Counted from the first letter of the stretch, positions 1 to 64,000 are shown. The stretch: 64,000 nucleotides of DNA from Natrinema longum (GCF_017352095.1 NZ_CP071463.1:3224001-3288000); one strand, 5' to 3'. Translations and numbers: made by a program. The notes: generated by a model not told the origin, from the sequence alone.

Positions 1-57
1 TGCCGCCGCGTCCACCTGATGGGGGTCCTGATCGGGCCGCTCATGCTGGGCCTCTGA
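1..57 (+). CDS. C-terminal end of an unidentified protein (partial)
   Basis: The first 18 codons read through hydrophobic residues (GVLIGPLMLGL at the end) to a TGA at 55-57, 14 bp before the convergent BtpA-like gene ends. The hydrophobic tail suits a last membrane segment. The rest of the gene lies outside the window, so no function can be given, and a chance open frame is possible. Confidence 0.35.
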   Translation, partial: CRRVHLMGVLIGPLMLGL

Positions 58-71
58 GTCGGGTGGAGCCG

Positions 72-911
72 CTACTCGTCCGACCGCCACTCTCGAGCAG
101 CCCCGACGAGGTCCGCGACGCGCTCGTCCGAAACGGGAGCGGTCGTCTCACACCCCCGCTTCAGCGCGGTGCCGACGATGACGCCGTCCGCACCAGCCTC
201 GAGGCAGTCGCCGACCGTCTCGGCGGTCACCCCGCTGCCGACGAACACCGGCGTCTCCTCGCTGCCCCGTTCGTCGAGCGCGTCGACGACCCGTTCGACG
301 TCCTCGAGAGCGGTGTCGGCACCCGTTCCGGGACCGGAGACGATGACGCCGTCGGTCTTGCCGCGCTCGACGGTTTCGATCGCTGCGCGTTCGATATCGT
401 CGTCGCCGACCGGCGTCGCGTGTTTGACGTGGACGTCGGCGAGAATCGAGACGTCGGCCTCGAGTCGGTCGCGAAGCCGGAGCGTCTCGTGAGCCCGACC
501 CTCGATGAGCCCCTGATCGGTGGCGGCGGTCCCAACGTGGACGTTGACGCGAACGAATTCGGTGCCGGTGGCTGCAGCGATCGACACCGCCGCCGTGGCG
601 TCGTTGCGAAGTACGTTGATCCCGACCGGGAGATCGACGGCGTCGGTCAGGGCCGTCGCGATCGCGGTCAGCTCCGCGACGACGTGGTCGGGGACGTTGT
701 CCGGGTAGAACGGTGAATCGCCGAAGTTCTCGAGGACGATCCCGTCGACTCCGCCCGCCTCGAGCCGGCGTGCGTCCTCGAGTGCGCGGGCGCGGAGCGC
801 CTGGCGGTCGCCCTCGAACGCCGGTGCGCCGGGGAGGGGCGGGAGGTGAACCATCCCGATGACGGGACGATCGCTGTCGAAACGTTCGAGAACGGCTCGG
901 TCCGCGGTCAT
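72..911 (-). CDS. BtpA/SgcQ family protein
   Basis: A 279-residue TIM-barrel-type protein of the BtpA family. The family signature is clear near the N-terminus (VIGMVHLPPLPGAP) and in the following segment GGVDGIVLENFGDSPF. A Gly-rich phosphate-binding-like end (GVTAETVGDCLEAGADGVIVGTALK) closes the barrel. BtpA is known from cyanobacteria for photosystem I stability, while SgcQ-like members are linked to sugar metabolism. The role in haloarchaea is not settled, so only the family is claimed. The ATG at 911 lies 137 bp from the divergent Old Yellow Enzyme gene, so the two promoters share that space. Confidence 0.85.
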   Translation of the reverse strand: MTADRAVLERFDSDRPVIGMVHLPPLPGAPAFEGDRQALRARALEDARRLEAGGVDGIVLENFGDSPFYPDNVPDHVVAELTAIATALTDAVDLPVGINVLRNDATAAVSIAAATGTEFVRVNVHVGTAATDQGLIEGRAHETLRLRDRLEADVSILADVHVKHATPVGDDDIERAAIETVERGKTDGVIVSGPGTGADTALEDVERVVDALDERGSEETPVFVGSGVTAETVGDCLEAGADGVIVGTALKRGCETTAPVSDERVADLVGAAREWRSDE

Positions 912-1047
912 ATCGGCGCTGGGGCCGGACGGGAGATAAGTGGTCGTGGTACGCTTTGGCGGCGCGACGAGAGGGCAGGTCCGTACGAGGCGGCAAGCCC
1001 CGCTCCCTCCAAGGGTGTTTTGCCCGCGCCGTCGTTACGTCCGCTCG

Positions 1048-2166
1048 ATGACTGATCTGCTTTCTTCGGTATCGTTGCGGGACGTAGAACTCCCAAACCG
1101 AATCGTCGTTTCACCGATGTGCCAGTACTCCTGTGAACCGGACGGGACCGCGACCGAGTGGCACCGCGTCCACCTCGGGAGTCGGGCCGTCGGCGGTGCC
1201 GGAGTGGTGATGACCGAAGCGACCGCCGTCGACCCGGTCGGCCGGATCACGCCCCACGACCTCGGGATCTGGAGCGACGAGCACGCAACCGCGCTCGAGC
1301 CGATCACCGAGTTCGTCCGCGATCAGGGCGGGGTACCGGGAATTCAACTCGCCCACGCGGGCCACAAGGCGAGCAAGGAACGGCCCTGGGAGGGCCACGT
1401 CCCGATTCAACCCGACGGGACCGGTCCCAGCGGGGCATCGGGGTGGGAAGTCCTCACGCCGTCGCCCGAGGCCTATCCGCCGTTCGACGGCGAGCGCCCG
1501 GCGATGAAGAAGGCCGATCAGGACGACATCGAGGGCGTCATCGACGCCTACCGCGGGGCGGCCGAGCGCTCGCTCGAGGCCGGATTCGAAATCGCGGAGA
1601 TCCACGCGGCCCACGGCTACTTGCTCCACGAGTTCCTCTCGCCGGTCACGAACCACCGCGAGGACGACTACGGCGGGAGCTTCGAGAACCGGACGCGGCT
1701 GGTCCGCGAGATCGCCAGCGCCGTTCGCGAAGTCTGGCCCGACGACAAGCCGCTTTTCGTCCGCCTCTCGGGCACGGATTGGCTCGACGACCGCGAATCG
1801 TGGGATATCGACCAGACGGTCCGGCTGGCCGACGACCTCGCGGCACTGGGCGTCGACCTGGTCGACGTCAGCTCGGGCGGGCTCCACCCCGAGCAGGCCG
1901 TCCCCGGCGGGCCGAACTTCCAGGTGCCCTTGGCCGAGCGAGTTCGGGAAGGAGCCGACGTGGCGGTCGGGACCGTCGGGGGCGTCACCGAGCCCGAACA
2001 GGCCGACGCCCTGGTCCGAAACGGCCGCGCCGATCTCGTGTTCGTCGGCCGTGAGTTCCTGCGCGATCCCTACTTTGGACTCCGCGCCGCCGGCGACCTC
2101 GAGCGCGATCCCGAGGCAGTCAGAGACCAGTGGCCGGCTCAGTACCGGCGGGCCGTCCAGCGGTAA
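1048..2166 (+). CDS. NADH:flavin oxidoreductase, Old Yellow Enzyme family (YqjM-like)
   Basis: A 372-residue FMN-dependent ene-reductase of the OYE family. Visible features are the N-terminal flavin-binding run PNRIVVSPMCQYS with the Cys typical of the YqjM subgroup, the substrate-binding pair in QLAHAGHKAS, HAAHGYLLHEFLSP, and NHREDDYGGSFENRTR. The barrel ends with VGTVGGVTEP and a phosphate-binding ADLVFVGREFLRDP. Members reduce activated C=C bonds with NAD(P)H; the natural substrate is unknown. The ATG at 1048 was chosen over an upstream in-frame start at 940 because the extra 36 residues are basic, lack family similarity and run back towards the divergent gene. Confidence 0.9.
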   Translation: MTDLLSSVSLRDVELPNRIVVSPMCQYSCEPDGTATEWHRVHLGSRAVGGAGVVMTEATAVDPVGRITPHDLGIWSDEHATALEPITEFVRDQGGVPGIQLAHAGHKASKERPWEGHVPIQPDGTGPSGASGWEVLTPSPEAYPPFDGERPAMKKADQDDIEGVIDAYRGAAERSLEAGFEIAEIHAAHGYLLHEFLSPVTNHREDDYGGSFENRTRLVREIASAVREVWPDDKPLFVRLSGTDWLDDRESWDIDQTVRLADDLAALGVDLVDVSSGGLHPEQAVPGGPNFQVPLAERVREGADVAVGTVGGVTEPEQADALVRNGRADLVFVGREFLRDPYFGLRAAGDLERDPEAVRDQWPAQYRRAVQR

Positions 2167-2199
2167 CGCGACCGCTTCGGCGGCGACTCGAGGGGCCGA

Positions 2200-2988
2200 T
2201 CACGCGCCGTCGTAGTCGTCCAGCCAGCCACTCACCGAGGAGCGCAACGCCCCGGTCGTCGTTCCGACGTTCAGGAGTTGGTAGCCGTTTTCGGCCTTTT
2301 CGTTGACGTCGTCCATGCCGAAGCCGAGCCCGCCGACCGGAACGTCCGCCTCGACAGCGGCCGATCGAATCGTCTCGACGGCTTCCTCGACGTCGGGATG
2401 GTCGAACTCGCCCGGCTGTCCCAGCGACACCGAGAGATCCAGCGGGCCGATGAAGACGAAGCCGAGTTCGGGCACCGCGAGGATGTCGTCGAGGTCGTCG
2501 AGCGCCGACCGGGTTTCGACGGTGACGCCGACGACGACGGACTCGTCTTCGGTGGACACGTAGTCGTCGGTCAACCCCCAACGGCCCGCGCGAGGGTTCG
2601 CCATTCCCCGCCAGCCGGGCTCGGCGTCGTACTCGAACCGACTGGCTCGTACCGCCGCCTCGAGTTCCTCGGCGCTGCCGACCCGCGGGAGGAAGACGTT
2701 TCGAACGCCGGCGTCGAGGGCTTTCCGAACCAGGGAGGGATCGGTATCGGGAAGCCGTACCAGCAGCTCCGTCTCGGTTCCGTCCACTGCGCGGAGCAGT
2801 GCCTCCAGTTTGCCGGCGTCCCGCGGGCTCGGGCCGCCGTGTTCGAGGTCGATCCAGACGAAATCCGAACCCAGCGCCGCGTAGAGTTCGACCACCGTCG
2901 GGCTGTACGTGTTCTCGAGGACGCCGAGTGCGACCTCGCCGGCCTCGAGCGTCTCGCGGAGCGCGTTGCCTCGCGGTTGCTGACTCAT
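2200..2988 (-). CDS. HpcH/HpaI aldolase family protein
   Basis: A 262-residue class II pyruvate aldolase-like protein that should cleave or form 2-keto-3-deoxy acids with a divalent metal. The typical segments are present: FVWIDLEHGGPSPRDAGKLEALLRA, VRNVFLPRVGSAEELEAAV, VGVTVETRSAL with the metal-binding Glu, and FVFIGPLDLSVSLG with the second acidic ligand. Length and motif order fit HpaI/GarL enzymes. It converges with the OYE gene (33 bp between stops) and follows the redoxin gene by 57 bp on the same strand. Substrate specificity cannot be read from the sequence. Confidence 0.88.
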   Translation of the reverse strand: MSQQPRGNALRETLEAGEVALGVLENTYSPTVVELYAALGSDFVWIDLEHGGPSPRDAGKLEALLRAVDGTETELLVRLPDTDPSLVRKALDAGVRNVFLPRVGSAEELEAAVRASRFEYDAEPGWRGMANPRAGRWGLTDDYVSTEDESVVVGVTVETRSALDDLDDILAVPELGFVFIGPLDLSVSLGQPGEFDHPDVEEAVETIRSAAVEADVPVGGLGFGMDDVNEKAENGYQLLNVGTTTGALRSSVSGWLDDYDGA

Positions 2989-3045
2989 GCGCCGATGGCC
3001 ACGCTTGCTCGTGACTAAAATCTGGGGCCGACAATCGTCGGTCGA

Positions 3046-3654
3046 TCAATCGTCCGTCCACTTGATCGAACAGCCACGCGAGGGCTGCCACTCGAGGTCG
3101 ACGGCCTCGCCCGCCAGCACGGCGTCGATCGCTTCGCGGATCTGGTATCGGCTCGGTTCGTCGTCGGGGTTGGGCGCGTCGTCGAGTCGGCCGTGGTAGA
3201 CCAGACGGAACTCGCCGCTATCTCGCGGCTCTGCCGCTCGACTATCCGCGGCGCGTAGCGCCGCGCTGTTTTCGAAGAGGAACGGATCGGGGGTGCACAC
3301 TGCGCCGTAGGCGCGGGCGACGTCCTGACTCTCGTCCCGGAGATAGGCGTCGTAGTCGATCGTCCCGTCCGCGACGACCTCCCGCATCTTCCCGAACGAG
3401 TCGTCGGGGTACTCCTCGGCGTCGTTGGGATTGATCCCGACAACCGAGACGTCCTCGTACTCGGCGGCCAGTTCGTTCAGCAACTCGAACTTCGCCTGCG
3501 CGTACGGACAGTGATTGCACGTGAACACGACCAACAGCGCCTCGTCGTCGGCGAAGGACTCGAGCGTGTACGTCTCGCCGTCGACGCCCTCGAGTTCGAA
3601 CGCGGGAGCGGGATCGCCGGCCTCGAGTTGAGATTCGGATTCTTTCAGGACCAT
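3046..3654 (-). CDS. Thioredoxin-fold redoxin (AhpC/TSA-like)
   Basis: A 202-residue thioredoxin-fold protein. It opens with the peroxiredoxin-like GDPAPAFELEGVDGETYTLESF, followed by a strand and the redox motif FTCNHCPYAQAK with a CxxC pair around residue 50. It ends with CTPDPFLFENSAALR and a basic tail. The family is cytosolic and usually annotated as a thioredoxin-family or alkyl-hydroperoxide-like protein; partner and substrate are unknown. It lies upstream of the HpaI-type aldolase in the same orientation but with a 57-bp gap, so co-transcription is possible rather than certain. Confidence 0.85.
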   Translation of the reverse strand: MVLKESESQLEAGDPAPAFELEGVDGETYTLESFADDEALLVVFTCNHCPYAQAKFELLNELAAEYEDVSVVGINPNDAEEYPDDSFGKMREVVADGTIDYDAYLRDESQDVARAYGAVCTPDPFLFENSAALRAADSRAAEPRDSGEFRLVYHGRLDDAPNPDDEPSRYQIREAIDAVLAGEAVDLEWQPSRGCSIKWTDD

Positions 3655-3821
3655 GCGAGTCGTTGTGCCTGTTCGTTCTTAATCGTCACGTTCACAGCAC
3701 TCGTGTCGCTCGGGCTGGGAGTCGTCCTCGAAGCGTCTCGGCGATCGTGATCGCACGGGTTCGATTCCCGGATCGTCCTGTCCCCGACTGCGAACCGGCG
3801 CGCAGTTCGGCGGGGTCGAGC

Positions 3822-4049
3822 CTAGCCGAACAGTTCTGCGACCGACAGGAGTATACTGGGGACGACGAGCAACACGAGCCCGCCGACCATCAGAACCAGC
3901 GGCAGGACGAGCAACCCCATGTCGGTCAACAACCAGAGTCCCAGCCCGGACAGGACCGCAACCAGCCCGACGAGTCGAAGGATCCACACGAACAGCCCTT
4001 CGAGTTCCGACTCAGCGATGATGTCTACGACTTCGAGTGCATCGTCCAT
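3822..4049 (-). CDS. Small two-helix membrane protein, unknown function
   Basis: A 75-residue protein with an acidic amphipathic N-terminus (DDALEVVDIIAESELEG) and two closely spaced hydrophobic segments (about residues 19-41 and 44-68) rich in Leu, Val and Gly. Codon use looks haloarchaeal and the ATG at 4049 is the only sensible start. It stands alone, with 120 bp separating it from the divergent gene at 4169. The family was not recognised. Confidence 0.65.
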   Translation of the reverse strand: MDDALEVVDIIAESELEGLFVWILRLVGLVAVLSGLGLWLLTDMGLLVLPLVLMVGGLVLLVVPSILLSVAELFG

Positions 4050-4168
4050 CGGAGTCTGAATCTAACTACGGCAGTCGGTTAATTCTAGTGGTTTCGAGAC
4101 GAGATGGACGCCTGTTCTCGGATCGTGACGACTCACATATTAGTACCCCCGGCCGCATCGAGTAGGGT

Positions 4169-4816
4169 ATGAAGACACTCGAGATCACCGACGAACAGTA
4201 CGCGTTCATCCAGCACCTCCGCGAGGAAATCTCCGAATCGGTCGTCGGCAAGTACGGCTTCGTCCGCGAGCGCGACGCCGTCCAGTTCCTGATCGACAAC
4301 CTCGACGAGGAGATCGAAATCGACGCCGACGAGTTCGATTCCTCGGCAACGGACGACGTCACCGCGTCCGTCGGGGCCGCAATCGAGGGCGACGACGATC
4401 CCCACGAACTCGAGGCGGTCTCCTACGTCGAAGACGAGACGCCGGCACCGGACGACGCTCGGGACGGTGAAGCCGCCGATCTCGACGGAGAGCCCGACGG
4501 GTCGGGCGCGGCCGACTCGAGTGGCGGCGACGAAGCGGCGGCCGAGACGGACGCCGATACCGACGCGGGTGCGGACGGTGCCGACGACGGTGACGATTCG
4601 GTCGACGAGGGCGATGTGGCTGACGACGGTGACGGCTCGGCCGACGACGACGATATGCTCGACGAGATGATGAGCCTGCTCGAGACCCACGACGACAAGT
4701 GGGGGGAATCGGACTCGGCGGACTACCGGTACACGGTCGAACTCCCCGACGGCTCGAGCGAACAGGTACAGACGAAAGACGACGTGCGTGCGCTGCTGTT
4801 CAAGAATTATCGCTGA
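4169..4816 (+). CDS. Haloarchaeal acidic protein with an RHH-like N-terminus
   Basis: A 215-residue protein in three parts. Residues 1-50 (TLEITDEQYAFIQHLREEI through RERDAVQFLIDNLDEE) look like a ribbon-helix-helix style unit. Residues 55-155 are a low-complexity stretch of Asp, Ala, Glu and Gly. The last 60 residues are ordered again (YRYTVELPDGSSEQVQTKDDVRALLF). The architecture suggests a DNA- or protein-binding regulator with a disordered linker, but no named family was recognised. A TATA-like ACATATTAG about 30 bp upstream of the ATG points to a leaderless transcript. Confidence 0.75.
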   Translation: MKTLEITDEQYAFIQHLREEISESVVGKYGFVRERDAVQFLIDNLDEEIEIDADEFDSSATDDVTASVGAAIEGDDDPHELEAVSYVEDETPAPDDARDGEAADLDGEPDGSGAADSSGGDEAAAETDADTDAGADGADDGDDSVDEGDVADDGDGSADDDDMLDEMMSLLETHDDKWGESDSADYRYTVELPDGSSEQVQTKDDVRALLFKNYR

Positions 4817-4996
4817 TACAGCCCGAACAGCGCCGTCTCGCCGGGTTCCGTCGCCGCAGCCGACGGGACTGCCGGTATCGTGACGCGAGTCAGGTGAGCG
4901 GCCGCTCGAGTGTGGGCCTGCGACGGAGCGCCCTCGTATCGCGTTCCGAGAACCGATCTCGCTTGCGGGACTGCCGTCGTTCGTGGGTGCGTTCGG

Positions 4997-6151
4997 TCAG
5001 ATCGCTCCGTTGATGATGTCCGCGACTTCCTGTCGATCGAAGAGGTGTTCGTCGCCGGTCACATCGCCGAACTCTTCTGGGAACAGTTGCTTCGCTGCCC
5101 GTTCGGTCAGGAAGAGGTTGTGAATCGGGCCCTGGTTGAGGTAACCGCCGCGATACACGCGCCCGTTCTGTACGGCAGTGAGTTCACTCCCGACGGGATG
5201 GCGCTGCATATAGTCGAGAACCGTGTCACGGAATTCCGTCGCGGACTTCCGCTCGTGGCCGCGGATGAGGATCACATCAGGGTCGATTTCAAGCAGGTTC
5301 TCGTAATCGAGTTTTCCCCGGTTCGTGGTGCTGAGATTCTCGGTTCCCGTCCCCGCCAGTGCGTCGTGGATACCGAGGTCCCGCCACTGTTTCTTGCTCG
5401 TCCCCTCGTCGTCGAGCCGGTACGGCGAGAACGCCTCCGGCTCTTCGGCACCCTCGAACGTGAGGAAGACGGACGGACGGTCGTCGGCCGGTGGGAGCCG
5501 CTCCTGCACCGACGCGATGAACGTGGTGTGGAGTTCGAGAAACGCCTCGTAGCGATCACGCTGTTGGAACACTGCCGCTACTTTCTCGAAGGCCTCGTAT
5601 AACGTGTAGTAGCGGTAATCGTGCCATTCGTCCGATCGACGGAAGATCAGGTTGCCGACGAACGGCGCGACCATCGACGTGATTTCGTCGATATCCGCAT
5701 CGTCCCACCCGAACCAGTTGATGAGCATCTGTGGGTCGTACAGGTGCACGTCGCTGTCGAGTTCGTAGAACTCCTCTTTGGTCCGGACCTCCGGATAGGA
5801 CTCGAGGACAGCTCGATCGACTGTGACTCCGGGGAGTTCGTCGTACACGTAGGTGTAGTACCGGTTCGCTCCGCCGAGCCCCGCTAATCCATCAGCTTGC
5901 CCCAGTGCGACGGCCATATCGGCGTATCCGCCGTCGTACGCGACCCAGCGCTCGGGTACCGTCTCGAAGGTGACGCTTCCCATCGGTTCCATCGACACCG
6001 AGTACGAGTCGTTCCCACTCGTCTCGCCTTGCTTGCTCTGGTCGGCCAACTCTGAACAGCCGGCGAGGGCAACGCCGGTCGCGAGCGTTGCGCCGTATTT
6101 TAGCGTGTCTCTGCGTGTCGGTACATCGTGTGTTGTCTCATCTACCTCCAT
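4997..6151 (-). CDS. Iron-siderophore ABC transporter substrate-binding lipoprotein
   Basis: A 384-residue FecB/FhuD-type binding protein. The N-terminus has a twin-arginine lipoprotein signal: TRRDTLKYGATLATGVALAGCS, with a lipobox ending in the Cys at about residue 32, so it should be exported folded and lipid-anchored outside the membrane. The body has typical helical-backbone binding-protein segments (ERWVAYDGGYADMAVALGQADGLAG, LLEIDPDVILIRGH, AVQNGRVYRGG). No permease or ATPase gene is nearby. Iron control is supported by two DtxR-type palindromes around its promoter. The transported chelate cannot be determined. Confidence 0.9.
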   Translation of the reverse strand: MEVDETTHDVPTRRDTLKYGATLATGVALAGCSELADQSKQGETSGNDSYSVSMEPMGSVTFETVPERWVAYDGGYADMAVALGQADGLAGLGGANRYYTYVYDELPGVTVDRAVLESYPEVRTKEEFYELDSDVHLYDPQMLINWFGWDDADIDEITSMVAPFVGNLIFRRSDEWHDYRYYTLYEAFEKVAAVFQQRDRYEAFLELHTTFIASVQERLPPADDRPSVFLTFEGAEEPEAFSPYRLDDEGTSKKQWRDLGIHDALAGTGTENLSTTNRGKLDYENLLEIDPDVILIRGHERKSATEFRDTVLDYMQRHPVGSELTAVQNGRVYRGGYLNQGPIHNLFLTERAAKQLFPEEFGDVTGDEHLFDRQEVADIINGAI

Positions 6152-6153
6152 GG

Positions 6154-6173
6154 TTTTTAGGCTAGCCTAAAAA
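6154..6173. promoter_or_regulatory. DtxR/IdeR-type operator, proximal site
   Basis: TTTTTAGGCTAGCCTAAAAA is a perfect 20-bp palindrome that begins two bases upstream of the start codon of the siderophore-binding gene. It contains the TTAGGCTAGCCTAA core typical of iron-dependent DtxR/IdeR/SirR repressors. In a leaderless transcript it would overlap the transcription start, so bound repressor should block initiation. Confidence 0.8.
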
Positions 6174-6175
6174 CC

Positions 6176-6183
6176 AATAAATA
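6176..6183 (-). promoter_or_regulatory. TATA-like box of the siderophore-binding gene
   Basis: On the minus strand this reads TATTTATT, centred about 28 nt before the ATG at 6151. That is the spacing of a leaderless haloarchaeal promoter. It lies between the two DtxR-type palindromes. Confidence 0.6.
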
Positions 6184-6192
6184 CTCTGGTTA

Positions 6193-6206
6193 TTAGGCAA
6201 GCCTAA
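6193..6206. promoter_or_regulatory. DtxR/IdeR-type operator, distal site
   Basis: TTAGGCAAGCCTAA repeats the proximal core with only the central two bases breaking symmetry. Its centre is 36 bp from the proximal centre, and it sits just upstream of the TATA-like box. Two sites flanking a TATA box would allow cooperative binding or separate repressing and activating positions. Confidence 0.7.
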
Positions 6207-6278
6207 AATTTCCGCCGACAGAACCGCGGGGCGTCTTGAGGAGGCTGGGCATTGCACCGGTTTCACCGGCTTGACACC

Positions 6279-6371
6279 CTACAGCGTCGCGTACGGACCG
6301 TCCATCGCGAGCACCTCGTCGTGGGTCCCGCACTCGACGACCGTCCCCCGCAGGCCGCCGGCCGAACAACG
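6279..6371 (-). pseudogene. C-terminal remnant of an ABC exporter ATPase
   Basis: The minus strand encodes 30 codons between two stops with no start codon. The last two dozen residues match the very end of fused ABC exporter subunits: a VVECGTHDEVLAMDGPYATL-stop run, equivalent to the usual 'V-E-x-G-T-H-x-E-L-L-x-x-x-G-x-Y-x-x-L' ending. Everything upstream (membrane domain, Walker motifs) is missing, and the remnant abuts the Lrp promoter. It is a deletion scar of a transporter that may have served the neighbouring siderophore locus. Confidence 0.6.
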
Positions 6372-6406
6372 TTAAACCTTTACTCGCGCTCGCGCTTCCA
6401 AGCGGT

Positions 6407-6892
6407 ATGAGCGAACGCGAGGTGCTCGAGTTGCTCCGTGAGAACGCGCGCTACTCCACGGCGGATATCGCGCGAATGACCGACCTCGAGGAGAGCGAGG
6501 TCGAGGCAACCATCGAGGAGCTCGAGGCAGCGGGCGTCGTCCGGGGCTACCAGGCGGTCGTCGACTGGGACAAACTGGAGGACGAACGCGTCCGGGCCGA
6601 GGTGGAGTTGAACGTCACGCTCGACCGCGAGACGGGCTACGACGACATCGCGGAGCGCCTCGCACGGTTCCCGCAGGTCAAAGCCCTGCGACTGATCAGC
6701 GGCGACTACGACTTCGATATGGAAGTCGAGGGCGACTCCATCCGCGAGGTCTCCCAGTTCATCAGCGAGAAGGTCGCGCCGGTCCCCGAGATCACGCAGA
6801 CGGTCACCCACTACGTGATGACCTCCTACAAGGAGAACGGCATCGAACTCGGCGACGGCGAGGGCGACGATCGCCTCTCGTTCTCACCCTGA
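6407..6892 (+). CDS. Lrp/AsnC family transcriptional regulator
   Basis: A 161-residue regulator. Residues 1-60 form an AsnC-type winged helix (VLELLRENARYSTADIARMTDLEESEVEATIEELEAAGVVRGYQ). Residues 70-145 form the RAM/ligand-binding domain (VELNVTLDR, FPQVKALRLISGDYDFDMEVEG). A TATA-like TTAAACC lies about 30 bp upstream of the ATG. The stop is 2 bp from the aminotransferase ATG, so the two are almost certainly one operon and the regulator probably controls amino-acid turnover, including its own operon. Confidence 0.93.
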   Translation: MSEREVLELLRENARYSTADIARMTDLEESEVEATIEELEAAGVVRGYQAVVDWDKLEDERVRAEVELNVTLDRETGYDDIAERLARFPQVKALRLISGDYDFDMEVEGDSIREVSQFISEKVAPVPEITQTVTHYVMTSYKENGIELGDGEGDDRLSFSP

Positions 6893-6894
6893 CC

Positions 6895-8052
6895 ATGACG
6901 TTCGAACTGTCAGACCGCGTGCAGGCGGTCCCGCCGTCGGGCATTCGGCGCTTCTTCGAGATCGCCGAGGAACGCGACGAGGTCATCTCGCTGGGTGTGG
7001 GCGAGCCCGACTTCGCGACGCCGTGGGCCGCCCGCGACGCCGCGATTACCTCCCTCGAGCAGGGCAAGACGTCCTACACGGCAAACCGTGGTAAGCGCGA
7101 ACTCCGCGAGTCGATCGCCGACTACGTCGCCGACCGGTTCGAGCTGGGCTACGACCCCGACGAGGAGATCATCGTCACGGCGGGTGCGAGCGAGGCGGTC
7201 GATCTCGCCTTCCGGGCGTTCGTCGATCCCGGCGACACGGTCGCGATCGCCCAGCCGTCGTACATCTCCTACGAACCCGGCGTGATCTTCGCCGGCGGCG
7301 AGGTGCTGCCGGTCCCGACCACGAAAGACGACGAGTTTCGCCTCACCGTCGAAGGACTCGAGCAGGCCGGCGCGGCCGACGCGGACGTGCTCGTCCTCTG
7401 TTACCCCAACAACCCGACGGGCGCGATCATGCCCGCCGAGGACCTCGAGCCGATCGCCGACTTCGCCCGCGAGCACGACCTGATGGTCTTCTCCGACGAG
7501 ATCTACGCCGAGTTGACCTACGACGGCGAGCATACCTCGATCGCGAGCTTCGAGGGGATGCGCGAGCGGACTATCGTCTTCAACGGCTTCTCGAAGGCCC
7601 ACGCGATGACCGGCCTTCGACTCGGCTACGCGCTTGGCCCCGCCGATGCGATCGGTGCGATGAACAAGATCCACCAGTACACGATGCTCTCGGCCCCGAC
7701 GACGGCCCAGTACGCCGCCCTCGAGGCCCTGGATTCGTGTGCGAACGACGTCCAGGAGATGGTCGACCAGTACGACCGTCGCCGACAGTTCGTCCTCTCG
7801 CGCTTTCGCGAGATCGGGATGGACGTCTTCGAAGCCAAGGGGGCGTTCTACTGCTTCCCCGAAGTCCCCGATGGCTTCACGGCCGAGGAGTTCGCCGAGG
7901 CGGTCCTTCGCGAACAGGGGGTGGCAGTCGTTCCCGGCGACGTCTTCGGCGACGTCGGTGAAGGCCACCTGCGGGTTTCCTACGCGACCGGGCTCGGTGA
8001 CCTCCGGCAAGCGCTCGACCGTATCGAGGCGTTCGTCGACGAGCACGTCTGA
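6895..8052 (+). CDS. PLP-dependent aminotransferase, class I/II
   Basis: A 385-residue fold-type I aminotransferase. The conserved elements are visible in order: the substrate-loop GVGEPDFATPW near residue 35, AGASEAVDLAFRAF, the pyrimidine-stacking region QPSYISYEP, LCYPNNPTGAI, SDEIYAELTYDG with the PLP-contacting Asp and Tyr, NGFSKAHAMTGLRLGY with the Schiff-base Lys, and the C-terminal Arg in HLRVSYATG. It belongs to the aspartate/aromatic aminotransferase group common in archaea. The amino donor cannot be fixed from sequence. It is coupled to the Lrp-type regulator directly upstream. Confidence 0.93.
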   Translation: MTFELSDRVQAVPPSGIRRFFEIAEERDEVISLGVGEPDFATPWAARDAAITSLEQGKTSYTANRGKRELRESIADYVADRFELGYDPDEEIIVTAGASEAVDLAFRAFVDPGDTVAIAQPSYISYEPGVIFAGGEVLPVPTTKDDEFRLTVEGLEQAGAADADVLVLCYPNNPTGAIMPAEDLEPIADFAREHDLMVFSDEIYAELTYDGEHTSIASFEGMRERTIVFNGFSKAHAMTGLRLGYALGPADAIGAMNKIHQYTMLSAPTTAQYAALEALDSCANDVQEMVDQYDRRRQFVLSRFREIGMDVFEAKGAFYCFPEVPDGFTAEEFAEAVLREQGVAVVPGDVFGDVGEGHLRVSYATGLGDLRQALDRIEAFVDEHV

Positions 8053-8182
8053 GACGGCTGCCGTCACTGGGGCCACGCCATCCCCTGGTCGGTGTGGAGG
8101 GACTGACTGACGATCGTCCAGACGGGTCGCGGATCGCTTTTGATCGGGAACAGTTTTGCCGGTCGCCGCCGCTTTCGTTTGC

Positions 8183-9415
8183 ATGGTCGACTATCGTCCC
8201 ATCCCGGACGAACGGGACGTCTTTCACGAGTACCGCAGCTACGCGTTCAGGCCCGAAGAGGGGGTCCCGGCGTACGATCCCGACGAACACGAGCGGCCCC
8301 GAGCGACGCTCGGGTCCCGTCGCGGCGTGTACGAAACCGATGGGGCCGACGACGCGGAGCCACGCTGTGTCTGTCGACACTACTGGCTCGAGTCCCGAGT
8401 GCGCGAGGAGTGCCACCGGACCGCCGGGCTCGCGTCCGTCGCGACGCCACCCGAGTACCGCCGTCGGGGGTACGTTCGGCAGTTGCTCGCCCGCTCGCTC
8501 GCGGAGTATCGCGACCGTGAGATCCGGTTTTCCGTGCTGTGGCCGTTCAGTTATCGGTTCTACCGCCAGTATGGCTGGGACACGTGCAACCGAATCGTCA
8601 CCCACGAGTGCGAGCCGTCGGTGCTCTCGTTCGCGACCGACGCCGTCGACCGGGACGCGGGTTCGATCCGCCGACTCGAGGCCGACGAGTTCCGGTCGCT
8701 CACACCGGCCTACGAAGCCCACGCCGACCGATACTCGCTGTCCCTCGAGCGTGAGGAAGACTGGTGGCGCTATCGCGTATTCGGCGGCCACGATCGGGAT
8801 CCGTTCGTCTACGCGTACGAACGCGACGGTCGGGTGCGGGGATATCTCGTCTACACGATCGACGGCGAGATGGGCGACCGGACGATGGCCGTCTCCGAAC
8901 TCGTGGCCGCCGATCACGAGGCCACCCTGGCGTTGCTGTCGTTCTGTCACGACCACGGGTCGCAGGTCGAGCGTGTGCGGCTTCGCGTGCCTTCGGGCGT
9001 TCCGCTCCGCGATCTCGCTCGAGACCCCGACGAGATCGAGACCGTCGTCGAGAACGGCCCGATGGTCCGGATCGTCGACGTCGCGGCGACGCTCTCCGCC
9101 CTCTCGTACCCGGATCTCGACGTCAGTACGACGATCGCCGTCGAGGATCCACTGGCCGAGTGGAACGAAGGTGTATTCGAGCTGGCGATCGCGGCCGGCC
9201 AGGCGGACTGTACCCGGCTGGACGGTCGGTCGAACGCGGCGGCCGACGCCGATGTCCGCCTCGAAATCGGTGCGCTCTCACAGCTCGTCGTCGGGTTCCA
9301 GTCCGCAGAAACCCTCGAGCGAACCGGTCGGATCGAGACGGCCGCTCCGGAGCCCGGAGACGTTCTTTCGACGCTCTTTCCCCAAACCGAGGTCTATCTC
9401 GGCGATCGATTTTGA
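8183..9415 (+). CDS. Eis-like GNAT N-acetyltransferase
   Basis: A 410-residue protein with the Eis architecture: an N-terminal GNAT domain, a second GNAT-like domain and a C-terminal SCP2-like domain. The acetyl-CoA loop is evident as SVATPPEYRRRGYVRQLLARSLAEY, followed by FSVLWPFSYRFYRQYGWD. The C-terminal third (AVEDPLAEWNEGVFELAIAAGQADCTR) resembles the sterol-carrier-like domain. Bacterial relatives acetylate amines on aminoglycosides or proteins; the archaeal substrate is unknown. The ATG at 8183 is preferred over an in-frame start at 8156, which only adds nine residues without similarity. Confidence 0.88.
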   Translation: MVDYRPIPDERDVFHEYRSYAFRPEEGVPAYDPDEHERPRATLGSRRGVYETDGADDAEPRCVCRHYWLESRVREECHRTAGLASVATPPEYRRRGYVRQLLARSLAEYRDREIRFSVLWPFSYRFYRQYGWDTCNRIVTHECEPSVLSFATDAVDRDAGSIRRLEADEFRSLTPAYEAHADRYSLSLEREEDWWRYRVFGGHDRDPFVYAYERDGRVRGYLVYTIDGEMGDRTMAVSELVAADHEATLALLSFCHDHGSQVERVRLRVPSGVPLRDLARDPDEIETVVENGPMVRIVDVAATLSALSYPDLDVSTTIAVEDPLAEWNEGVFELAIAAGQADCTRLDGRSNAAADADVRLEIGALSQLVVGFQSAETLERTGRIETAAPEPGDVLSTLFPQTEVYLGDRF

Positions 9416-9419
9416 TCGC
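9402..9419 (+). terminator. Hairpin over the end of the Eis-like gene
   Basis: GCGATC and GATCGC form a perfect 6-bp stem around a GATTTT loop that includes the stop region. The short T-run is inside the loop, not after it, so a termination role is only a possibility. Confidence 0.25.
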
Positions 9420-9645
9420 TCGAGACGCTGCGTCGGACGATCTGTCCGACTGGCAGGGGACGGGGACCGGCCACGGACGGGGTCATATGCCATCTAGTAC
9501 CACTCGGACGCTCGGCCACGACACTGAAATAGGGGATTCTCTTACTATGTGCTGACTGTCCGTCGATGATCGCAACGGCTGTGAGAGGCGATAGCCTCGA
9601 GCGGGAAGGGGAGACGAATCCGTCACTGGGCGGGGGTGAACAGAC

Positions 9646-11508
9646 GTGACGATGCGATCGGTACCGATCGTCGACCGGGTCACCGACGCCTTCTTCGCAC
9701 TCGATACGGGGTTTCGATTTACCTATCTCAACGAACGGGCCGAGACGTTGCTCGAACGGTCCCGCGAGGACCTGATCGGGCGGGTCATGTGGGACGAGTT
9801 CCCCCAGACCGTCGAGACGCAGTTCCCCGACGGGTTCCACCGCGCGATGGACGAACAGGTGTCGGTCTCCTTCGAGATCTACCACACGCACCTCGAGACC
9901 TGGTTCGAAGCGCGGGCCTACCCCTCCGAATCCGGGCTGTCGGTGTTCATGCGCGACGTCACCGAGCGAAAGGCCCAGGAGACGACGTTAGCCCAACACG
10001 CTGCCGTCGTCGAGGCGGTCCACGACGCCGTCGTGACGCTCGATCGCAACCGCGAGATCGTCACCGTCAACGGCGCGACGGAGACGATCCTCGGTGCCGA
10101 TCGCACGGAACTCGTCGGCGAACACGTCGAGACGCTCACCGAACTGGCGGGAATCGACGGCGAATCCGCCGTCGATATCGGCCGGGCGATCACCGACGTC
10201 GACGTCGGAAACGCCGACCGCAGCCAGCTCGAGGTCGCCTACGTCGGTCCGGAGGGTGATGCGCGGATGGCCGAGTTCAGATTCGTCCCGATCGAGGACA
10301 ACACCGCCACCGTCGCCGCCGTCATCCGGGACATCACCGACCGGTACGAGTACGACCGCGTCGTCACGTCGCTCCACGAGATCACCCGGTGGCTCCTCGA
10401 GTCCGACGATCCCGAGGAGATCTGTGCGATCGCCGTCCACGCCGGGAGCGATCTGCTCGATCTCCCCATCAGCGGCGTCTGGCTGCTCGAGGAAGAACGG
10501 GGCTACCTCGAACCCGTCGCCGGGACCGCCGGTGCACACGACGAATTCGGCGGTCTCCCGCGGTTCAACCCCGGCGAAGGCCTCGTCTGGGACGTCTTCG
10601 AAGCCGGCGAAGTCCAGCTGTTCGACGATCTCGGGACCATCGACAACCTCTACAACCCGGACACGCCCCTCGAATCGGAGATCATCGCACCGATCGGGAC
10701 ACACGGTATTCTCATGACCGGCTCGCTGGATCCCTACCGGTTCGACGAGACCGATATCGATCTCATCTCGACGCTCGTCGAGAACACGCGCGCCGCCCTC
10801 GATCGAGCCGATCGGGAGCAGGTCCTGCGGGACCGGACGGCCGAACTCGAGCGCCAGACCGACCGCCTCGAGGCCATCGCCGACGTCCTCTCGAGCGATC
10901 TGAAAGACCAACTCGAGACCGTCGCCGACGCCTTGGAAGCGGAGACGACCGACGAATGGGAGTTTCCGCTCGCGGAGGACACCGTCGAAACGACGCTCGA
11001 TCGAGCCGAACGACTCGTCGACGACATCCGGGAGTTCGCCCGCAACGCCTCGGCCGTCGGGACCCGCACCAGACTCGATCTCGAGGCGGCGATCGAAGAC
11101 GCCATCAGCGACTCGCAACTCGAGACGGATGCGGTCGTCGTCGACGGCTCGGCCACGCTCCGGGCCGATCCCGACCGGTTCGGCCATCTCATCGAGACGG
11201 CGTTCGACAGTGCCACCGCGCGGGCCGAGGGCGACGTCACGATCCGGATCGGCCTCGTCGGGTTCGACGACGGCGGCAGTCGAGGGTTTTTCCTCCTCGA
11301 CGACGCTACCGAGATTCCGCCGACCGCACACGACCGCGTGCTCGATCCGACCGCCGACGACGAAACCGCGATCGACGGCCTCGGCCTCGCACTCGTCCGG
11401 GCCATCGCCAAAGCCCACGACTGGGAGTGTTCCGTCACCAACGGGGACAACGGCGGCACGCGGATCGAAATTCGAGACGTAACGACCCTCGAACGGCTCC
11501 GCGAGTGA
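9646..11508 (+). CDS. PAS-PAS-GAF sensor with a degenerate histidine-kinase core
   Basis: A 620-residue soluble sensor: PAS (about 10-105), PAS (about 118-230), GAF (about 240-395), a coiled linker and a HATPase-like end (about 470-615). Domain order is that of haloarchaeal hybrid sensors. The H-box reads VLSSDLKDQL where SHDLRNPL is normal, so the phospho-acceptor His is missing. The N-box reads ETAFDSATARAEG without its Asn. The G1 box reads DDATEI instead of DDGPGI, while the G2 box GLGLALVRAI survives. It is probably a pseudokinase signalling by binding. The start is GTG at 9646, with an ATG two codons later. It converges with a HalX response regulator. Confidence 0.85.
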   Translation: MTMRSVPIVDRVTDAFFALDTGFRFTYLNERAETLLERSREDLIGRVMWDEFPQTVETQFPDGFHRAMDEQVSVSFEIYHTHLETWFEARAYPSESGLSVFMRDVTERKAQETTLAQHAAVVEAVHDAVVTLDRNREIVTVNGATETILGADRTELVGEHVETLTELAGIDGESAVDIGRAITDVDVGNADRSQLEVAYVGPEGDARMAEFRFVPIEDNTATVAAVIRDITDRYEYDRVVTSLHEITRWLLESDDPEEICAIAVHAGSDLLDLPISGVWLLEEERGYLEPVAGTAGAHDEFGGLPRFNPGEGLVWDVFEAGEVQLFDDLGTIDNLYNPDTPLESEIIAPIGTHGILMTGSLDPYRFDETDIDLISTLVENTRAALDRADREQVLRDRTAELERQTDRLEAIADVLSSDLKDQLETVADALEAETTDEWEFPLAEDTVETTLDRAERLVDDIREFARNASAVGTRTRLDLEAAIEDAISDSQLETDAVVVDGSATLRADPDRFGHLIETAFDSATARAEGDVTIRIGLVGFDDGGSRGFFLLDDATEIPPTAHDRVLDPTADDETAIDGLGLALVRAIAKAHDWECSVTNGDNGGTRIEIRDVTTLERLRE

Positions 11509-11585
11509 GTCACGGAAGCGCGACCGACTAGCCCAGCGGGCCACGTCGTCCGGCGGGCCGACGGTCGCTGCCGGGACTCGAGCGA

Positions 11586-12173
11586 TTATTCCTGCAGTAC
11601 CGATTCGCTCGTAATATCCCGACAGAGCTGTCGGTAGCCGTCTTGCTCGAGCAGTTCCTGCATCGTATCGTTGACCTGCACTCGAAGGACGGCCAGCCGG
11701 TCTTTGAGTTCGGCGTACTCCTGGCTCGAGCGGCGTTCGGCCTCCGTTTTCTGATCGTCTAGCAGCGCCTTCTTCGAGGCCAGTGCGAAGAACTCTTGCA
11801 GCTGTGCGTCGTAACTCGTCCGGAGCAGCAGTTGATCGATGATGGCGATCAGTTCGTCCTTCGAAACCGGCTTGACGAGGTAGTCGTCGAACCCCATCTC
11901 GATGATGTCGAAATCGGGCTCGACCGCCGTCACCATCGCAACCCGGCAGTCGAGGCCCCGTTCCCGAATCGTATCGAGGACGGTATCGCCCGAGAGGCCC
12001 GGCATCCGCCGGTCCAGCAGGACGACGTCGATCGATTCGTCGATCGCATCGAGGGCTTCGGTGCCGTCGTAGGACGTTTCGACGTCGCACTCGGCCTCGA
12101 GCCAGGCGGCATAGAGGTTCGCGAGGTCGGGCTCGTCTTCGACGATCAGGACGGACGGGGTATCAGTAGTCAT
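11586..12173 (-). CDS. Response regulator with HalX domain
   Basis: A 195-residue protein. Residues 5-120 form a CheY-like receiver with an acidic pocket (VEDEPD), the phospho-acceptor Asp in VVLLDRRMPGLSG, and the conserved Lys in DDYLVKPVSKDE. The remaining 70 residues are the helical HalX domain of haloarchaeal regulators (LQEFFALASKKALLDDQKT, then a coiled segment). There is no DNA-binding domain, so output is presumably by protein contact. It ends 77 bp from the convergent end of the degenerate sensor kinase, which makes them a plausible but untested pair. Confidence 0.92.
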   Translation of the reverse strand: MTTDTPSVLIVEDEPDLANLYAAWLEAECDVETSYDGTEALDAIDESIDVVLLDRRMPGLSGDTVLDTIRERGLDCRVAMVTAVEPDFDIIEMGFDDYLVKPVSKDELIAIIDQLLLRTSYDAQLQEFFALASKKALLDDQKTEAERRSSQEYAELKDRLAVLRVQVNDTMQELLEQDGYRQLCRDITSESVLQE

Positions 12174-12309
12174 CGGCGTTCCTCTTGGCGTGTCGGCTCG
12201 TTGGACGAATCGTCCCGGCCGTATATCAATATACCGGACAGTCGATGAAAAATTCGAGCGACTGAATCGGTAGCCGGGTTCCCGAACCCTTACTCGGATT
12301 TGCGCACCG

Positions 12310-14439
12310 TCACTCGAGTTCCCGTTCGATCGTTCCGCGACGGTCGCGGATCTCGGCTGCGTCGGCCGTCAGCGTCCGACCGGCGTCGACCGCGAGTCGA
12401 CCGTCGTCGGTCGCCGAGCCGAGTTCGACGACCGGTGCGACGCCGTCGAACGCCTCGCGGACCGCCTCCGGCGACTCGGTCTGGACGAGTGCGCGCCCCG
12501 GCTGTTCGTGGAACAACGCCCCTGCCGGCTGGTCGCTCGGAATCGCCACCTCGAGCCCGGCGTCCTCGGTGACCATCTCCGCGAGCGCGACGGCGAGGCC
12601 GCCGTGGCTGACGTCGTGGACTGCGAGGGTCGCGTCGTCGTTCGCGACCGCAGCGAGGGTCTCGACGACGGCCGCCGGATCGGCCGGGAGGTCGGGGAAG
12701 GCGTCGCTGCCGTCGAACTGGGCGAGATACTCGGAGCCGCCGAGGCGGGGAGATCCGGCCTCGAGGCCGAGGTCGCCGACGAGAAGCAAGTCGCCGTCGG
12801 GCTCGACCGCCAGCGGCGGCGCGTCGTACCCGTCCTTGGAGCCGACCATCGCCAGCGTCGGCGTCGGCGGTATCGGTCCCGCGACGGAGTCGTTGTACAG
12901 CGAGACGTTCCCGCCGACGACCGGCGTGGAGAGGGTTTCGCACATCTCGGCGAGCCCGTCGACGATCCCAGTGAAGCCGCCGTAGACGTCGGGCTTCTCG
13001 GGATTGCCGCCGTTGAGACAGTCGACCGCGGCCAGCGGCGTCGCCCCCTTGGCCGCGATGTTCGTCGCGTTCTCGAGGGCCACCGCGCGGGCACCCTCGT
13101 ACGGTGCGACGTCGGTCCAGTTCGGAGCGCCACCGGAGGAGAGCGCGAGCCCCTGTTCGGCCTCTCGGACCGCGATGATCGCGGCGTCGTCGCCCGGCCC
13201 GACGCTCGTGCGCACGCCGACCTCGTGGTCGTACTGCCGGTAGACCCACCGCTTCGAGGCGGTGTTCGGGCTCGAGACGATCGCTTCGAACGCATCCTCG
13301 AGGTCGACGTCGGGCAGATCGGTTTCGGGTTCCGCCGGGTCCGCGGTCGAGAGGTCGTTCATCGGCGCGCCCTCGCCGAGGAAGTACGCGTCCACGTCGA
13401 CGACCGTCTCGCCCTCGAAGGTGCAGACGTAGTTGCCGTCGGTGACCTCGCCGATAACTGAACAGCCCAGATCGAACCGCTCGACGAGCTCGCGCACGCG
13501 GTCGACGTTGTCCGGTTCGACCTCGTAACACATCCGCTCCTGGGATTCCGCGAGGAGGATCTCCAGCGCGTTCATGTTCGGCTCGCGCTGGTGAACCCGC
13601 TCGAGTTCGATGTGTGCGCCGAGATCGGCCTTGGCGACCATCTCGCTGGAGGCACCGCCGAGGCCGGCGGCACCGAGGTCGCGGGCGGACTCGATCAGGT
13701 CTTCGTCGACGAGCGCCTCGTTGGCCTCGATGAGTAACTTTTCGGCGTATGGGTCGCCGACCTGTACCGCGGGTCGGTCCTCCGTCTCGGCGTCCTCCGC
13801 GAGGTCTTCGCTGGCGAAGCTCGCGCCGCCGAGTCCGTCCCGGCCGGTCCCGTTCCCGACGAGCACGAGTTTGTTGCCGGGCTCCTGGGCCTCGGCGGTG
13901 ACGAGACGTTCCTCGGTGGTCAGGCCGACGCAGGCGACGTTGACCAACGGATTCCCCTCGTAGTCGGGATGGAAGTCGACGCTGCCGGCGACCGTCGGAA
14001 CGCCGATGCAGTTCCCGTAGTGGCTGATCCCCTCGACGACGCCCTCGAAGAGGTACTTCGAGTGTTCGTCGTCGAACTCCCCGAAGTACAGCGAATCCGC
14101 GAGCGCGATCGGGTAGGCCCCCATCGAGAGGGTGTCCCGGACGATGCCGCCGACGCCCGTCGCCGCGCCGTCGAACGGATCCACGTAGGAGGGATGGTTG
14201 TGGCTCTCGATTCCCATTGTAATATACGTCTCATCATCCAGCGAGACGACCGCTGCGTCGTCGCCCGGCCCGACGACGACCTGCTCGCCCTCGCTGTCGA
14301 ACGCCGACAGCAGCGGTCGCGAGGAGCGGTACGCGCAGTGTTCGCTCCAGAGGTTCTCGAACAGCGCCGCCTCCGCTCGAGTCGGTTCCCGCCCCAGCTC
14401 GGAAACGACGAGTTCGCGGTCCGAATCGGCAAGACTCAT
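12310..14439 (-). CDS. purL: Phosphoribosylformylglycinamidine synthase subunit PurL
   Basis: A 709-residue small-type PurL, the ATP-dependent synthetase subunit of the fourth step of purine synthesis, which forms FGAM from FGAR with ammonia supplied by PurQ/PurS. Key runs are [17 protein letters not shown] near the N-terminus, [42 protein letters not shown], and a repeated AIRS-type half with [11 protein letters not shown] and [11 protein letters not shown]. Length is normal for the archaeal enzyme. purQ and purS are not adjacent. The gene is followed by the small HalX gene and preceded by a 220-bp spacer. Confidence 0.96.
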
Positions 14440-14659
14440 TCATGTCGGTGGTGGAAGTCGGGCAGTAAAGGGGTTTCTATATACACGGTCGTGCATTGAT
14501 CGACGCGACCCGCCGGGACGAACTCGTCGCCGTTCGGGCGTTGACCCTGCCGACCGACGGGACAGCACCGAGTCGTCGACGACGTCCCCGTCGGTAGACG
14601 GCGAAGCAACGATGCCGTCGGCAACGTTTACTATCACACGGTGACGACCTGGGAGACGA

Positions 14660-15046
14660 ATGGCCGACGAGAGCGTCGAATACCCGGAACTGGTCGACGT
14701 CCTTCGATACGAGACGACAGCGGGGGCCAGCTATCGGTCGGTTCCAGCGGGAGAGGGGAAACGAATCGTGGCCGTCCACGAAGACGAAGTACGAAAGCAG
14801 CTGTGGGTCCGACGGATCGTTCTGGGAGTCGTCGCAGCCACGGTGGTTGCTTTTGGAGTCCTGACGGGAAACGCGCTTCTGGGCACGATCGGTGCCGGTA
14901 TCGTCCTCGTCGCCGCCTGGCAAACCGATGCCGACCACTCGGCGGCGATACCGGACCTGGTCGACGAACGGATCCGACACGAGCGGGCATCGTCGACGTA
15001 CGATATCGACACGCACACGACGGACCCCTGGAACGACGAGGAGTAA
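14660..15046 (+). CDS. Haloarchaeal membrane protein, unknown function
   Basis: A 128-residue protein. A soluble N-terminal stretch of about 50 residues (ESVEYPELVDVLRYETTAG) is followed by two adjacent transmembrane helices (IVLGVVAATVVAFGVLTG and LLGTIGAGIVLVAAW) and an acidic C-terminal tail with IPDLVDERI. No catalytic motif is visible and the family was not recognised. It is divergent from purL and 95 bp upstream of the PHP-domain gene. Confidence 0.7.
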   Translation: MADESVEYPELVDVLRYETTAGASYRSVPAGEGKRIVAVHEDEVRKQLWVRRIVLGVVAATVVAFGVLTGNALLGTIGAGIVLVAAWQTDADHSAAIPDLVDERIRHERASSTYDIDTHTTDPWNDEE

Positions 15047-15141
15047 CGTGACACTCCGTCGAATTCGATCGGGTTCTCGACGAGCGGTCACCGAACGGGA
15101 GGACCGAGTCGTTTTTGATCGGGCCGCCGAAACGTGCGCTC

Positions 15142-15825
15142 GTGCTGTCGGTCGAACTTCACACGCACTCGTCGTTGTCCTACGACGGCCGCGATCCGAT
15201 CGAACTCATCCTGGAGCAAGCGGAAGCCGTCGGACTCGACGCGATCGCAGTGACGGACCACGACGAAATCGACGCTAGCCTCGAGGCCGTCGAGCGCGCC
15301 CCCGAGTACGGCCTGGTCGGCATTCCCGGGATGGAGATCTCGAGCAAGGCGGGCCACGTCCTGGGACTGGGGGTCGAGGAGGCCATCCCGCCAGGCCTGT
15401 CGTTCGAATCGACGCTCGAGGCGATCCACGAGCAGGACGGGCTCGCGGTGATCCCCCACCCGTTTCAGGAGTCACGCCACGGGGTGATGGCCCGGATCTC
15501 CCGCGAACAACTCGCCATGGGGGACGCGATCGAAGTCTACAACTCCCGGCTGTTCACCGGCCGGGCGAACCGGCAAGCCGAACGCTACGCGCGGTCGCGG
15601 GACCTGCCCATGACTGCCGGCAGCGACGCCCACATCAGCGAGATGGTCGGACAGGCGGTCACCCGCGTCGACGCCGAGGATCGCTCGGCCGCCGCGATCC
15701 TCGCAGCGATCGCTGACGGGCGAACGACCGTCGAAGGGAAGCGAACGCCGTGGCGGATCAGCATCCAGCAGTTCGCCGGCGGCGTCACGCGACGACTGAG
15801 TCACGTTTTGAAACTCGTCCGATGA
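15142..15825 (+). CDS. PHP-domain metal-dependent phosphoesterase
   Basis: A 227-residue PHP protein with the metal-binding motifs in order: ELHTHSSLSYDGRDP, VTDHDEID, GIPGMEISS, VIPHPFQESRHG and the C-terminal GSDAH. This set binds three metals and hydrolyses phosphoester or nucleotide substrates in characterised relatives. The GTG at 15142 gives the usual short lead before ELHTHSS; a TTG at 15115 adds nine residues with no similarity. Its TGA overlaps the ATG of the asparagine-synthase-like gene (ATGA), so translation is coupled and the two proteins probably work in one pathway. Confidence 0.88.
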   Translation: MLSVELHTHSSLSYDGRDPIELILEQAEAVGLDAIAVTDHDEIDASLEAVERAPEYGLVGIPGMEISSKAGHVLGLGVEEAIPPGLSFESTLEAIHEQDGLAVIPHPFQESRHGVMARISREQLAMGDAIEVYNSRLFTGRANRQAERYARSRDLPMTAGSDAHISEMVGQAVTRVDAEDRSAAAILAAIADGRTTVEGKRTPWRISIQQFAGGVTRRLSHVLKLVR

Positions 15826-16952
15826 CAGAACCACACCTTCGCGGTACCGACCCGACGACCGTCCGCGACGCGCTCGAGCGTGGCGACTCCCTCCCCGGAA
15901 CCGCCGGCTTCGCAGGGGTGGTCGACGACCTGCTCGTTCGCGACGTCCTCGGACGGGTGCCGCTGTTCGTCGACGACGGAGCCGATACGGACGCGACCCG
16001 AAACTGGGCGTTCGAGCCGAGCGCACTCGAGGAACCGACGCTCGTTCCGGCCGGTGGGGCCACGGCCGTCGACGGTCCACTCCCCGAGCCGGAATCCCAG
16101 TGGTCGCTGCCCGATCCCGAGCCCGTCGCCCACGAGGCCGCACTCGAGGGACTCGAGACGGCGATCGAAACGGCGGCCGACGCCGTCGACTCGGCAGATC
16201 GCGATATCGCCGTCGCGTTCTCGGGGGGCGTCGACTCGGCGCTGGTCGCCGAACTCCTCGACGCGCCGCTGTACGTCGTCGGCTTCCCCGACAGCCACGA
16301 CGTCGAGGCCGCGCGGACGGCCGCCGACGCGATGGGACGCGATCTCACCGTCGTCGACCTCGAGCCGGCCGACCTCGAGCGTGCGGTTCCCCGGGTCGCC
16401 CGAGCGACCGGGCGGACGAACGCGATGGACGTCCAGATCGCCCTTCCGCTGTCTCTGGTCGGCGAACGCGTCGCCGCGGACGGGTTCGACGCGCTCGCGG
16501 TCGGCCAGGGGGCCGACGAACTGTTCGGCGGCTACGAGAAGGTCGTCCGGCTCGATCATCGGGTCGACGCCGAGACGGTTCGGGGAGCCGTCCGGGAACA
16601 GATTCGGAGCCTGCCCGATCAGCTTCCACGGGACGTGCTGACGATCGAAGCGACTGGTCTCGAGCCGGTCGCACCGTTCCTCCACGACGCCGTGGTCGAG
16701 GCGGCGCTCCGACTCCCGGACGAGCTACTGGCCGACGAGGACGAACGAAAGCGCGGGTTCCGACGGGTTGCGGCCGAGTATCTGCCGGCGGACGTCGCCA
16801 GCAGGGACAAGAAAGCGGTCCAGTACGGCAGTCTCGTCGCGCGCGAACTCGATCGGCTGGCCCGGCAGGCCGGCTACAAGCGCCGGATCGACGATCACGT
16901 CAGCAAGTACGTCGCCGCGCTGTGCTCGGACGGCCCGACGCGACGCGAGTGA
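15822..16952 (+). CDS. Asparagine-synthase-related protein lacking the glutaminase Cys
   Basis: A 376-residue protein. Residues 115-360 are the ATP-pyrophosphatase domain of AsnB (IAVAFSGGVDSALVAELL, then ALAVGQGADELFGGYEKVVR and the late SRDKKAVQYGS). Residues 1-110 keep only the second half of a class II glutaminase fold (VRDVLGRVPLFVDD, EPTLVPAGG) and have no N-terminal nucleophile Cys. It may therefore use free ammonia or another nucleophile to amidate or adenylate an unknown acid. The start overlaps the PHP gene stop by four bases. Standalone asparagine synthesis is unlikely but not excluded. Confidence 0.82.
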   Translation: MTEPHLRGTDPTTVRDALERGDSLPGTAGFAGVVDDLLVRDVLGRVPLFVDDGADTDATRNWAFEPSALEEPTLVPAGGATAVDGPLPEPESQWSLPDPEPVAHEAALEGLETAIETAADAVDSADRDIAVAFSGGVDSALVAELLDAPLYVVGFPDSHDVEAARTAADAMGRDLTVVDLEPADLERAVPRVARATGRTNAMDVQIALPLSLVGERVAADGFDALAVGQGADELFGGYEKVVRLDHRVDAETVRGAVREQIRSLPDQLPRDVLTIEATGLEPVAPFLHDAVVEAALRLPDELLADEDERKRGFRRVAAEYLPADVASRDKKAVQYGSLVARELDRLARQAGYKRRIDDHVSKYVAALCSDGPTRRE

Positions 16953-17039
16953 GCCGGCCCCCCGTTCCGAGTGACCGGCGACCCCAGACGGGTCGTGGGT
17001 TCCCCGGCACTGACTGGCGGCGATCCGCCCGCCCCGTCG

Positions 17040-17366
17040 TCAGGACGGCAGCGGACAGAGGCTCGCGGTGAAAACCACCGTCTCGTCGGTCTCGTTTCGC
17101 GCGCCGTGGGCGACGCCGCGCTCGTGATGGACGACGCCGGGCGCGTCGATCCGCGCGCGTTCGTCGTCCTGTATTACGGTCACCGTTCCCTCGAGTACGT
17201 GGAAGACGTTCGTACTCCCGGGATGATCGTGGGCCTCGAGTTCGCCACCGGGACCGAGGGCGAACGCCTTGACGAGTACGTCGTCGCTGACGACCAGTTC
17301 CGCGGTTTCGACCTCGCCGTCGGCGGGCTCGAGGTCGGCGATGGCATCGGCGTCGGTATCGAGCAT
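17040..17366 (-). CDS. Cupin-domain protein
   Basis: A 108-residue single cupin. The metal-binding motif 1 region reads GGELEAHDHPGSTNVFHVLEG and motif 2 lies around VVHHERGVAHGARNET. Single-cupin proteins of this size serve as isomerases, dioxygenases or sensors, so no reaction is claimed. The ATG at 17366 was preferred to one eight codons upstream because similarity to cupins begins after it and the extra residues are polar filler. A 43-bp tandem repeat lies in the space upstream. Confidence 0.85.
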   Translation of the reverse strand: MLDTDADAIADLEPADGEVETAELVVSDDVLVKAFALGPGGELEAHDHPGSTNVFHVLEGTVTVIQDDERARIDAPGVVHHERGVAHGARNETDETVVFTASLCPLPS

Positions 17367-17436
17367 GTGGGTCGATTCGGTCGAGCGCACTATAACAGCA
17401 CTGGAAGCGCGAAGCGGAAGGAGACCGGCGCGGACG

Positions 17437-17522
17437 TCCCTGTAGCGACCGGGCGCTCAGACGGTCTACTGTAACCCATTCCCTGTAGCGACCGGGCGCT
17501 CAGACGGTCTACTGTAACCCAT
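17437..17522. repeat. 43-bp direct repeat, two perfect tandem copies
   Basis: Copies span 17437-17479 and 17480-17522 and are identical; a third copy starts (TCCC) and breaks off. Inside each unit GACCG and CGGTC can pair as a 5-bp stem around a 10-nt loop. The repeat lies between the stop of mrp and the start of the cupin gene, so it could affect mrp 3'-end formation or cupin expression. Confidence 0.9.
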
Positions 17523-17581
17523 TCCCGGTAGGACCGGGATCGCCCTGCGGTCCCTCCGGGGAATCGTTACGACAACCCGTC

Positions 17582-18673
17582 TCAGTCTTCGGTCTCGGTC
17601 GGCAGCTTGTTCGTGGGTTCGTGCGTGACGTTCTCCGAGACCCGGCGGCGGTTTTGCTCGCCGATCCGGTCTGCGACCTCGCCGACGACGTCCTCGAGGT
17701 GGCTCTGAACCTCGCTGTCGTCGTCCTTGACGAGTGCCCCCTCGCTACCGTCGGCACCGAAGTCGGGATGGATCGGGATCCGGCCCAGCAACGGCACGTC
17801 GTACTGGTCGACGATGGTATCCGCACCGCTGGTCCCGAACAGCCCGTGCTGGTCGCCACAGGACGGACAGATAAAGGAACTCATGTTCTCGACGACGCCC
17901 AGCACCGGGGTGTCGTGTTTGTTGAACATCTGGATCCCCTTTCGGGTGTCGTCCAGTGCCATCTCCTGGGGCGTCGTGACGACGACCGAGCCCGCTACCG
18001 GCATCGACTGCAGCAGGTTCAACGTCGCGTCGCCGGTGCCCGGCGGCAGATCCACGATGAGGTAGTCCAGCTTGCCCCACTCGACGCCCTCGAGGAACTT
18101 CATCATGAACTTGTTGACCATCGGCCCACGCAAGATCGCGGGGTCGTCGTCCTCCTCCATCATGATTCCCATACTGATGACGCGGACGCCGTCCGAGCGC
18201 GGCGGGACGATTTCCTCGTTGGGTGTGACGCCGGGTTCGCTCTCGACGGGGAGGATCTGCGGGATGTTCGGGCCGTGAATGTCGGCGTCGAGCAGCCCCA
18301 CCATCGCACCGCGTTTCTCGAGTCCGGCCGCGAGGTTGGCCGCGACCGTCGTCTTGCCGACGCCGCCTTTACCGGAGGAGACCGCGATGACGTTGCGAAC
18401 TCGCGGCAGAACCTCGTCGTCGAACCCATGTTCCTCGCCGACGTGTGCTCGCAGGTCGGGCTCGAGGCCGGCGTCCTCGATGACCTCGCGGATCCGATTG
18501 CCAAGTTCCAGTTCGGAGGGGGCATACGGCGCGTTGAACGCGAGCGAGATCCGGGCGGTCTCGTCGTCGATCGTGACGTCGTTGACCAGCCCCAACGAGA
18601 CGATGTCCTCGCCGATGTCCGGGTCCTCGACCTCCTCGAGTTTGATTTCGAGTTCGTGTTCTGTGATGCTCAT
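17582..18673 (-). CDS. mrp: Mrp/ApbC/NBP35-type iron-sulfur carrier ATPase
   Basis: A 363-residue P-loop protein. Residues 1-90 form the MIP18/DUF59 domain (EHELEIKLEEVEDPDIGEDIVSLGLVNDV). The deviant Walker A follows as VSSGKGGVGKTTVAANLA near residue 98, then GLLDADIHGPNIPQ and YLIVDLPPGTGDATL. The CxxC pair that bridges a transferred [4Fe-4S] cluster is seen in SFICPSCGDQHGLFG. It should assemble or carry Fe-S clusters in the cytosol. It lies just downstream, on the same strand, of a respiratory unit containing a four-cluster Fe-S protein, a likely client; a 143-bp gap separates them. Confidence 0.94.
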   Translation of the reverse strand: MSITEHELEIKLEEVEDPDIGEDIVSLGLVNDVTIDDETARISLAFNAPYAPSELELGNRIREVIEDAGLEPDLRAHVGEEHGFDDEVLPRVRNVIAVSSGKGGVGKTTVAANLAAGLEKRGAMVGLLDADIHGPNIPQILPVESEPGVTPNEEIVPPRSDGVRVISMGIMMEEDDDPAILRGPMVNKFMMKFLEGVEWGKLDYLIVDLPPGTGDATLNLLQSMPVAGSVVVTTPQEMALDDTRKGIQMFNKHDTPVLGVVENMSSFICPSCGDQHGLFGTSGADTIVDQYDVPLLGRIPIHPDFGADGSEGALVKDDDSEVQSHLEDVVGEVADRIGEQNRRRVSENVTHEPTNKLPTETED

Positions 18674-18816
18674 AGTGACTGTGTGCTAGCCGATTAGAGG
18701 GTGTCGAACGGGATACGTGTGATGGTTCGAAACTCGAGAGTCACCGGAGTCGACACGCTGGCGACGCGGTCGAGCGCGAAAAAATGAACGCGGTGTTCGG
18801 ATGCGGTTCGTGACGG

Positions 18817-19125
18817 TTACGGCGGACCGACGCTGCTGAACGGTTCGGGCACGCCACCGTAGAAGACGAAGCCGATCAGCATGGTCAGGACGAACATCCC
18901 GACCCACATCGACGTCGTCAGGCCGACGAGGTAGCTCACACCGAGCAGTCCGGACTTCGTGTCGCGGGGCTCACCGAGGAACCACGCCGCGATCATGATG
19001 TAAACCGGAACCAGGATGACCGCGAAGATGATCCAGGTCCCCTCGTTGGCGAAGCCGGTGAAGCCGCTCGTTCCGTCGTAGCCGTGGTACAGGAGCGTCG
19101 ACGCCACTGTCAATGCTGAACTCAT
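18817..19125 (-). CDS. Small membrane subunit of the Fe-S/NrfD respiratory module
   Basis: A 102-residue protein with two or three hydrophobic segments (IIFAVILVPVYIMIAAWFLG; GLLGVSYLVGLTTSMWVGMFVLTMLIGFVFYGG). Its ATG overlaps the stop of the NrfD gene by four bases, so it is the third member of that operon. No cofactor ligands are evident. It is best regarded as an accessory membrane subunit of the same complex; the family was not recognised. Confidence 0.75.
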   Translation of the reverse strand: MSSALTVASTLLYHGYDGTSGFTGFANEGTWIIFAVILVPVYIMIAAWFLGEPRDTKSGLLGVSYLVGLTTSMWVGMFVLTMLIGFVFYGGVPEPFSSVGPP

Positions 19126-20474
19126 GCTTCCACCTCCGGTTCGGTTGCTTCCTCACTGTGCTCGTGGTCGCCGCGCAGGTGTTGGATCGCGTGGAGTTCG
19201 ACCACTGGGACGAGCTTCGAGAGGTTGAGGAATAAAAGTGCAACCAGCGCAGTCGTCCCAACGAGCGAGAGCCACTCGATCGCGCTCGGGAAGTAGGTCC
19301 CGGGCGTGTTGGCGTAGATGTCGAAGGTCGGGTGCAGGAAGCCTTCGACGACGAAGAGGATCTTCTCGGTCAGGGTCCCGGTGAGGATGATCGCACTGGC
19401 GAGAAGCGCTCGCTTCTTACTGAACAGGGCTGGACGGATCCCCTGCAGGAAGATGTAGACGAGTGTACCGAACATCATCGCCATCGCAACTCGGTAAGCC
19501 GGGTGGGCGATCTTCGCCTCGATTGCGACCGCCTTGTTGGTCGGACCGAGGAAGACGCCGTTGATGATCGTCTGGAGCTGGAACCACAGGAACAACAGGG
19601 TGAAGAACCCGAGCCAGAGGAGCATCCCGCGGAAGATGTCGTCGGTGATGATGTGGTCCCAGTCGTAGGCTCGGCGGAACGCGTAGGAGATGATCGTGAT
19701 GCCGCTGATCGCCGACATCAGGGCGATACTGAGGAACATCGGCCCCTGAATCGCGCCGGTCCAGCCGGGCATCGCCGGCAGGAGCGCGAACAGCCACGGG
19801 ATCACGCCGCCGTGGAGCAAGAGCGGGGCCATGATGATGACTGCAGCGGCGAGCCACCAGACCATCCGATCGATGACCTGGTCTTCCTTCTTCGTGTAGC
19901 CGATGGTCATCAGCTTGTAGACCGGCTCGAACATATCCGGCAGATCGTCTCGCAGACGGGTGATGTCATAGCGTAGCGTCAGGCCGAGGTACGTCGCCGA
20001 CAGCACGAAGTAGGCCGTGATGACGGTCACGTCCCACACGAGCGGCGAGTTATTGACCGTGATGTGGTAGTGTCCGATGACGCTCGTCACCATCCGGTCC
20101 GGACGGCCCATGTGGACCAGGATGTAGAAGCCGGCGGCCGAGAGGCCACCGATCGTCGTCATCTCCGCGAGGCGCGCGACCGGCATGTATCGGTCCATGC
20201 CCAGCAGGCGGACGGCGGCCGAGAGGATGATCCCGCCGTGTGCCACCCCGACCCACCAGATGAACGCGCCGATGTACAGGCCCCACGTCGAGCCGCCACC
20301 GCTCCCCCAGTCGCCGAGACCGGTGACGACCAGCCCCTTCTGGAGCTGGACCGCCCAGGCGATGAGGAAGGCAACGAGGCCCAGTGCCGCGACACCGTAC
20401 AAGATGAAGTACTTCTTCGTGAGCGTGTTGATGGGCCGGAGAATGTCCGCTTCTGATGGCTCCTTCGTGCTCAT
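19122..20474 (-). CDS. NrfD/PsrC/ActC-type integral membrane subunit
   Basis: A 450-residue protein with about ten transmembrane helices, the quinone-binding membrane anchor type found in polysulfide reductase, DMSO-type reductases and alternative complex III. Family features include GLYIGAFIWWVGVAHGGIILSAAVRLLGMDRYMPVARLAEM and NSPLVWDVTVITAYFVLSATYL. It should pass electrons between the menaquinone pool and the Fe-S subunit encoded directly upstream, with which it overlaps by four bases. The cytosolic C-terminus is His- and Glu-rich (HLRGDHEHSEEATEPE). Direction of electron flow cannot be told. Confidence 0.9.
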   Translation of the reverse strand: MSTKEPSEADILRPINTLTKKYFILYGVAALGLVAFLIAWAVQLQKGLVVTGLGDWGSGGGSTWGLYIGAFIWWVGVAHGGIILSAAVRLLGMDRYMPVARLAEMTTIGGLSAAGFYILVHMGRPDRMVTSVIGHYHITVNNSPLVWDVTVITAYFVLSATYLGLTLRYDITRLRDDLPDMFEPVYKLMTIGYTKKEDQVIDRMVWWLAAAVIIMAPLLLHGGVIPWLFALLPAMPGWTGAIQGPMFLSIALMSAISGITIISYAFRRAYDWDHIITDDIFRGMLLWLGFFTLLFLWFQLQTIINGVFLGPTNKAVAIEAKIAHPAYRVAMAMMFGTLVYIFLQGIRPALFSKKRALLASAIILTGTLTEKILFVVEGFLHPTFDIYANTPGTYFPSAIEWLSLVGTTALVALLFLNLSKLVPVVELHAIQHLRGDHEHSEEATEPEVEA

Positions 20475-22132
20475 AGCGACACCCCGTCAACACGACCGAT
20501 CGTTTCTTCGTCGAGAGCCTCCTGGCGCTTGTCGAGGAGGTCCTGATCCTCGTACTTGGTCGGTCCTTCGACCTGATAGGCCTCCGGTCCGGGTTGCTGG
20601 CCGAGGTAGGTGACGTTCGGGTTCGTCCCGATGTCCTCGAGCAACTGGAACGAACTCGGGTCGCCAGCGTACTGTTCGAGTCGGAACTGGGCCTGCTGTT
20701 CGCTGCCATCGCCGAGTCCCAGTTCGGCGTACGCCTCCTCGGTCTCGAGGTCGACGTACTGCTCGAAGGCCTCGACGGCCGCGAGAATCTGCTGTTCGCC
20801 TTCGAGAATAGAGTTGTTCTCACTGTCACCGGGCTCCATCCCCTCGCTGACAATTTCGATCGACTTCATGACCGCGAGGATGTCCGAGGTGAGGCCGTCG
20901 ATATTCTCGATTGCGGTCTCGAGGTCGTCGCCGTCGCTGAGGGCCTCGTTGACCTGATCCGCCGACGGAGCGGATTTGGTACTTTCGACGCTGTTCACCA
21001 GGTGAATGATCGCGCGACTCTTGGTCGGGTGCTCGCGGTGCTGGGACGGATCGCTGGCCTCGTCTTTGACGTTGCCAAACTGGATCGCGCCCGGCGGGCA
21101 AGCGGATTCGCAGGCAGTCGTTCCGACCTTCTCCTCTCCCTGTTTGCCGTCCTGCATGGACGGACACATCGTACACTTGCTCATCACACCGCGGGGTGCG
21201 CGACTGTCGACCCACCGCTCGCCGTGTTCGTACTCGGCGTGGGTGATCTCGTCGGGATCCTCCGGATCCTCGTTCCCGTCGATGTCCTCGTAGTCGACGC
21301 TCGGTTCGTCCCACTGGAAGTAGTTGACGCCGTAGGGACAGGCGACCTGACAGTACCGGCAGCCGATACAGACGTCGTAGTCGGTCAGGACGAGTCCGTC
21401 CTTGTCGCGGGTGTGACGGGCCGTCGTCGGACAGACCTTCTCACAGGGGGCATCCGTGCAGTGCTGGCACGGACGCACGAGCATATTGAAGTCGCTCCCC
21501 ATGTTGAAGTCGGTGTAGACGTCGGTCCCGCCGTCTTCTCCGGGCCCCCCGTTGTTCTCGTCCTCCCAGGCCATGACGTACATCCAGTTGACCCCTTTGT
21601 CGATGTCGTTCTCCTGTGTACAGGCTGTCATACAGGTCAGACAGCCGTCACAGCGCTCGAGGTCGATCGTCATCCCCCACTGGGTGTCCGATTCCTCGGT
21701 AGTCTCCTGTCGGGGTCCGTGCCCTCCTTCGGCCGCCGCGAGGGGTTCTTCCCCGTCGTCGGCGGTCCCCCAGGCACCGAGCCCGACGGCCGCCGCGCCG
21801 ACGCCCATCTTCTTCATCGTTTCGCGACGGGTCTCGTCGCCGTCGCCGTCGAAGGCGTCGAGCATGTTGGAGACGGTGCCGCTTGCCTCCTCTTGGGCCG
21901 CTTCGTAGGCCTCTTTGGTCGGGCGCTGGTCCTCGCCGAACTCCTCCATCACGTCCTCGTGATAGCGTTCGTGGAATTCGGCTTCGGAGAGTTCGCCCTT
22001 CGTGACCCGCATCGCGTCCTGGGCCATCTCCATACCGAGTTCGTTGTCGTACTCGGTATCGTCGAGCATCGCCTCGAGGTCGTCCTCCCACTCTTTTCCG
22101 AGCGGATGGAATGATTCATCGTCCGTGCTCAT
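20471..22132 (-). CDS. 4Fe-4S ferredoxin-type respiratory subunit (PsrB/NrfC/DmsB-like)
   Basis: A 553-residue electron-transfer subunit, about twice the usual length. After 115 acidic residues comes an internal twin-arginine-like segment (ETRRETMKKMGVGAAAVGLGAWG), so part of the protein may be exported by the Tat route. Four Cys groups follow: CDGCLTCMTAC, CQHCTDAPCEKVC, CIGCRYCQVAC, and CTMC with CESACPPGA, enough for four [4Fe-4S] clusters. Residues 360-553 are an extra acidic helical tail without Cys. It overlaps the NrfD gene. No molybdopterin catalytic gene is in the window, which is odd for this family. Confidence 0.9.
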   Translation of the reverse strand: MSTDDESFHPLGKEWEDDLEAMLDDTEYDNELGMEMAQDAMRVTKGELSEAEFHERYHEDVMEEFGEDQRPTKEAYEAAQEEASGTVSNMLDAFDGDGDETRRETMKKMGVGAAAVGLGAWGTADDGEEPLAAAEGGHGPRQETTEESDTQWGMTIDLERCDGCLTCMTACTQENDIDKGVNWMYVMAWEDENNGGPGEDGGTDVYTDFNMGSDFNMLVRPCQHCTDAPCEKVCPTTARHTRDKDGLVLTDYDVCIGCRYCQVACPYGVNYFQWDEPSVDYEDIDGNEDPEDPDEITHAEYEHGERWVDSRAPRGVMSKCTMCPSMQDGKQGEEKVGTTACESACPPGAIQFGNVKDEASDPSQHREHPTKSRAIIHLVNSVESTKSAPSADQVNEALSDGDDLETAIENIDGLTSDILAVMKSIEIVSEGMEPGDSENNSILEGEQQILAAVEAFEQYVDLETEEAYAELGLGDGSEQQAQFRLEQYAGDPSSFQLLEDIGTNPNVTYLGQQPGPEAYQVEGPTKYEDQDLLDKRQEALDEETIGRVDGVSL

Positions 22133-22136
22133 TAGA

Positions 22137-22208
22137 TCAGAACACCTCTGAATATGACGCTGGTGTCATGCCGGAGGTACTCGACGGCATGCACTTGAAA
22201 TCGTTCAT
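22137..22208 (-). CDS. Possible 23-residue leader ORF upstream of the Fe-S subunit
   Basis: An ATG at 22208 opens a 23-codon frame ending four bases before the Fe-S subunit ATG. A GAGGAT sequence about seven bases upstream could serve as a ribosome-binding site, which is rare among the leaderless genes here. The peptide begins MNDFKCMPSS. It could be a translated leader coupling into the respiratory operon, or chance. Confidence 0.25.
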   Translation of the reverse strand: MNDFKCMPSSTSGMTPASYSEVF

Positions 22209-22286
22209 TTGTGGATCCTCATTCCCCGTCTCACAACCGTACTTTGATGTACTATCGAGTCGATTTCCAATACGTGAGAACCAACG

Positions 22287-22298
22287 CGAATATGTTCG
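22287..22298. promoter_or_regulatory. 12-bp palindrome upstream of the Fe-S/NrfD operon
   Basis: CGAATATGTTCG, a CGAAY-N2-GTTCG palindrome identical to those at 23202 and 23544. It is 154 bp before the Fe-S subunit ATG, farther than at the other genes, implying a long leader or a promoter near 22260. The form resembles the CGAAC/GTTCG motif reported upstream of haloarchaeal anaerobic-respiration genes controlled by NarO-type regulators. Confidence 0.6.
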
Positions 22299-22488
22299 TG
22301 AGTATTTAAGTAGGTGGCGGATCTTCTATCCGCCTCCGTCCACCCCGTTCGAAGCGACCAGCGTGTCTAAATCGCTCCAGCGCCGACGCTCGAGGAGGAA
22401 ACTGGGAGGGCAGCAGGATCGGTGAGAGAGCAACGCCAAAACACGAGCGAACACGGCGGCCCCTGATCCGGTGTGCCCAGTGGATCGA

Positions 22489-23163
22489 TCAACTCGTCGC
22501 GAGTTGCTCTTCGAGCGATTCCTCGCGGTCGATGTTGGGGAGGTCCTCGACGAACCGCTTGATGATCGCCTCTTCCGCCCGGTGGAGCGTTTCGCTACAG
22601 GTCGACTTGGCGATGTCGAGGTGGCCCGCGAGGTCGGTCAGCGAACAGCGCCGCGGGGTGTCGTAGTACCCCTCGTCGACGGCGGCCGCGACGACCTCGA
22701 GCTGGCGCTCCGAGAGGAGTTGGCTCTCGTGGAGCCGCTCGCGTACGTGTTCGATCCGATACTGGAGGCCGAAGTGTTCGAGCTGTTCGGCGAGTTCGGC
22801 CAGCCGTTCCCGGGAGCCAGTGACCTCGATCGACGCCTCGCCGTCCTGAATCTCGACCGGGAGCTCGATCGGCATCCCCGACTCTCGAGAGGAAAACATC
22901 AGGAGGGGCACCGTCGTCTCGAAGTGAACCGTCGCCTCGTTGTCGCTCCACTGGGCGAGCGTGATTTCGGTGAGCTGTGGGTGGTCGTTCATCGCCTCGA
23001 TCACTTCGGGGACCGCCGGACCGGAAACCCGGACGAGTGCGAATCCGGACTCCGTCCCCGGGACGGCTGCAAGGACCCGAAAGGTCGCCGCTGGATACTC
23101 CGTCGATATCTGTTGAATCCAGATCTCCTCGGGCATTGTGAGAGTAAGGGTTGCTTGGGCCAT
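22489..23163 (-). CDS. Bat-type HTH transcriptional regulator (DmsR/NarO-like)
   Basis: A 224-residue regulator. Residues 1-155 form the bacterio-opsin-activator-type sensory region (beta-rich, with VPLLMFSSRESGMPIELPV). Residues 160-215 form the HTH_10 domain (LLSERQLEVVAAAVDEGYYDTPRRCSLTDLAGHLDIAKSTCSETLHRAEEAIIKRF). Haloarchaeal relatives DmsR and NarO switch on anaerobic respiration. The N-terminal Cys cluster described for NarO is not seen, so its signal may differ. A TATA-like AGTATATAG lies 25 nt before the ATG, with one 12-bp palindrome upstream of it and a near-match over the start, which suggests self-control. It probably governs the adjacent Fe-S/NrfD operon and the DUF2249 genes. 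Confidence 0.88.
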   Translation of the reverse strand: MAQATLTLTMPEEIWIQQISTEYPAATFRVLAAVPGTESGFALVRVSGPAVPEVIEAMNDHPQLTEITLAQWSDNEATVHFETTVPLLMFSSRESGMPIELPVEIQDGEASIEVTGSRERLAELAEQLEHFGLQYRIEHVRERLHESQLLSERQLEVVAAAVDEGYYDTPRRCSLTDLAGHLDIAKSTCSETLHRAEEAIIKRFVEDLPNIDREESLEEQLATS

Positions 23164-23164
23164 A

Positions 23165-23176
23165 CGAACGTGTTCC
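23165..23176. promoter_or_regulatory. Near-match palindrome over the regulator gene start
   Basis: CGAACGTGTTCC matches the CGAAY-N2-GTTCG pattern except for the last base. It covers the expected transcription start of the Bat-type regulator gene (ATG at 23163), a position suited to self-repression. Confidence 0.45.
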
Positions 23177-23201
23177 GTTCGAATCTATATACTGGTGGTT
23201 A

Positions 23202-23213
23202 CGAATATGTTCG
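23202..23213. promoter_or_regulatory. 12-bp palindrome upstream of the Bat-type regulator gene
   Basis: CGAATATGTTCG lies 38 nt before the regulator ATG and just upstream of its TATA-like box (23184-23192 on the minus strand), the usual place for an archaeal activator site. Confidence 0.65.
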
Positions 23214-23247
23214 GTAGGTTCCCACCCGCCGGGAAGACTGTGGTACT

Positions 23248-23259
23248 CGAACACGTTCG
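23248..23259. promoter_or_regulatory. 12-bp palindrome upstream of the first DUF2249 gene
   Basis: CGAACACGTTCG is a perfect 5+5 palindrome around a 2-bp centre. It ends 39 nt before the ATG at 23299, matching the spacing at the divergent regulator gene. No clear TATA box is visible between site and gene. Confidence 0.6.
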
Positions 23260-23298
23260 GACGAACGACCAACGGATCGCGGGCCGAACGTGGAACCA

Positions 23299-23526
23299 AT
23301 GGCAACCAAACCGACCGATCGAACGCTGGACGTCAGGGAGATCGATGGCCCGCCGTTCGACGACATCATCGCCGCACTCGGGGACCTCGAGTCCGACCAA
23401 CGACTGCGGTTGATCGCGCCGTTCGAACCCAGACCGCTCTACGAGGAACTCGACGAGCGTGGGTTCGCCCACGAGAGCGTGGAACGCGACGGCGGCGTCT
23501 GGCACGTTCTCATCGAATCCGCGTAG
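23299..23526 (+). CDS. DUF2249 domain protein, copy 1
   Basis: A 75-residue single-domain protein of the DUF2249 family: LDVREIDGPPFDDIIAALGDLESDQRLRLIAPFEPRPLYEELDERGFAHESVERDGGVWHVLI, a TusA-like beta-alpha fold. No conserved Cys is present. Family members sit near denitrification and nitric-oxide genes in many organisms, but their biochemical role is not established. The ATG at 23299 is preferred over a GTG at 23290. It is divergent from the Bat-type regulator and followed by two paralogues. Confidence 0.85.
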   Translation: MATKPTDRTLDVREIDGPPFDDIIAALGDLESDQRLRLIAPFEPRPLYEELDERGFAHESVERDGGVWHVLIESA

Positions 23527-23543
23527 CCGGCCGAGGCGAAGCG

Positions 23544-23555
23544 CGAATATGTTCG
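23544..23555. promoter_or_regulatory. 12-bp palindrome upstream of the second DUF2249 gene
   Basis: CGAATATGTTCG, identical to the sites at 22287 and 23202, ends 40 nt before the ATG at 23596. Its presence between two same-strand genes suggests that the second DUF2249 gene has its own promoter. Confidence 0.6.
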
Positions 23556-23595
23556 CACAAAGGCCGATGGCCGACTCGGACCCAGGAAGAACTAC

Positions 23596-23829
23596 ATGAC
23601 ACGACTCGATGTCAGAGAGATCCCGCCGGTGAACCGCCATCCGAAGATCCACGACGAGTTCGACGCCCTCGAGCCGGGCGAGACGTTGACGATCGTCAAC
23701 GATCACGAACCCAAGCCGCTGTTCTACGAGTTCGAGGCGGAGGTCGAGGCGTTCGACGCCGATGGCTACGAGGTCGAACGGGTCGCCCCCGACGAGTTCG
23801 TCGCCAGGTTCCCGAAACAGGAGGCGTAG
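23596..23829 (+). CDS. DUF2249 domain protein, copy 2
   Basis: A 77-residue DUF2249 protein, closest of the three to the family pattern: LDVREIPPVNRHPKIHDEFDALEPGETLTIVNDHEPKPLFYEFEAEVEAF. The NDHEPKPL run corresponds to the typical 'NDHDPRPL' loop, which copies 1 and 3 have lost. Sequence differences between the three are large, so they are old paralogues rather than a recent duplication. It has its own upstream 12-bp palindrome. Confidence 0.87.
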   Translation: MTRLDVREIPPVNRHPKIHDEFDALEPGETLTIVNDHEPKPLFYEFEAEVEAFDADGYEVERVAPDEFVARFPKQEA

Positions 23830-23893
23830 CTCCGGGAACGTCGCCGGTCCCGTCGAGGAAGCTCCGGTAGTCCCCTCCGATCCCCTGCCCGGA

Positions 23894-23905
23894 GGAACAT
23901 GTACG
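23894..23905. promoter_or_regulatory. Degenerate palindrome upstream of the third DUF2249 gene
   Basis: GGAACATGTACG differs from CGAACATGTTCG at two positions. It ends 37 nt before the ATG at 23943, with a TATA-like AAGATAGTAA between, so position supports it although the sequence is weaker. Confidence 0.4.
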
Positions 23906-23942
23906 GGGAAAAGATAGTAAGCGACCGACCGAACAGTTATGC

Positions 23943-24209
23943 ATGCAGTCGCTCACTAGCGTCGTCGACCGGACCGCCGCACCGAGTGATCGACCCCAGG
24001 AGCACCTCGACGTGCGGTCGCTCGGCCCGCCGAATCCGCTCCAGCAGACGCTCGAGCGACTCGTCGAGCTGCCCGACGAGACCGTTCTGGTCCAGCAAAA
24101 CGACCGGGTTCCCCAGTTCCTGTTCCCGAAATTGGACGACCGCGGTTACCGATACGAGACGGTCGAGCGCGACGACGACGTCGTGACCGTCATCTGGCGT
24201 GGAGACTGA
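23943..24209 (+). CDS. DUF2249 domain protein, copy 3
   Basis: An 88-residue DUF2249 protein with a 20-residue N-terminal extension, then LDVRSLGPPNPLQQTLERLVELPDETVLVQQNDRVPQFLFPKLDDRGYRYETVERDDDVVTVIWRGD. The loop equivalent to NDHEPKPL reads NDRVPQFL, so any ligand contact through that His is lost. It is the last gene of the palindrome-linked cluster; the next gene (Trm112) has no such site. Confidence 0.82.
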   Translation: MQSLTSVVDRTAAPSDRPQEHLDVRSLGPPNPLQQTLERLVELPDETVLVQQNDRVPQFLFPKLDDRGYRYETVERDDDVVTVIWRGD

Positions 24210-24331
24210 CGGACGAACGCGACAGAGACGCCGCTCGCTCGAGTCGCCACGATGGGATCGAGTGGTTCGATCGCACCGGGGACGAGCAACGTTCCCGAAA
24301 CCTTTTGCTCCAGGCGGCAAGCATATCTAGT

Positions 24332-24526
24332 ATGAACGAGTCGTTACTGGATATCCTCTGCTGTCCGCTCGACAAACACGATCTGGAACTCGAGGACGCC
24401 GAGTACGACGACGACGACGTCGTCGGCGGCGACCTCGTCTGTACGGAGTGCGGAGAGGCCTACCCGATCGAAGACGGGATCCCGAACCTGTTGCCGCCGG
24501 ATATGCGCGAGGAGACGCCGGCCTGA
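24332..24526 (+). CDS. Trm112-type methyltransferase activator
   Basis: A 64-residue zinc-ribbon protein: LDILCCPLDKHDLELE, an acidic insert, then LVCTECGEAYPIEDGIPNLLPPDM. The first Cys group and the CxxC pair fit a single zinc site. Trm112 is known as the partner that activates several tRNA, rRNA and release-factor methyltransferases; in haloarchaea many partners have been reported. The ATG at 24332 is preferred to an in-frame start nine codons upstream because MNESLLDILCCP is the family's N-terminus. Confidence 0.88.
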   Translation: MNESLLDILCCPLDKHDLELEDAEYDDDDVVGGDLVCTECGEAYPIEDGIPNLLPPDMREETPA

Positions 24527-24539
24527 GGCCGCTCCGATC

Positions 24540-25130
24540 ATGTCCGTGACCGAGGTCACCGTCCACGTCAATCGCGAGGCGGCCAACACGCTCGCGCCGG
24601 CCGCGACCGCCCTCGAGACCAGCGAGTCGTTCACGCTCCTTCTGGACGGCCACGAGACGCCCGCCCACGTTCACTGTCGCCTCGAGGGAGACCTCGGTCG
24701 AATCGCATCGCTCGATGGATCGAACTACTACATCGAACCGGGTACTGTCACGCCCGTCCCGATCGCCGTCGATACTGGCGGTATCGACAGGCCCGTCGAC
24801 GGTCACCTCGAAGTGGTAACCGGCTACGGCTCCGAATCCGTCTCGATCGACGTCACCGTCCTTCCCGGCCCACCGAACGTCGACGTCGACGAGTCGCTCG
24901 CGAAACCCGCTCGATCGGAGCCGGACCCGACGACGCTCGAGCGAGGGCTGGATCGGGTGCCCGGCGCAATCGGTTTCGAGCCGGCGACGCTCGGGGTACT
25001 GGCACTCGGAGTGGTCGCGATCGGTATCGCGGCGCTGACGACGGCCACGATCGGCGGGCCCGTCGCAACGGCCGGCATGGCGATCGTCCTCGTCGGTACC
25101 GTCGTCGCACTGTTCTTGCTGGTTCGGTAA
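24540..25130 (+). CDS. Haloarchaeal membrane-anchored protein, unknown function
   Basis: A 196-residue protein. Residues 1-115 are beta-rich and acidic, with an Ig-like feel (TEVTVHVNREAANTLAPA, ending SIDVTVLPGPPNVDV). Residues 140-196 hold two hydrophobic helices (PATLGVLALGVVAIGIAALTTATI; VATAGMAIVLVGTVVALFLLVR). No signal peptide is seen, so the N-terminal domain may face the cytosol. It starts 13 bp after the Trm112 stop and could be co-transcribed. The family was not identified. Confidence 0.72.
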   Translation: MSVTEVTVHVNREAANTLAPAATALETSESFTLLLDGHETPAHVHCRLEGDLGRIASLDGSNYYIEPGTVTPVPIAVDTGGIDRPVDGHLEVVTGYGSESVSIDVTVLPGPPNVDVDESLAKPARSEPDPTTLERGLDRVPGAIGFEPATLGVLALGVVAIGIAALTTATIGGPVATAGMAIVLVGTVVALFLLVR

Positions 25131-25152
25131 CACGGCGACCGCGGCCAGGCGG

Positions 25153-26325
25153 TCAGTCGTCGACTCGCGTGGCCTCGAGTTCGCCCTCGTCGTCGAATCG
25201 CTTGGCGCGGAGGTATCGTGCCCGGTATCGGTTCGCACCGTCGTAGACGTCAGCCTCGCGTATGTCCTCGGTTCGGTCCTCCGCGACGGCGTCGATCAGT
25301 TCCTCGAGTTGATTCAGTTCGCTGGTCGTGAGTTCGAGTTCGTAGGTGTGTTCCGTCTCGGACTCGAGGGTCGTCCACTTGCGAGCGGCGGCGACCACGA
25401 GCGAGCACGGCTCGCGACAGGGGAAGGGGCCGTCACCGCCGTCGGCGTCGAGTTCGTCGCCCGCCTCGTACTGCCACTCCCGGCGGCGGAGACACTGGGA
25501 ATCGACGCAGCAGGCCTCTGCCATCCACTCGACGGCCTCCCGAGGGAGTTCGTCGATCACGTCGTAGATCCCCGTCTGTCGCTCGGCGGTCTCGAGCCAG
25601 TGATCGACGTCGAGGTTCCCCTGCAGTTCGCGGTGCCAGTTGGCGACCGTCGCGGGATAGAAGAACTCGACCGTCTCGACGAGGGCCGCGCCCGAGAGCC
25701 CGGTGAAGGCCCAGCCGGCGGGCAGCGTCGGCGCGGTCTTCAGCGGCCGGTAGCGACCGTCGTCGTCGTAGGTCGCGAGCTCCCGCGCATCGCGGGGGTC
25801 GTCGTAGACCTCGAGGGCCGCGATGTCGCTGCCGGCGTCGTCGACGTGCCACAGGTCGTAGACGCGCTCCCCGTCGGGGTCGTCGATGTCGACGAAGCGA
25901 GCCGTGATCGATAGCTGGCCCCACTCGCGGTCGATGCCGTCCCGGAGGGCGTCGTAGCGCTCGGGCACTGCGAGGGGCTCTCCACCGGCGTCCGCGTCGC
26001 CTTCACTGCGCTCGCTCCAGGGACCGGTCGTCGCGTGGTCAGTCTCGGCGTCCGCGAGCGGTGCTCGTTCACACCACCGGAGGAACGCGCGGCGGGCAGT
26101 GCCCTCCCCGCCGACTCGATCCTGCCAGTACCGCCAGTTCGTCACGTACTCCTCGCAGGATTCGAGTGCGTGGTGCAACTCGGTCTCGTCGAGGCCGGTC
26201 CACTCGTTGTCCGGCGTCTCGAGGCGGTATCCGTCGTCGGATTCGTCGACGTGCAGGCCGTCGAACGCGACGCCCGCGGCTGCGTGTTCGAGCAGCGTCT
26301 CGAGGTCGTCCGTCGCCACGGTCAC
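25153..26325 (-). CDS. DR2241-family protein linked to CbiX
   Basis: A 390-residue protein resembling the DR2241 family. The centre has IDRELPREAVEWMAEACC-type Cys residues: CC, then C five residues on, and a CREPC pair about 30 residues later, a set that could hold an Fe-S cluster as proposed for DR2241. The N-terminal 60 residues are acidic and the C-terminus (TYELELTTSELNQLEELIDAVAE) is helical. It starts three bases after the cbiX stop, so the two are one operon and it probably assists the chelatase. Confidence 0.75.
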   Translation of the reverse strand: MTVATDDLETLLEHAAAGVAFDGLHVDESDDGYRLETPDNEWTGLDETELHHALESCEEYVTNWRYWQDRVGGEGTARRAFLRWCERAPLADAETDHATTGPWSERSEGDADAGGEPLAVPERYDALRDGIDREWGQLSITARFVDIDDPDGERVYDLWHVDDAGSDIAALEVYDDPRDARELATYDDDGRYRPLKTAPTLPAGWAFTGLSGAALVETVEFFYPATVANWHRELQGNLDVDHWLETAERQTGIYDVIDELPREAVEWMAEACCVDSQCLRRREWQYEAGDELDADGGDGPFPCREPCSLVVAAARKWTTLESETEHTYELELTTSELNQLEELIDAVAEDRTEDIREADVYDGANRYRARYLRAKRFDDEGELEATRVDD

Positions 26326-26328
26326 GTG

Positions 26329-27234
26329 TCAGTCCCCCGTACCCGTTCCCGCGCTCGGTTCGGGACCCGTGTCGGCGACCGAGGCGGCCAGTTCGCGGAC
26401 CGCCTCGCGAGCGTCGCCGATATCGGCACCGGCGTCCGCCGCCCGCTCGAGGACGACGTCGGCCATCAGGTCCTCGGTGCCGACCGCGCCGGTGTACCAG
26501 ATCCGGTGGCCGTCGACCGCGGCCGGTACGTCCCACCCGAGTCGGTAGTCCTCGGTCAGGCCCATGTCCTCGGGGATGTCCTCCTGGGTGTGGTAGCCGT
26601 CGGCGATAAAGAGCGGCACGACGACGATATCCTCGCTCTCGAAGTAGTCCGTCACGTCGTCGACTTCGGGCTCCTCGTCCATGAACAGCGCCTTCACCTC
26701 GTCGAAGCGGTCGCGGTCGGCGATTCGGTCGCTGTGATATTTGATCGCCTTCGCGGAGTTCTCGTTTCGATCGGTCCCGTGGCCGACGACGGACAGGCCG
26801 AATCCCTCGCCGACGTCCGGATCTTCGGTCGCGGTCTCGGCGCGCTGGACGATCACGTCCGTCATCGCGTCGTGGGTCCCGACCGGTCCACAGTAGTGGA
26901 TCGTCTTGCCGACGTCCTCGGCCTCGAGCGTGGCCTGCGAGGCGCTGGTCCCGTCGGACTCCCATCTGTCCGGATCCCACTCCTCGAGGCGTAGTTCGCG
27001 GGGAATGACCTCCTCGGTGAAGTAGCCCTCGCTGATGAAGAGCGGAACGACGAACACCTCGTCGGACTCGAGGGTCCGGATCACCTCGCGGAAGTGTGGT
27101 TCCTCCTTCCAGAACGCCTCGCGAACCTCGTCGAACGCACCCGTCTCGCGAATGGTGTCCGCGTGGGCGTAGGTCGGGTCCGACGCGTCTGGATTCAGAT
27201 GCGATCCGTGTGCCGCGATGACCAGCGCTTGCAT
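26329..27234 (-). CDS. cbiX: Sirohydrochlorin cobaltochelatase CbiX (two-domain)
   Basis: A 301-residue class II chelatase with two CbiX-like halves. The first has VIAAHGSHLNPDASDPTYAHADTIRE and VFVVPLFISEGYFTEEVIPREL; the second has LSVVGHGTDRNENSAKAIKYHSDRIAD and VVVPLFIADGYHTQEDIPEDM. The His in AHGSHLN and in VGHGTDRN are the expected metal-binding positions. It inserts cobalt (or another metal) into sirohydrochlorin. No other cobalamin genes are in the window. It is followed directly by the DR2241-type gene. Confidence 0.9.
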   Translation of the reverse strand: MQALVIAAHGSHLNPDASDPTYAHADTIRETGAFDEVREAFWKEEPHFREVIRTLESDEVFVVPLFISEGYFTEEVIPRELRLEEWDPDRWESDGTSASQATLEAEDVGKTIHYCGPVGTHDAMTDVIVQRAETATEDPDVGEGFGLSVVGHGTDRNENSAKAIKYHSDRIADRDRFDEVKALFMDEEPEVDDVTDYFESEDIVVVPLFIADGYHTQEDIPEDMGLTEDYRLGWDVPAAVDGHRIWYTGAVGTEDLMADVVLERAADAGADIGDAREAVRELAASVADTGPEPSAGTGTGD

Positions 27235-27394
27235 GGCCGGCGCTTAGGATGGAGATGGTATAGGGACTTCGCTGCCGGACCTCGTCGCCGGGTCCGGCGG
27301 CGGTCGTCGAACCGCGGTCGGGCCATCCGCTGCCCGTCGGCTGACGGCGGGACAGCAACCCCGGTCGCTACCGACCGTCCGTCCGAACGCCGTC

Positions 27395-27805
27395 CTAGAA
27401 CGTCTCTTCGATGATTTCGCCGACGGCGAAGTTCGACTTGACCTCGGTCACTTCGATCTTGACGCGGTCGCCGACGTCGGCACCGGGAACGATGATGACG
27501 TAGCCGCGTTCGACCCGGGCGATACCGTCGCCCTGTTTGCCGATGTCTTCGATCTCGACGTAGCGCGTTTCGCCGACGTCGACCGGTGGCTGTGGTTCGG
27601 ACGGCACACTTCCGGCCGTGGCGGTCGCCGACCCGCCGTCGGTCTCGTCCTCGTCCTCGCGGGAAATGAGCGCGACGCGGTACACGTCCCCGGGGTCGAC
27701 GTCGCCGGTTTCGATTTCCTGACGCGGTACTTCGATGACGTATCGATCCTCTTCCTCGGAAACGTCCGTACTGAACAGACACAGCAGTTTTTCAGATATC
27801 TCCAC
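27395..27805 (-). CDS. TRAM-domain protein
   Basis: A 136-residue protein. The last 65 residues are a TRAM domain (RYVEIEDIGKQGDGIARVERGYVIIVPGADVGDRVKIEVTEVKSNFAVGEIIE), an OB-type RNA-binding fold. The N-terminal part (EISEKLLCLFSTDVSEEEDRYVIEVPRQEI) is the usual haloarchaeal lead. The GTG at 27805 is chosen because family members start at M-E-I-S-E-K and a GAGGG run lies five bases upstream; an ATG at 27838 would add 11 residues. Related small TRAM proteins act as RNA chaperones in other archaea; that role is inferred. Confidence 0.82.
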   Translation of the reverse strand: MEISEKLLCLFSTDVSEEEDRYVIEVPRQEIETGDVDPGDVYRVALISREDEDETDGGSATATAGSVPSEPQPPVDVGETRYVEIEDIGKQGDGIARVERGYVIIVPGADVGDRVKIEVTEVKSNFAVGEIIEETF

Positions 27806-27940
27806 AGGTAGACCCTCTATTTCAGTGCATATTCCCATCCATAATAGAACTACCGACACGGAACCACCGATCCGCCGACGGATCGGGCGCGTCCGGATCG
27901 AGCACCCCGGCAAACCGGACCGAAGCGAGAGGGCCCTCCG

Positions 27941-29668
27941 TTAGTCGGCGGTCTCGAGCGGGCGCGTCGTCACGAATCGAGAGAGGTCGAACTCCGTCCC
28001 CAGGTCGGCATCGGTGACCGACTCGTAGGGCCGGTTGACGACGATGTCGCCGGCGGTGCTGTCGCCGATACCGGGGATCGCGGTCAGTTCGTTCATCGAG
28101 GCCGCGTTGAGATCGAGCGGGTAGGGAACGCCGGTCACCGAGCGGTAGCCGTGATCGACGATGGCGACGTCGACCGTCTCCCCGAGTCGGCGCTCGCCCG
28201 GAATCCCGACCAGCAGCGGGTAGGTCCCCAGTTGGCGACCGAAGGTCTTGCCGTCCTGGTGGTACTCGAGGTGAACGTCCGGGAGGACGGTCCCCGGCGG
28301 GGCGACGCGCTCGAGCATGGGGTTGTCGATTTCCTCGCGGACTTGCTTCTTGTAGCGTTTGAACAGCTGTTTGTGCTCGTTCGCGATCTCGGCCCCCGTG
28401 TCGCTCATGTCGGTCCCGTCGAAGGCCATCACCTGTCGGATGTTGATCCGCCGGAGCATGTAGCCCTCGTCGTAGACGCGCTGGAGGAACGCGCGATTGC
28501 GCTCGTAGGTCTCCTCTCGTTCGCCCTTGAGGCCGTGCAGGAGGTTGATCCCGGGGAGGAGCTTCGGGAGCCGTCGCGGCGCGTCGTCACCGAAGGTGGG
28601 GGCATCTTCGGGGTCTTCACCGGGCCGCCAGCCGGCCTCCTCGTTGACGATCCGAACCGCTTCGAAACACTCCTCGGCGGTGACGTTGAGGTTGTTCTCC
28701 TCCTGGACGACCGGGTCGGCCGACTCGAGGCCGAAGGCGGCCGTGTCGCCGGGCGTGTTGTGTTCGGCGATGATCCGGATCCCCTCGCGGCTCTGCTCGG
28801 GCCACTCGACGATCGTGATGGGGTTCATGTTGTCCAGGTGGAGCGTCTCGAGGTCGGGCGCGACCTCCCGGATCCCGCTGTAGAGCTGGCGCAGGGCGTC
28901 CGGGTTGGGCGCTTCTCCGTCCCCTCCGTAGGCGAGGATGTCCGCCTGACGGCCGATCCGGAAGTGTTTGACGCCGTGGTCCGATAGCGCGTCGACCTCG
29001 CCGACGACCGTCGGCGGCGGCCGGAAGGAGGGGTTGCCGTAGAGCGGTTCCGTACAGAACGAACAGCGATACGCACAGCCCCGCGAGGTCTCGAGTTCCG
29101 CGATGAGGTACTCGGGATGGTTGGGGTGTTGGTCGACGATGAACGCACCCTCCCGGGCCCACCGCGACACCTCGTCGATGTCGCGCATGCGGTTGTTGAA
29201 GCCTTCGAGCCCGCTCTCGACGAGGTCGTAGACGGCGGCCTCGACGTCACCCTTGGCGACGAAATCGAAGTCCAGGTCCTGGCGTTCGGTCTCGGTCGCG
29301 CCGGCGTTCTCGTCGCCGACGCCGAACTTGACGGGCCCGCCCATCAGGCTGGTGCCGTTCGCGGTCCAGGCGAGCTTTCGGACTTCGTCTGGTTCGGCCG
29401 GCGTGCCGCCGACGTACTTGCCGGGAACGGTCATCCCACCGAGGTAGATCAGGAGGTCCGCCTCGTCGACGTCGCGCCAGTAGTCGGGTTCGTCGCGAAG
29501 CCGATCGATCGTGTGGTAGGTGATCCGCTCGTGCGGGACACCCGCGTCGACGAGCGCTCCCGCCGCGTACCGGGGATACGTCGAGATGTACGGCGGCACC
29601 CCGAAGTGTGCGGGCTCGTCGACGTAGCCGTCGACGATCGTCACCGACAGCGTCTCGGGGTCAGTCAT
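27941..29668 (-). CDS. Radical SAM protein with C-terminal helix-hairpin-helix
   Basis: A 575-residue protein. Residues 1-170 resemble the B12-binding-like N-terminal domain of this radical SAM group (SVTIVDGYVDEPAHFGVPPYISTYPRYAAGAL). The cluster motif follows as ETSRGCAYRCSFCTEPLYG (CxxxCxxC), then RQADILAYGG and HLDNMNPITIVEW. The last 60 residues carry a helix-hairpin-helix (LDLNAASMNELTAIPGIGDSTAGDIVVNRPY), suggesting nucleic-acid contact. The reaction is unknown. The ATG at 29668 is preferred; an open extension to 29773 is Arg-rich and lacks similarity. Confidence 0.88.
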   Translation of the reverse strand: MTDPETLSVTIVDGYVDEPAHFGVPPYISTYPRYAAGALVDAGVPHERITYHTIDRLRDEPDYWRDVDEADLLIYLGGMTVPGKYVGGTPAEPDEVRKLAWTANGTSLMGGPVKFGVGDENAGATETERQDLDFDFVAKGDVEAAVYDLVESGLEGFNNRMRDIDEVSRWAREGAFIVDQHPNHPEYLIAELETSRGCAYRCSFCTEPLYGNPSFRPPPTVVGEVDALSDHGVKHFRIGRQADILAYGGDGEAPNPDALRQLYSGIREVAPDLETLHLDNMNPITIVEWPEQSREGIRIIAEHNTPGDTAAFGLESADPVVQEENNLNVTAEECFEAVRIVNEEAGWRPGEDPEDAPTFGDDAPRRLPKLLPGINLLHGLKGEREETYERNRAFLQRVYDEGYMLRRINIRQVMAFDGTDMSDTGAEIANEHKQLFKRYKKQVREEIDNPMLERVAPPGTVLPDVHLEYHQDGKTFGRQLGTYPLLVGIPGERRLGETVDVAIVDHGYRSVTGVPYPLDLNAASMNELTAIPGIGDSTAGDIVVNRPYESVTDADLGTEFDLSRFVTTRPLETAD

Positions 29669-29843
29669 GGCTCCCGGTAGCGCCTCGAGCGATAAAACGG
29701 TGACTACACGCCGTCGCTCGTGTCGACGCCGGCTCCGCCGTCCGTTCCCAAACTCCCAGTTGTACTCGATCACGGGCGCTCGCTCGAGTGACCCTCGGAG
29801 CGATGCCTGCAGTCGTGGTGGGTGAAGCCAATGTTGATTAGTT

Positions 29844-29860
29844 CGGCTCCGTAAGAGCCG
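29844..29860 (+). promoter_or_regulatory. 6-bp hairpin directly before a small zinc-protein gene
   Basis: CGGCTC and GAGCCG pair perfectly around CGTAA, ending two bases before the ATG at 29863. It could be an operator over the start site or an RNA hairpin limiting translation. Confidence 0.4.
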
Positions 29861-29862
29861 AT

Positions 29863-30021
29863 ATGCCTCCGACAGAGGAAATCGTGTGTACTGCCGAGGA
29901 TTGCTTTCTCGACATCTTCGAGAACCACTACACGTACGACGTTCCCGACGAGTTCGGCATCTCGGAGCTGTCGTGTCCGGTCTGTGGAGGGACCGACTGT
30001 CTCGAGCGGGTCGAACTCTGA
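29863..30021 (+). CDS. Small Cys-rich (zinc-binding) haloarchaeal protein
   Basis: A 52-residue protein with four Cys in two pairs: VCTAEDC near residue 9 and SCPVCGGTDC near residue 40, separated by an acidic aromatic stretch (FLDIFENHYTYDVPDEFG). The spacing suits a single zinc site. Codon use and the sharp stop at 30019-30021 support a real gene. It stands alone between the radical SAM gene and Hsp20. Function is unknown. Confidence 0.75.
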   Translation: MPPTEEIVCTAEDCFLDIFENHYTYDVPDEFGISELSCPVCGGTDCLERVEL

Positions 30022-30114
30022 TCGGTGTCGCCTCGAACCACGATACCGGCGCGTTCGACCCGAAAACGGACGACGTCGTCAGACGTTTCTTTTGAAAGCA
30101 TAGAAAAGGATATA

Positions 30115-30231
30115 ATGCGGACTATCGTAGCCGTTAGTACGGTCATGTTTGCTATGTACTGCCAGGCCCTTCTCCCGGTCCCCACGACCGTCGCCACCGT
30201 CGCACGTACCGCCTGGGGTGACCCCCCGTGA
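30115..30231 (+). CDS. Possible 38-residue hydrophobic peptide coupled to Hsp20
   Basis: An ATG at 30115, preceded by AAAAGGATATA that could act as a ribosome-binding site, opens a 38-codon frame. Its TGA (30229-30231) overlaps the GTG of the Hsp20-like gene. The peptide starts MRTIVAVSTVMFAMYCQALL, hydrophobic like a short membrane helix or signal. The overlap would allow translational coupling to a heat-shock gene that otherwise has a weak GTG start. It may be chance. Confidence 0.3.
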   Translation: MRTIVAVSTVMFAMYCQALLPVPTTVATVARTAWGDPP

Positions 30232-30713
30232 GCCTCAAGAAGTTCGGTCGATCGGTCGGGAACGCACTCTATCGACAGATCGGCCGCACGAACAGTCGCC
30301 TCCAGAACCACAGATCACTCCCAGTCGACGTTCTCGAGGACGAGACCTCGTATCACGTCGTCTTCGACGCACCCGGTGCCGAGCCGGACGACGTTCAGGT
30401 CCGGTACCTTGAGGGCAACGTCAAGGTTCGAATCGACCGGTTCCGACAGTTCCACGAGGGATACGAGATGCGCTTCCCCGGTCGCGGGATGGGACTGTCC
30501 GGCGAAGCCGAGCTACCGGCCGATGCGGTCGTCGACCCGAACGCCGGAACGGCGCGGCTCAGCGAAACCGGCACGCTGAGCGTCGAAATTCCGAAAGGCT
30601 CGTCGATCGACGACGGCGGAGCCGACACGGCGGACGGGCTCGAGGAGGCCGACGAATCCGACGCCGAACCGAAACCCGACACGGATACGGAACCGGTCGC
30701 GATCGACGACTGA
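30228..30713 (+). CDS. Hsp20/alpha-crystallin family small heat shock protein
   Basis: A 161-residue protein with a GTG start. Residues 30-115 form the alpha-crystallin domain (LPVDVLEDETSYHVVFDAPGAEPDDVQVRYLEGNVKVRIDRF, then FPGRGMGLSGEAELPADAVVDPNAGTARLSETGTLSVEIPKG). The last 45 residues are a very acidic disordered tail. It should act as an ATP-independent holdase in the cytosol. The basic N-terminal 25 residues (LKKFGRSVGNALYRQIGRTN) could assist oligomer formation. Confidence 0.85.
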   Translation: MSLKKFGRSVGNALYRQIGRTNSRLQNHRSLPVDVLEDETSYHVVFDAPGAEPDDVQVRYLEGNVKVRIDRFRQFHEGYEMRFPGRGMGLSGEAELPADAVVDPNAGTARLSETGTLSVEIPKGSSIDDGGADTADGLEEADESDAEPKPDTDTEPVAIDD

Positions 30714-31907
30714 TCACTCCCGGTCGAGGGCCATCCCCTCGACGATCTCGAAGGCCTCGTCGCCGTCGAACCGCAACGGATCGAAGGCGTCGATCCCCGA
30801 CCCACCGAGTATTTCTTCCGCGATCCGCTCGCCGATCGCCGGCGCACGCATGAAGCCGTGCCCCTGGAACCCGGTCGCGACGTACAGCCCATCGGCGACC
30901 CGTCCGACCAGCGGATCGCGGTCCGGCGTCGCCGTACAGAGGCCGGCCCACGCCCGCTCGAGGCCATCGTCGTCCGTCCGCTCGAGCGCCGGCACTCGGT
31001 GTGTGACCCGTTCGAGGAGATCGTCGGCGAAGGTCGGATCCGCCGCCCGGTCGTAGGTATCGGGATCGGCCTCGCGGTGTTCGACGCCGTCGCCGGCGAG
31101 AATCCCGCCGGCGTGGGGCCGCAGGTAGAAGTCGCCGGTCGCGTCGTAACACATCGGTTCCGCGAGATCGCCGGCAGCGACGAGCGCCTGCACCCGGTAG
31201 GGTTTCACGGCGAGGGGGATACCCGCATCGTCGAGCAGGTCCCCGGTTCGAGCGCCGGCAGCCACCAGCACTGCATCGACCTCCCGTGTCGTCCCATCCG
31301 GATGGATCACCCGCGCGGGGTCCGTCCGTACCTCGACCGGCGTGTCGGTCTCGAGTGTCGCGCCGGCACCGGTGGCCGCGGCCGCGAGACAGGCCGTGTA
31401 CTGAGCCGGATCGGTGTAACCCGCCGCGCCGGCGATCCCCGCGACGTCGACGTCGTCCGTTCGCAGGGACGAAAAGCGGTCCGCGAGCGTCTCGCCGTCC
31501 ATTTCGAAGGCGACGATCTCGTGGTCTTGCATGCGACGTACCTGCTGGCGAATGGCGTCGGCCCCGTCGGCGTCACCGTCACGAGCGAGCCAGACGTAGG
31601 GACACTCGACGAAGGGGAACGTGTCGTCCCCGGAGAGCGCGCGGAATCGCTCGATCGCGTCGCTGGCGATCTCGGCGTCGAGCCCGTCCGCGAAGGCGTC
31701 GTAGCAGATGCCGGCCGCCCGCCCGCTCGCATCGCTCGCGACGTCGTCACGATCGTACAGAGTTACGTCCGCACCCCCGCGCGAGAGGTCGTAGGCTGCG
31801 GTCGCGCCGATGGCACCCGCACCGACGACCGCCACCTCGAGGCCGGCTCCCGCTCGAGTGAACGCGTCCGCACCGACGGCCGACTCCGGCTCGTCGGGTC
31901 CGCTCAT
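30714..31907 (-). CDS. FAD-dependent oxidoreductase, DAO family
   Basis: A 397-residue flavoprotein of the D-amino-acid/glycine oxidase family. The Rossmann dinucleotide motif is near residue 26 (EVAVVGAGAIGATAAYDLSRGGADVTLYDRD). Later elements are VDAVLVAAGARTGDLL and the C-terminal FAD loop LYVATGFQGHGFMRAPAIGERIAEEILGG. It probably oxidises an amine or amino acid with FAD and transfers electrons to O2 or a quinone. The substrate is unknown. Its end touches the end of the Hsp20 gene with no spacer (convergent). Confidence 0.88.
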   Translation of the reverse strand: MSGPDEPESAVGADAFTRAGAGLEVAVVGAGAIGATAAYDLSRGGADVTLYDRDDVASDASGRAAGICYDAFADGLDAEIASDAIERFRALSGDDTFPFVECPYVWLARDGDADGADAIRQQVRRMQDHEIVAFEMDGETLADRFSSLRTDDVDVAGIAGAAGYTDPAQYTACLAAAATGAGATLETDTPVEVRTDPARVIHPDGTTREVDAVLVAAGARTGDLLDDAGIPLAVKPYRVQALVAAGDLAEPMCYDATGDFYLRPHAGGILAGDGVEHREADPDTYDRAADPTFADDLLERVTHRVPALERTDDDGLERAWAGLCTATPDRDPLVGRVADGLYVATGFQGHGFMRAPAIGERIAEEILGGSGIDAFDPLRFDGDEAFEIVEGMALDRE

Positions 31908-32233
31908 GGCCGATCACCCGTGGCCATCGATCGGTGAAATCGACTCGAGACGCGACCGTTGGGTTCCGTGGCGTCGAGTTGCATGGACGACACTCGTGGT
32001 GCGGTCTACTTACGTCTGGGTGGTCCCGAGGAAAGACGACTGGGGGGACGAGAGGAAGGGGGGTACGACGGCAGGGGTAAGCTCCATGGTTCAGTGTCGC
32101 TTCGCCCTGCCGTACGTACGAAGACGGCGACATCCCTCATACAACTGTCCCCAAAACGATTTGGTGTTCCCGGGATCTCTCGACCGAGACGGGGAATCGG
32201 AGCGCAAAACGCCGGAAGCGACGGGACCGTCGA
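31908..32233. other. Intergenic stretch without recognisable genes
   Basis: These 326 bp separate the FAD oxidoreductase start from the end of a small membrane-protein gene. Open frames here are antisense-type or Arg-rich with poor codon use, and no repeat, tRNA or strong palindrome was seen. It presumably holds the oxidoreductase promoter. Confidence 0.5.
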
Positions 32234-32527
32234 TCAGGTGATGTACAGCGAACGCGCGATCACGAGAAAGCCCGCGAGCACCAGCAGACTCTCGAGGAGA
32301 ATACCCGTCGCCAGCGGCATGGAGAACAGTTCGTACAGCATGCCAGCCAGTACCAGTCCCAACGTAACCAGACCGAACCCAAGGGCGAGATAGCCAAGCG
32401 CCGGCTGCTGGGTTCGCCGGTAGGCTTTGTACGCGAAGAACGTGATGACGCCGCCGACGATGAGAACAAGCGTCTTGACGACCGTAAGCGCGATCGCGAT
32501 CGGCAGTCCCGCGGCGTCAAGCGACAT
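32234..32527 (-). CDS. Small three-helix membrane protein (DUF7521-like)
   Basis: A 97-residue protein with three transmembrane helices: residues 8-33 (IAIALTVVKTLVLIVGGVITFFAYKAY), 41-65 (PALGYLALGFGLVTLGLVLAGML) and 72-94. The short basic loop KAYRRTQQ is on the cytosolic side. This layout recurs beside haloarchaeal winged-helix regulators, but no such gene is adjacent here. The ATG at 32527 was preferred over one 12 codons upstream that would add a non-hydrophobic lead. Confidence 0.7.
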   Translation of the reverse strand: MSLDAAGLPIAIALTVVKTLVLIVGGVITFFAYKAYRRTQQPALGYLALGFGLVTLGLVLAGMLYELFSMPLATGILLESLLVLAGFLVIARSLYIT

Positions 32528-32684
32528 GGTTGTTCGTGATTCGATATTCAATAGCGGTACCAAGAACCTTGCCGTTGCCGAACGCTATGGTGAATGTCAG
32601 CTAGCCACGTCATTCGCCGCCGGTTCGGAATCGACCCGTCCCTCGAGCGAACCGTTTAGGAGTCGGGGCACGGAGCCGATTACG

Positions 32685-32921
32685 ATGACTCGACTGGTCG
32701 AACTCGAGGAGACGGGACCACGCAAACTCGATCCATCGGACCTCGACGACGAGAACGGCGACATCGCGGTCTGTCAGTGCGGGCTCTCGGAGTCGTTTCC
32801 GTTCTGCGATGGGAGCCACCGGCAGACGCGCGACGAGGACGACGGGACGACCTACATCTACGAGGACGGCGACCGTCGGGTCGTCGAGCGGATCGTGACG
32901 GCCGAGGGCGACGCCGCGTAG
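32685..32921 (+). CDS. CDGSH-type iron-sulfur protein
   Basis: A 78-residue protein with the CDGSH signature AVCQCGLSESFPFCDGSHRQT near residue 30, giving the three Cys and one His that bind a labile [2Fe-2S] cluster. The N-terminal segment LVELEETGPRKLDPSDL is typical of prokaryotic CDGSH proteins. A cytosolic redox or cluster-transfer role is likely. The upstream open frame to 32427 was not used because similarity starts at the ATG at 32685. Confidence 0.88.
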   Translation: MTRLVELEETGPRKLDPSDLDDENGDIAVCQCGLSESFPFCDGSHRQTRDEDDGTTYIYEDGDRRVVERIVTAEGDAA

Positions 32922-33012
32922 ACAGTTCGCGGTCCGATCACGAGTCGACGACTGCGCGTCCCCACTGCCGACTGCACGGACGGACTCGGAGACGCGACTA
33001 TTCGTCCGTCCG

Positions 33013-35478
33013 TCAGATCGATCGCGCCGAGTTCACGACGACGAGCGCGCTGCTCGTCGCCATCGCGACGGCGGCGAACAGCGGGTTCAGCAGGCCCGCG
33101 ATCGCGAGAGGGATCGCGACCGCGTTGTACGTAAACGCCCAGCCGAGGTTCTGGCGAATTCGCCGGTGGGTGGCCGTCGCGATGTCGAACGTCTCGGCGA
33201 CCGCCTCGAGGTCGTCGCCGACGATCACCGCGTCGGCCGCATCGGTCGCGAGCTTCGTCCCGCTCCCCATCGCGATGCCGACGTCGGCAGCGGCCAGTGC
33301 GGGCGCGTCGTTGCTCCCGTCCCCGACCATCGCGACGGGTCCGCGGACACGCAGCCGGTCGACGGTCTCGGCTTTCGCTTCCGGTGGGACGCCGGCGAAG
33401 ACCTCGTCGACGCCGGCCAGTTCGCGGAACGAATCGGCAGCCGCCCCCTCGTCCCCGGTGAGGACGACGACCTCACGGCCCGCAGAGAGCGTCTCGAGTG
33501 CATCCTCGAGTTCCTCGCGTGGGGAATCGCCGACGACGATGACGCCGCGGGCTCGGCCGTCCCAGCCGGCGACGACCGGGACGTGGCCGGCGTCGCGGGC
33601 CTCGTCGATCCGGGGCTCGAGGGACTCGGGAACGGTGAGACCCTGCTCGCGGAGGAAGTCGGGGTGGCCGACGGTGACGCGCTGCCCGTCGACGAGCCCG
33701 CTGACGCCGCGGGCCGCTCGCTCGAACCCGTCGACTGCGCCCGCGTCGATGGGAGGGCCGTCCTCGGTTTCGGCGTCGGATGCGGCGTCGGCCACGGCGT
33801 CCGCGACCGGATGCTCGGAGAGGGCTTCGACCGCACCAGCGCGTCGGAGCAGTTCGTCGACGTCCCCGTCGGCAGCGTGGACGGCTTCGACCGCCATTCG
33901 CCCGGTCGTGAGCGTCCCCGTCTTGTCGAGAACCACGGTCTCGATCGCCGGCGCGTCCTCGAAAATCGTCTCCGCGGCGACGACGATTCCCCGCTCGGCG
34001 GCAGCCTGAATGCCCGCGGCGATCGCAAGCGGCGTCGCGAGCCCGAGCGCGCAGGGACAGGAGACGATCACGACCGTCAGCCCGACGAGCACCGCCCTCG
34101 AGACGCTCGAGCCGGTCGCGAACAACACGGCAGCCGTCCCGACAGCGAGAGCGACGACCAGCGGGACGAACACCGTCGCGAGCTTGTCGGCGAGCCGCTG
34201 GACGCCGGGCCGGGCGCTCTGGATCGACCAGAGGACGGAAACGAGCCGGTCGAGCGTACTCTCGGCCCCCTCGCCGACTTCCAGGACGATCGGGGCGTCG
34301 GTCACGACGGTGCCGCCGCGGACGAAATCGCCGGGCTCCTTCCCGACTGGCAGGGATTCGCCGGTCACGAGCGACTCGTCGATCGCGGCAGTCCCCTCGA
34401 CGATCTCGCCGTCGAGGGGGACCCGTTCGCCGGGCCGCACCAGGAGCCGGTCGCCGGCGTCGACCGTCTCGAGGGGGACGGTCTCGCCGTTCTCGAGGCG
34501 GGCCTCGTCGACCTGTCGTTCGGTCAACTCCGAGAGCAACCCGGTCGCGCGGCGCTTGACGGCGCGTTCGTAGTAGCCGCCCGCGGTGACCACGAGAACG
34601 ATCGCGACGGTCACGTCGAAGTAGAGATGCATGTTTCCAAGCAGCGTCGCGACGACGCTGAAGGAGTACGATCCCAACGCGGCGATCGCGACGAGCAGGT
34701 CCATGTTCGGTTGTCCCGCGCGGAGGCTCACGTACGCCCCACGGAGGATCGAGTTGCCGGTATAAAACAGGACGATCGAGGTCAGCAGCCAGATGTTGGC
34801 CGCGAGGAAGGTGCCGTCGTAGCCGCCGAAGTCGGCGACCGGCTCGAAGCCGAAGTAGGTCGGATAGAGAAACAGGACGTACCACACCATGACCATCATC
34901 CCGAAGAACACACCCAGCAGGAGGCCGATGGAATCGTCGGCCGAGCCGGCGTCGTCGCCGTCGGCCGATCGCTGGGCTGCGGTGTAGCCGTAGCCGGAGA
35001 CGACGTCCGGAAGCTCATCGGCCGCGAGTCGGTCGGGATCGTAGACGAGCCGGATCGTGTCCGTCGCGTAGCTGGCGGTCGCCCCGACCACGCCGTCCTC
35101 GCGTTCGGCGGTCGTCTCGAGGAACGCCTCGCAGGTCGAACAGTGCATGCCGTCGACCGCGAGATAGGCGTCTTCGCCCTCGAGTTCGTCGAGGGGTTGC
35201 CCGGTCCCGTCGTCTCCCCCCTCCAGACGCGACCGCAGCGCCGACTCCTCGGGCGCGTCGTCGGTTCGCTCGAGCGTACGCGAGACCTCGAGACAGCCCC
35301 GACAACAGAACGAGCCGTCCACGTCGGCGTCGGTGATCGGCTCGGCGGGGGTGGGAAGCTCACAGAGGTCGCACGTCTCGGTATCGGCGGCGCTCCCGCC
35401 GTGTGCGGGATCCTGGCTTGTAGCCGCCCGTTCCGGAGACGGAACGGAGGCGTTCGTGGTCCGTGGATCCTGGCTCAT
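33013..35478 (-). CDS. Copper P-type ATPase, CcoI/FixI-like
   Basis: An 821-residue heavy-metal P1B-ATPase. The N-terminus has a Cys-rich unit (CDLCELPTP, then FCCRGC) followed by an HMA domain with GMHCSTCEAF, the arrangement of ATPases serving cytochrome-oxidase assembly. The core shows VTGESLPVGKEPGD, VSCPCALGLATP (copper CPC in a membrane helix), DKTGTLTTG with the phosphorylated Asp, EALSEHPVADA and GDGSNDAPALAAADVGIAMGSG. It probably exports Cu to supply the CuA/CuB sites of the oxidase encoded beside it. The start at 35478 follows the SafE-like stop by two bases; a longer open frame upstream is that gene's shadow. Confidence 0.92.
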   Translation of the reverse strand: MSQDPRTTNASVPSPERAATSQDPAHGGSAADTETCDLCELPTPAEPITDADVDGSFCCRGCLEVSRTLERTDDAPEESALRSRLEGGDDGTGQPLDELEGEDAYLAVDGMHCSTCEAFLETTAEREDGVVGATASYATDTIRLVYDPDRLAADELPDVVSGYGYTAAQRSADGDDAGSADDSIGLLLGVFFGMMVMVWYVLFLYPTYFGFEPVADFGGYDGTFLAANIWLLTSIVLFYTGNSILRGAYVSLRAGQPNMDLLVAIAALGSYSFSVVATLLGNMHLYFDVTVAIVLVVTAGGYYERAVKRRATGLLSELTERQVDEARLENGETVPLETVDAGDRLLVRPGERVPLDGEIVEGTAAIDESLVTGESLPVGKEPGDFVRGGTVVTDAPIVLEVGEGAESTLDRLVSVLWSIQSARPGVQRLADKLATVFVPLVVALAVGTAAVLFATGSSVSRAVLVGLTVVIVSCPCALGLATPLAIAAGIQAAAERGIVVAAETIFEDAPAIETVVLDKTGTLTTGRMAVEAVHAADGDVDELLRRAGAVEALSEHPVADAVADAASDAETEDGPPIDAGAVDGFERAARGVSGLVDGQRVTVGHPDFLREQGLTVPESLEPRIDEARDAGHVPVVAGWDGRARGVIVVGDSPREELEDALETLSAGREVVVLTGDEGAAADSFRELAGVDEVFAGVPPEAKAETVDRLRVRGPVAMVGDGSNDAPALAAADVGIAMGSGTKLATDAADAVIVGDDLEAVAETFDIATATHRRIRQNLGWAFTYNAVAIPLAIAGLLNPLFAAVAMATSSALVVVNSARSI

Positions 35479-35480
35479 CG

Positions 35481-36323
35481 TTAAAACGGTTGGGCGAACG
35501 GCAGCGGCAGGTGTGGCAGGTGGATTCCATACAGCATCAGTCCGTGCGAGAGGGGAATGTAGCCAAGGAGGAGGAACGCTGCGCCGAGTCCACGATGGAG
35601 GCGCAGTCGCGTCTCCGTCTCGATCGACGTCAGGGCGGTCCCGTAGACGAACAGCGTCGGGATCGTCCCGACTCCGAGCGCGGCCAGCGAGAGCGCCCCG
35701 CGAGTCGGCGATCCCAATGCGAACGCGTAGAGGTAGGCGGGGTAGATGATCGGACACGGCATGAACCCGTGGACCGCGCCGAGCGCGACGATCCCCGGCG
35801 AGGTCGCGAGCCGATCGATCCGGCTCGAGAGCAGCCCCGAAAGCCGGGCGAACAGCGAGCCGACGACGGGGAGTCCGTGGCCGGGAACGGCCGTTTGGCC
35901 CCGCAGGTAGTAGAGGCCGCTGACGATGATCGCGATCCCGACGAGAATCCCCGTTGCGCCCCTGACGCTGTCGCCGACTGCGGCGACAGCTTCGGTCGAG
36001 GCGACCGTGACCGCGCCCAGGAGGCCGAACAGGCCGCCGATCGCGGCGTAGCTTGCCGTCCGTCCGAGGTTGAACAGTGCGTGCTGGCGGACCTCGTAGC
36101 CGGAGAGCGTGTCCTCGCGGCGCTTCTCGCTCGCGGCTCCGATCCGATCGGCGTACGTCGTTACCAGCGGGCCACACATCCCCAGACAGTGTGCGCCGGC
36201 GAACAGTCCCACGACGACGAGGACGAGCAGATCCGCGTTCTCGAGGGCTACGCCGGACCCCGAAGCGGCCTCGAGTGCGAACGACGGTGACTTCGGAGCC
36301 ACTGTGAGTGGTACTGGAATCAT
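35481..36323 (-). CDS. SafE/TauE-like (UreH-type) membrane protein for oxidase assembly
   Basis: A 280-residue protein with about six transmembrane helices. The signature VVGLFAGAHCLGMCGPLVTTYADR in the first helix is characteristic of the UreH/cytochrome-oxidase-biogenesis branch of the SafE family, which includes copper-handling proteins; the Cys and His residues may bind metal. MPCPIIYPAYLYAFALG marks the second half. Its position between the small ba3-associated protein (17 bp) and the copper ATPase (2 bp) supports a role in copper delivery to the oxidase. Confidence 0.85.
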   Translation of the reverse strand: MIPVPLTVAPKSPSFALEAASGSGVALENADLLVLVVVGLFAGAHCLGMCGPLVTTYADRIGAASEKRREDTLSGYEVRQHALFNLGRTASYAAIGGLFGLLGAVTVASTEAVAAVGDSVRGATGILVGIAIIVSGLYYLRGQTAVPGHGLPVVGSLFARLSGLLSSRIDRLATSPGIVALGAVHGFMPCPIIYPAYLYAFALGSPTRGALSLAALGVGTIPTLFVYGTALTSIETETRLRLHRGLGAAFLLLGYIPLSHGLMLYGIHLPHLPLPFAQPF

Positions 36324-36340
36324 CTGGGCGAAAAGAACGC

Positions 36341-36553
36341 TCAGCTCGCGGTGCCGTCACCGGGATGGCCGTGTCCGTGCCCGCCATCGACCGGCGTCGT
36401 CGCGATGTACAGCGAACCAAAGATGATGAGGAGATTGACCCCACTGACGATGCCGGCGAGTGGCGAGTGGGTGATCCCGTAGACGAGTACCGGAACGAAC
36501 GCGAGCAATCCGGCGGCCGCGGCGTGTCGCGGCGTGACGTTCTCGAGAGTCAT
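36341..36553 (-). CDS. Small ba3-oxidase-associated membrane protein
   Basis: A 70-residue protein with two hydrophobic helices (AAAAGLLAFVPVLVYGITH; LAGIVSGVNLLIIFGSLYIATTP) and a His-rich tail (DGGHGHGHPGDG) that could bind metal. Proteins of this size and pattern accompany haloarchaeal ba3 oxidases. It heads the assembly operon with the SafE-like and copper-ATPase genes and is divergent from cbaD across a 100-bp spacer containing the palindrome GAGGGCCCTC (36631-36640). The ATG at 36553 is chosen over one 16 codons upstream. Confidence 0.72.
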   Translation of the reverse strand: MTLENVTPRHAAAAGLLAFVPVLVYGITHSPLAGIVSGVNLLIIFGSLYIATTPVDGGHGHGHPGDGTAS

Positions 36554-36653
36554 ATCGACGAGTGGGGGCGTAGACTGCTTAAACCGTTTCGGTGTTCCCA
36601 AGAACCGGGAAGGACGGTCGAGAATAAGTGAGGGCCCTCCCCTATCACCCGAT

Positions 36654-36857
36654 ATGGCTTCGGCAACGGAAAAAAACGAGACCGATCAGGTTCGTGAGAT
36701 CGGTCACGACGAGTACGATCCGGTCGGGACAGCGATCCTGATCACGATCTACTTTCTGATACTGGTACTGCTCTGGGTGTTCATGTACTTCGTCGAGTTC
36801 CTCGGCAACGGTCCGACCGTCGTCGGGACGCTTCTGACGGTGGTGGGACTGGCATGA
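36654..36857 (+). CDS. cbaD: Cytochrome ba3 oxidase small subunit CbaD-like
   Basis: A 67-residue protein with an acidic lead (TEKNETDQVREIGHDEYDPVGT) and one long transmembrane helix (AILITIYFLILVLLWVFMYFVEFL), the pattern of small subunits that open ba3 oxidase operons. It overlaps the subunit II gene by four bases. A TATA-like GAATAAG lies about 25 bp before the ATG at 36654. Confidence 0.8.
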   Translation: MASATEKNETDQVREIGHDEYDPVGTAILITIYFLILVLLWVFMYFVEFLGNGPTVVGTLLTVVGLA

Positions 36858-37666
36858 ACATACACACCTACGAAAAGGCCTGGCTGGCCGCAGCCATGGT
36901 ATTGATCGTCGGGTTCATCGCGACGATCACGTACGGTGCGGTCGGTCCCGGGATCGCGATGATCGACGACGAGGCAGGGTCGATCGACCCCGACAATATC
37001 AACGACCACGAGCGATTCGGCGACCCCGGCGTCGAACACGTCGGCGGCAACGAATACGAAGTCAACGTCGTCGCCCAGGCGTGGCTGTACACGCCCGATC
37101 AAATCGAGGTTCCGGAAAACAGCGAAGTGACGTTTTACGTCACGAGTCGGGACGTGACACACAGTTTCTCCGTGGTCGGAACGAACGTCAACACGATGGT
37201 CATCCCTGGTCAGGTCTCGGAGATGACCGTCCAGTTCGACGAACCGGGCGAGTACGGCATCCTCTGTAACGAATACTGTGGCGAAGGTCACCACACCATG
37301 GAAGGATTACTCACCGTCGTTCCCGAAGAAGAGTTCGACCTGACCGAGCTGTCGGTCGATGCTCCGCGTGAGGTCGAGGCAGGCAACGAGACGACGATCA
37401 ATGCGACCGTGAGCAACGGCATGCAGGAAGACCTCGAGACGACCGTCGCCCTCGACATCGGCGGCCAGCAGTACGAGGAAGACGTCACGGTTACCGGCGA
37501 CGGGAGCGAGACCGTCGAATTCCCCGTCGATACGACGGAACTCGGGACGGGAGACCACGACTGGACCGTGACCGCCGACGGCTACGAGGACAGCGGCTCC
37601 CTCTCGGTCGTCGAGCCGACGGACGACAGTGACGGCGGCTCCGACGGGGGTGAGGGCGATGCGTAA
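36854..37666 (+). CDS. cbaB: Cytochrome ba3 oxidase subunit II (CuA subunit)
   Basis: A 270-residue membrane-anchored subunit II. One N-terminal helix (AWLAAAMVLIVGFIATITYGAV) anchors an external cupredoxin domain. The CuA ligands are complete: the first His in DVTHSFSVVG, then CNEYCGEGHHTM giving both Cys, the second His and the Met. It accepts electrons from a blue copper protein or cytochrome. Residues 170-270 are an extra Ig-like, very acidic extension (VEAGNETTINATVSNG) ending in a Ser/Gly/Asp tail, longer than usual. Its last eight bases overlap subunit I. Confidence 0.94.
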   Translation: MNIHTYEKAWLAAAMVLIVGFIATITYGAVGPGIAMIDDEAGSIDPDNINDHERFGDPGVEHVGGNEYEVNVVAQAWLYTPDQIEVPENSEVTFYVTSRDVTHSFSVVGTNVNTMVIPGQVSEMTVQFDEPGEYGILCNEYCGEGHHTMEGLLTVVPEEEFDLTELSVDAPREVEAGNETTINATVSNGMQEDLETTVALDIGGQQYEEDVTVTGDGSETVEFPVDTTELGTGDHDWTVTADGYEDSGSLSVVEPTDDSDGGSDGGEGDA

Positions 37667-39392
37667 CGCCTACGTCGACCAGTTCCCGTCCGAAGCGAGA
37701 GTGATCAAGGCGGCCTTCTGGAGTTCCTTCCTCGCGCTCGCGATCGGGGGTTCGCTCGGTCTCCTGCAGGCGCTACACCGGACCGACTTCCTCCGCATTA
37801 TGGACTCGGCCGACTACTACACGGTCCTCACCGCCCACGGCGTGTTGCTGGCGATCACCTTCACGATCTTCTTCCTCGTGGGGATCTTCACCTGGGCGGT
37901 GACCTCCAGCCTCGATCGGGGTGTCGTCGACATCCGATTCACCTGGAGTTGGTACGCGATGATGGTCGTCGGGACGGTGTTGGTCGGGCTCTCGATCCTC
38001 GGCGGGGTCGTCGACGCGATCCCGATGAACGCCGACGTGCTCTTTACGTTCTACTCGCCGCTACAGGCCCATCCAGCCTTTTATATCGGTCTGGTGCTGT
38101 TCGTCGTCGGCTCGTGGCTCGCCGGGGTGGACTGGTTCCGGACGTGGTGGGCCTGGCGGAAGGAAAACTCCAGCGAGCGGATCCCACTGCCGACGTTCAT
38201 GGCGCTGACGACGACGCTGTTCTGGTATCTCTCGACGCTCGGCGTGGCGGTCTCGATCCTCGTCTTCCTGCTGCCGTGGTCGCTGGGGATCGTCGACTCC
38301 GTCAACCCGCTGTTGACCAGAACGCTGTTCTGGTACTTCGGTCACGCCGTCGTCTACTTCTGGCTGATGCCGGCGTACATGATGTGGTACATCATGCTGC
38401 CGAAGCTCTCCGGCGGGAAACTGTTCAGCGATCCGCTCGCACGGGTCGTCTTCGTCCTCTTCCTGTTGCTGTCGACGCCGGTGGGCATCCACCACCAGTA
38501 CTTGGACCCCGGCATCGCGGAAGGGTACAAGTTCATCGCGATGACGAACACGATGTTCCTGCTGTTGCCCAGCCTGCTCACCGCCTTTACCGTCGTCGCC
38601 AGCATGGAACACGGCGCACGCCAGCGTGGCGGCGAGGGCTACCTCGGCTGGTTGAAGGCCCTGCCGTGGCGTGACCCGGTGTTCACTGGGATGGCACTTG
38701 CGGGCCTGATGTTCGCCGCAGCCGGCTTCTCCGGGATGATCAACGCCGGAATGAACATCAACTACCTCGTCCACAACACGTGGTGGGTCGTCGGTCACTT
38801 CCACCTCACCGTCGGTACCGCCGTCGCGCTGACCTTCATGGCAGCGGCCTACTGGTTCATCCCACAGGTCACCGGCAAGGAGCTGTGGAACCGCTCGGTC
38901 GCGCTGGGACAGGTCCTGCTCTGGTTCATCGGCATGACGTTCATGTCCAACGCGATGCACCGCTCCGGGCTGTTCGGCGTGCCCCGTCGGACCGCGGAAC
39001 CCCAGTACCAGAACTTCTCGTTCGAGCCCGCAGCCGGCAGCATGGGCGAGATCAACGCTCAGGTCGCCCTCGGTGCAGTCCTGTTGACCGTGTCGCTGGC
39101 CCTGTTCCTCCTGAACATGGTCATGACCTCGTTCAACGACAGCAACGGTTCGATTCCCGCGAACACCTACGCTGGCACGCTCTCGGGTCCCGAGGATTCG
39201 CCGGCCATCCTCGACAACCTCAAGCTCTGGACGGCGATCGCCGTCGTCCTCGTGATCATCGGCTACACCCTCCCGCTAGCGAGCATCGTCGACACCGGCG
39301 GGCTGTTCGGTCCCGGCATCGACGGCTTCCAGCTCACCATCGGCACCGATCCCGCGCTCGTGCTCGAGTCCGTCAGTGAGGTGCTGCCGTAG
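37659..39392 (+). CDS. cbaA: Cytochrome ba3 oxidase subunit I
   Basis: A 577-residue heme-copper oxidase subunit I of the B (ba3) type with about 13 helices. Heme and CuB ligands are visible: HGVLLAITFT (low-spin heme His), FGHAVVYFWLMPAYM (CuB His with the cross-linked Tyr four residues on), STPVGIHHQYLDPG (two CuB His), and VVGHFHLTVGTAVALTFMAAAYW (high- and low-spin heme His). It reduces O2 to water and pumps protons, with high oxygen affinity expected. The ATG at 37659 lies inside the cbaB stop region. Confidence 0.95.
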   Translation: MRNAYVDQFPSEARVIKAAFWSSFLALAIGGSLGLLQALHRTDFLRIMDSADYYTVLTAHGVLLAITFTIFFLVGIFTWAVTSSLDRGVVDIRFTWSWYAMMVVGTVLVGLSILGGVVDAIPMNADVLFTFYSPLQAHPAFYIGLVLFVVGSWLAGVDWFRTWWAWRKENSSERIPLPTFMALTTTLFWYLSTLGVAVSILVFLLPWSLGIVDSVNPLLTRTLFWYFGHAVVYFWLMPAYMMWYIMLPKLSGGKLFSDPLARVVFVLFLLLSTPVGIHHQYLDPGIAEGYKFIAMTNTMFLLLPSLLTAFTVVASMEHGARQRGGEGYLGWLKALPWRDPVFTGMALAGLMFAAAGFSGMINAGMNINYLVHNTWWVVGHFHLTVGTAVALTFMAAAYWFIPQVTGKELWNRSVALGQVLLWFIGMTFMSNAMHRSGLFGVPRRTAEPQYQNFSFEPAAGSMGEINAQVALGAVLLTVSLALFLLNMVMTSFNDSNGSIPANTYAGTLSGPEDSPAILDNLKLWTAIAVVLVIIGYTLPLASIVDTGGLFGPGIDGFQLTIGTDPALVLESVSEVLP

Positions 39393-39596
39393 ATGCGCAT
39401 CTCGAAGGGGGCGCTGCTGGTCGTCATCGCCGTCCTCATCCCGTTCGTAGTCGAGTTCCGGACGGCGCTCTCGTGGTTCGGGATCGAGCTCTCGGTCCTC
39501 GAGTCGCTCGTCCTCGGTGGCGCAGCCGTCCTCGCGATCGTACTCTGGGCGGTGTGGCCGCCCAACGGAAGCGCCGGGCCCTCAGGCTCGAGCTAA
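39393..39596 (+). CDS. cbaC: CbaC-like small membrane subunit
   Basis: A 67-residue protein starting on the base after the subunit I stop. Two hydrophobic segments (GALLVVIAVLIPFVVEF; LESLVLGGAAVLAIVLWAVWPP) and a short polar tail match the small subunit placed after subunit I in haloarchaeal cba operons. It probably stabilises the oxidase. It ends 14 bp from the convergent guanylyltransferase gene. Confidence 0.8.
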   Translation: MRISKGALLVVIAVLIPFVVEFRTALSWFGIELSVLESLVLGGAAVLAIVLWAVWPPNGSAGPSGSS

Positions 39597-39610
39597 CTCC
39601 GGACCGTTTT

Positions 39611-40639
39611 TCAAAAGGCGTCACGTTCGCGGAGTCGAGTCACCACGTCGCGAACTCGCTGTGAGGCGTCCCGCGGGGCGACGAGGATCCGGTCGTCGAA
39701 CGCGGCGACGATCAGGTCGTCGACCTCGAGTACGGACACGTGCGAGTCGGGTGCGGCGACGACGTTGTTCGCGGCGTCGATCGAGAGGACGTCTCCCGCG
39801 ACGAGGTCGTTCGCCGTGTCGTCGCGCGTGGTCTCGAGTACCCGTCCGACGGCGTCCCACGTCCCGAGATCGTCCCAGCCGACCGACAGCGGCGTCACGG
39901 AGACGTCGGTCGCACGCTCCATGATCGCGTAATCGATGCTGATGGCGTCGACCGCGTCGAACCCACCGTCGGGATCGCCGTCCTCGAGCGCGTCGACCAG
40001 CGGTGCGAGCGGAGACTCACGCGCGTCCCGCAGGAGTGCGCTCGGCGTCCAGGCGAAAATTCCGGCGTTCCAGTATGCACCGGCGTCGACGAGGCGCGTC
40101 GCCTCCTCGCGGTCGGGTTTTTCCGTGAATCGTTCGACCGCAGCGTGGCCGTCCTCGTCGATGTCGCTCCGCGTCGGGACGATGTAGCCGTAGCCCGTCG
40201 CCGGCCGGGTCGGCTCGACGCCCAGCGTGACGAGGCCGTCCGTTTCGACGGCGATCTCGGCGGCGCGCTCGAGGACGGCGGCGAACGCCGCCTCGTCGGT
40301 GACGTGGTGGTCGCTGGGGAGACAGATCAGGACCGGCTCCCGATCGAACCGATCGCGCAGCCGCCACGCGGCGTAGACCAAGGCAGGGCCGGTGTCTTTC
40401 CCGTCCGGTTCGATCAGCACGCCCGCCTCGGGCGCGTGGTCGTGGATCTCGTCGGCGAAGGATTCGCGAGTCAGGACGACTCGTTCGTCGGCGAAGGCCG
40501 TTCGATCCATCGTCTGCGAGAGCAAGGAGCGTTCGCCGCCAAAGGAGTGGAACTGTTTCGGCCGATCGCTCCGGCTCGCGGGATAGAGCCGACTCCCCGT
40601 GCCGCCGGCGAGGACGCAGGCGATGACTGGCCGATCCAT
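39611..40639 (-). CDS. Mannose-1-phosphate guanylyltransferase-like nucleotidyltransferase
   Basis: A 342-residue sugar-nucleotide pyrophosphorylase. The activated-nucleotide loop is VLAGGTGSRLYPASRSDRPKQFHSF, followed by PDGKDTGPALVYAAWRL, ICLPSDHHV, ATGYGYIVP, FTEKPDREEA, AYWNAGIFAWTPSALL and SVGWDDLGTWDAV. These fit the ManC/GMP group and predict GDP-mannose formation, for glycan or lipid decoration. The C-terminal isomerase domain of two-domain ManC is absent. It starts one base after the small Cys-containing gene ends, so the two are co-transcribed. Confidence 0.9.
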   Translation of the reverse strand: MDRPVIACVLAGGTGSRLYPASRSDRPKQFHSFGGERSLLSQTMDRTAFADERVVLTRESFADEIHDHAPEAGVLIEPDGKDTGPALVYAAWRLRDRFDREPVLICLPSDHHVTDEAAFAAVLERAAEIAVETDGLVTLGVEPTRPATGYGYIVPTRSDIDEDGHAAVERFTEKPDREEATRLVDAGAYWNAGIFAWTPSALLRDARESPLAPLVDALEDGDPDGGFDAVDAISIDYAIMERATDVSVTPLSVGWDDLGTWDAVGRVLETTRDDTANDLVAGDVLSIDAANNVVAAPDSHVSVLEVDDLIVAAFDDRILVAPRDASQRVRDVVTRLRERDAF

Positions 40640-40640
40640 A

Positions 40641-40952
40641 CTACCAGGTCTCGATCCGTCCGTTACGGACGTCCTCGGCACAGCCTTCGCAGTCGGGGTG
40701 GCCCTCCTCGTAGCAGGCCGGCCGGTACTCCTCGTCGAGCTTCGCCGCCCGTTGTTCGGCGTAGCGCCGGCAGACGATCTTCGCCCGCCCCGCATCGTCG
40801 GCCGGCAATCCGCGGGCGTTCTTCGCGACCGCGTAGGAATCCCGTGCCTCCTCGAGTTGCTCGTCGGTCGACCTGCGGAGCTCCTCGAACTGCTCGCCCG
40901 CCTCCTGCAGCGTCGAGCGGAGGAACCGCTCGAGTCGACGCCGATCCGCCAT
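40641..40952 (-). CDS. Haloarchaeal small Cys-containing protein (DUF7091-like)
   Basis: A 103-residue helical, charged protein (RRRLERFLRSTLQEAGEQFEELRRSTDEQLEEARDSY) with a Cys group at the end (IVCRRYAE; ACYEEGHPDCEGCAED) that could hold zinc. It lies directly upstream of the guanylyltransferase gene. The ATG at 40952 was preferred over one 26 codons upstream. Function is unknown. Confidence 0.75.
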   Translation of the reverse strand: MADRRRLERFLRSTLQEAGEQFEELRRSTDEQLEEARDSYAVAKNARGLPADDAGRAKIVCRRYAEQRAAKLDEEYRPACYEEGHPDCEGCAEDVRNGRIETW

Positions 40953-41039
40953 TGGCTCACCGTTTGGCCCCCGGGCACATATACTGTCGGACGCCACTGC
41001 GATGCCAACGACTTTGATCGAATGGCCCAAGTCAAAAAC

Positions 41040-41930
41040 ATGGCCATCACCGATTCGCTCCGGGGAATCACCTGCCCGATGGTGACTCCCTTCGACGACG
41101 GATCGATCGACGACGCAGCGCTCACCGAACTACTCGAGCACCTCCAGGCGGGCGGCATCGATGCGGTCTTCCCCTGCGGGACGACCGGCGAGTTCCCGGC
41201 CCTGACGGCCGCCGAGCAACGCCACGTTATCGAGACGACCGTCGAACACGCCGAAGTCCCGGTCGTCGCGGGGGCCGCGGCGACGAGCGTCGAGGACACG
41301 ATCGCGGCTATCGACCGGGCTGGCGATGCGGGTGCCGACGCCGCCGCGATCGTCGCACCCTACTTTACCACGGCGAACGCCCCCGCTGGCAACCACCAGT
41401 TCTTCGAGACGGTCCTGCAGGACGCGTCACTCCCGATCTTGTTGTACAACATCCCCCAATGTACGGGCCAGCGTATCGAGCCCGAAACGGTGGCCGCCGT
41501 CGCCGAGCACGACCGAGTCGTCGGGATCAAGGACTCGAGTGGCGACCTCGAGTACTTCCTCTCGGTGCTCGAGAAGACGCCCGCGGAGTTCCTGTGCCTG
41601 CAGGGGTACGACGCCTTGCTGGTCCCCGCACTCAGGATGGGTGCCGACGGCGGGATCAACGCGCTGTCGAACGTCGTTCCCGACGTTCTGCGAGCGGCCT
41701 TCGAGCGGGCCGACGACGAACGCGGGCGAGTGCTCCAGCGTGATGCCATCTCGCCGCTGTTCGAGGCCTGCACGACACACGGCTTCGCCCCGGCGACGAA
41801 GACCGCGCTCACCGAACGCGGCGTTATCCCATCCGACGAGGTTCGGTCGCCACTCGTTCCCGTCGACGACCCGGGCACCGAAACGATCGGCGACGCTCTC
41901 GAGACCGCACTCGCGGTCGACGAGCGGTAA
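41040..41930 (+). CDS. DapA-like aldolase (DHDPS / N-acetylneuraminate lyase family)
   Basis: A 296-residue Schiff-base aldolase. Family elements in order: GITCPMVTPFDDG, DAVFPCGTTGEFPALTAAEQ, AGAAATSVEDTI, IVAPYFTTAN, LYNIPQCTGQRI with the catalytic Tyr, and VVGIKDSSGDLEYF with the Schiff-base Lys. It may be dihydrodipicolinate synthase or a 2-keto-3-deoxy sugar acid aldolase; sequence alone does not decide, since an isolated gene gives no pathway clue. The ATG at 41040 is chosen; an in-frame ATG at 41022 would add six residues. Confidence 0.85.
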   Translation: MAITDSLRGITCPMVTPFDDGSIDDAALTELLEHLQAGGIDAVFPCGTTGEFPALTAAEQRHVIETTVEHAEVPVVAGAAATSVEDTIAAIDRAGDAGADAAAIVAPYFTTANAPAGNHQFFETVLQDASLPILLYNIPQCTGQRIEPETVAAVAEHDRVVGIKDSSGDLEYFLSVLEKTPAEFLCLQGYDALLVPALRMGADGGINALSNVVPDVLRAAFERADDERGRVLQRDAISPLFEACTTHGFAPATKTALTERGVIPSDEVRSPLVPVDDPGTETIGDALETALAVDER

Positions 41931-42016
41931 CGGGGAACCGACCGCGCCGGTCTCGATCCCCGTACCGAACACGCCCACTCGACGCCGTCTGGTGGTTTCT
42001 TTCGCCGGCGTTCACT

Positions 42017-42057
42017 TTCGCTCCGGTGGCGGTACTTTAAATACTATCGGGAGCGAA
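42017..42057 (+). promoter_or_regulatory. rpa3 promoter with inverted repeat around the TATA box
   Basis: TTCGCTCC (42017-42024) and GGAGCGAA (42050-42057) form a perfect 8-bp inverted repeat 25 bp apart, with the TATA-like CTTTAAATAC (42035-42044) between. The rpa3 ATG follows at 42102 with a GAGGAGG ribosome-binding site, so this promoter makes a leadered transcript. The repeat may be an operator. Confidence 0.55.
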
Positions 42058-42101
42058 CGGACGTATGCCTCCCAGTGAAACCAAAGAGGAGGCGAGAAAC
42101 C

Positions 42102-43031
42102 ATGAGCGACGTACGCCAACACGCCGACGACATACACGAGCAGTTTTCGGACCACCTCGACGTAAGCGTCGAGGACGTCGAGGAGCGCCTGACTACGCTC
42201 GTCGACGAATACAAAGTACCGATCGACGAGGCACGCCGGAGCGTCACGAACCACTACCTCGAGGAGGCCGGCCTCGACCGCGAGGACATCTCGAGTGGCG
42301 ACAGCGAGAAAGCCAACGTCGAGGACGTCGACGAGCCCGAGGAGTGGATCGACCTCACCGCGAAGGTCATCGAACTCTGGGATCCCCGCAGCGACTCCGT
42401 CGCGCAGGTCGGCCTGCTGGGCGACCCGACCGGGACGATCAAGTTCACCAAGTGGGCCAAATCCGACCTCCCCGCGCTCGAGGAAGGGGGCGTCTACGAA
42501 CTTCGCAACGTCGTCACCGACGAGTACCAGGGCCGGTACTCGGTCAAACTCAACTCGACGACGGTGATCGAAGAGCTCGAGGAGGACCTCGAGGTCGGCA
42601 ACGACACCAGCGAGGTCGAGGGCGCACTGGTCGACATGCAAAGCGGCAGCGGGCTGATCAAGCGCTGTCCGGAGGAGGGCTGTACCCGCGTCCTCCAGAA
42701 CGGGCGCTGTAACGAACACGGCGAGGGCGAGGGGGAGTTCGACCTCCGCATCAAGGCCGTCGTCGACGACGGCATCGACGCCCACGAAGTCATCTTCGAC
42801 AAGGACGCCACCGAGGAGCTGACGGGGCTGAGCTTAGAGGAGGCAAAGGACATGGCGATGGACGCGCTCGATACGACCGTCGTCGCCGACGAGATCCGGG
42901 ACGATATCGTCGGGACCTACTACCGCATCGAGGGGCCGACCTTCGGCCGGTACGTCCTGGCCGACGACGTCGAGGAACTGGACGGGCCAGCCGATCCCGA
43001 GGAACTGCTGATCAAAGCGAGGTCGATGTGA
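42102..43031 (+). CDS. rpa3: Replication protein A, RPA3 type (single-stranded DNA-binding)
   Basis: A 309-residue ssDNA-binding protein. Residues 1-65 are a helical lead (VRQHADDIHEQFSDHLDVSVEDVEERLTTLVDEY). An OB fold follows (WIDLTAKVIELWDPRSDSVAQVGLLGDPTGTIKFTKWAKSD). A zinc finger is seen at about 195-215 (CPEEGCTRVLQNGRCNEHG). One OB fold plus a zinc finger and this length fit RPA3 rather than the three-fold RPA1. It protects ssDNA in replication and repair. A GAGGAGG site upstream supports the ATG at 42102. The partner rpap3 begins one base after its stop. Confidence 0.92.
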   Translation: MSDVRQHADDIHEQFSDHLDVSVEDVEERLTTLVDEYKVPIDEARRSVTNHYLEEAGLDREDISSGDSEKANVEDVDEPEEWIDLTAKVIELWDPRSDSVAQVGLLGDPTGTIKFTKWAKSDLPALEEGGVYELRNVVTDEYQGRYSVKLNSTTVIEELEEDLEVGNDTSEVEGALVDMQSGSGLIKRCPEEGCTRVLQNGRCNEHGEGEGEFDLRIKAVVDDGIDAHEVIFDKDATEELTGLSLEEAKDMAMDALDTTVVADEIRDDIVGTYYRIEGPTFGRYVLADDVEELDGPADPEELLIKARSM

Positions 43032-43032
43032 C

Positions 43033-43677
43033 ATGAGCCAGTCAGAACTCACGCGCGAAGTCGCCCGCCGCGTCTTCGCCTCCGAATTCAACGATTCGAC
43101 GTACGCGTTCAAAGAGAGCGACGACGAGCGAGCGCCGAACTTCGCGCTCCTGCCGACGGGCGACCGCGCGAACCGCGTGTTCGTCGTCGGGACCCTCACC
43201 GAAACTGAAGACGTCGGCGACGAAAGCGAGTACTGGCGCGGACGGGTCGTCGACCCCACGGGGACGTTCTTCGTCTACGCCGGCCAGTACCAGCCCGAGG
43301 CCGCCTCGGTGCTCCGGGACACGGAGCCGCCGGAATACGTCTCCATCGTCGGCAAACCGCGCACCTACGAGACCGACGACGGTACCGTCAACGTCTCCCT
43401 GCGACCGGAATCCATCGCGGTCGTCGACGACGACACCCGCGACCGCTGGGTCGTCGAAACCGCCGAGCGCACCCTCGATCGCATCGAGTCCTTCGAGGAG
43501 TGGGAGGCCGAACAGGAAGCGCCCGAAAGCGCCTCGACGGCACCGACGAACGAGTACGCCGAGATGGCCCGCGAACGCTACGACTCACCGGTCGTCAACT
43601 ACCGCAACGACGTGATTCAGGCACTCGAGAGCCTCGAGGCCATCGAGGAGACCGACGACGCGGAAGCGACAGTCTGA
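43033..43677 (+). CDS. rpap3: RPA-associated protein RPAP3
   Basis: A 214-residue partner of RPA3 with an OB-type domain (APNFALLPTGDRANRVFVVGTLTETEDVGDESEYWRGRVVDPTGTFFVYAGQYQPEAASVL) and a helical C-terminus (YDSPVVNYRNDVIQALESLEAIEE). In Haloferax, rpa3 and rpap3 form one operon and act together in DNA repair; the same order and a one-base gap are seen here. Confidence 0.92.
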   Translation: MSQSELTREVARRVFASEFNDSTYAFKESDDERAPNFALLPTGDRANRVFVVGTLTETEDVGDESEYWRGRVVDPTGTFFVYAGQYQPEAASVLRDTEPPEYVSIVGKPRTYETDDGTVNVSLRPESIAVVDDDTRDRWVVETAERTLDRIESFEEWEAEQEAPESASTAPTNEYAEMARERYDSPVVNYRNDVIQALESLEAIEETDDAEATV

Positions 43678-43771
43678 ACGCGACTCGCGAACGGTTCTTT
43701 TTTGCTCCGACTCGAGAGCGGCGGCCACCGTGATCTGACGACGACGATTCCAGCAGTGACTGTCGACGCCA

Positions 43772-44047
43772 TCACCCCTCCAGGACGCGCTCGAGCATCG
43801 CTCCGATCGCCGTGCACTCGTCGGCGGTGGCCTCGTGGCCCGTCTCGGGAGAGCAGCGTTCGTCGACCGCTGCATCGCTCTCCTCGAACGCTCGGATCGT
43901 CTCCGCGACGTGTTCGGACGCCACGTGTGGATCGGCATCGCCGTAACCGACGAGCACCGGCGTTCCTTCGAGCGAGCCGTCGATCGCTGCCTGGGCGTCC
44001 CCGACGATCCCCGTCACGTGGTGGTGCCCCGGCGTCTCGGTCAGCAT
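43772..44047 (-). pseudogene. C-terminal fragment of a carboxylesterase/phospholipase
   Basis: About 92 codons match the end of the phospholipase/carboxylesterase family: GTPVLVGYGDADPHVASEHVAETIRAFEES carries the catalytic Asp, and PETGHEATADECTAIGAML the catalytic His. The N-terminal two thirds, including the GxSxG nucleophile, are missing, and upstream sequence is unrelated. A TTG-started extension to 44170 exists but has no similarity. It cannot be an active hydrolase by itself and is best read as a deletion relic. Confidence 0.6.
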
Positions 44048-44206
44048 GGCGCGGAATTGGGCCTCGAGCGGATAGCCTGCCGGGTCGCTGCCGGTCGACT
44101 GGTTCACGTCGTCCGTTCGAGCGCTCGAGCGGGCTCGGCCAGTTCGTCGGTCGTACACACCGTCTGACAAATGGTTAAGTGCCGTGAACGACGACTAGGG
44201 GTATCG

Positions 44207-44620
44207 ATGGGGAACAAGAACAAGACGATCTCGTTTCGGGTCAACGAGGACGCCTTCGAGGCGCTCCAGGCGATCGCCGAGGAGCGCGACATCTCGCTGT
44301 CCGCCGTCTTTCGGGATTACGTCGACCAACTCGTCGAACACGACGGCCAGGTCGAAGTAGTCCCCGAGACCGAACTCGAGGCCCGGACCGGCGGCGACGG
44401 AGGCGGCGACGACATCTCGTTCCCGCCGACCGTCGAAGTCCCAAAGCGGTTCATTCGCGAACACGAACGGCTCGAACTCGAGGCCGAACACCTCCGGGAG
44501 CAACTCGAGGAGTACAAGGGATACGTCAACGATCTCCAGGACCGACTCGAGGACGAGGAAGACGAGGTACTGCTGCTCGACGAGTTAGACGACGAAGAGG
44601 AATCGTATCAGCTGCGGTAG
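44207..44620 (+). CDS. Ribbon-helix-helix protein with coiled-coil tail
   Basis: A 137-residue protein. Residues 3-45 fit a ribbon-helix-helix DNA-binding unit (KNKTISFRVNEDAFEALQAIAEERDISLSAVFRDYVDQLVEH). Residues 80-120 form a coiled coil (FIREHERLELEAEHLREQLEEYKGYVNDLQDRLEDEEDE) and the end is acidic. It may be a haloarchaeal chromatin or regulatory protein; the target is unknown. A TTAAG element about 30 bp upstream of the ATG at 44207 fits a leaderless promoter. Confidence 0.78.
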   Translation: MGNKNKTISFRVNEDAFEALQAIAEERDISLSAVFRDYVDQLVEHDGQVEVVPETELEARTGGDGGGDDISFPPTVEVPKRFIREHERLELEAEHLREQLEEYKGYVNDLQDRLEDEEDEVLLLDELDDEEESYQLR

Positions 44621-44682
44621 CGACCGGAGACGGTCGAAGGCGGTTCCCGCCACCGGATCGAGCGGACAGTCGACCGACCCTA

Positions 44683-44895
44683 TTAGAGATAGCCCAACTG
44701 CTCGAGGTTTTCACGCGTCGAGTCGTCGAGATCCGTCTCCGCCAACGCCTCGCGCCCCGCCTCCTTTTGTTCTTTCAGCAAGCGGAGCAGCTGTCGGGAC
44801 GTCCGGAGCTTGAAACGGAGTTCCGGATCGTCGACCTCCGATTGAACGCTCGTGAGCATCGTTTCAACGGTCTCGAAAGCCGTCTGGGGCATCAC
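44683..44895 (-). CDS. Small helical haloarchaeal protein, unknown function
   Basis: A 70-residue, wholly helical, charged protein (FETVETMLTSVQSEVDDPELRFKLRTSRQLLRLLKEQKEAGREAL) ending NLEQLGYL. A TATA-like ATTATATACG lies 22-25 bp before the ATG pair at 44895/44892, supporting a leaderless transcript. The family was not recognised. Confidence 0.68.
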   Translation of the reverse strand: MMPQTAFETVETMLTSVQSEVDDPELRFKLRTSRQLLRLLKEQKEAGREALAETDLDDSTRENLEQLGYL

Positions 44896-45041
44896 TGCCG
44901 ACTAGCTGGCAGAGACGTATATAATCGGTCACGATTCCGATCCGGTCGGAACCACGGGCGGCGTCTTAGACCCTTCAGGATGGCTCCACTCAAAAGTCTT
45001 CACGGAGTCCGCTCCGGCAGTCTGAACCCCTCGAGAGCGAT

Positions 45042-45497
45042 CTACCGCTCGAGTTCCCGTTTCGCTTGCCGAATTTCGTCGTACTTCTCGTCGGCCCCGT
45101 CGACCCGCGCGAGCCCTTCCGCGGCCTCGAGGGTCCGAACGCCGTTGTCGAGGAAGGAGAGGACGTCGCCGGAGTAGGCATACACCATGTAGTCGTCGGT
45201 CATCACGTCGACGATCGCGTCCGGTCCCAGACCCTGGGCGCGCAACTCGAGGAGATATTTGACGAACTTCCGCTCGGGGCACCCACAGTAGGGGTTGTTG
45301 TCACAGCCACAATCGAGGAAGTCCTGCGTGAAATCCAGCACCCGATCGCGCGTCGCGTCGTCGAGTTTCTCGAGGCCGTCGCCCTGGAAGAGCATGTCCA
45401 GCGTCGCACCCTTGAACGCTCCTTTGGGGATGTTCGTCTCGAGCTGGGAGCTGAGCTGACGGTGGTTCTTGATGTAGATCTTGTCGGTGATGGCCAC
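45042..45497 (-). CDS. DUF5814-like Cys-rich domain protein
   Basis: A 151-residue protein resembling the domain found after some archaeal DEAD-box helicases, here standing alone. A Cys-rich centre (FLDCGCDNNPYCGCPERKFVKYLLELRAQGLGP) has four Cys suitable for zinc, followed by VDVMTDDYMVYAYSGDVLSFLDNGVRTLEAAEGLARVDG. A nucleic-acid-related role is inferred from that association only. Confidence 0.72.
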   Translation of the reverse strand: MAITDKIYIKNHRQLSSQLETNIPKGAFKGATLDMLFQGDGLEKLDDATRDRVLDFTQDFLDCGCDNNPYCGCPERKFVKYLLELRAQGLGPDAIVDVMTDDYMVYAYSGDVLSFLDNGVRTLEAAEGLARVDGADEKYDEIRQAKRELER

Positions 45498-45675
45498 GCT
45501 TGTCGATGGTACCTCGCGTGGGCCGAAAAACGTCTCGGTCGCGAGCGGGCTCGAGTGTGCCGAGTTACCAGGAATCGCTCACGCCGGGCGAAATCCCACG
45601 CGACAGTGTCCCACACCGCGTCGCAGAGTCGTAACGTATTTTAGTCCAACCGGCTGTAGGTTCAGGTGTAAGCGT

Positions 45676-45748
45676 GTCCGGGTTGGGGTAGTGGTTATCC
45701 TTCAGCCTTGTGGAGGCTGAGACGCGGGTTCGATTCTCGCACCCGGAC
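45676..45748 (+). tRNA. tRNA-His (GTG)
   Basis: The gene folds as a cloverleaf: an eight-pair acceptor stem that includes the encoded G-1 opposite C73 (a tRNA-His hallmark), a D arm GGGTAGTGGTTATCC, an anticodon stem CAGCC/GGCTG with loop TTGTGGA (anticodon GTG), and T arm CGGGTTCGATTCTCG. CCA is not encoded. A TATA-like GTATTTTAG lies about 35 bp upstream and a T-run follows. Partial copies of its 3' end occur downstream. Confidence 0.95.
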
Positions 45749-45787
45749 TTTTTCACGGCGTCGTCGCGAACGAAGTGAGCGACGGCT

Positions 45788-45808
45788 CGGAGCGGCTTTG
45801 CCGCTCCG
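45788..45808. repeat. 9-bp perfect hairpin downstream of tRNA-His
   Basis: CGGAGCGGC and GCCGCTCCG pair perfectly around TTT. It lies between the tRNA and the first tRNA-end copy. It may be a processing or termination structure or part of a vanished element. Confidence 0.5.
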
Positions 45809-45876
45809 GTGACCATCGGGAGGAGCTGAAAAGCCGGAACGCGAGATCGAACCAGGGAGTGAAGCGAACGACCGGG

Positions 45877-45897
45877 GTTCGATTCTCGTACTCGGAC
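45877..45897 (+). repeat. tRNA-His 3'-end copy 1 (att-like)
   Basis: This 21-nt segment repeats the tRNA-His 3' end (45728-45748) with two differences, in the same direction and 149 bp downstream; the similarity continues one or two bases on either side. Such partial tRNA copies are left when integrative elements use the tRNA as attachment site. Confidence 0.55.
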
Positions 45898-46089
45898 TGT
45901 TCGTGAACCGCGCTCGAAGGGACCGAGGCTGACACCGCCGGAAAGTGAGGAGTGTCCGAGCGAAGACGACGGTGGTAACGGTGCTGGACGTTCTTCCACA
46001 GGTAACGAAACAGCCGCGAAGACAGTTTAGCGACGCTCACAACGCGGGTTTGGCGAGAGAGTTAACAGTGTCGCGTCCCTAGCGATAGC

Positions 46090-47886
46090 GTGAACGAAAC
46101 ACCCCCAACAGACGCAGGTACGCGGGCCGATACGGTCGATTACGAGACCGTGGACCGGCGCGTGCTCGTCATCGGCGCGGGTGCCGCGGGAGCACGGACC
46201 GCGATCGAACTGGTCGAACGCGGCGTCGACCCGGCGGACGTACTCGTCGTCGGGAAGCGCGCCCACGGCGACGCCCACACGACGTGGGCCCGCGGGGGCA
46301 TCAATGGGGCGCTCGGGACCCTCGACCCGGAGGACGACTGGACGATCCACGCCGCCGACACGCTGACCGAGGGCCACTCCCTCAACGACCCGGGGAAGGT
46401 CGAGACGGTCACCCGCCGGATGCCGGGCATCCTCCGCGAACTCGAGGACTGGGGCATGGAGTTCAGCCGCACCGAAAGCGGCGACATCGACCAGCGCTAC
46501 TTCGGCGCACAGTCGTTCCGCCGGACGGCGTTCGCCGGCGACTACACCGGAGAGGCGCTCCTCGACGCGCTGGTCGACCGTGCACAGGCGCTCTCGATCC
46601 CCTACCGCGAGAACGTCTTCGTCTCCCGGATACTCGCCGACGACGGCCGCGTGCTCGGGGCAGTCGGGACGGATCTCGACACTGGGGAGTTCGTCGTCTT
46701 CGACGCCGAGGTGGTGGTTCTGGCCGCGGGCGGGTACACCGGGCTCTACCGCCGCCACTCCTCGCGCGACGACGAGAACACCGCCGACGGGCCCGCACTC
46801 GCCTATCAGGCGGGTGCGACGCTGATGGACATGGAGTTCGTCCAGTTTCACCCCACGGGCATGGTCGGCAAGCGCTACGGGGAGTCGTGGGACGGTCGGC
46901 TCGTAACCGAGGCCGTTCGCGGGGAGGGCGGTCGACTGTACAACGCCGAGGGGGAACGGTTCATGGAACGGTACTCGCCGGACCAGATGGAACTCGACGC
47001 CAGGGACGTCGTCGCCCGCGCCATCGCGAAGGAGATCGCCGACGGCCGCGGCACGGACTCCGGCGGCGTCTATCTCGATATCTCCCACCGGGGTCGCGAC
47101 TTCATCGAAACGAGGCTCCCGCGGATGTACGAGCGGTTCGCCGAGTTGGGCGTCGACATGGCCGAGGAGCCCGTCGAGGTCGCGCCGACGGCCCACTACG
47201 GAATGGGTGGGGTTCGTGTCGACGACGAGGGCGAGACCGATGTCGACGGGCTGTACGCCATCGGCGAGACGATGGCGGGCGTCCACGGTGCGAACCGACT
47301 CGGGGGAAACTCGCTCGCAGAGACGGTCGCGTACGGCGCGGTCACTGGCGAAGCCGTCGCCGACCGGCTCGCCGAACGCGAGGTGCACGGAGCCGACGAA
47401 CTCGGCGAGCACGCCGCGGTCCACCTCCACGACCTCGCCGACCTCGCGAACAGCGACGGGACGTACGACCCGGCTGCGGTGTTCGACGACCTCCGGTCGT
47501 TGCTCTGGGACCACACGGGCATCCTGCGCGATGCTGACGGCCTCGAGAACGGAGTGGCCGGCCTCGAGGAACTCCGTGAGCGGGCTTCCGATCTCGCGGT
47601 CGGGGACAGGACGAGCGCGTCCTACGAGTTCGCGCTCGACCTCGGGTTCGCCCTGCTCACCGCGGACGCCGTACTCCGCAGTGCGCGGGAGCGAACGGAG
47701 TCACGCGGCGCACACTTCCGCACCGATTTCCCGGACGCGACACCCGAATGGCGACGCAACGTGGTGGTTCGCTCGGACAGCGTCGGTACGATGGACCTCT
47801 CGACTAGCCCCGTCGGTACGCCGAGCGATGCGGTACAGGCGGCCCTCGATAGGGGGTACGAACTCGATTACCACCAGCTCGAATGA
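46090..47886 (+). CDS. FAD-binding succinate dehydrogenase/fumarate reductase/L-aspartate oxidase family protein
   Basis: A 598-residue flavoprotein with a GTG start. The FAD motif is VLVIGAGAAGARTAIELVERG near residue 26; the substrate region has TTWARGGINGALG, LMDMEFVQFHPTGMVG and APTAHYGMGGVRVDDEGETDVDGLYAIGE; the FAD-closing GANRLGGNSLAETVAYG follows. A C-terminal helical domain is present. No Fe-S or membrane subunit is adjacent and no nadA/nadC, so whether it is a quinol:fumarate type or an aspartate oxidase is open. It lies between two tRNA-end copies. Confidence 0.88.
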   Translation: MNETPPTDAGTRADTVDYETVDRRVLVIGAGAAGARTAIELVERGVDPADVLVVGKRAHGDAHTTWARGGINGALGTLDPEDDWTIHAADTLTEGHSLNDPGKVETVTRRMPGILRELEDWGMEFSRTESGDIDQRYFGAQSFRRTAFAGDYTGEALLDALVDRAQALSIPYRENVFVSRILADDGRVLGAVGTDLDTGEFVVFDAEVVVLAAGGYTGLYRRHSSRDDENTADGPALAYQAGATLMDMEFVQFHPTGMVGKRYGESWDGRLVTEAVRGEGGRLYNAEGERFMERYSPDQMELDARDVVARAIAKEIADGRGTDSGGVYLDISHRGRDFIETRLPRMYERFAELGVDMAEEPVEVAPTAHYGMGGVRVDDEGETDVDGLYAIGETMAGVHGANRLGGNSLAETVAYGAVTGEAVADRLAEREVHGADELGEHAAVHLHDLADLANSDGTYDPAAVFDDLRSLLWDHTGILRDADGLENGVAGLEELRERASDLAVGDRTSASYEFALDLGFALLTADAVLRSARERTESRGAHFRTDFPDATPEWRRNVVVRSDSVGTMDLSTSPVGTPSDAVQAALDRGYELDYHQLE

Positions 47887-47976
47887 GCGGGGTCTCTGCG
47901 GAGCGGTCGCTCGCTCGAGGAGAACGCGTCCCCGCGATCGGCCGATTCTGACCGCCGTCGCACGATGTCGTTGGCG

Positions 47977-48711
47977 CTACAGCGTGATCTCTTCTCCATC
48001 GTCGGGGACGTGGACGTTTTCAGTCTCCGAGCGCACTTGCTCGCGTGTGAGCAAACAGTGGTTGATCGCCTCCATGTGAACGACGACGACCGTCGCATCG
48101 GTGGCCTCACGGACGGCGGAGACGTCCGCGACGCCCATCGTGATCGGCTCGCCGTGATCGAACTGTGCTTCACCGCCGTTGAGAACGACCATGTCGGGTT
48201 CGAACCGCTCGAGCGTCCGTTCGACTTGCTCGTACCAGACCGTGTCGCCGGCAAGGTACAGCGTCTCGTCGGCTTCGAGAACGAACCCCGAGACGGGCCC
48301 CATCTCCTCGGCTAACTCGCCGTGCCCGTGGCGAGCGGGCGTCCGGGAGATGGTGACGCCGCCGAAGGATACCGAATCGTCGACGGGCCGTACGTCGGTG
48401 AAGCCCTCGTCGACGAACGCATCCGCCTCGACGGGCTGACAGAACAGTGGAACGTCCGCGTCGAGTTCCGCTTTCGCCGCGTCGTCGAAGTGGTCGGGAT
48501 GACGGTGGGTGACGATCACGGCGTCGTACGACAGATCGATATCGGGCATCGGTACGAGGGGATTCCTGCGGTCGTTCGGCGTATCCCGTATCGACGGGTT
48601 CTCTCCGGGAGACGCAAACAGCGGATCGACGAGAAGCGTCGTCTCTCCGATGGTCACGAGGAGCGTCGCGTTGCGGACGAGAGAGACGCTGGTATCGAGA
48701 GTCGGTGACAT
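47977..48711 (-). CDS. MBL-fold metallo-hydrolase (UlaG-like)
   Basis: A 244-residue metallo-beta-lactamase-fold protein. The metal motif is IVTHRHPDHFDDA, followed by the His in PARHGHGE, the Asp in YLAGDTVWYE and the last His in VVVHMEAINHC. It resembles UlaG-type lactonases and phosphodiesterases, with unknown substrate. The ATG at 48711 was chosen over one 24 codons upstream that runs into the att-like region. It converges with the flavoprotein gene. Confidence 0.88.
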   Translation of the reverse strand: MSPTLDTSVSLVRNATLLVTIGETTLLVDPLFASPGENPSIRDTPNDRRNPLVPMPDIDLSYDAVIVTHRHPDHFDDAAKAELDADVPLFCQPVEADAFVDEGFTDVRPVDDSVSFGGVTISRTPARHGHGELAEEMGPVSGFVLEADETLYLAGDTVWYEQVERTLERFEPDMVVLNGGEAQFDHGEPITMGVADVSAVREATDATVVVVHMEAINHCLLTREQVRSETENVHVPDDGEEITL

Positions 48712-48817
48712 ACGACAGCCCCTTCGGCGAGCGTCGGGTTGTGGGTTGCGGTGAGTCGACCGGGATGGACGTGCTGTCTGCACTCGAGGTCGTCGCGGCC
48801 GAAGCGAGTAGGACCCC

Positions 48818-48838
48818 GTTCGATTCTCGAACCCGGAC
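48818..48838 (+). repeat. tRNA-His 3'-end copy 2 (att-like)
   Basis: This 21-nt segment matches the tRNA-His 3' end (45728-45748) with one mismatch, in the same direction, 3.1 kb downstream. No cloverleaf can be formed with the sequence before it. It lies in the divergent spacer between the MBL gene and the gene at 48953. Confidence 0.6.
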
Positions 48839-48952
48839 GGTCATCCGGCTCTCTCGAGCGACTGCGGCCGTTCGGACTCGCGTTCTCGAGCTCCCCTTCC
48901 CTCGCCTCCCTGAAGCGCAACTTTTTGTCGCGTCGTTCCGACAGTAGATGGC

Positions 48953-49306
48953 ATGAGCCATGGGCTGGAGCCGACCGAGGAGTACGACGGCTCCATCGTC
49001 GTTCGCCTCCTGGACGACACGGCGGGGAGAGAGCAAATCCGTTGTACGTCGTACGAGGAAGCCATCGCCGTCGTCAAGGAGAACCACCGCTCGGTCACGG
49101 TCGCGAAGATCGTCGACCGGGACGGGGCCGTCGTCTTCACCTCCGCCGAGATGAGTATCGACGACTGGGAGACGGAATGGGAGCACGCCAAACGTCGCCT
49201 GTCCGTCGACGTCGAGGCGTACGACTGCCCGTACGACAACGTCGCCTGTTTCGCCGACGATCACTGTATTCAGTGCCAGATCGACGCGGTCAAAGAGGAG
49301 TACTGA
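48953..49306 (+). CDS. Haloarchaeal conserved protein with C-terminal Cys cluster
   Basis: A 117-residue acidic protein with an alpha/beta body (GSIVVRLLDDTAGREQIRCTSYEEAIAVVKENHRSVTVAKIVDRDGAVVFTSAEM) and four Cys near the end (CPYDNVACFADDHCIQCQID), a pattern suited to metal binding. No family was recognised. A T-rich element about 30 bp upstream may be its promoter. Confidence 0.7.
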   Translation: MSHGLEPTEEYDGSIVVRLLDDTAGREQIRCTSYEEAIAVVKENHRSVTVAKIVDRDGAVVFTSAEMSIDDWETEWEHAKRRLSVDVEAYDCPYDNVACFADDHCIQCQIDAVKEEY

Positions 49307-49330
49307 CCACGAGCTGCCGTCCCCTACCGC

Positions 49331-50179
49331 CTACGCCGCCTCCTCGAGGAACTCGGTCAGACGCTCGACGAAGTACTCCGGCCGTTCCTCGGGAATCCAG
49401 TGGCCGGCGCGCTCGACGACCTCGCTCTCGACGTCGGTTGCGACCGCCTCCATGTCCCTGATCGGGAGGTCGCGGAAAGACGCCGCACCGCCGAGGGCGA
49501 GGACGGGCATCTCGAGGGGATCCTCGGCGTGGGCCTGATTGTGCTCGGCGTCGGCGTCGTAGGCCCGGTAGTACTCGAAGCCGCCCCGCAGTCCGCCGGC
49601 CTGTGCATAACAGCGGACGTACTCCTCGCGGGCGTCGCCGTCGATCGCCGTGGGATCGTAGGCCCCCTCCCCGTAGAACCAGTCGAGATAGAGCCGTTCG
49701 CGACCGGCGACCAGCCGTTCGGGGAGGTCTCGAACGCTGTGAAAGCGGGTGTGCCAGAGCTTGATTTTATCGTCCTCGTTGATGCCCGGCAGTCCGGCCT
49801 CGAGGACGCAGAGCGCGCGGACGTCCTCGCGGTACTGGGCGGCGTAGGCGTAGGCGGTCGGCATTCCCCAGTCGTGGCCGACGAGCGCGATCGGTTCGTC
49901 GTCGAACCCGAGGTGGGAAACGAGTTCGCGGACGTCGGTCGCGACGGTATCCTTGTCGTACCCCGAGACGGGTGCCTCTGAGTCGCCCAGCCCCCGGAGA
50001 TCGGGTGCGATGACGGTGTAGTCCGCCGCGAGCTCCGGAATCACGTCCCGCCATTCGTACCAGGTCTGTGGCCAGCCGTGGAGCAACACGAGCGGGGGCC
50101 CCTCGCCGGCGGTGACGTAGTGCAGTTTGACGCCGTTGACGCGGGCCTGTCCGTGCTCGAAGTCGTCGTGTTCGACCAT
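49331..50179 (-). CDS. Alpha/beta hydrolase, epoxide-hydrolase-like
   Basis: A 282-residue alpha/beta hydrolase. HGWPQTWYEWRDVIPEL contains the oxyanion HGxP, the nucleophile elbow is VGHDWGMPTAY with Asp as nucleophile (typical of epoxide hydrolases and dehalogenases rather than esterases), and the catalytic His lies in AGHWIPEERPEYF. A cap domain lies between. The ATG at 50179 is preferred; an extension to 50428 is Arg/Ser-rich without similarity. It may detoxify epoxides or haloalkanes. Confidence 0.9.
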   Translation of the reverse strand: MVEHDDFEHGQARVNGVKLHYVTAGEGPPLVLLHGWPQTWYEWRDVIPELAADYTVIAPDLRGLGDSEAPVSGYDKDTVATDVRELVSHLGFDDEPIALVGHDWGMPTAYAYAAQYREDVRALCVLEAGLPGINEDDKIKLWHTRFHSVRDLPERLVAGRERLYLDWFYGEGAYDPTAIDGDAREEYVRCYAQAGGLRGGFEYYRAYDADAEHNQAHAEDPLEMPVLALGGAASFRDLPIRDMEAVATDVESEVVERAGHWIPEERPEYFVERLTEFLEEAA

Positions 50180-50289
50180 ACGACAATGTTCCGAGGACGA
50201 ACTATCAGTCTTCCGTCGGAAACGGCGCGGACGTGAGCCGTCGTGATCGACGCACAAACCAAAGCGCGTACGGACCGTCCCATCGATCG

Positions 50290-50457
50290 ATGAGCGAGAC
50301 AGACGACAGCCTCGAGTGTGGTTCCTGTGGAGAGACCGTCCCGTTCGACGACGCCCGCCGGACGAAAACGATGGGCGGACTCGACCCGACGACGTGGCAG
50401 ACGCTTTGCTGTCCGTCCTGTGGATCACGACTCGAGACGGTCTTCGTCGGCGAGTGA
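50290..50457 (+). CDS. Small double-CxxC zinc-ribbon protein
   Basis: A 55-residue protein with two CxxC pairs (LECGSCGETVPFDDARR; LCCPSCGSRLETVF), a rubredoxin-like zinc ribbon. It is divergent from the hydrolase gene and 92 bp before a membrane-protein gene. The function is unknown. Confidence 0.75.
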   Translation: MSETDDSLECGSCGETVPFDDARRTKTMGGLDPTTWQTLCCPSCGSRLETVFVGE

Positions 50458-50549
50458 GTCGACTGTGAGCCTCCGCTCGGACGTGTCACTGCCCGCTCGA
50501 TGGCTCTCGCATGCTCTCGCGTTTAGGAGCGTCGTCCCGTAGGGGACGC

Positions 50550-51836
50550 ATGGCGGACGCTCGATTCGGCGGCCCGTTCGACGAAACGCAGCGAAACGCG
50601 GCGCTCGCCTGGGCGATCACGATCGTGCTCGTCGCGCTCGCGATCACTCACGGCCTCGCCGACTCCTACCGATGGTTCGCGTTCACCGGGTTCGCGACCG
50701 TGATCGTGGTGCTTCCGGCCGTCGCGTTTCGAGATCCGCTGGTGATGCCACCCTGGGAGCTGTTGGGCCTCGTCTCCCTGCCCGTCGTCGACGCGACGGT
50801 ACTCGGTGCGTCGTTCCTGACGTCGATCGCCGTCTACGTCGCCGTCGCCGCAGTCGCGCTCGTGGTCTCCGTCGAGATTGACCGGTTCACGGCGGTTCGG
50901 ATGAACCACGCGTTCGCGGTCGCGCTCGTCGTGCTGACGACGCTCGCCGTCGCCGGCGCGTGGAACGTCGCCCAGTGGGTCGCCGACGTGACGTTCGGGA
51001 CGGACTACATACTGGACGGCCGCTCGCAGGACGCGGCCAACCGCGCGCTGATGATCGACTTCGCGTACGCAGCGGTCGCCGGGCTGTTCGCTGGCGTCGT
51101 CTTCGGTCGCTACTTCGGGTCGTACGGTGTCGACGAGGCCGAGACCCAGCGAACCCCCACGTCACGGGAATCCTCGCCCGACGAGGAATCGGACCCCGTC
51201 CCGACGCTGATCCGCGATCAGCTAGACGTCCCCGACGGGATCGTTCGGCGACTCTCTCGAGTCATGCAAGCGGCTCTCGCCATCCTCCTGCTGTACGGGA
51301 TCGTCAGCCGCGACCTGACGACGGTCTCGAACGCCGCCATCGCGCTCGCAATCACCTTCCTCCCCGCCCTCCTCGAGCGGGACGCCAAACTACCGCTCGA
51401 GCCGGGACTCGTCTTCTGGCTCACGGCGGCCGTCTTCCTGCACGTCCTCGGCTCGGCCGGGCTGTACGCGCTGATCGGGCCGTGGGACAGCCTGACGCAT
51501 ACGGTTTCGGCGTCGATCGTCGCCGCGGGGGGCTACGCGGTCGTCCGGGCGATCGACCTCCACACGGACGAGATTTACGTCCCTCCGGCGATGCTGTTCG
51601 CGTTCATCCTCGTGTTCGTCCTGGCATTCGGCGTCGTCTGGGAACTCATGGAGTTCGTCATCGACTGGAGCGCACGACGGTTCGGCCTCGAGGCGGTCCT
51701 CGCCCAGCACGGGCTCAACGATACGATCGTCGACCTCGTCTACGACGCCGTCGGGGCCGTCGTGGCCGCGATCTGGGGGTCGTTCTACCTCACCGAACTC
51801 TCCCAGCGAATCGCCGGTCGGCTCGCGGCGTCGTAA
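50550..51836 (+). CDS. Polytopic membrane protein (DUF2238-like second half)
   Basis: A 428-residue protein with about twelve hydrophobic segments. After seven N-terminal helices there is an acidic loop (TQRTPTSRESSPDEESD), then a second half with IGPWDSLTHTVSASIVAAGGYAV and VVWELMEFVIDWSARRFG, resembling DUF2238/YjdF-type membrane proteins with conserved Asp, His and Glu. No transport motif is certain. The ATG at 50550 was preferred over one 13 codons upstream. Confidence 0.78.
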   Translation: MADARFGGPFDETQRNAALAWAITIVLVALAITHGLADSYRWFAFTGFATVIVVLPAVAFRDPLVMPPWELLGLVSLPVVDATVLGASFLTSIAVYVAVAAVALVVSVEIDRFTAVRMNHAFAVALVVLTTLAVAGAWNVAQWVADVTFGTDYILDGRSQDAANRALMIDFAYAAVAGLFAGVVFGRYFGSYGVDEAETQRTPTSRESSPDEESDPVPTLIRDQLDVPDGIVRRLSRVMQAALAILLLYGIVSRDLTTVSNAAIALAITFLPALLERDAKLPLEPGLVFWLTAAVFLHVLGSAGLYALIGPWDSLTHTVSASIVAAGGYAVVRAIDLHTDEIYVPPAMLFAFILVFVLAFGVVWELMEFVIDWSARRFGLEAVLAQHGLNDTIVDLVYDAVGAVVAAIWGSFYLTELSQRIAGRLAAS

Positions 51837-51854
51837 CCGCTCGGGTCAGGTGCC

Positions 51855-52715
51855 CTATTCGGCCGCGTCGGTCAGTCGCTGCACCTCGTCGTCGGACAGC
51901 GAGAGCTGTGTGGCGGCGACGTTCGACTCGAGGTGAGCGGGGTCGGATGTCCCCGGAATGGGCAACATGACGTCTGCACGCTCGAGGAGCCACGCCAGCG
52001 CGACCTGTCGTCGCGTCGCATCGTGTGCCTCGGCGATGTCGTCGAGGAGGTCGCCGTGTGCGGCCAGATCGTCGCCGTTGATCGGAGCCCACGGGATGAA
52101 GCCGATATCGTTCTCGGCACAGACCTCGAGGGAATCGGCGGCCCCGCGGTCGTTCAGGTTGTACCGGTTCTGGACGGTCGCGACGTCGACCTGTTCGCGA
52201 GCCTGATCGATGAGTTCGGGGGAGACGTTACTGAGGCCGACTTCGCGGACGAGTCCCTCGTCTTTGAGTTCGGCGAACGCAGCCACGGAGTCCTCGAAGT
52301 CGGTATCGCCGTCGGGCCGGTGGAACTGGTAGAGGTCGATGGTGTCCGTTCGAAGCCGGTCGAGCGAGGTAAGCACCTGATTGCGGATGTAGTCGGGATC
52401 GCCGTGGGCGATCCACTCGCCCTCCCGGTTGCGCAACAGGCCGGCCTTGGTCGCGACCAGGACGTCGTCGGGGTCGCCGATCGCCTCGCCGATGAGTCGC
52501 TCGCTCACGGCCGGGCCGTAGGAGTCGGCCGTGTCGATGAGGTCGATACCACAGTCGACGGCGCGCTGGACGACCTCGCGTGCGGTTTCCTCGTCCTCGG
52601 GCGAGCCGATGATATCGTCCCCACAGAGCCGCATCGAGCCGAACCCCAGCCGATGGACCGTCGTCTCGCCGATCTCGAACGTCCCACTCTCGTTTGTGAT
52701 CGAACTGTTGCTCAC
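51855..52715 (-). CDS. Aldo/keto reductase
   Basis: A 286-residue AKR barrel. The catalytic tetrad is recognisable: Asp and Tyr in IDLIDTADSYGPAVSERLIG, Lys in VLVATKAGLLR and His in IDLYQFHRPDG. The NADPH-binding end has LPIPGTSDPAHLESN. It probably reduces sugar or ketone carbonyls with NADPH; the substrate is unknown. It converges with the membrane-protein gene. Confidence 0.92.
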   Translation of the reverse strand: MSNSSITNESGTFEIGETTVHRLGFGSMRLCGDDIIGSPEDEETAREVVQRAVDCGIDLIDTADSYGPAVSERLIGEAIGDPDDVLVATKAGLLRNREGEWIAHGDPDYIRNQVLTSLDRLRTDTIDLYQFHRPDGDTDFEDSVAAFAELKDEGLVREVGLSNVSPELIDQAREQVDVATVQNRYNLNDRGAADSLEVCAENDIGFIPWAPINGDDLAAHGDLLDDIAEAHDATRRQVALAWLLERADVMLPIPGTSDPAHLESNVAATQLSLSDDEVQRLTDAAE

Positions 52716-53145
52716 GCTTGCAGTAGCGATCCGAGGGCGGATAATCGTTGGCGGTTGCGAGGTGCTTGCCGGAACCGAAGCGTCACCGGGACCCGGAGGT
52801 CGCCGACGCTACCTGATACCGATTTCACACAGCATCGTGTTTATCAGGTGATATTGAACGATGTCCGATACCGAAGCTGGACGAGATAGCTGGCGTTCTC
52901 GATAGCCGTGCCGAAACACTCCTCGTCGCCGTCTGCACGGGTGTCGTTAGAGGGACTCTCGATGACGGCCGCGAGATCGATCGTCGAGTCGGCCTCGACG
53001 GCAGTATCTCGGTCCGCAGCCGTTCCCGTGTCCGTCTCAAGTGGGATCCGATCAGCGGGCTATCCCGTCGTATCGCGGCCCCTCGCTGCCGAACCACGCG
53101 GTTGTGATTCCGCCGTTGGGTTCGGACTGTCGGTTTCACGACACC
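52716..53145. other. Intergenic stretch without recognisable genes
   Basis: This 430-bp space between the aldo/keto reductase start and a small membrane-protein gene has only short or Ser/Arg-rich open frames. A less GC-rich patch near 52810-52880 (GTGTTTATCAGGTGATATTGAACG) is the only visible compositional change. No repeat or RNA gene was seen. Confidence 0.5.
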
Positions 53146-53379
53146 TTATCTGGTGACGATCCAGAGGAGGAGCCCGATGACTCCGATAGCAGTCCCGACG
53201 ACGAAGTACGTCGTCTGGTATTCCGAAAACAAGGCTACGTAATGCATCGCGAACCCGATCGCCGCGTACAGCCCGATACCGACGAAGAGAATAGACAGGT
53301 TCAGGACGCGAGCTACCTGTCTCGATTTGGTTGCTGTCGATTCCGACGCCGCGGATTCGGATACGTTTGACATCTGCAT
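53146..53379 (-). CDS. Small two-helix membrane protein, unknown function
   Basis: A 77-residue protein: a polar Ser/Ala-rich lead (SNVSESAASESTATKSRQ), then two transmembrane helices (VLNLSILFVGIGLYAAIGFAMHYVALF; TYFVVGTAIGVIGLLLWIVTR). Starts at 53379 or two codons later are equally likely. No family was recognised. Confidence 0.62.
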   Translation of the reverse strand: MQMSNVSESAASESTATKSRQVARVLNLSILFVGIGLYAAIGFAMHYVALFSEYQTTYFVVGTAIGVIGLLLWIVTR

Positions 53380-53666
53380 TTACTTTGCTTCTAACCAGTC
53401 TTAATTCCTTTCATGAATCCGGTCGATCTGACTCCGATCCGATTGGCGAGGTCGTCCGTTCCGACGAACGGGACGACGGCCGAACGCGAGCCGGTCGTCG
53501 ATTGCGATCCGTCGGGACGAGTCCCGGCGGAGTCCGCTCCTGGCAGGGCATCCGGTCGGCCGATTCAGCCCGCGAGTCGGTGCCGGTAACCTGCCCTGGG
53601 CTCTCGTTCGGTTCTGGCCACCCGTTCGAGCGGAATACCTAACTCAGTGGCGTGCTGTGAATTGTC
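53380..53666. other. Spacer before moxR with a bulged hairpin
   Basis: This 287-bp region holds an inverted repeat at 53451-53477 (GTCGTCCGTTC against GAACGGGACGAC, one bulged base) and, near its end, a TATA-like GAATACCTAA about 25 bp before the moxR ATG. No gene was seen. Confidence 0.45.
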
Positions 53667-54644
53667 ATGGACATCGCGGAAGCGAGTGCGATTTGCAGTG
53701 ACGTCCTCGACGAAGTAGCGACCGCGGTGGTCGCAGACCGGTCGTTTTTCGAGACCGTCTTCATCGGGGTACTTTCGCGCGGTCACGTTCTTCTCGAGGA
53801 AGTCCCGGGTACCGGCAAGACGCTTACGGCGCGGTGCTTCGCGACGGCGTTGGGGCTCTCCTTTTCCCGTATCCAGTTTACGCCCGATCTGCTGCCGACG
53901 GACGTGACCGGGAGCCAACTCTACGACGAACGCGACGGCACGTTCGAGTTCAGCGAGGGCCCGGTCTTCGCGAACGTCGTTCTGGGCGACGAGATCAATC
54001 GAGCACCGGCCAAGACGCAGGCTGCACTCCTCGAGGCCATGGCCGAGCGGCAGGTGACGACCCAGGGTGAAACGCGGCCGCTCCCGGATCCGTTCGTGGT
54101 CATCGCGACCCAAAACCCCATCGAGAGCGAGGGCGTCTTCCCGCTCCCCGAGGCACAGATCGATCGCTTCACCGTGAAAGCGCAACTGGGATACCCCGAT
54201 CACGAGGGCGAAATCGACATTTTGCGACGGCGTCTCGACCGGGAAACCCGGAGCCCCGACGTCGAACCCGTCCTGTCCGGCACACAGGTACGAGAACTGC
54301 AGCGCGTGCCCGAGACGGTACGGGTCGACGCCGACACCCTCGATTACATCGGTCGACTGGCACGCGCGACTCGGGAGGACCGCCGTGTCGACGTCGGCGT
54401 CTCACCCCGCGGGACACAGCAACTGCTCGAAGCGTGTCGTGCACGCGCCGTCATGCAGGGTCGGGGTTTCGTCACACCGGACGACGTCAAGGGAGTCGCC
54501 CATCCGGTATTGGCCCACCGACTCGTGCTTACCGCCGACGCGCGCATCAATGGCATCGACGGCCGCACCGTCGTCGACGACGTCCTCGGATCCGAACCCG
54601 TTCCGACGGTCGACGGAATCGAACGGAGTGGGAACGGGACGTAG
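53667..54644 (+). CDS. MoxR-family AAA ATPase
   Basis: A 325-residue AAA+ ATPase: Walker A in LLEEVPGTGKTLTARC, the MoxR segment FTPDLLPTDVTGSQLYD, Walker B in NVVLGDEINRAPAKTQAALLEAM, sensor 1 in VIATQNPIESEGVFPLPEAQIDRF, and an arginine-finger and lid region. MoxR proteins act as chaperones that mature or remodel partner proteins, usually encoded with DUF58 and VWA-type genes, as here. The following gene begins two bases after the stop. Confidence 0.94.
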   Translation: MDIAEASAICSDVLDEVATAVVADRSFFETVFIGVLSRGHVLLEEVPGTGKTLTARCFATALGLSFSRIQFTPDLLPTDVTGSQLYDERDGTFEFSEGPVFANVVLGDEINRAPAKTQAALLEAMAERQVTTQGETRPLPDPFVVIATQNPIESEGVFPLPEAQIDRFTVKAQLGYPDHEGEIDILRRRLDRETRSPDVEPVLSGTQVRELQRVPETVRVDADTLDYIGRLARATREDRRVDVGVSPRGTQQLLEACRARAVMQGRGFVTPDDVKGVAHPVLAHRLVLTADARINGIDGRTVVDDVLGSEPVPTVDGIERSGNGT

Positions 54645-54646
54645 TT

Positions 54647-55579
54647 ATGCGACCACGGCAACACCGTCTCCTCATCGTCGCGGCGGTCTGTGTGCTCGCG
54701 CTCTCGCTGGCCGCGGCAACGCTCGATTCGACGGTGGATCCCGCTCCTGGCGGTGGAACTGGTGACGGAGCGAGCCCATCCCCGGTATCGAACGGTGATC
54801 GACCCGGTGTCTCCCCAGGTCCCCCCTGCGTTTCCTGGCTCGCGACGCCCTGGGCGACGGTCGGCCTCCTCGGAGCCCTCGGCGGCGGGAGCCTGCTCGT
54901 TTGGCACCGCTACAGTCGCCTCGAGGCGATCGCGTTCGGGGCTGGCGTCGGCGGCCCTGCATTCGGCTTGTATCTGGTGCTCACCGACTGCGCAACCGGT
55001 GGCGCAGCGACGATCGTGTACAGACAGTTCGAGCGACTCCCGCTGGGTCGCGTCGGCGGCTCCGGGAGCGGGTCCGATCCAGTCGTCCCCGCCGTGCTCC
55101 TCGGCGCGGTCCTCCTCGCGGGACTTGCCCTCGCCGCGATATTGTTCTCCGTCTCGCTCACCGATCGTGGTGCTGAGTCGGCAGTTCACGTCGAGGCCGA
55201 CGACGATTCGGACGGGGCGGCGGCAGCACGTGCCGCCGGCGACGCGGCCGAGCGTCTCGATGCCAGTGTCGATTTCGAGACCGAGATCCACCGGGCGTGG
55301 CGGGAGATGGCGGTCCACCTCGACGTACCCAGTCCGGAATCGAGTACGCCGGGCGAGTTCGCCGACGCAGCTATCGAAGCGGGCCTCAATCCCGACGCCG
55401 TCCACGAGCTGACTGCACGCTTCGAGGAAGTACGCTACGGCGGTTTCGAGGCGACGGCCGATAGAGAAACACGCGCGCGGAACGCCCTCGAGCGCATCGA
55501 AGCAAGTTTCCAGACCGTCGACGAGGGTCACACGACAGCTGCTGACTCGGACAGTGTACCCCCGGGTGGAGGGAGCTAG
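54647..55579 (+). CDS. DUF4129-domain membrane protein
   Basis: A 310-residue protein with an N-terminal helix or signal (LLIVAAVCVLALSLAAATL), a Pro/Gly-rich stretch, three further helices and a C-terminal DUF4129 domain (IHRAWREMAVHLDVPSPESSTPGEFADAAIEAGLNPDAVHELTARFEEVRYGG). This domain occurs with transglutaminase-like and MoxR/DUF58 genes. It starts two bases after moxR. Confidence 0.85.
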   Translation: MRPRQHRLLIVAAVCVLALSLAAATLDSTVDPAPGGGTGDGASPSPVSNGDRPGVSPGPPCVSWLATPWATVGLLGALGGGSLLVWHRYSRLEAIAFGAGVGGPAFGLYLVLTDCATGGAATIVYRQFERLPLGRVGGSGSGSDPVVPAVLLGAVLLAGLALAAILFSVSLTDRGAESAVHVEADDDSDGAAAARAAGDAAERLDASVDFETEIHRAWREMAVHLDVPSPESSTPGEFADAAIEAGLNPDAVHELTARFEEVRYGGFEATADRETRARNALERIEASFQTVDEGHTTAADSDSVPPGGGS

Positions 55580-56146
55580 ATGGGGAGTCCAGTGGTCGGA
55601 CGCGCGTTGATCGCCGGCGGCGTCGTCGCCGTGGGACTCGGGATCGTTGCGATGTGGATCCCCGGCGTCGCAGCGCTCTTTGGCGGTAGCGATGCGTTCG
55701 TCCCGCTGCTCGGTATCCTCGCCCTCGTCCAGACGGTCCGGACCGCGAGTGCCGTCTGGAACTCCCCGTGGGAACGTGCGACGCTCCCGGACGCCCACCG
55801 GGTCGAATCGCCGACGCCCCCGGGAGAGACGGTCGATCGGACGTTCGAACTGAGCAGCTATCAGACGCAGACTGACCGCCGTGCCCGTCTCACGCGCTAT
55901 CTCAGACACGTCGCCGTTCGGATACTCGTCGCGGAGACCGGCGATTCGACCGAGGTCGTCCGAACGCGTCTCGAGCGTGGGACGTGGACCGACGATCCCG
56001 TCGGAGCCGCCCTGTTCACCGAGGAGTACGTCCCGACGTGGCGCGATCGAATCCGTTCGCGACTGGGCCGTGAGACGCTGTTCCAGCGGCGAGTGCGACA
56101 CGCCGTCGCCGCCCTCGAAGAACGCATGGAGGGCCCCGATGAGTGA
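55580..56146 (+). CDS. Membrane protein of the MoxR-DUF58 operon (DUF7269-like)
   Basis: A 188-residue protein beginning on the base after the DUF4129 gene stop. Two N-terminal helices (ALIAGGVVAVGLGIVAMWIPG; AFVPLLGILALVQTV) precede a soluble, Arg-rich C-terminal region (RRARLTRYLRHVAVRILVAETGDSTEVVRTRLERG). Its last eight bases overlap the DUF58 gene. Operon position is its main clue to function. Confidence 0.78.
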   Translation: MGSPVVGRALIAGGVVAVGLGIVAMWIPGVAALFGGSDAFVPLLGILALVQTVRTASAVWNSPWERATLPDAHRVESPTPPGETVDRTFELSSYQTQTDRRARLTRYLRHVAVRILVAETGDSTEVVRTRLERGTWTDDPVGAALFTEEYVPTWRDRIRSRLGRETLFQRRVRHAVAALEERMEGPDE

Positions 56147-57464
56147 GACGGCGACCGAACGGCCGACGAACCGGTGGGCGGGCGTCGACGCAATCGCGTG
56201 GGCCGCCGCCGCAGCCGGATTACTCGCGCGCGAGCCGGGCGTCCTCCTCCTCGCTGCCGTCGGTGTCGTGTTCGCAGCCTACGCCAGACTCGGAACGCAG
56301 CCGGAACCCGAGATCCGAATAACGCGAGAAATAGACGATCGAACGCCGACGCCGGGTCAGCACGTCACCGTCCGCCTGACCCTCGAAAACCGCGGCAACC
56401 GGCTGTTGCCCGACGTCCGCATCGTCGATGGAGTCCCCACAGCACTCGGCGTCCCCGAGGGATCGCCACATCTCGGGACCGTGTTGCATGCTGGCGAATC
56501 ACTGACGCATACGTACACGATCCGAGCGGAACGCGGGACCCACGAGTTCGATCCCGTCCGCGTCGTCTGCCGGAGCTTCAACGGAGCCTCCGAGACGGCG
56601 CTACGCGAGCGCGTCGAAACGACGCTCACCTGCTCGCCGTCGATGGACGGCTCGTGTGAGCCACCGCTTCGACGCCTGGTCTCCCACTACGGCGGGCAGA
56701 TCCCGACCGACAGCGGCGGCAGCGGCACCGAATTCTACGGGGTTCGCGACTATCGACCGGGCGATCGGGTGAACCGCATCGACTGGGCGCGACGCGCACG
56801 GACCGGCGAGCTAACGACGCTCGACTTCCGCGAGGAACGAACGGCGACGGCCCTCCTCTTCGTCGATGCACGGCCGTCGGCCTACGTGGGAGTCAGTGAC
56901 GATACTTCCGGGACGCATGCCGTGGAATGGAGCGTTCGGGCGTCCGGGGAAATCTTCGCTGGACTGCTCGACGCCGGTAACCGGGCGGGCATCACGGCGG
57001 TCGGATCCGAGTTCGTGTGGCTCGGCCCGTCTGCGGGCGAGACGCACCGCCAACGCGCACGCAACCTGCTGGCGACGACCCCTACACTGTCCTCGAGTCC
57101 GCCACGCGAACGGATCCGGACACACAAGTTGGCCACACCCTCACCCGACGTCGACCGCCAAACCGCCTTGCAGCTTCGCCAACTCGAGGTACACCTCCCG
57201 GACGACGCACAGGTCCTCTTTTGCTCACCGCTTGCCGACGACGCCGCCGTTACGATCGCCCGACGCTTGCAGGCCGCCGGAACCGCCGTAACGGTCGTCA
57301 GTCCCGATGTCACCGACCGGAAGACGCTTGGGGCTCGAGTCGCCCGACTCTCTCGGAGAGAGCGGATACAGACGCTCCAACGGGCGAACGTTCGCGTCAT
57401 CGACTGCCAGATGTCGGAGCCGCTTGCGGTCGCGTTCGAGCGGGCCGAGGAGGGATGGCAATGA
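56139..57464 (+). CDS. DUF58-domain protein
   Basis: A 441-residue protein. Two hydrophobic segments near residues 18-48 anchor it, followed by a beta-rich domain (VTVRLTLENRGNRLLPDVRIVDG). The DUF58 signature is GTEFYGVRDYRPGDRVNRIDWARRARTGELTTLDFREERTATALLFVDARPS, and the rest resembles a von Willebrand A-like fold. DUF58 proteins are typical clients of MoxR ATPases. It overlaps both neighbours, so this operon is translated as a unit. Confidence 0.9.
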   Translation: MSETATERPTNRWAGVDAIAWAAAAAGLLAREPGVLLLAAVGVVFAAYARLGTQPEPEIRITREIDDRTPTPGQHVTVRLTLENRGNRLLPDVRIVDGVPTALGVPEGSPHLGTVLHAGESLTHTYTIRAERGTHEFDPVRVVCRSFNGASETALRERVETTLTCSPSMDGSCEPPLRRLVSHYGGQIPTDSGGSGTEFYGVRDYRPGDRVNRIDWARRARTGELTTLDFREERTATALLFVDARPSAYVGVSDDTSGTHAVEWSVRASGEIFAGLLDAGNRAGITAVGSEFVWLGPSAGETHRQRARNLLATTPTLSSSPPRERIRTHKLATPSPDVDRQTALQLRQLEVHLPDDAQVLFCSPLADDAAVTIARRLQAAGTAVTVVSPDVTDRKTLGARVARLSRRERIQTLQRANVRVIDCQMSEPLAVAFERAEEGWQ

Positions 57465-57973
57465 CCGACGCCGGAATACGGACCACCCCGTCGAGAATCA
57501 GTTCGAGCCTCGCAGTCGGGGCTGCAGGAGTGGCGGGCGTGACGGGCCTCGGCGGTGCCGGCTGGACGATCCTGCTCGCTCCGCTCGGCGTCGCCCTCGT
57601 CGTCGGCGGCCTCTGGCGGTCGGACCGGCGAATCGTGGTCGGTGGCTGTGCAGCCCTCTGGTGTGCCACGCTGGTAACGGGGGTTGCCGGCGGTGAGCCC
57701 GCGCGACTCGTCCTCGCAGTCGCAGCTACCTTCGTCGCCTGGGACTTCGGGGAACGTGCGATAACCCTCGGCGACCAACTCGGCCCGCGGGCCAGGACGC
57801 GGCGTCTTGAGTTGGCCCATGCGGCAGTCACCATCACGGTCGCCACAGTCGGGGTTGGGCCCGTCTATCTCGTCTTTCTGTTCGCCAGCGGCGGGCAATC
57901 GGTGCTGACTCTGGTCTCGTTACTGATCGGTGCGACAGCGCTGTTGGCTGCCCTCCGCGAACTCGAGCAGTGA
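57461..57973 (+). CDS. Membrane protein ending the MoxR operon (DUF7519-like)
   Basis: A 170-residue protein of about five hydrophobic helices (GWTILLAPLGVALVVGGLW; LVLAVAATFVAWDFG; ELAHAAVTITVATVGVGPVYLVFLF). Its ATG overlaps the DUF58 stop by four bases. No catalytic residues are seen; it probably forms the membrane part of the same complex. Confidence 0.78.
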   Translation: MTDAGIRTTPSRISSSLAVGAAGVAGVTGLGGAGWTILLAPLGVALVVGGLWRSDRRIVVGGCAALWCATLVTGVAGGEPARLVLAVAATFVAWDFGERAITLGDQLGPRARTRRLELAHAAVTITVATVGVGPVYLVFLFASGGQSVLTLVSLLIGATALLAALRELEQ

Positions 57974-58149
57974 CGCTGGTTGAGACGCGCCGATCTTTCG
58001 CGTCGACACGGACGGCTCATCGGAACGTGGCTGGGGAACGACCGTCGATCACCGGACCAGTACCGGTAGCATTCTCCGCACCTTCTCGATAACGGTAATC
58101 GCGAGGGCAACCGGAACTATTCAGCTACTGGCAGCCGTGTCTGTTCTCG

Positions 58150-58755
58150 ATGTCCGACGACCACTCCGACCACGACCACCACCACGAACGGGTCGACGCG
58201 ACCGTCGACGACCGGGAAACCTGGGCCCGCCGCCGTCGGGAGGGCGTCCCGACGAACGAGAACCTGCTCGTCGTCGCCTGCATGGACGAACGAATCCCCA
58301 TCGAGGAGGCGCTGGGCCTCGAACTGGGAGACGCGCAGGTGTTCCGAAACGCCGGCGGCAAGGTAACGGACGACGTCATCCGTTCGGCCGCACTGACGAC
58401 GAACTTCTTCGACACCGACGAGATCATCGTGATCAACCACACCGACTGCGGGATGATGAGCGCACCCGACGAAGCCGTTCGCGAGGGACTCGAGGCACAG
58501 GTTGGGGACCTCGACGAGACGGACCTCGATCCGTCGCTGCCCGAGTTGACCATCGGGGACGCCGACATCATGGACTGGGTGAAGATGACGGACGATATCG
58601 ACGAGGCCTGCGCCGCCCAGGTGGAACACCTCCGCGAGTCGTCGTTCGTTCCGGACGACGTGACCGTGACCGGATACGTCTACGAGGTCGAGTCGGGCGA
58701 GCTCCGCCGGCCCGGCGACCGCGTCGGCGAGGAGATCAGCGAGCGACGGACCTGA
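58150..58755 (+). CDS. Beta-class carbonic anhydrase
   Basis: A 201-residue enzyme with the zinc ligands and catalytic dyad of beta carbonic anhydrases: VVACMDERIPIEEALG (Cys, Asp, Arg) and INHTDCGMM (His, Cys), plus FRNAGGKVTDDVIRS. It interconverts CO2 and bicarbonate. The N-terminus is His/Asp-rich (SDDHSDHDHHHERVD), possibly for metal storage. A TATA-like GAACTATTC lies about 25 bp upstream of the ATG. It is the last clear core gene before the AT-rich region. Confidence 0.92.
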   Translation: MSDDHSDHDHHHERVDATVDDRETWARRRREGVPTNENLLVVACMDERIPIEEALGLELGDAQVFRNAGGKVTDDVIRSAALTTNFFDTDEIIVINHTDCGMMSAPDEAVREGLEAQVGDLDETDLDPSLPELTIGDADIMDWVKMTDDIDEACAAQVEHLRESSFVPDDVTVTGYVYEVESGELRRPGDRVGEEISERRT

Positions 58756-58828
58756 GCGCCCCTCGGCAGGGACTCGCTCGCTTCGACGGGCGACTCGAGC
58801 GTTGTCGCCGTCGACTGTCCCTCGTACT

Positions 58829-58910
58829 ATAGTAGCAACTGAAACGATTGACACACTGGTCGCAACGCTGTCGTGCGATCGGGTGTGCAATGACGTTCAG
58901 GTGCTACTAT
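58829..58910. mobile_element. 82-bp MITE-like palindromic element
   Basis: The ends ATAGTAGCA and TGCTACTAT are perfect 9-bp inverted repeats. Homology between halves continues inward (CTGAAACG against CTGAACG, ACACACTGGTCGC against GCACACCCGATCGC), so the whole element is one imperfect palindrome. It carries no gene. No target duplication could be confirmed. It marks the edge between core DNA and the AT-rich tail. Confidence 0.65.
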
Positions 58911-59001
58911 CGCCGCACCGAAATCGGTCGCAGCGATCAGCGGGGAGTCCTGTTCGCCGGAATTCGAACTCGAGACCGTGCTCCGGCCGGGTTGGCTGCC
59001 G

Positions 59002-59121
59002 TTAGAGCTCCCTGCCGGTCGCTTCTTCCGCCGTCTCCTCGGCACCTTCTGCTACGGCTTCATCCACCCCGCCGGAGATGTACCCCTCGACTATTTCAGC
59101 CAGTAGTTCAATTATATTCAT
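59002..59121 (-). CDS. Possible 39-residue acidic peptide
   Basis: An ATG at 59121 opens a 39-codon frame of amphipathic acidic helix (MNIIELLAEIVEGYISGGVD, then an Ala/Glu-rich end). The DNA upstream is AT-rich with several TATA-like runs (TATAATTCAATGTATAATAA), fitting a promoter. It resembles no family I know. Confidence 0.4.
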   Translation of the reverse strand: MNIIELLAEIVEGYISGGVDEAVAEGAEETAEEATGREL

Positions 59122-59347
59122 AGTATTTAGTTATAATTCAATGTATAATAATGTATTGTCTCGAGAGTACCCACCAATTCGTCTCTGACGCTTGGTAGGC
59201 TGGTTTGATCTACTGCCGGTGAAAGTGAACTCTCCGAATCATTACGGTTGGGCCCACGTACGGTGCAATCCCAAAGTAACTCGAGTAAGCGTGACATAAC
59301 TCCAACGAAGCGTTGATTCCAGAGCGTTACTCGGCCAACTCGTTTCG

Positions 59348-59656
59348 ATGGGGCTTGCACAGTTTTCGTTATACTCCTCAGCAGATATTAAAAACACGCT
59401 CAAGCACTGTAACGGGTTGTCATTGAATATTTCCTGGGGCGAGAGCGTGCTGGATCAGCGGGTGATCGCGATCGAATTCGATATTCGAGCCCTGGACGTG
59501 GAGATTTGCCCCTTCCTCGAGATCATCGGGTATGGAGATCATCCCGCCACCCTTGCTCTGAATTTCCTGCCAACGCGGAGCTATGTGTGCGTGGAGCGAT
59601 CGCTCACCGACGACGTCGTCGCTGCTCTCTACGCTGACTCCTGTCGCCGTCTTTGA
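59348..59656 (+). CDS. Hypothetical protein, about 102 residues
   Basis: An open frame with ATG at 59348 and mixed composition (FSLYSSADIKNTLKHCNGLSLNISWGES, then VIAIEFDIRALDVEICPFLEIIGYGDHP). It has beta-alpha character but few acidic residues for a haloarchaeal protein, and no clear promoter. It may be a degraded or foreign gene. The overlapping minus frame at 59127-59360 is less convincing. Confidence 0.35.
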   Translation: MGLAQFSLYSSADIKNTLKHCNGLSLNISWGESVLDQRVIAIEFDIRALDVEICPFLEIIGYGDHPATLALNFLPTRSYVCVERSLTDDVVAALYADSCRRL

Positions 59657-59896
59657 GTCGGCTGTCGTACGCGAAGAACGGATCGAGACCGTGCTCGGCG
59701 AAGAGATAGTGGGCCGCGAACTCGTGGGTGCGGTCTCGATCAGTTGTACCCGCGCTCACCCCCGTGACGAGAAGCGACGAACGGACTCCTGAGTAGGGGC
59801 GATTGTCGTTCCGGCGTGTAAACCGAGACGGTCGTGCCGCCTCCCGGACCCCAACCGGTGGTTTACGTGCCCATACGACAACTCCCTGAGTAGACG
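59657..59896. other. Spacer with a possible minus-strand coding scar
   Basis: No intact gene is seen. On the minus strand, about 43 codons between 59640 and 59770 read sensibly (HEFAAHYLFAEHGLDPFFAY) without a start, suggesting the decayed end of a lost gene. The plus-strand frame through the same DNA looks like its shadow. Confidence 0.3.
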
Positions 59897-60175
59897 ATGA
59901 CTCGCAATGCTGACCGTCGACTCGAACGGCTGGAAGAGCGTATCGAGGAAAGCGAAGATCTCAGTAGCAACGATCAGGAGGCCCTCATCGACTTCGACAG
60001 ACAACTCGCCCTCCTCGGGAGTTAGTACGGTAAGCAGCGCCGTGCGAAGCTCGTCAGGCACTGTGTTCGGATCTCCGAGAACGTTGGTGGACTCGCAGAT
60101 GCTCTCGAAGAGAAGAGAGCCGCAAAGGACATCCTCCGATGGATTCACGAAACTGATGTCGACTGGAGCGTCTGA
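59897..60175 (+). pseudogene. Tyrosine-recombinase (integrase) N-terminal remnant
   Basis: The frame from ATG 59897 reads like the SAM-like N-terminal domain of haloarchaeal phage-type integrases: RRLERLEERIEESEDLSSND, then FDRQLALLGS, a TAG at 60023-60025, and on in the same frame KLVRHCVRISENVGGLADAL followed by AAKDILRWIHETDVDWSV and a TGA. The catalytic domain (Arg...Tyr) is absent. It is a truncated, stop-interrupted relic of an integrated element. Confidence 0.65.
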
Positions 60176-60334
60176 GTGATCGATTACGAAGCCGCTCGTG
60201 AGAAACTGAATCAGGGAGAGCCATTGAGTAACAGAGAGATCGCAGATCTAGTGCGTCACGCTGGTTTCACTGACGAAGAGTGGGAGGCGCTTCGGTCCAT
60301 TTCCAAACGAGTAAGAGGGAGGCGATTTGCCTGA
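60176..60334 (+). CDS. Possible small ORF after the integrase remnant
   Basis: A GTG immediately after the remnant's stop opens a 52-codon frame with regular composition (YEAAREKLNQGEPLSNREIA, then RHAGFTDEEWEALRSISKR), looking like a small helix-turn-helix. It may be a co-transcribed element gene, or part of the same decayed locus. There is no ATG. Confidence 0.35.
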   Translation: MIDYEAAREKLNQGEPLSNREIADLVRHAGFTDEEWEALRSISKRVRGRRFA

Positions 60335-60691
60335 ATGGGGAAAGATGACCAGCAAACAGGCGAAGAGTAGCAGCTATCTGCGGAGGGGGCTCCGACTCGA
60401 GGCAAAACGACCAGCGACGACCAGGCAAAAGGCGGGGACTGCAAGGGGGTAGAAGGGAACCACGACCAGCAACGAGCAACGAACGAAGGGGATTAGGGAC
60501 TTCGAGCAGCAAAGAAGAGCCCAGAACCCCCCACTAACCGTGTGTCGATTATCCAGTTTGTTCCTGCTGCTCCTGAAGCTGCTGTACGTACTTCGATCGA
60601 GATTCAGCGTCGAGCACGTCCCAGATATCCGGAAGTGCCGTCACTAGTTCACTGAACAGAGTTACATATCTTTATTTCGTATCCTGTATTA
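60335..60691. other. Purine-rich, gene-poor stretch
   Basis: From 60335 to 60530 the plus strand is unusually rich in A and G with repeated GACCAG-type words and no credible ORF. The rest holds a minus-strand coding remnant (listed separately) and an AT-rich promoter region (ACATATCTTTATTTCG) before the gene at 60692. Confidence 0.5.
60549..60671 (-). pseudogene. C-terminal remnant of an unidentified gene
   Basis: Between two stops the minus strand encodes 40 codons of good composition (FSELVTALPDIWDVLDAESR, then KYVQQLQEQQEQ and a stop) without any start codon. It looks like the tail of a helical protein whose 5' part was removed. The family is unknown. Confidence 0.35.
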
Positions 60692-61468
60692 ATGTCTAGT
60701 AGTGCGGAAGGAGAGAACGATCGGATCTCACAGCTTCAAAGCTGGACAGAAACTCAAAGAATAGACCACTCTGAAATCGAAGACTGGTGGACGGACATTG
60801 AGAATGGGAGCGCAGCAGAAGCTGTCTCGGCGGTAGCACTCTTCGCAGAGGTTGCCTCGCAAACACCTGAACAGGTTGAGCGCTACAGCACGGACTTCGT
60901 AGAATTACTGGCTGACACGCGACCAGTAGAGTCCGGTGGGACCGTTGCTGGCCATGCAATGCGGGTGATCGCTGTCTTGGCTGAGACACAGCCTGGTATC
61001 GTAGAATCTGACCTGGATTTGTTGCTCACCAGAATCGTCGACGGTGGTCGACTCGCGAAAGTGTATGGCTGTCGTGCACTCGCTCACGCTGAAGGGCTCG
61101 ACGAGTCCTCGACGCTGGCGATAGCGGACGTACTCAAACGAGTGGTGGTGGAGACAACCGATGCCCACGTTGGGATCGCCGCGGCGACGGCCATCACGGC
61201 AATTCCATGTGAATATCCAGAGGACCGATTCGCTGACCCCTACGTGCAATTCCGGACGGACAAACTTGATTCGATCATTCTTCAGAAGGGCGACGACGTA
61301 GGTGAACGGTTCTACGAAATCATGCTTACAGCTGCGCTCCACGATCCGGAGGCGTTCGATCACGATCCGAAAGCAAGCCAACTACTCGAATATCTTCATA
61401 ACAAACACTCACTCAGACTCGATATCTCTGAGCAGACGTACCGGCTGGCTCAGTCACGGATCAGGTAA
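60692..61468 (+). CDS. Helical-repeat-like protein, unknown function
   Basis: A 258-residue protein of alternating helices with Ala/Leu patterns resembling HEAT/ARM repeats (AAEAVSAVALFAEVASQTPEQVERYSTDFVELLADTR; AKVYGCRALAHAEGLDESSTLAIADVLKRVVVE; HVGIAAATAITAIPCEYPEDR). No catalytic motif is visible. It is less acidic and less GC-rich than core genes. It converges with the MBL gene (10 bp between stops). A scaffold role is possible. Confidence 0.6.
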   Translation: MSSSAEGENDRISQLQSWTETQRIDHSEIEDWWTDIENGSAAEAVSAVALFAEVASQTPEQVERYSTDFVELLADTRPVESGGTVAGHAMRVIAVLAETQPGIVESDLDLLLTRIVDGGRLAKVYGCRALAHAEGLDESSTLAIADVLKRVVVETTDAHVGIAAATAITAIPCEYPEDRFADPYVQFRTDKLDSIILQKGDDVGERFYEIMLTAALHDPEAFDHDPKASQLLEYLHNKHSLRLDISEQTYRLAQSRIR

Positions 61469-61478
61469 TGGATTTGGT

Positions 61479-62961
61479 TTATTTTCGGCCTCGCTTATCA
61501 GATTCTTCTGATTGACTGGATTGCTTCGTTCCGGTGTGGATTTGTGAGGTAGACTGGTCCGATGTTGTAGACGCCGTTTGTGAAGACCGAGACATCGACT
61601 GTGGGGACGTATCAGCGAGTCGCTGGAGGGCTTTCTGGCGCTGCTCTCGAATGTCCTCTAGGGACGCCTCAGTGGCTGCTCCAAGTGATTGACTCACTTG
61701 TTGAGCTTCCTGCGAAAGATCATCTGCATTGCCTTCTGCGACAGATGATTCGGCTCCGTGTTCGTCGACGCTTACGTATTCGGTACTCATCGCGTTGGGG
61801 AAGCGATTGAGGGTGAGTCTCTCGGCATCTTTGGGGTAGCGTCGAATCGTGTCTGAGGCTTTGGATGCAGTCTCGAGATAGTCAGATTTGAACGCGATCT
61901 CTGGTGTGTCTCGCGGAAGATCCTCAGCAGAGATTGAGCCTTCTTCAAGAGCAGCGATCTCTTCCTGAGTCACGTCATTGGCCTTTGCGAAGTACTTCAG
62001 TGCCAAAATATCGGCTGGGGATGCGGCATCAACTTCTGGAATCTGTTCTATTTCTGCTTCTTTGTCACCTTCCTGTTTGATCGTCCCGTGGACACCCGTC
62101 CAGAAGACATCTATTCCATGCTCTTCGAGCCGTTCCAATACCTCATCTCTGGGATGTGAATATTCACTCTCTAACTCACTGGATACAACTACCTGATCTG
62201 GATTAACGGCGCTAAGGAAACTCCCCTTGTTTGTGTCGCCGTACCCATCTTTTGTAGCTTTATCAGAACCGTGATGGCCGATATGCAGTGTATCTGCATT
62301 TAGATCTAGGTTGCCATCCCGATGTTGTTTAACGAGCCAGTCTTCTCCGTGGTGGGCGCTACTATCCTGCATATCGCCCATAAGAAGCGTCGATTTTCCT
62401 GCGTCCGACTCGAGTTTAATAACGAGGCCGTTCTCGTTTGCCTTTTCAGGTTTTAAATTCCGCTCACGTTCTGTCTTTGGGCTTTTAAACGGAACAGTCC
62501 CCGATTTTGCTGGTGGTGATAGAATCTCACCAGAGACTGATTCGATAGTGTCTCCACTGCTGAGGTTGTTAATATTGTCTGCTGCAATACCGTGCTCAGA
62601 CAGTGCTTCAATGTAGTTTCTAAAGAGATCCGGATCAACCTGCCCCCTTTCTTCACCCACCTCAAATCTTGCTAAGTTTGGTTGTGAAGCACTGTTTATT
62701 TTGTACCCGGACTGCTTCAGGTCGAAAAGGCCAAGTATGTGATCCTGATGAATGTGGGTTGCGATAAAGTGGTCAATCGTTTTTTTTTTCTTTATCGCTA
62801 TCGATTGAGAGTTCTTCTTCAAAGACCCGCTCTAATTCATCAATCACTTTCGACTCATCTGCATCTATAAGCGTCTTCGTGCCATCAGAAGAGACGACAA
62901 GTTTAGCATCTGCTTGGCCGACATCGAGTGAGAAAATTTTCTGTGCAGGACTCCCACTCAT
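61479..62961 (-). pseudogene. ComEC-like MBL-fold hydrolase gene, frameshifted at an A10 run
   Basis: Two frames together make one protein. The first (62 codons from ATG 62961) has IFSLDVGQADAKLVVSSDGTKTLIDA, the ComEC-type MBL start. It stops at 62773-62775, just after a run of ten A on the coding strand. The second frame continues with TIDHFIATHIHQDHILGLFDL (metal motif HxHxDH), LVIKLESDAGKSTLLMGD, TLHIGHHGSDKATKDGYG and a long Ser/Gln-rich tail, to 61479. With nine A the frame would be intact. It could be a mutation, a sequencing slip, or programmed or transcriptional slippage. It overlaps the DUF3006 gene by four bases. Confidence 0.75.
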
Positions 62962-63275
62962 TCTTCTAATTCTTTTTCGGCAGATGATTGTAACCGTTTG
63001 AACTCATCGATCACTTCTTCATTCTCTTTTCTTTTTTTCTCGGTTAATTCGGGATCAAAGTTGAGGTTCTCGGGATCGAAATCGGTCTCATCAGGGCCCT
63101 CAGAGTTAATTTGTGTAGAGAAGTAATCACCTATGTCGTACTCGTCAGGAACATTTTCAATGCGCTCGTTGAACCCACGAATCGCCTTATTATTCTTGTA
63201 GAGGGTGAACCTTGCAATTCCATCCTCGATATTAGTGAATTTCATATAATAATTTTGATCTCCAGTATTACTCAT
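62958..63275 (-). CDS. DUF3006-like partner of the MBL protein
   Basis: A 105-residue protein with the DUF3006 pattern: a short beta domain (YYMKFTNIEDGIARFTLYKNNKAIRGF, then NVPDEYDIGDYFSTQI) followed by an acidic linker and a charged helix (LTEKKRKENEEVIDEFKRLQSSAEKEL). DUF3006 genes commonly sit directly before ComEC-like MBL genes. Its TGA overlaps the MBL ATG. The ATG at 63275 is chosen over one 12 codons upstream. A closely similar copy lies at 63743-64000. Confidence 0.7.
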   Translation of the reverse strand: MSNTGDQNYYMKFTNIEDGIARFTLYKNNKAIRGFNERIENVPDEYDIGDYFSTQINSEGPDETDFDPENLNFDPELTEKKRKENEEVIDEFKRLQSSAEKELEE

Positions 63276-63282
63276 ATCCAGT

Positions 63283-63342
63283 TCACCCCTTAGACAGTAT
63301 ATCGCTGGCAAAGCCTTCAGTATCGATCCAATCTTCGGACAT
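63283..63342 (-). CDS. Possible 19-residue leader ORF with a strong ribosome-binding site
   Basis: AAAGGAG stands six bases before an ATG at 63342, opening a 19-codon frame (MSEDWIDTEGFASDILSKG) that stops seven bases before the DUF3006 ATG. A TATA-like AAAAGCTATATTTTT lies upstream. This is the clearest Shine-Dalgarno in the region, so it is either a leader peptide or the remains of a gene start. Confidence 0.35.
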   Translation of the reverse strand: MSEDWIDTEGFASDILSKG

Positions 63343-63432
63343 TATGATCTCCTTTAGTAGAGAGAAAAATATAGCTTTTCATGCTCCGAGAGGCAGACTA
63401 CAAATTACTCGTCACTTCAGCCATCCTATTCG

Positions 63433-63750
63433 TCAACAGAATCGTGTCTCGGTTCGATATTGATAGAAGTTCATTGTATACAGTTTTAGATGTGTCCCCA
63501 AAGCCAGCAACAGTATCGTCGTGAACTGCGTGACGGCCATTTGATCAAGCTCGTATCGTCTTTCTATATTCTCTCCTGTAGTTCGGTCAGATAATACATC
63601 GTCCAGCTCGTCACCGGCCTCAGCCACATCAGCATCGATTAGGATCCGTTCACCGTCTGGCGTAACTACAAGGTGTGCATCTGCTTAGCCTCAATCCAAT
63701 GTATAGATCTCAAAGTCGGTGTTTTCCGTACCCTCTGACCCGCTATTCAT
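63433..63750 (-). pseudogene. Second ComEC-like MBL gene, truncated with two in-frame stops
   Basis: The frame from ATG 63750 repeats the MBL start of the first module: FEIYTLD, stop, G, stop, ADAHLVVTPDGERILIDADV, where the intact copy has FSLDVGQADAKLVV...LIDAD. TGA and TAA thus replace the Val and Gln codons. The frame goes on to 63433 without the HxHxDH motif. Its start overlaps the stop of the adjacent DUF3006 copy, as in the intact module. Confidence 0.7.
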
Positions 63751-64000
63751 CTTTCTCACCGAAATCGAATGGACCTTCGTTTATATTGTTTTGAATCTCT
63801 TCTTTCACTTCCTCCGTGAGTTCTTGATCGTATTCCAGGGAAACGGTTTTCTCGTCCTCAAATGTCGGTCGGAACTGAGCATTGTCGCCTATCTCGTCAG
63901 GGAACTCATCCGGATCCCAAATGAAGAACCGTTCCCGCTCACTATCTTTGTACAACGCCATCCTCGCAACCCCTTCTTCGATATTTCTGAAGCTTACCCG
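63743..64000 (-). CDS. Second DUF3006-like protein (5' end outside the window)
   Basis: The last 85 codons are present and run off the window end. VSFRNIEEGVARMALYKDSERERFF aligns with KFTNIEDGIARFTLYKNNKAIRGF of the first copy, followed by the same acidic linker and a shorter helix (QELTEEVKEEIQNNINE). The internal ATG at 63961 is not the start because similarity extends upstream of it. Its TAG overlaps the ATG of the broken second MBL gene. Confidence 0.65.
   Translation of the reverse strand, partial: RVSFRNIEEGVARMALYKDSERERFFIWDPDEFPDEIGDNAQFRPTFEDEKTVSLEYDQELTEEVKEEIQNNINEGPFDFGEKDE

Follow-up and report, generated by a model that had tools for sequence, protein, structure and literature searches.

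The 3' ends of tRNA genes are classic landing sites for mobile DNA, and short tRNA fragments found near them are routinely taken for integration scars or mis-annotated as tRNAs. The closest known case to the repeats described here is the tyrT/tyrV locus of Escherichia coli (rttR, tpr), where the 3' end of the tRNA is repeated downstream of the gene in direct orientation with a regular period of 178, and each spacer holds an inverted copy. In the E. coli genome (NC_000913.3) the 19-nt copies behind tyrV lie at +159, +337 and +515, with the spacer holding its inverted copy at +59; the repeated block covers the terminal 19 nt, CCA included. Elements carrying an integrase also leave a direct tRNA 3' repeat, the attR, downstream of an intact tRNA; GI3 of Haloquadratum, inserted in tRNA-His, has a repeat of 43 nt, and a 22-nt duplication of tRNA-Ala is accompanied by an adjacent integrase (PMC3119063). 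The SMRs and PATEs of Haloquadratum are gene-free, palindromic sequences of ~100 bp which are precisely present or absent, the SMRs having inverted terminal repeats and no target duplication (PMC3119063). Casposons, which insert beside a leader-like sequence, duplicate 14-15 bp of the target at a tRNA 3' end and possess terminal inverted repeats (PMC6614799).

The genome of Natrinema longum (G000) is a single contig of 3.59 Mb, of which positions 3224001-3288000 form the window, the 64,000-nucleotide stretch that was analysed. Gene content, with a DUF5814 gene as neighbour, shows it to be haloarchaeal. Its intact tRNA-His gene (GTG anticodon; mature span from G-1 to C73, 45676-45748) is followed by two direct copies of its 3' end, the 22-mer GGTTCGATTCTCGCACCCGGAC (Table 1). 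Counted over the last 21 bases these recur, as originally predicted, in the same orientation at 45877-45897 with two differences and at 48818-48838 with one. A genome-wide search allowing ≤3 mismatches returned four sites, namely tRNA-His itself, both of its copies and one pseudogene resembling tRNA-His (G000:C1:2032372-2032450, minus strand, corresponding to L002 1501-1579, with the 22-mer match at G000:C1:2032376), while the reversed pattern gave none in the whole genome. Since three of the sites fall inside 3.1 kb and the reversed control is empty, the repeats are not due to chance, an origin also ruled out by the controls with non-cognate tRNAs given below.

Table 1. Features of the tRNA-His locus and of integrase elements in tRNA genes; positions are those of the window unless a genome and contig are named.
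Feature	Position	Strand	Basis
tRNA-His (GTG anticodon), intact	45676-45749	+	ARAGORN; Rfam tRNA, 53 bits
tRNA-His 3' block duplicated downstream, 22-mer, G53 (T-loop start) to discriminator C73	45727-45748	+	sequence, genome-wide search
L part, T-rich stretch and hairpins	45749-45840	+	sequence; equivalent module in relatives
Inverted T-loop core, partial inverted copy of tRNA 3' end	45841-45853	-	
R module, type B, shortened	45854-45875	+	relatives; precise alignment with G010
Proximal direct copy of tRNA-His 3' end, 2 mismatches in 22 nt	45876-45897	+	genome-wide search
Flavoprotein, TfrA/SdhA/NadB superfamily (FAD_binding_2, Succ_DH_flav_C)	46090-47886	+	Pfam, NCBIfam
MBL-fold hydrolase	47977-48711	-	Pfam, NCBIfam
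Degenerate R module preceding distal copy	48790-48816	+	alignment with G002, G010, G018, G019
Distal direct copy of tRNA-His 3' end, 2 mismatches in 22 nt, 1 in 21	48817-48838	+	genome-wide search, congener alignment
Element of ~71 kb in tRNA-His, integrase-like gene adjoining tRNA	G016:C6:28395-99968		loci L066, L092, L264, L265
Element of 13.3 kb in tRNA-Thr, integrase match adjoining tRNA, ~55-nt distal repeat	G000:C1:2113589-2126968		
Element of 6 kb in tRNA-Gly, integrase match adjoining tRNA, ~43-nt distal repeat	G000:C1:885583-891677		

The 127 bp that separate tRNA-His from the first copy are gene-free, and the whole proximal unit (45749-45897) contains no gene. Reading away from tRNA-His, the unit consists of hairpin L, an inverted tRNA 3' core, hairpin R and the direct copy. 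The L part forms the hairpins GTCGTCGC-GAACGAAGTGA-GCGACGGC and GGAGCGGC-TTT-GCCGCTCC. The inverted core, GCGAGATCGAACC, is an inverted partner of the first copy absent from the earlier reading of this locus; with its acceptor part the imperfect inverted tRNA 3' end extends over 45831-45853 (AAGCCGGAACGCGAGATCGAACC). A cmscan search of the locus spanning the unit (L001) against Rfam matched the tRNA alone and no other family. A second genome of the same species (G010) differs from the window at tRNA-His by exactly one additional unit of 102 bp, which on the evidence of two genomes could equally have been gained in one or lost from the other.

For each of the 45 tRNAs of the genome, the 500 bp downstream were searched for a second occurrence of its own 3' 22-mer (≤2 mismatches). 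Such a copy was found behind 15 of them, by comparison with none of 1,866 non-cognate combinations of tRNA and copy in the same test, and no tRNA was preceded by a copy of its own 3' end apart from one tandem tRNA pair. The borders of the duplicated block are sharp, starting at G53 and ending at N73 in 14 units of this genome, and at the other tRNAs, too, the insert has two hairpins with an inverted T-loop core between them. The unit is an insert of 75-140 bp, most inserts measuring 76-140 bp, followed by a direct copy of 21-22 nt of the 3' block of the preceding tRNA. An element specific to tRNA-His is ruled out, as other tRNAs have units of their own. Four further loci of this genome (L131, L132, L142, L194) possess an L hairpin with no surviving direct copy, some of them with an inverted core and R hairpin as well, which suggests that the 15 of 45 counted here are a minimum. 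The hairpin centre GCGARCNAAGYGAGC was considered as a motif restricted to tRNAs; it is suggestive at best, since only five of its 12 sites lie behind tRNAs and the reversed control yields five sites.

The original prediction interpreted the copies as nested integration scars. In a generalised form of this account, successive elements with tyrosine integrases of the T-loop type would have entered each tRNA and lost their bodies, their attR ends staying behind. Direct repeats of a tRNA 3' end are indeed the normal product of integration, and the Haloquadratum tRNA-Ala case (PMC3119063) means that a T-loop integrase scar is possible in principle. Integrase elements do occur in these genomes (Table 1). 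They measure 3-71 kb, reside in tRNA-Gly, tRNA-Thr or tRNA-His, in most cases have the integrase adjoining the tRNA, and carry repeats of 43-55 nt which begin at or before the anticodon loop; the units, in contrast, are gene-free, ~0.1 kb in length and bounded by 21-22 nt. The distal repeat of the large G016 element is 47 nt long, from the anticodon loop, and a 3.1-kb remnant in the tRNA-His of G017 has the same type of repeat. Near the attR of both these tRNA-His elements there is also an inverted tRNA 3' end, a point in favour of scars. The old downstream flank sits beyond attR, as a whole unit in G016 and as an L hairpin only at the tRNA-Gly of our genome. The integrase elements are a layer separate from the units.

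The integrase which a scar would lead one to expect is missing from the interval, where Pfam and NCBIfam searches reveal the flavoprotein and the MBL hydrolase only and no integrase gene or remnant; the genome has nine integrase matches, all of them outside the window and the nearest ~180 kb off. Together with the repeat lengths, the narrow range of insert lengths, the constant architecture at 15 different tRNAs and the presence of shared R modules at different tRNAs tell against successive integrations, and we consider these an unlikely source of the copies. What stands of the prediction is that direct repeats of a tRNA end are present here and that they are related to recombination; the proximal 127-bp segment is no scar of an element specific to tRNA-His, its architecture being found behind a third of the tRNAs. 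The idea that units are att sites of known phages or plasmids was also rejected: none matched the phage and plasmid collections, and the tRNA-His 3' 20-mer had no match in IMG/VR.

R modules are common to different tRNAs within the genome, and to tRNA-His and other tRNAs. Two tRNAs of our genome share 85% identity over 60 nt, and 44 nt are shared between the tRNA at 205891 of our genome and the tRNA-His of G027. As a rule the similarity begins at the inverted core and continues up to the border of the direct copy, or ends a few nucleotides short of it. Since the R modules are shared while the copies stay cognate, the flanking repeat comes from the target tRNA and not from the module. The inverted core matches its own tRNA only slightly better than it matches others.

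Errors of replication or repair might produce a similar picture. Palindromes behind tRNAs could make the polymerase switch templates at the T-loop core, so that the tRNA 3' end is copied again, and hairpin modules could be swapped between tRNA loci via microhomology or gene conversion, with no mobile element involved. Such a process would fit arrays in which direct and inverted T-loop cores alternate around hairpins, junctions at the core common to all tRNAs, and the exchange of R modules between loci whose ends remain cognate; searches for an enzyme, a mobile intermediate or a free form of the units found none, which agrees with it too. The duplicated block, however, always ends at N73, as expected of insertion guided by the tRNA rather than of random switching, and the insert lengths are narrowly distributed. 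Template switching is, beside the integration scars, a main rival of the explanation preferred below, and like them we consider it unlikely.

The stems of the inserts contain 82 GU and 79 AC mispairs and therefore show no bias towards one RNA strand, a looser first version of the test being likewise flat. This argues for palindromes at the level of DNA rather than RNA made from one strand, and an RNA-level element was rejected on the same grounds. It also bears on whether the units are functional trailers, transcribed with the tRNA and acting in 3' processing, in termination or as a small RNA. The precedent is E. coli tyrV, with its equivalent plan and annotated small RNA, rttR, for which such a role behind tRNA-Tyr has been proposed. 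No strand-specific selection on RNA is visible, 30 of the 45 tRNAs have no unit, units differ between close relatives and no Rfam family matches the unit; a trailer function is, in our estimation, very improbable.

The explanation which we prefer, tentatively and at close to an even chance, is that the copies are the ends of tRNA-anchored palindromic units, added by recombination at the T-loop/3' block of the tRNA with a cognate repeat left behind. The recombination process would recognise this conserved block and place the unit directly behind the tRNA. Insertion would keep the tRNA intact and furnish a second copy of its own 3' end at the far side, giving cognate repeats at every tRNA. New units would enter beside the tRNA and displace older ones outward, where these would decay. 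Where arrays allow first and second copies to be compared, the first has fewer mismatches in ten, more in three and an equal number in seven; the polarity is modest. Units may be lost through recombination between the direct repeats, and genes may end up between two repeats; in the window the distal repeat, ending at 48838, would close an older gene-bearing segment (MBL, then flavoprotein). In favour of this explanation are the cognate copies in two genomes, the sharp block, the copies that track variant tRNA-His ends, the shared R modules, the DNA-level palindromes, the single-unit difference of G010, the better-preserved first copies and the old flanks beyond attR. Against it are the searches that gave no enzyme, mobile intermediate or phage or plasmid match, the inserts' lack of terminal inverted repeats, the only slight preference of the inverted core for its own tRNA, the equal chance that the G010 difference is a loss, and the modest polarity.

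A more far-reaching form of this proposal is that haloarchaea possess an insertion system which uses tRNA genes as leaders. Palindromic units of ~100 bp, and sometimes genes, would be added in a polar manner directly behind the tRNA, each addition duplicating that tRNA's own block from T-loop to N73, and the resulting tRNA-anchored arrays would follow a logic analogous to that of CRISPR and integron arrays. We regard such a system as possible, if on the unlikely side. The likeness to integron cassette arrays is in manner of working only, and lies in short palindromic repeats resembling recombination sites, suggested polar growth and genes located between repeats. The units differ from integrons in that the anchor is a tRNA gene, and that neither an IntI nor an attC consensus was found.

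The two genes of the interval were correctly named in the original prediction, and the comparison across strains which it proposed shows that the content downstream of tRNA-His does vary. The flavoprotein is present at this tRNA-His in two of the 29 congeners only, our genome and G010 (97% identical), and each of these has a single strong match (E < 1e-100). A genus search placed a homologue of 63-65% elsewhere in the genome of 20 other congeners; most congeners have just one such homologue. This distribution suggests that in the two N. longum genomes an acquired flavoprotein gene has replaced the native one. The MBL gene is found at this tRNA-His in five of the 29 (our genome, G010, G002, G018 and G019), and three more congeners have homologues (71-80%) elsewhere. 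The idea that MBL genes adjoin other tRNAs elsewhere in the genus was rejected, since in G016, G022 and G026 the 1.5 kb around these genes contain no tRNA.

All five genomes can be aligned from the MBL gene as far as the conserved gene that follows it, and the distal copy co-occurs with the MBL gene. In G002 the inverted core, R module and copy are all kept at the distal end, whereas in the other four 42 nt including the inverted core are absent; G010, G018 and G019 have a degenerate copy. The five-genome alignment, the missing 42 nt and the degenerate copies indicate that the distal copy is old and decaying. Judged from the sequence comparison, it is an end which travels with the MBL gene and closes the gene-bearing segment, and no fresh scar.

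Within the genus, the 3' end of tRNA-His recurs (≤4 mismatches) less than 400 bp from the gene in 23 of 29 genomes, and three genomes have two or three consecutive units there. L and R modules, the latter of several types, are freely combined. Copies were found at 27 of 44 sampled tRNA-His loci of Natrialbaceae and at eight of 20 sampled from other haloarchaeal families, and where the end of tRNA-His is variant the copies track it (L174, L187, L216, L222, L224). The original prediction took conservation of the arrangement, with all three copies, across distant genera as counting against scars; such conservation is seen for the proximal copy, but does not extend to the set of three. In a genome of another family the cognate 22-nt test was positive for four of 30 tRNAs (non-cognate, 0/802) and a 14-nt version for nine of 30 (non-cognate, 0/828).

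As in loci of the RtT/tyrT type, in the haloarchaeal units the 3' end of the tRNA recurs periodically in direct orientation, and the spacer contains it in inverted form. The period is about 100-160 and the sequence differs from that of E. coli tyrT/tyrV; unlike the latter, the units occupy 15 tRNA loci with shared modules. They resemble SMRs and PATEs in size, palindromic nature, lack of genes and precise presence or absence. In their borders they differ from SMRs (PMC3119063), being enclosed by tRNA-cognate direct repeats. Terminal inverted repeats were sought at the insert ends, where the mean number of matches was 5.33 of 12, against 5.42 for shuffled sequences, and none of 84 inserts had ≥9; transposon-like (SMR- or MITE-like) inserts were accordingly rejected. 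In the same respect they differ from casposons (PMC6614799), whose target duplication is also shorter than the 21-22 bp found here.

No description of tandem cognate tRNA-end units in haloarchaea was found in the open-access literature searched. E. coli tyrT provides a precedent for the general plan; its occurrence at many haloarchaeal tRNAs, where modules are shared and ends are cognate, is undescribed within that literature. Since in one genome a third of the tRNAs have cognate palindromic units behind them, and such units occur order-wide, many such tRNA fragments have an origin other than integration. The units provide many natural replicates for studying the origin of tRNA 3'-end repeats, the question posed by E. 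coli tyrT, and if driven by an enzyme they would represent a new kind of site-specific array growth.

A second style of unit was seen in G155 (L286, L295, L297, L298, L299), in which the last 14 nt of the tRNA alone are repeated, at +51 to +59. In at least some of these loci an inverted acceptor sequence lies ahead of the copy (e.g. CTCCCTTCGGTCGTGCACCGGCC).

The pseudogene of our genome noted above and its relatives (L068-L091, L093-L099) are full-length tRNA-His-like genes. They lack a proper anticodon loop (5-6 nt) and have a bulged T stem, with an intact acceptor stem and a shared upstream CGTGGTAGC motif. In the genus they occupy mostly two sites, between bcp/hsp20 and pheA in 14 genomes and between tfb and nadE in 15, and they possibly specify a conserved, non-decoding tRNA-like RNA. 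Behind the bcp-pheA gene of G027 (L081 2469) there is likewise a palindromic unit, in which the tRNA-His 3' end is copied over 22 nt, so that the process which generates units acts on this pseudo-tRNA as well.
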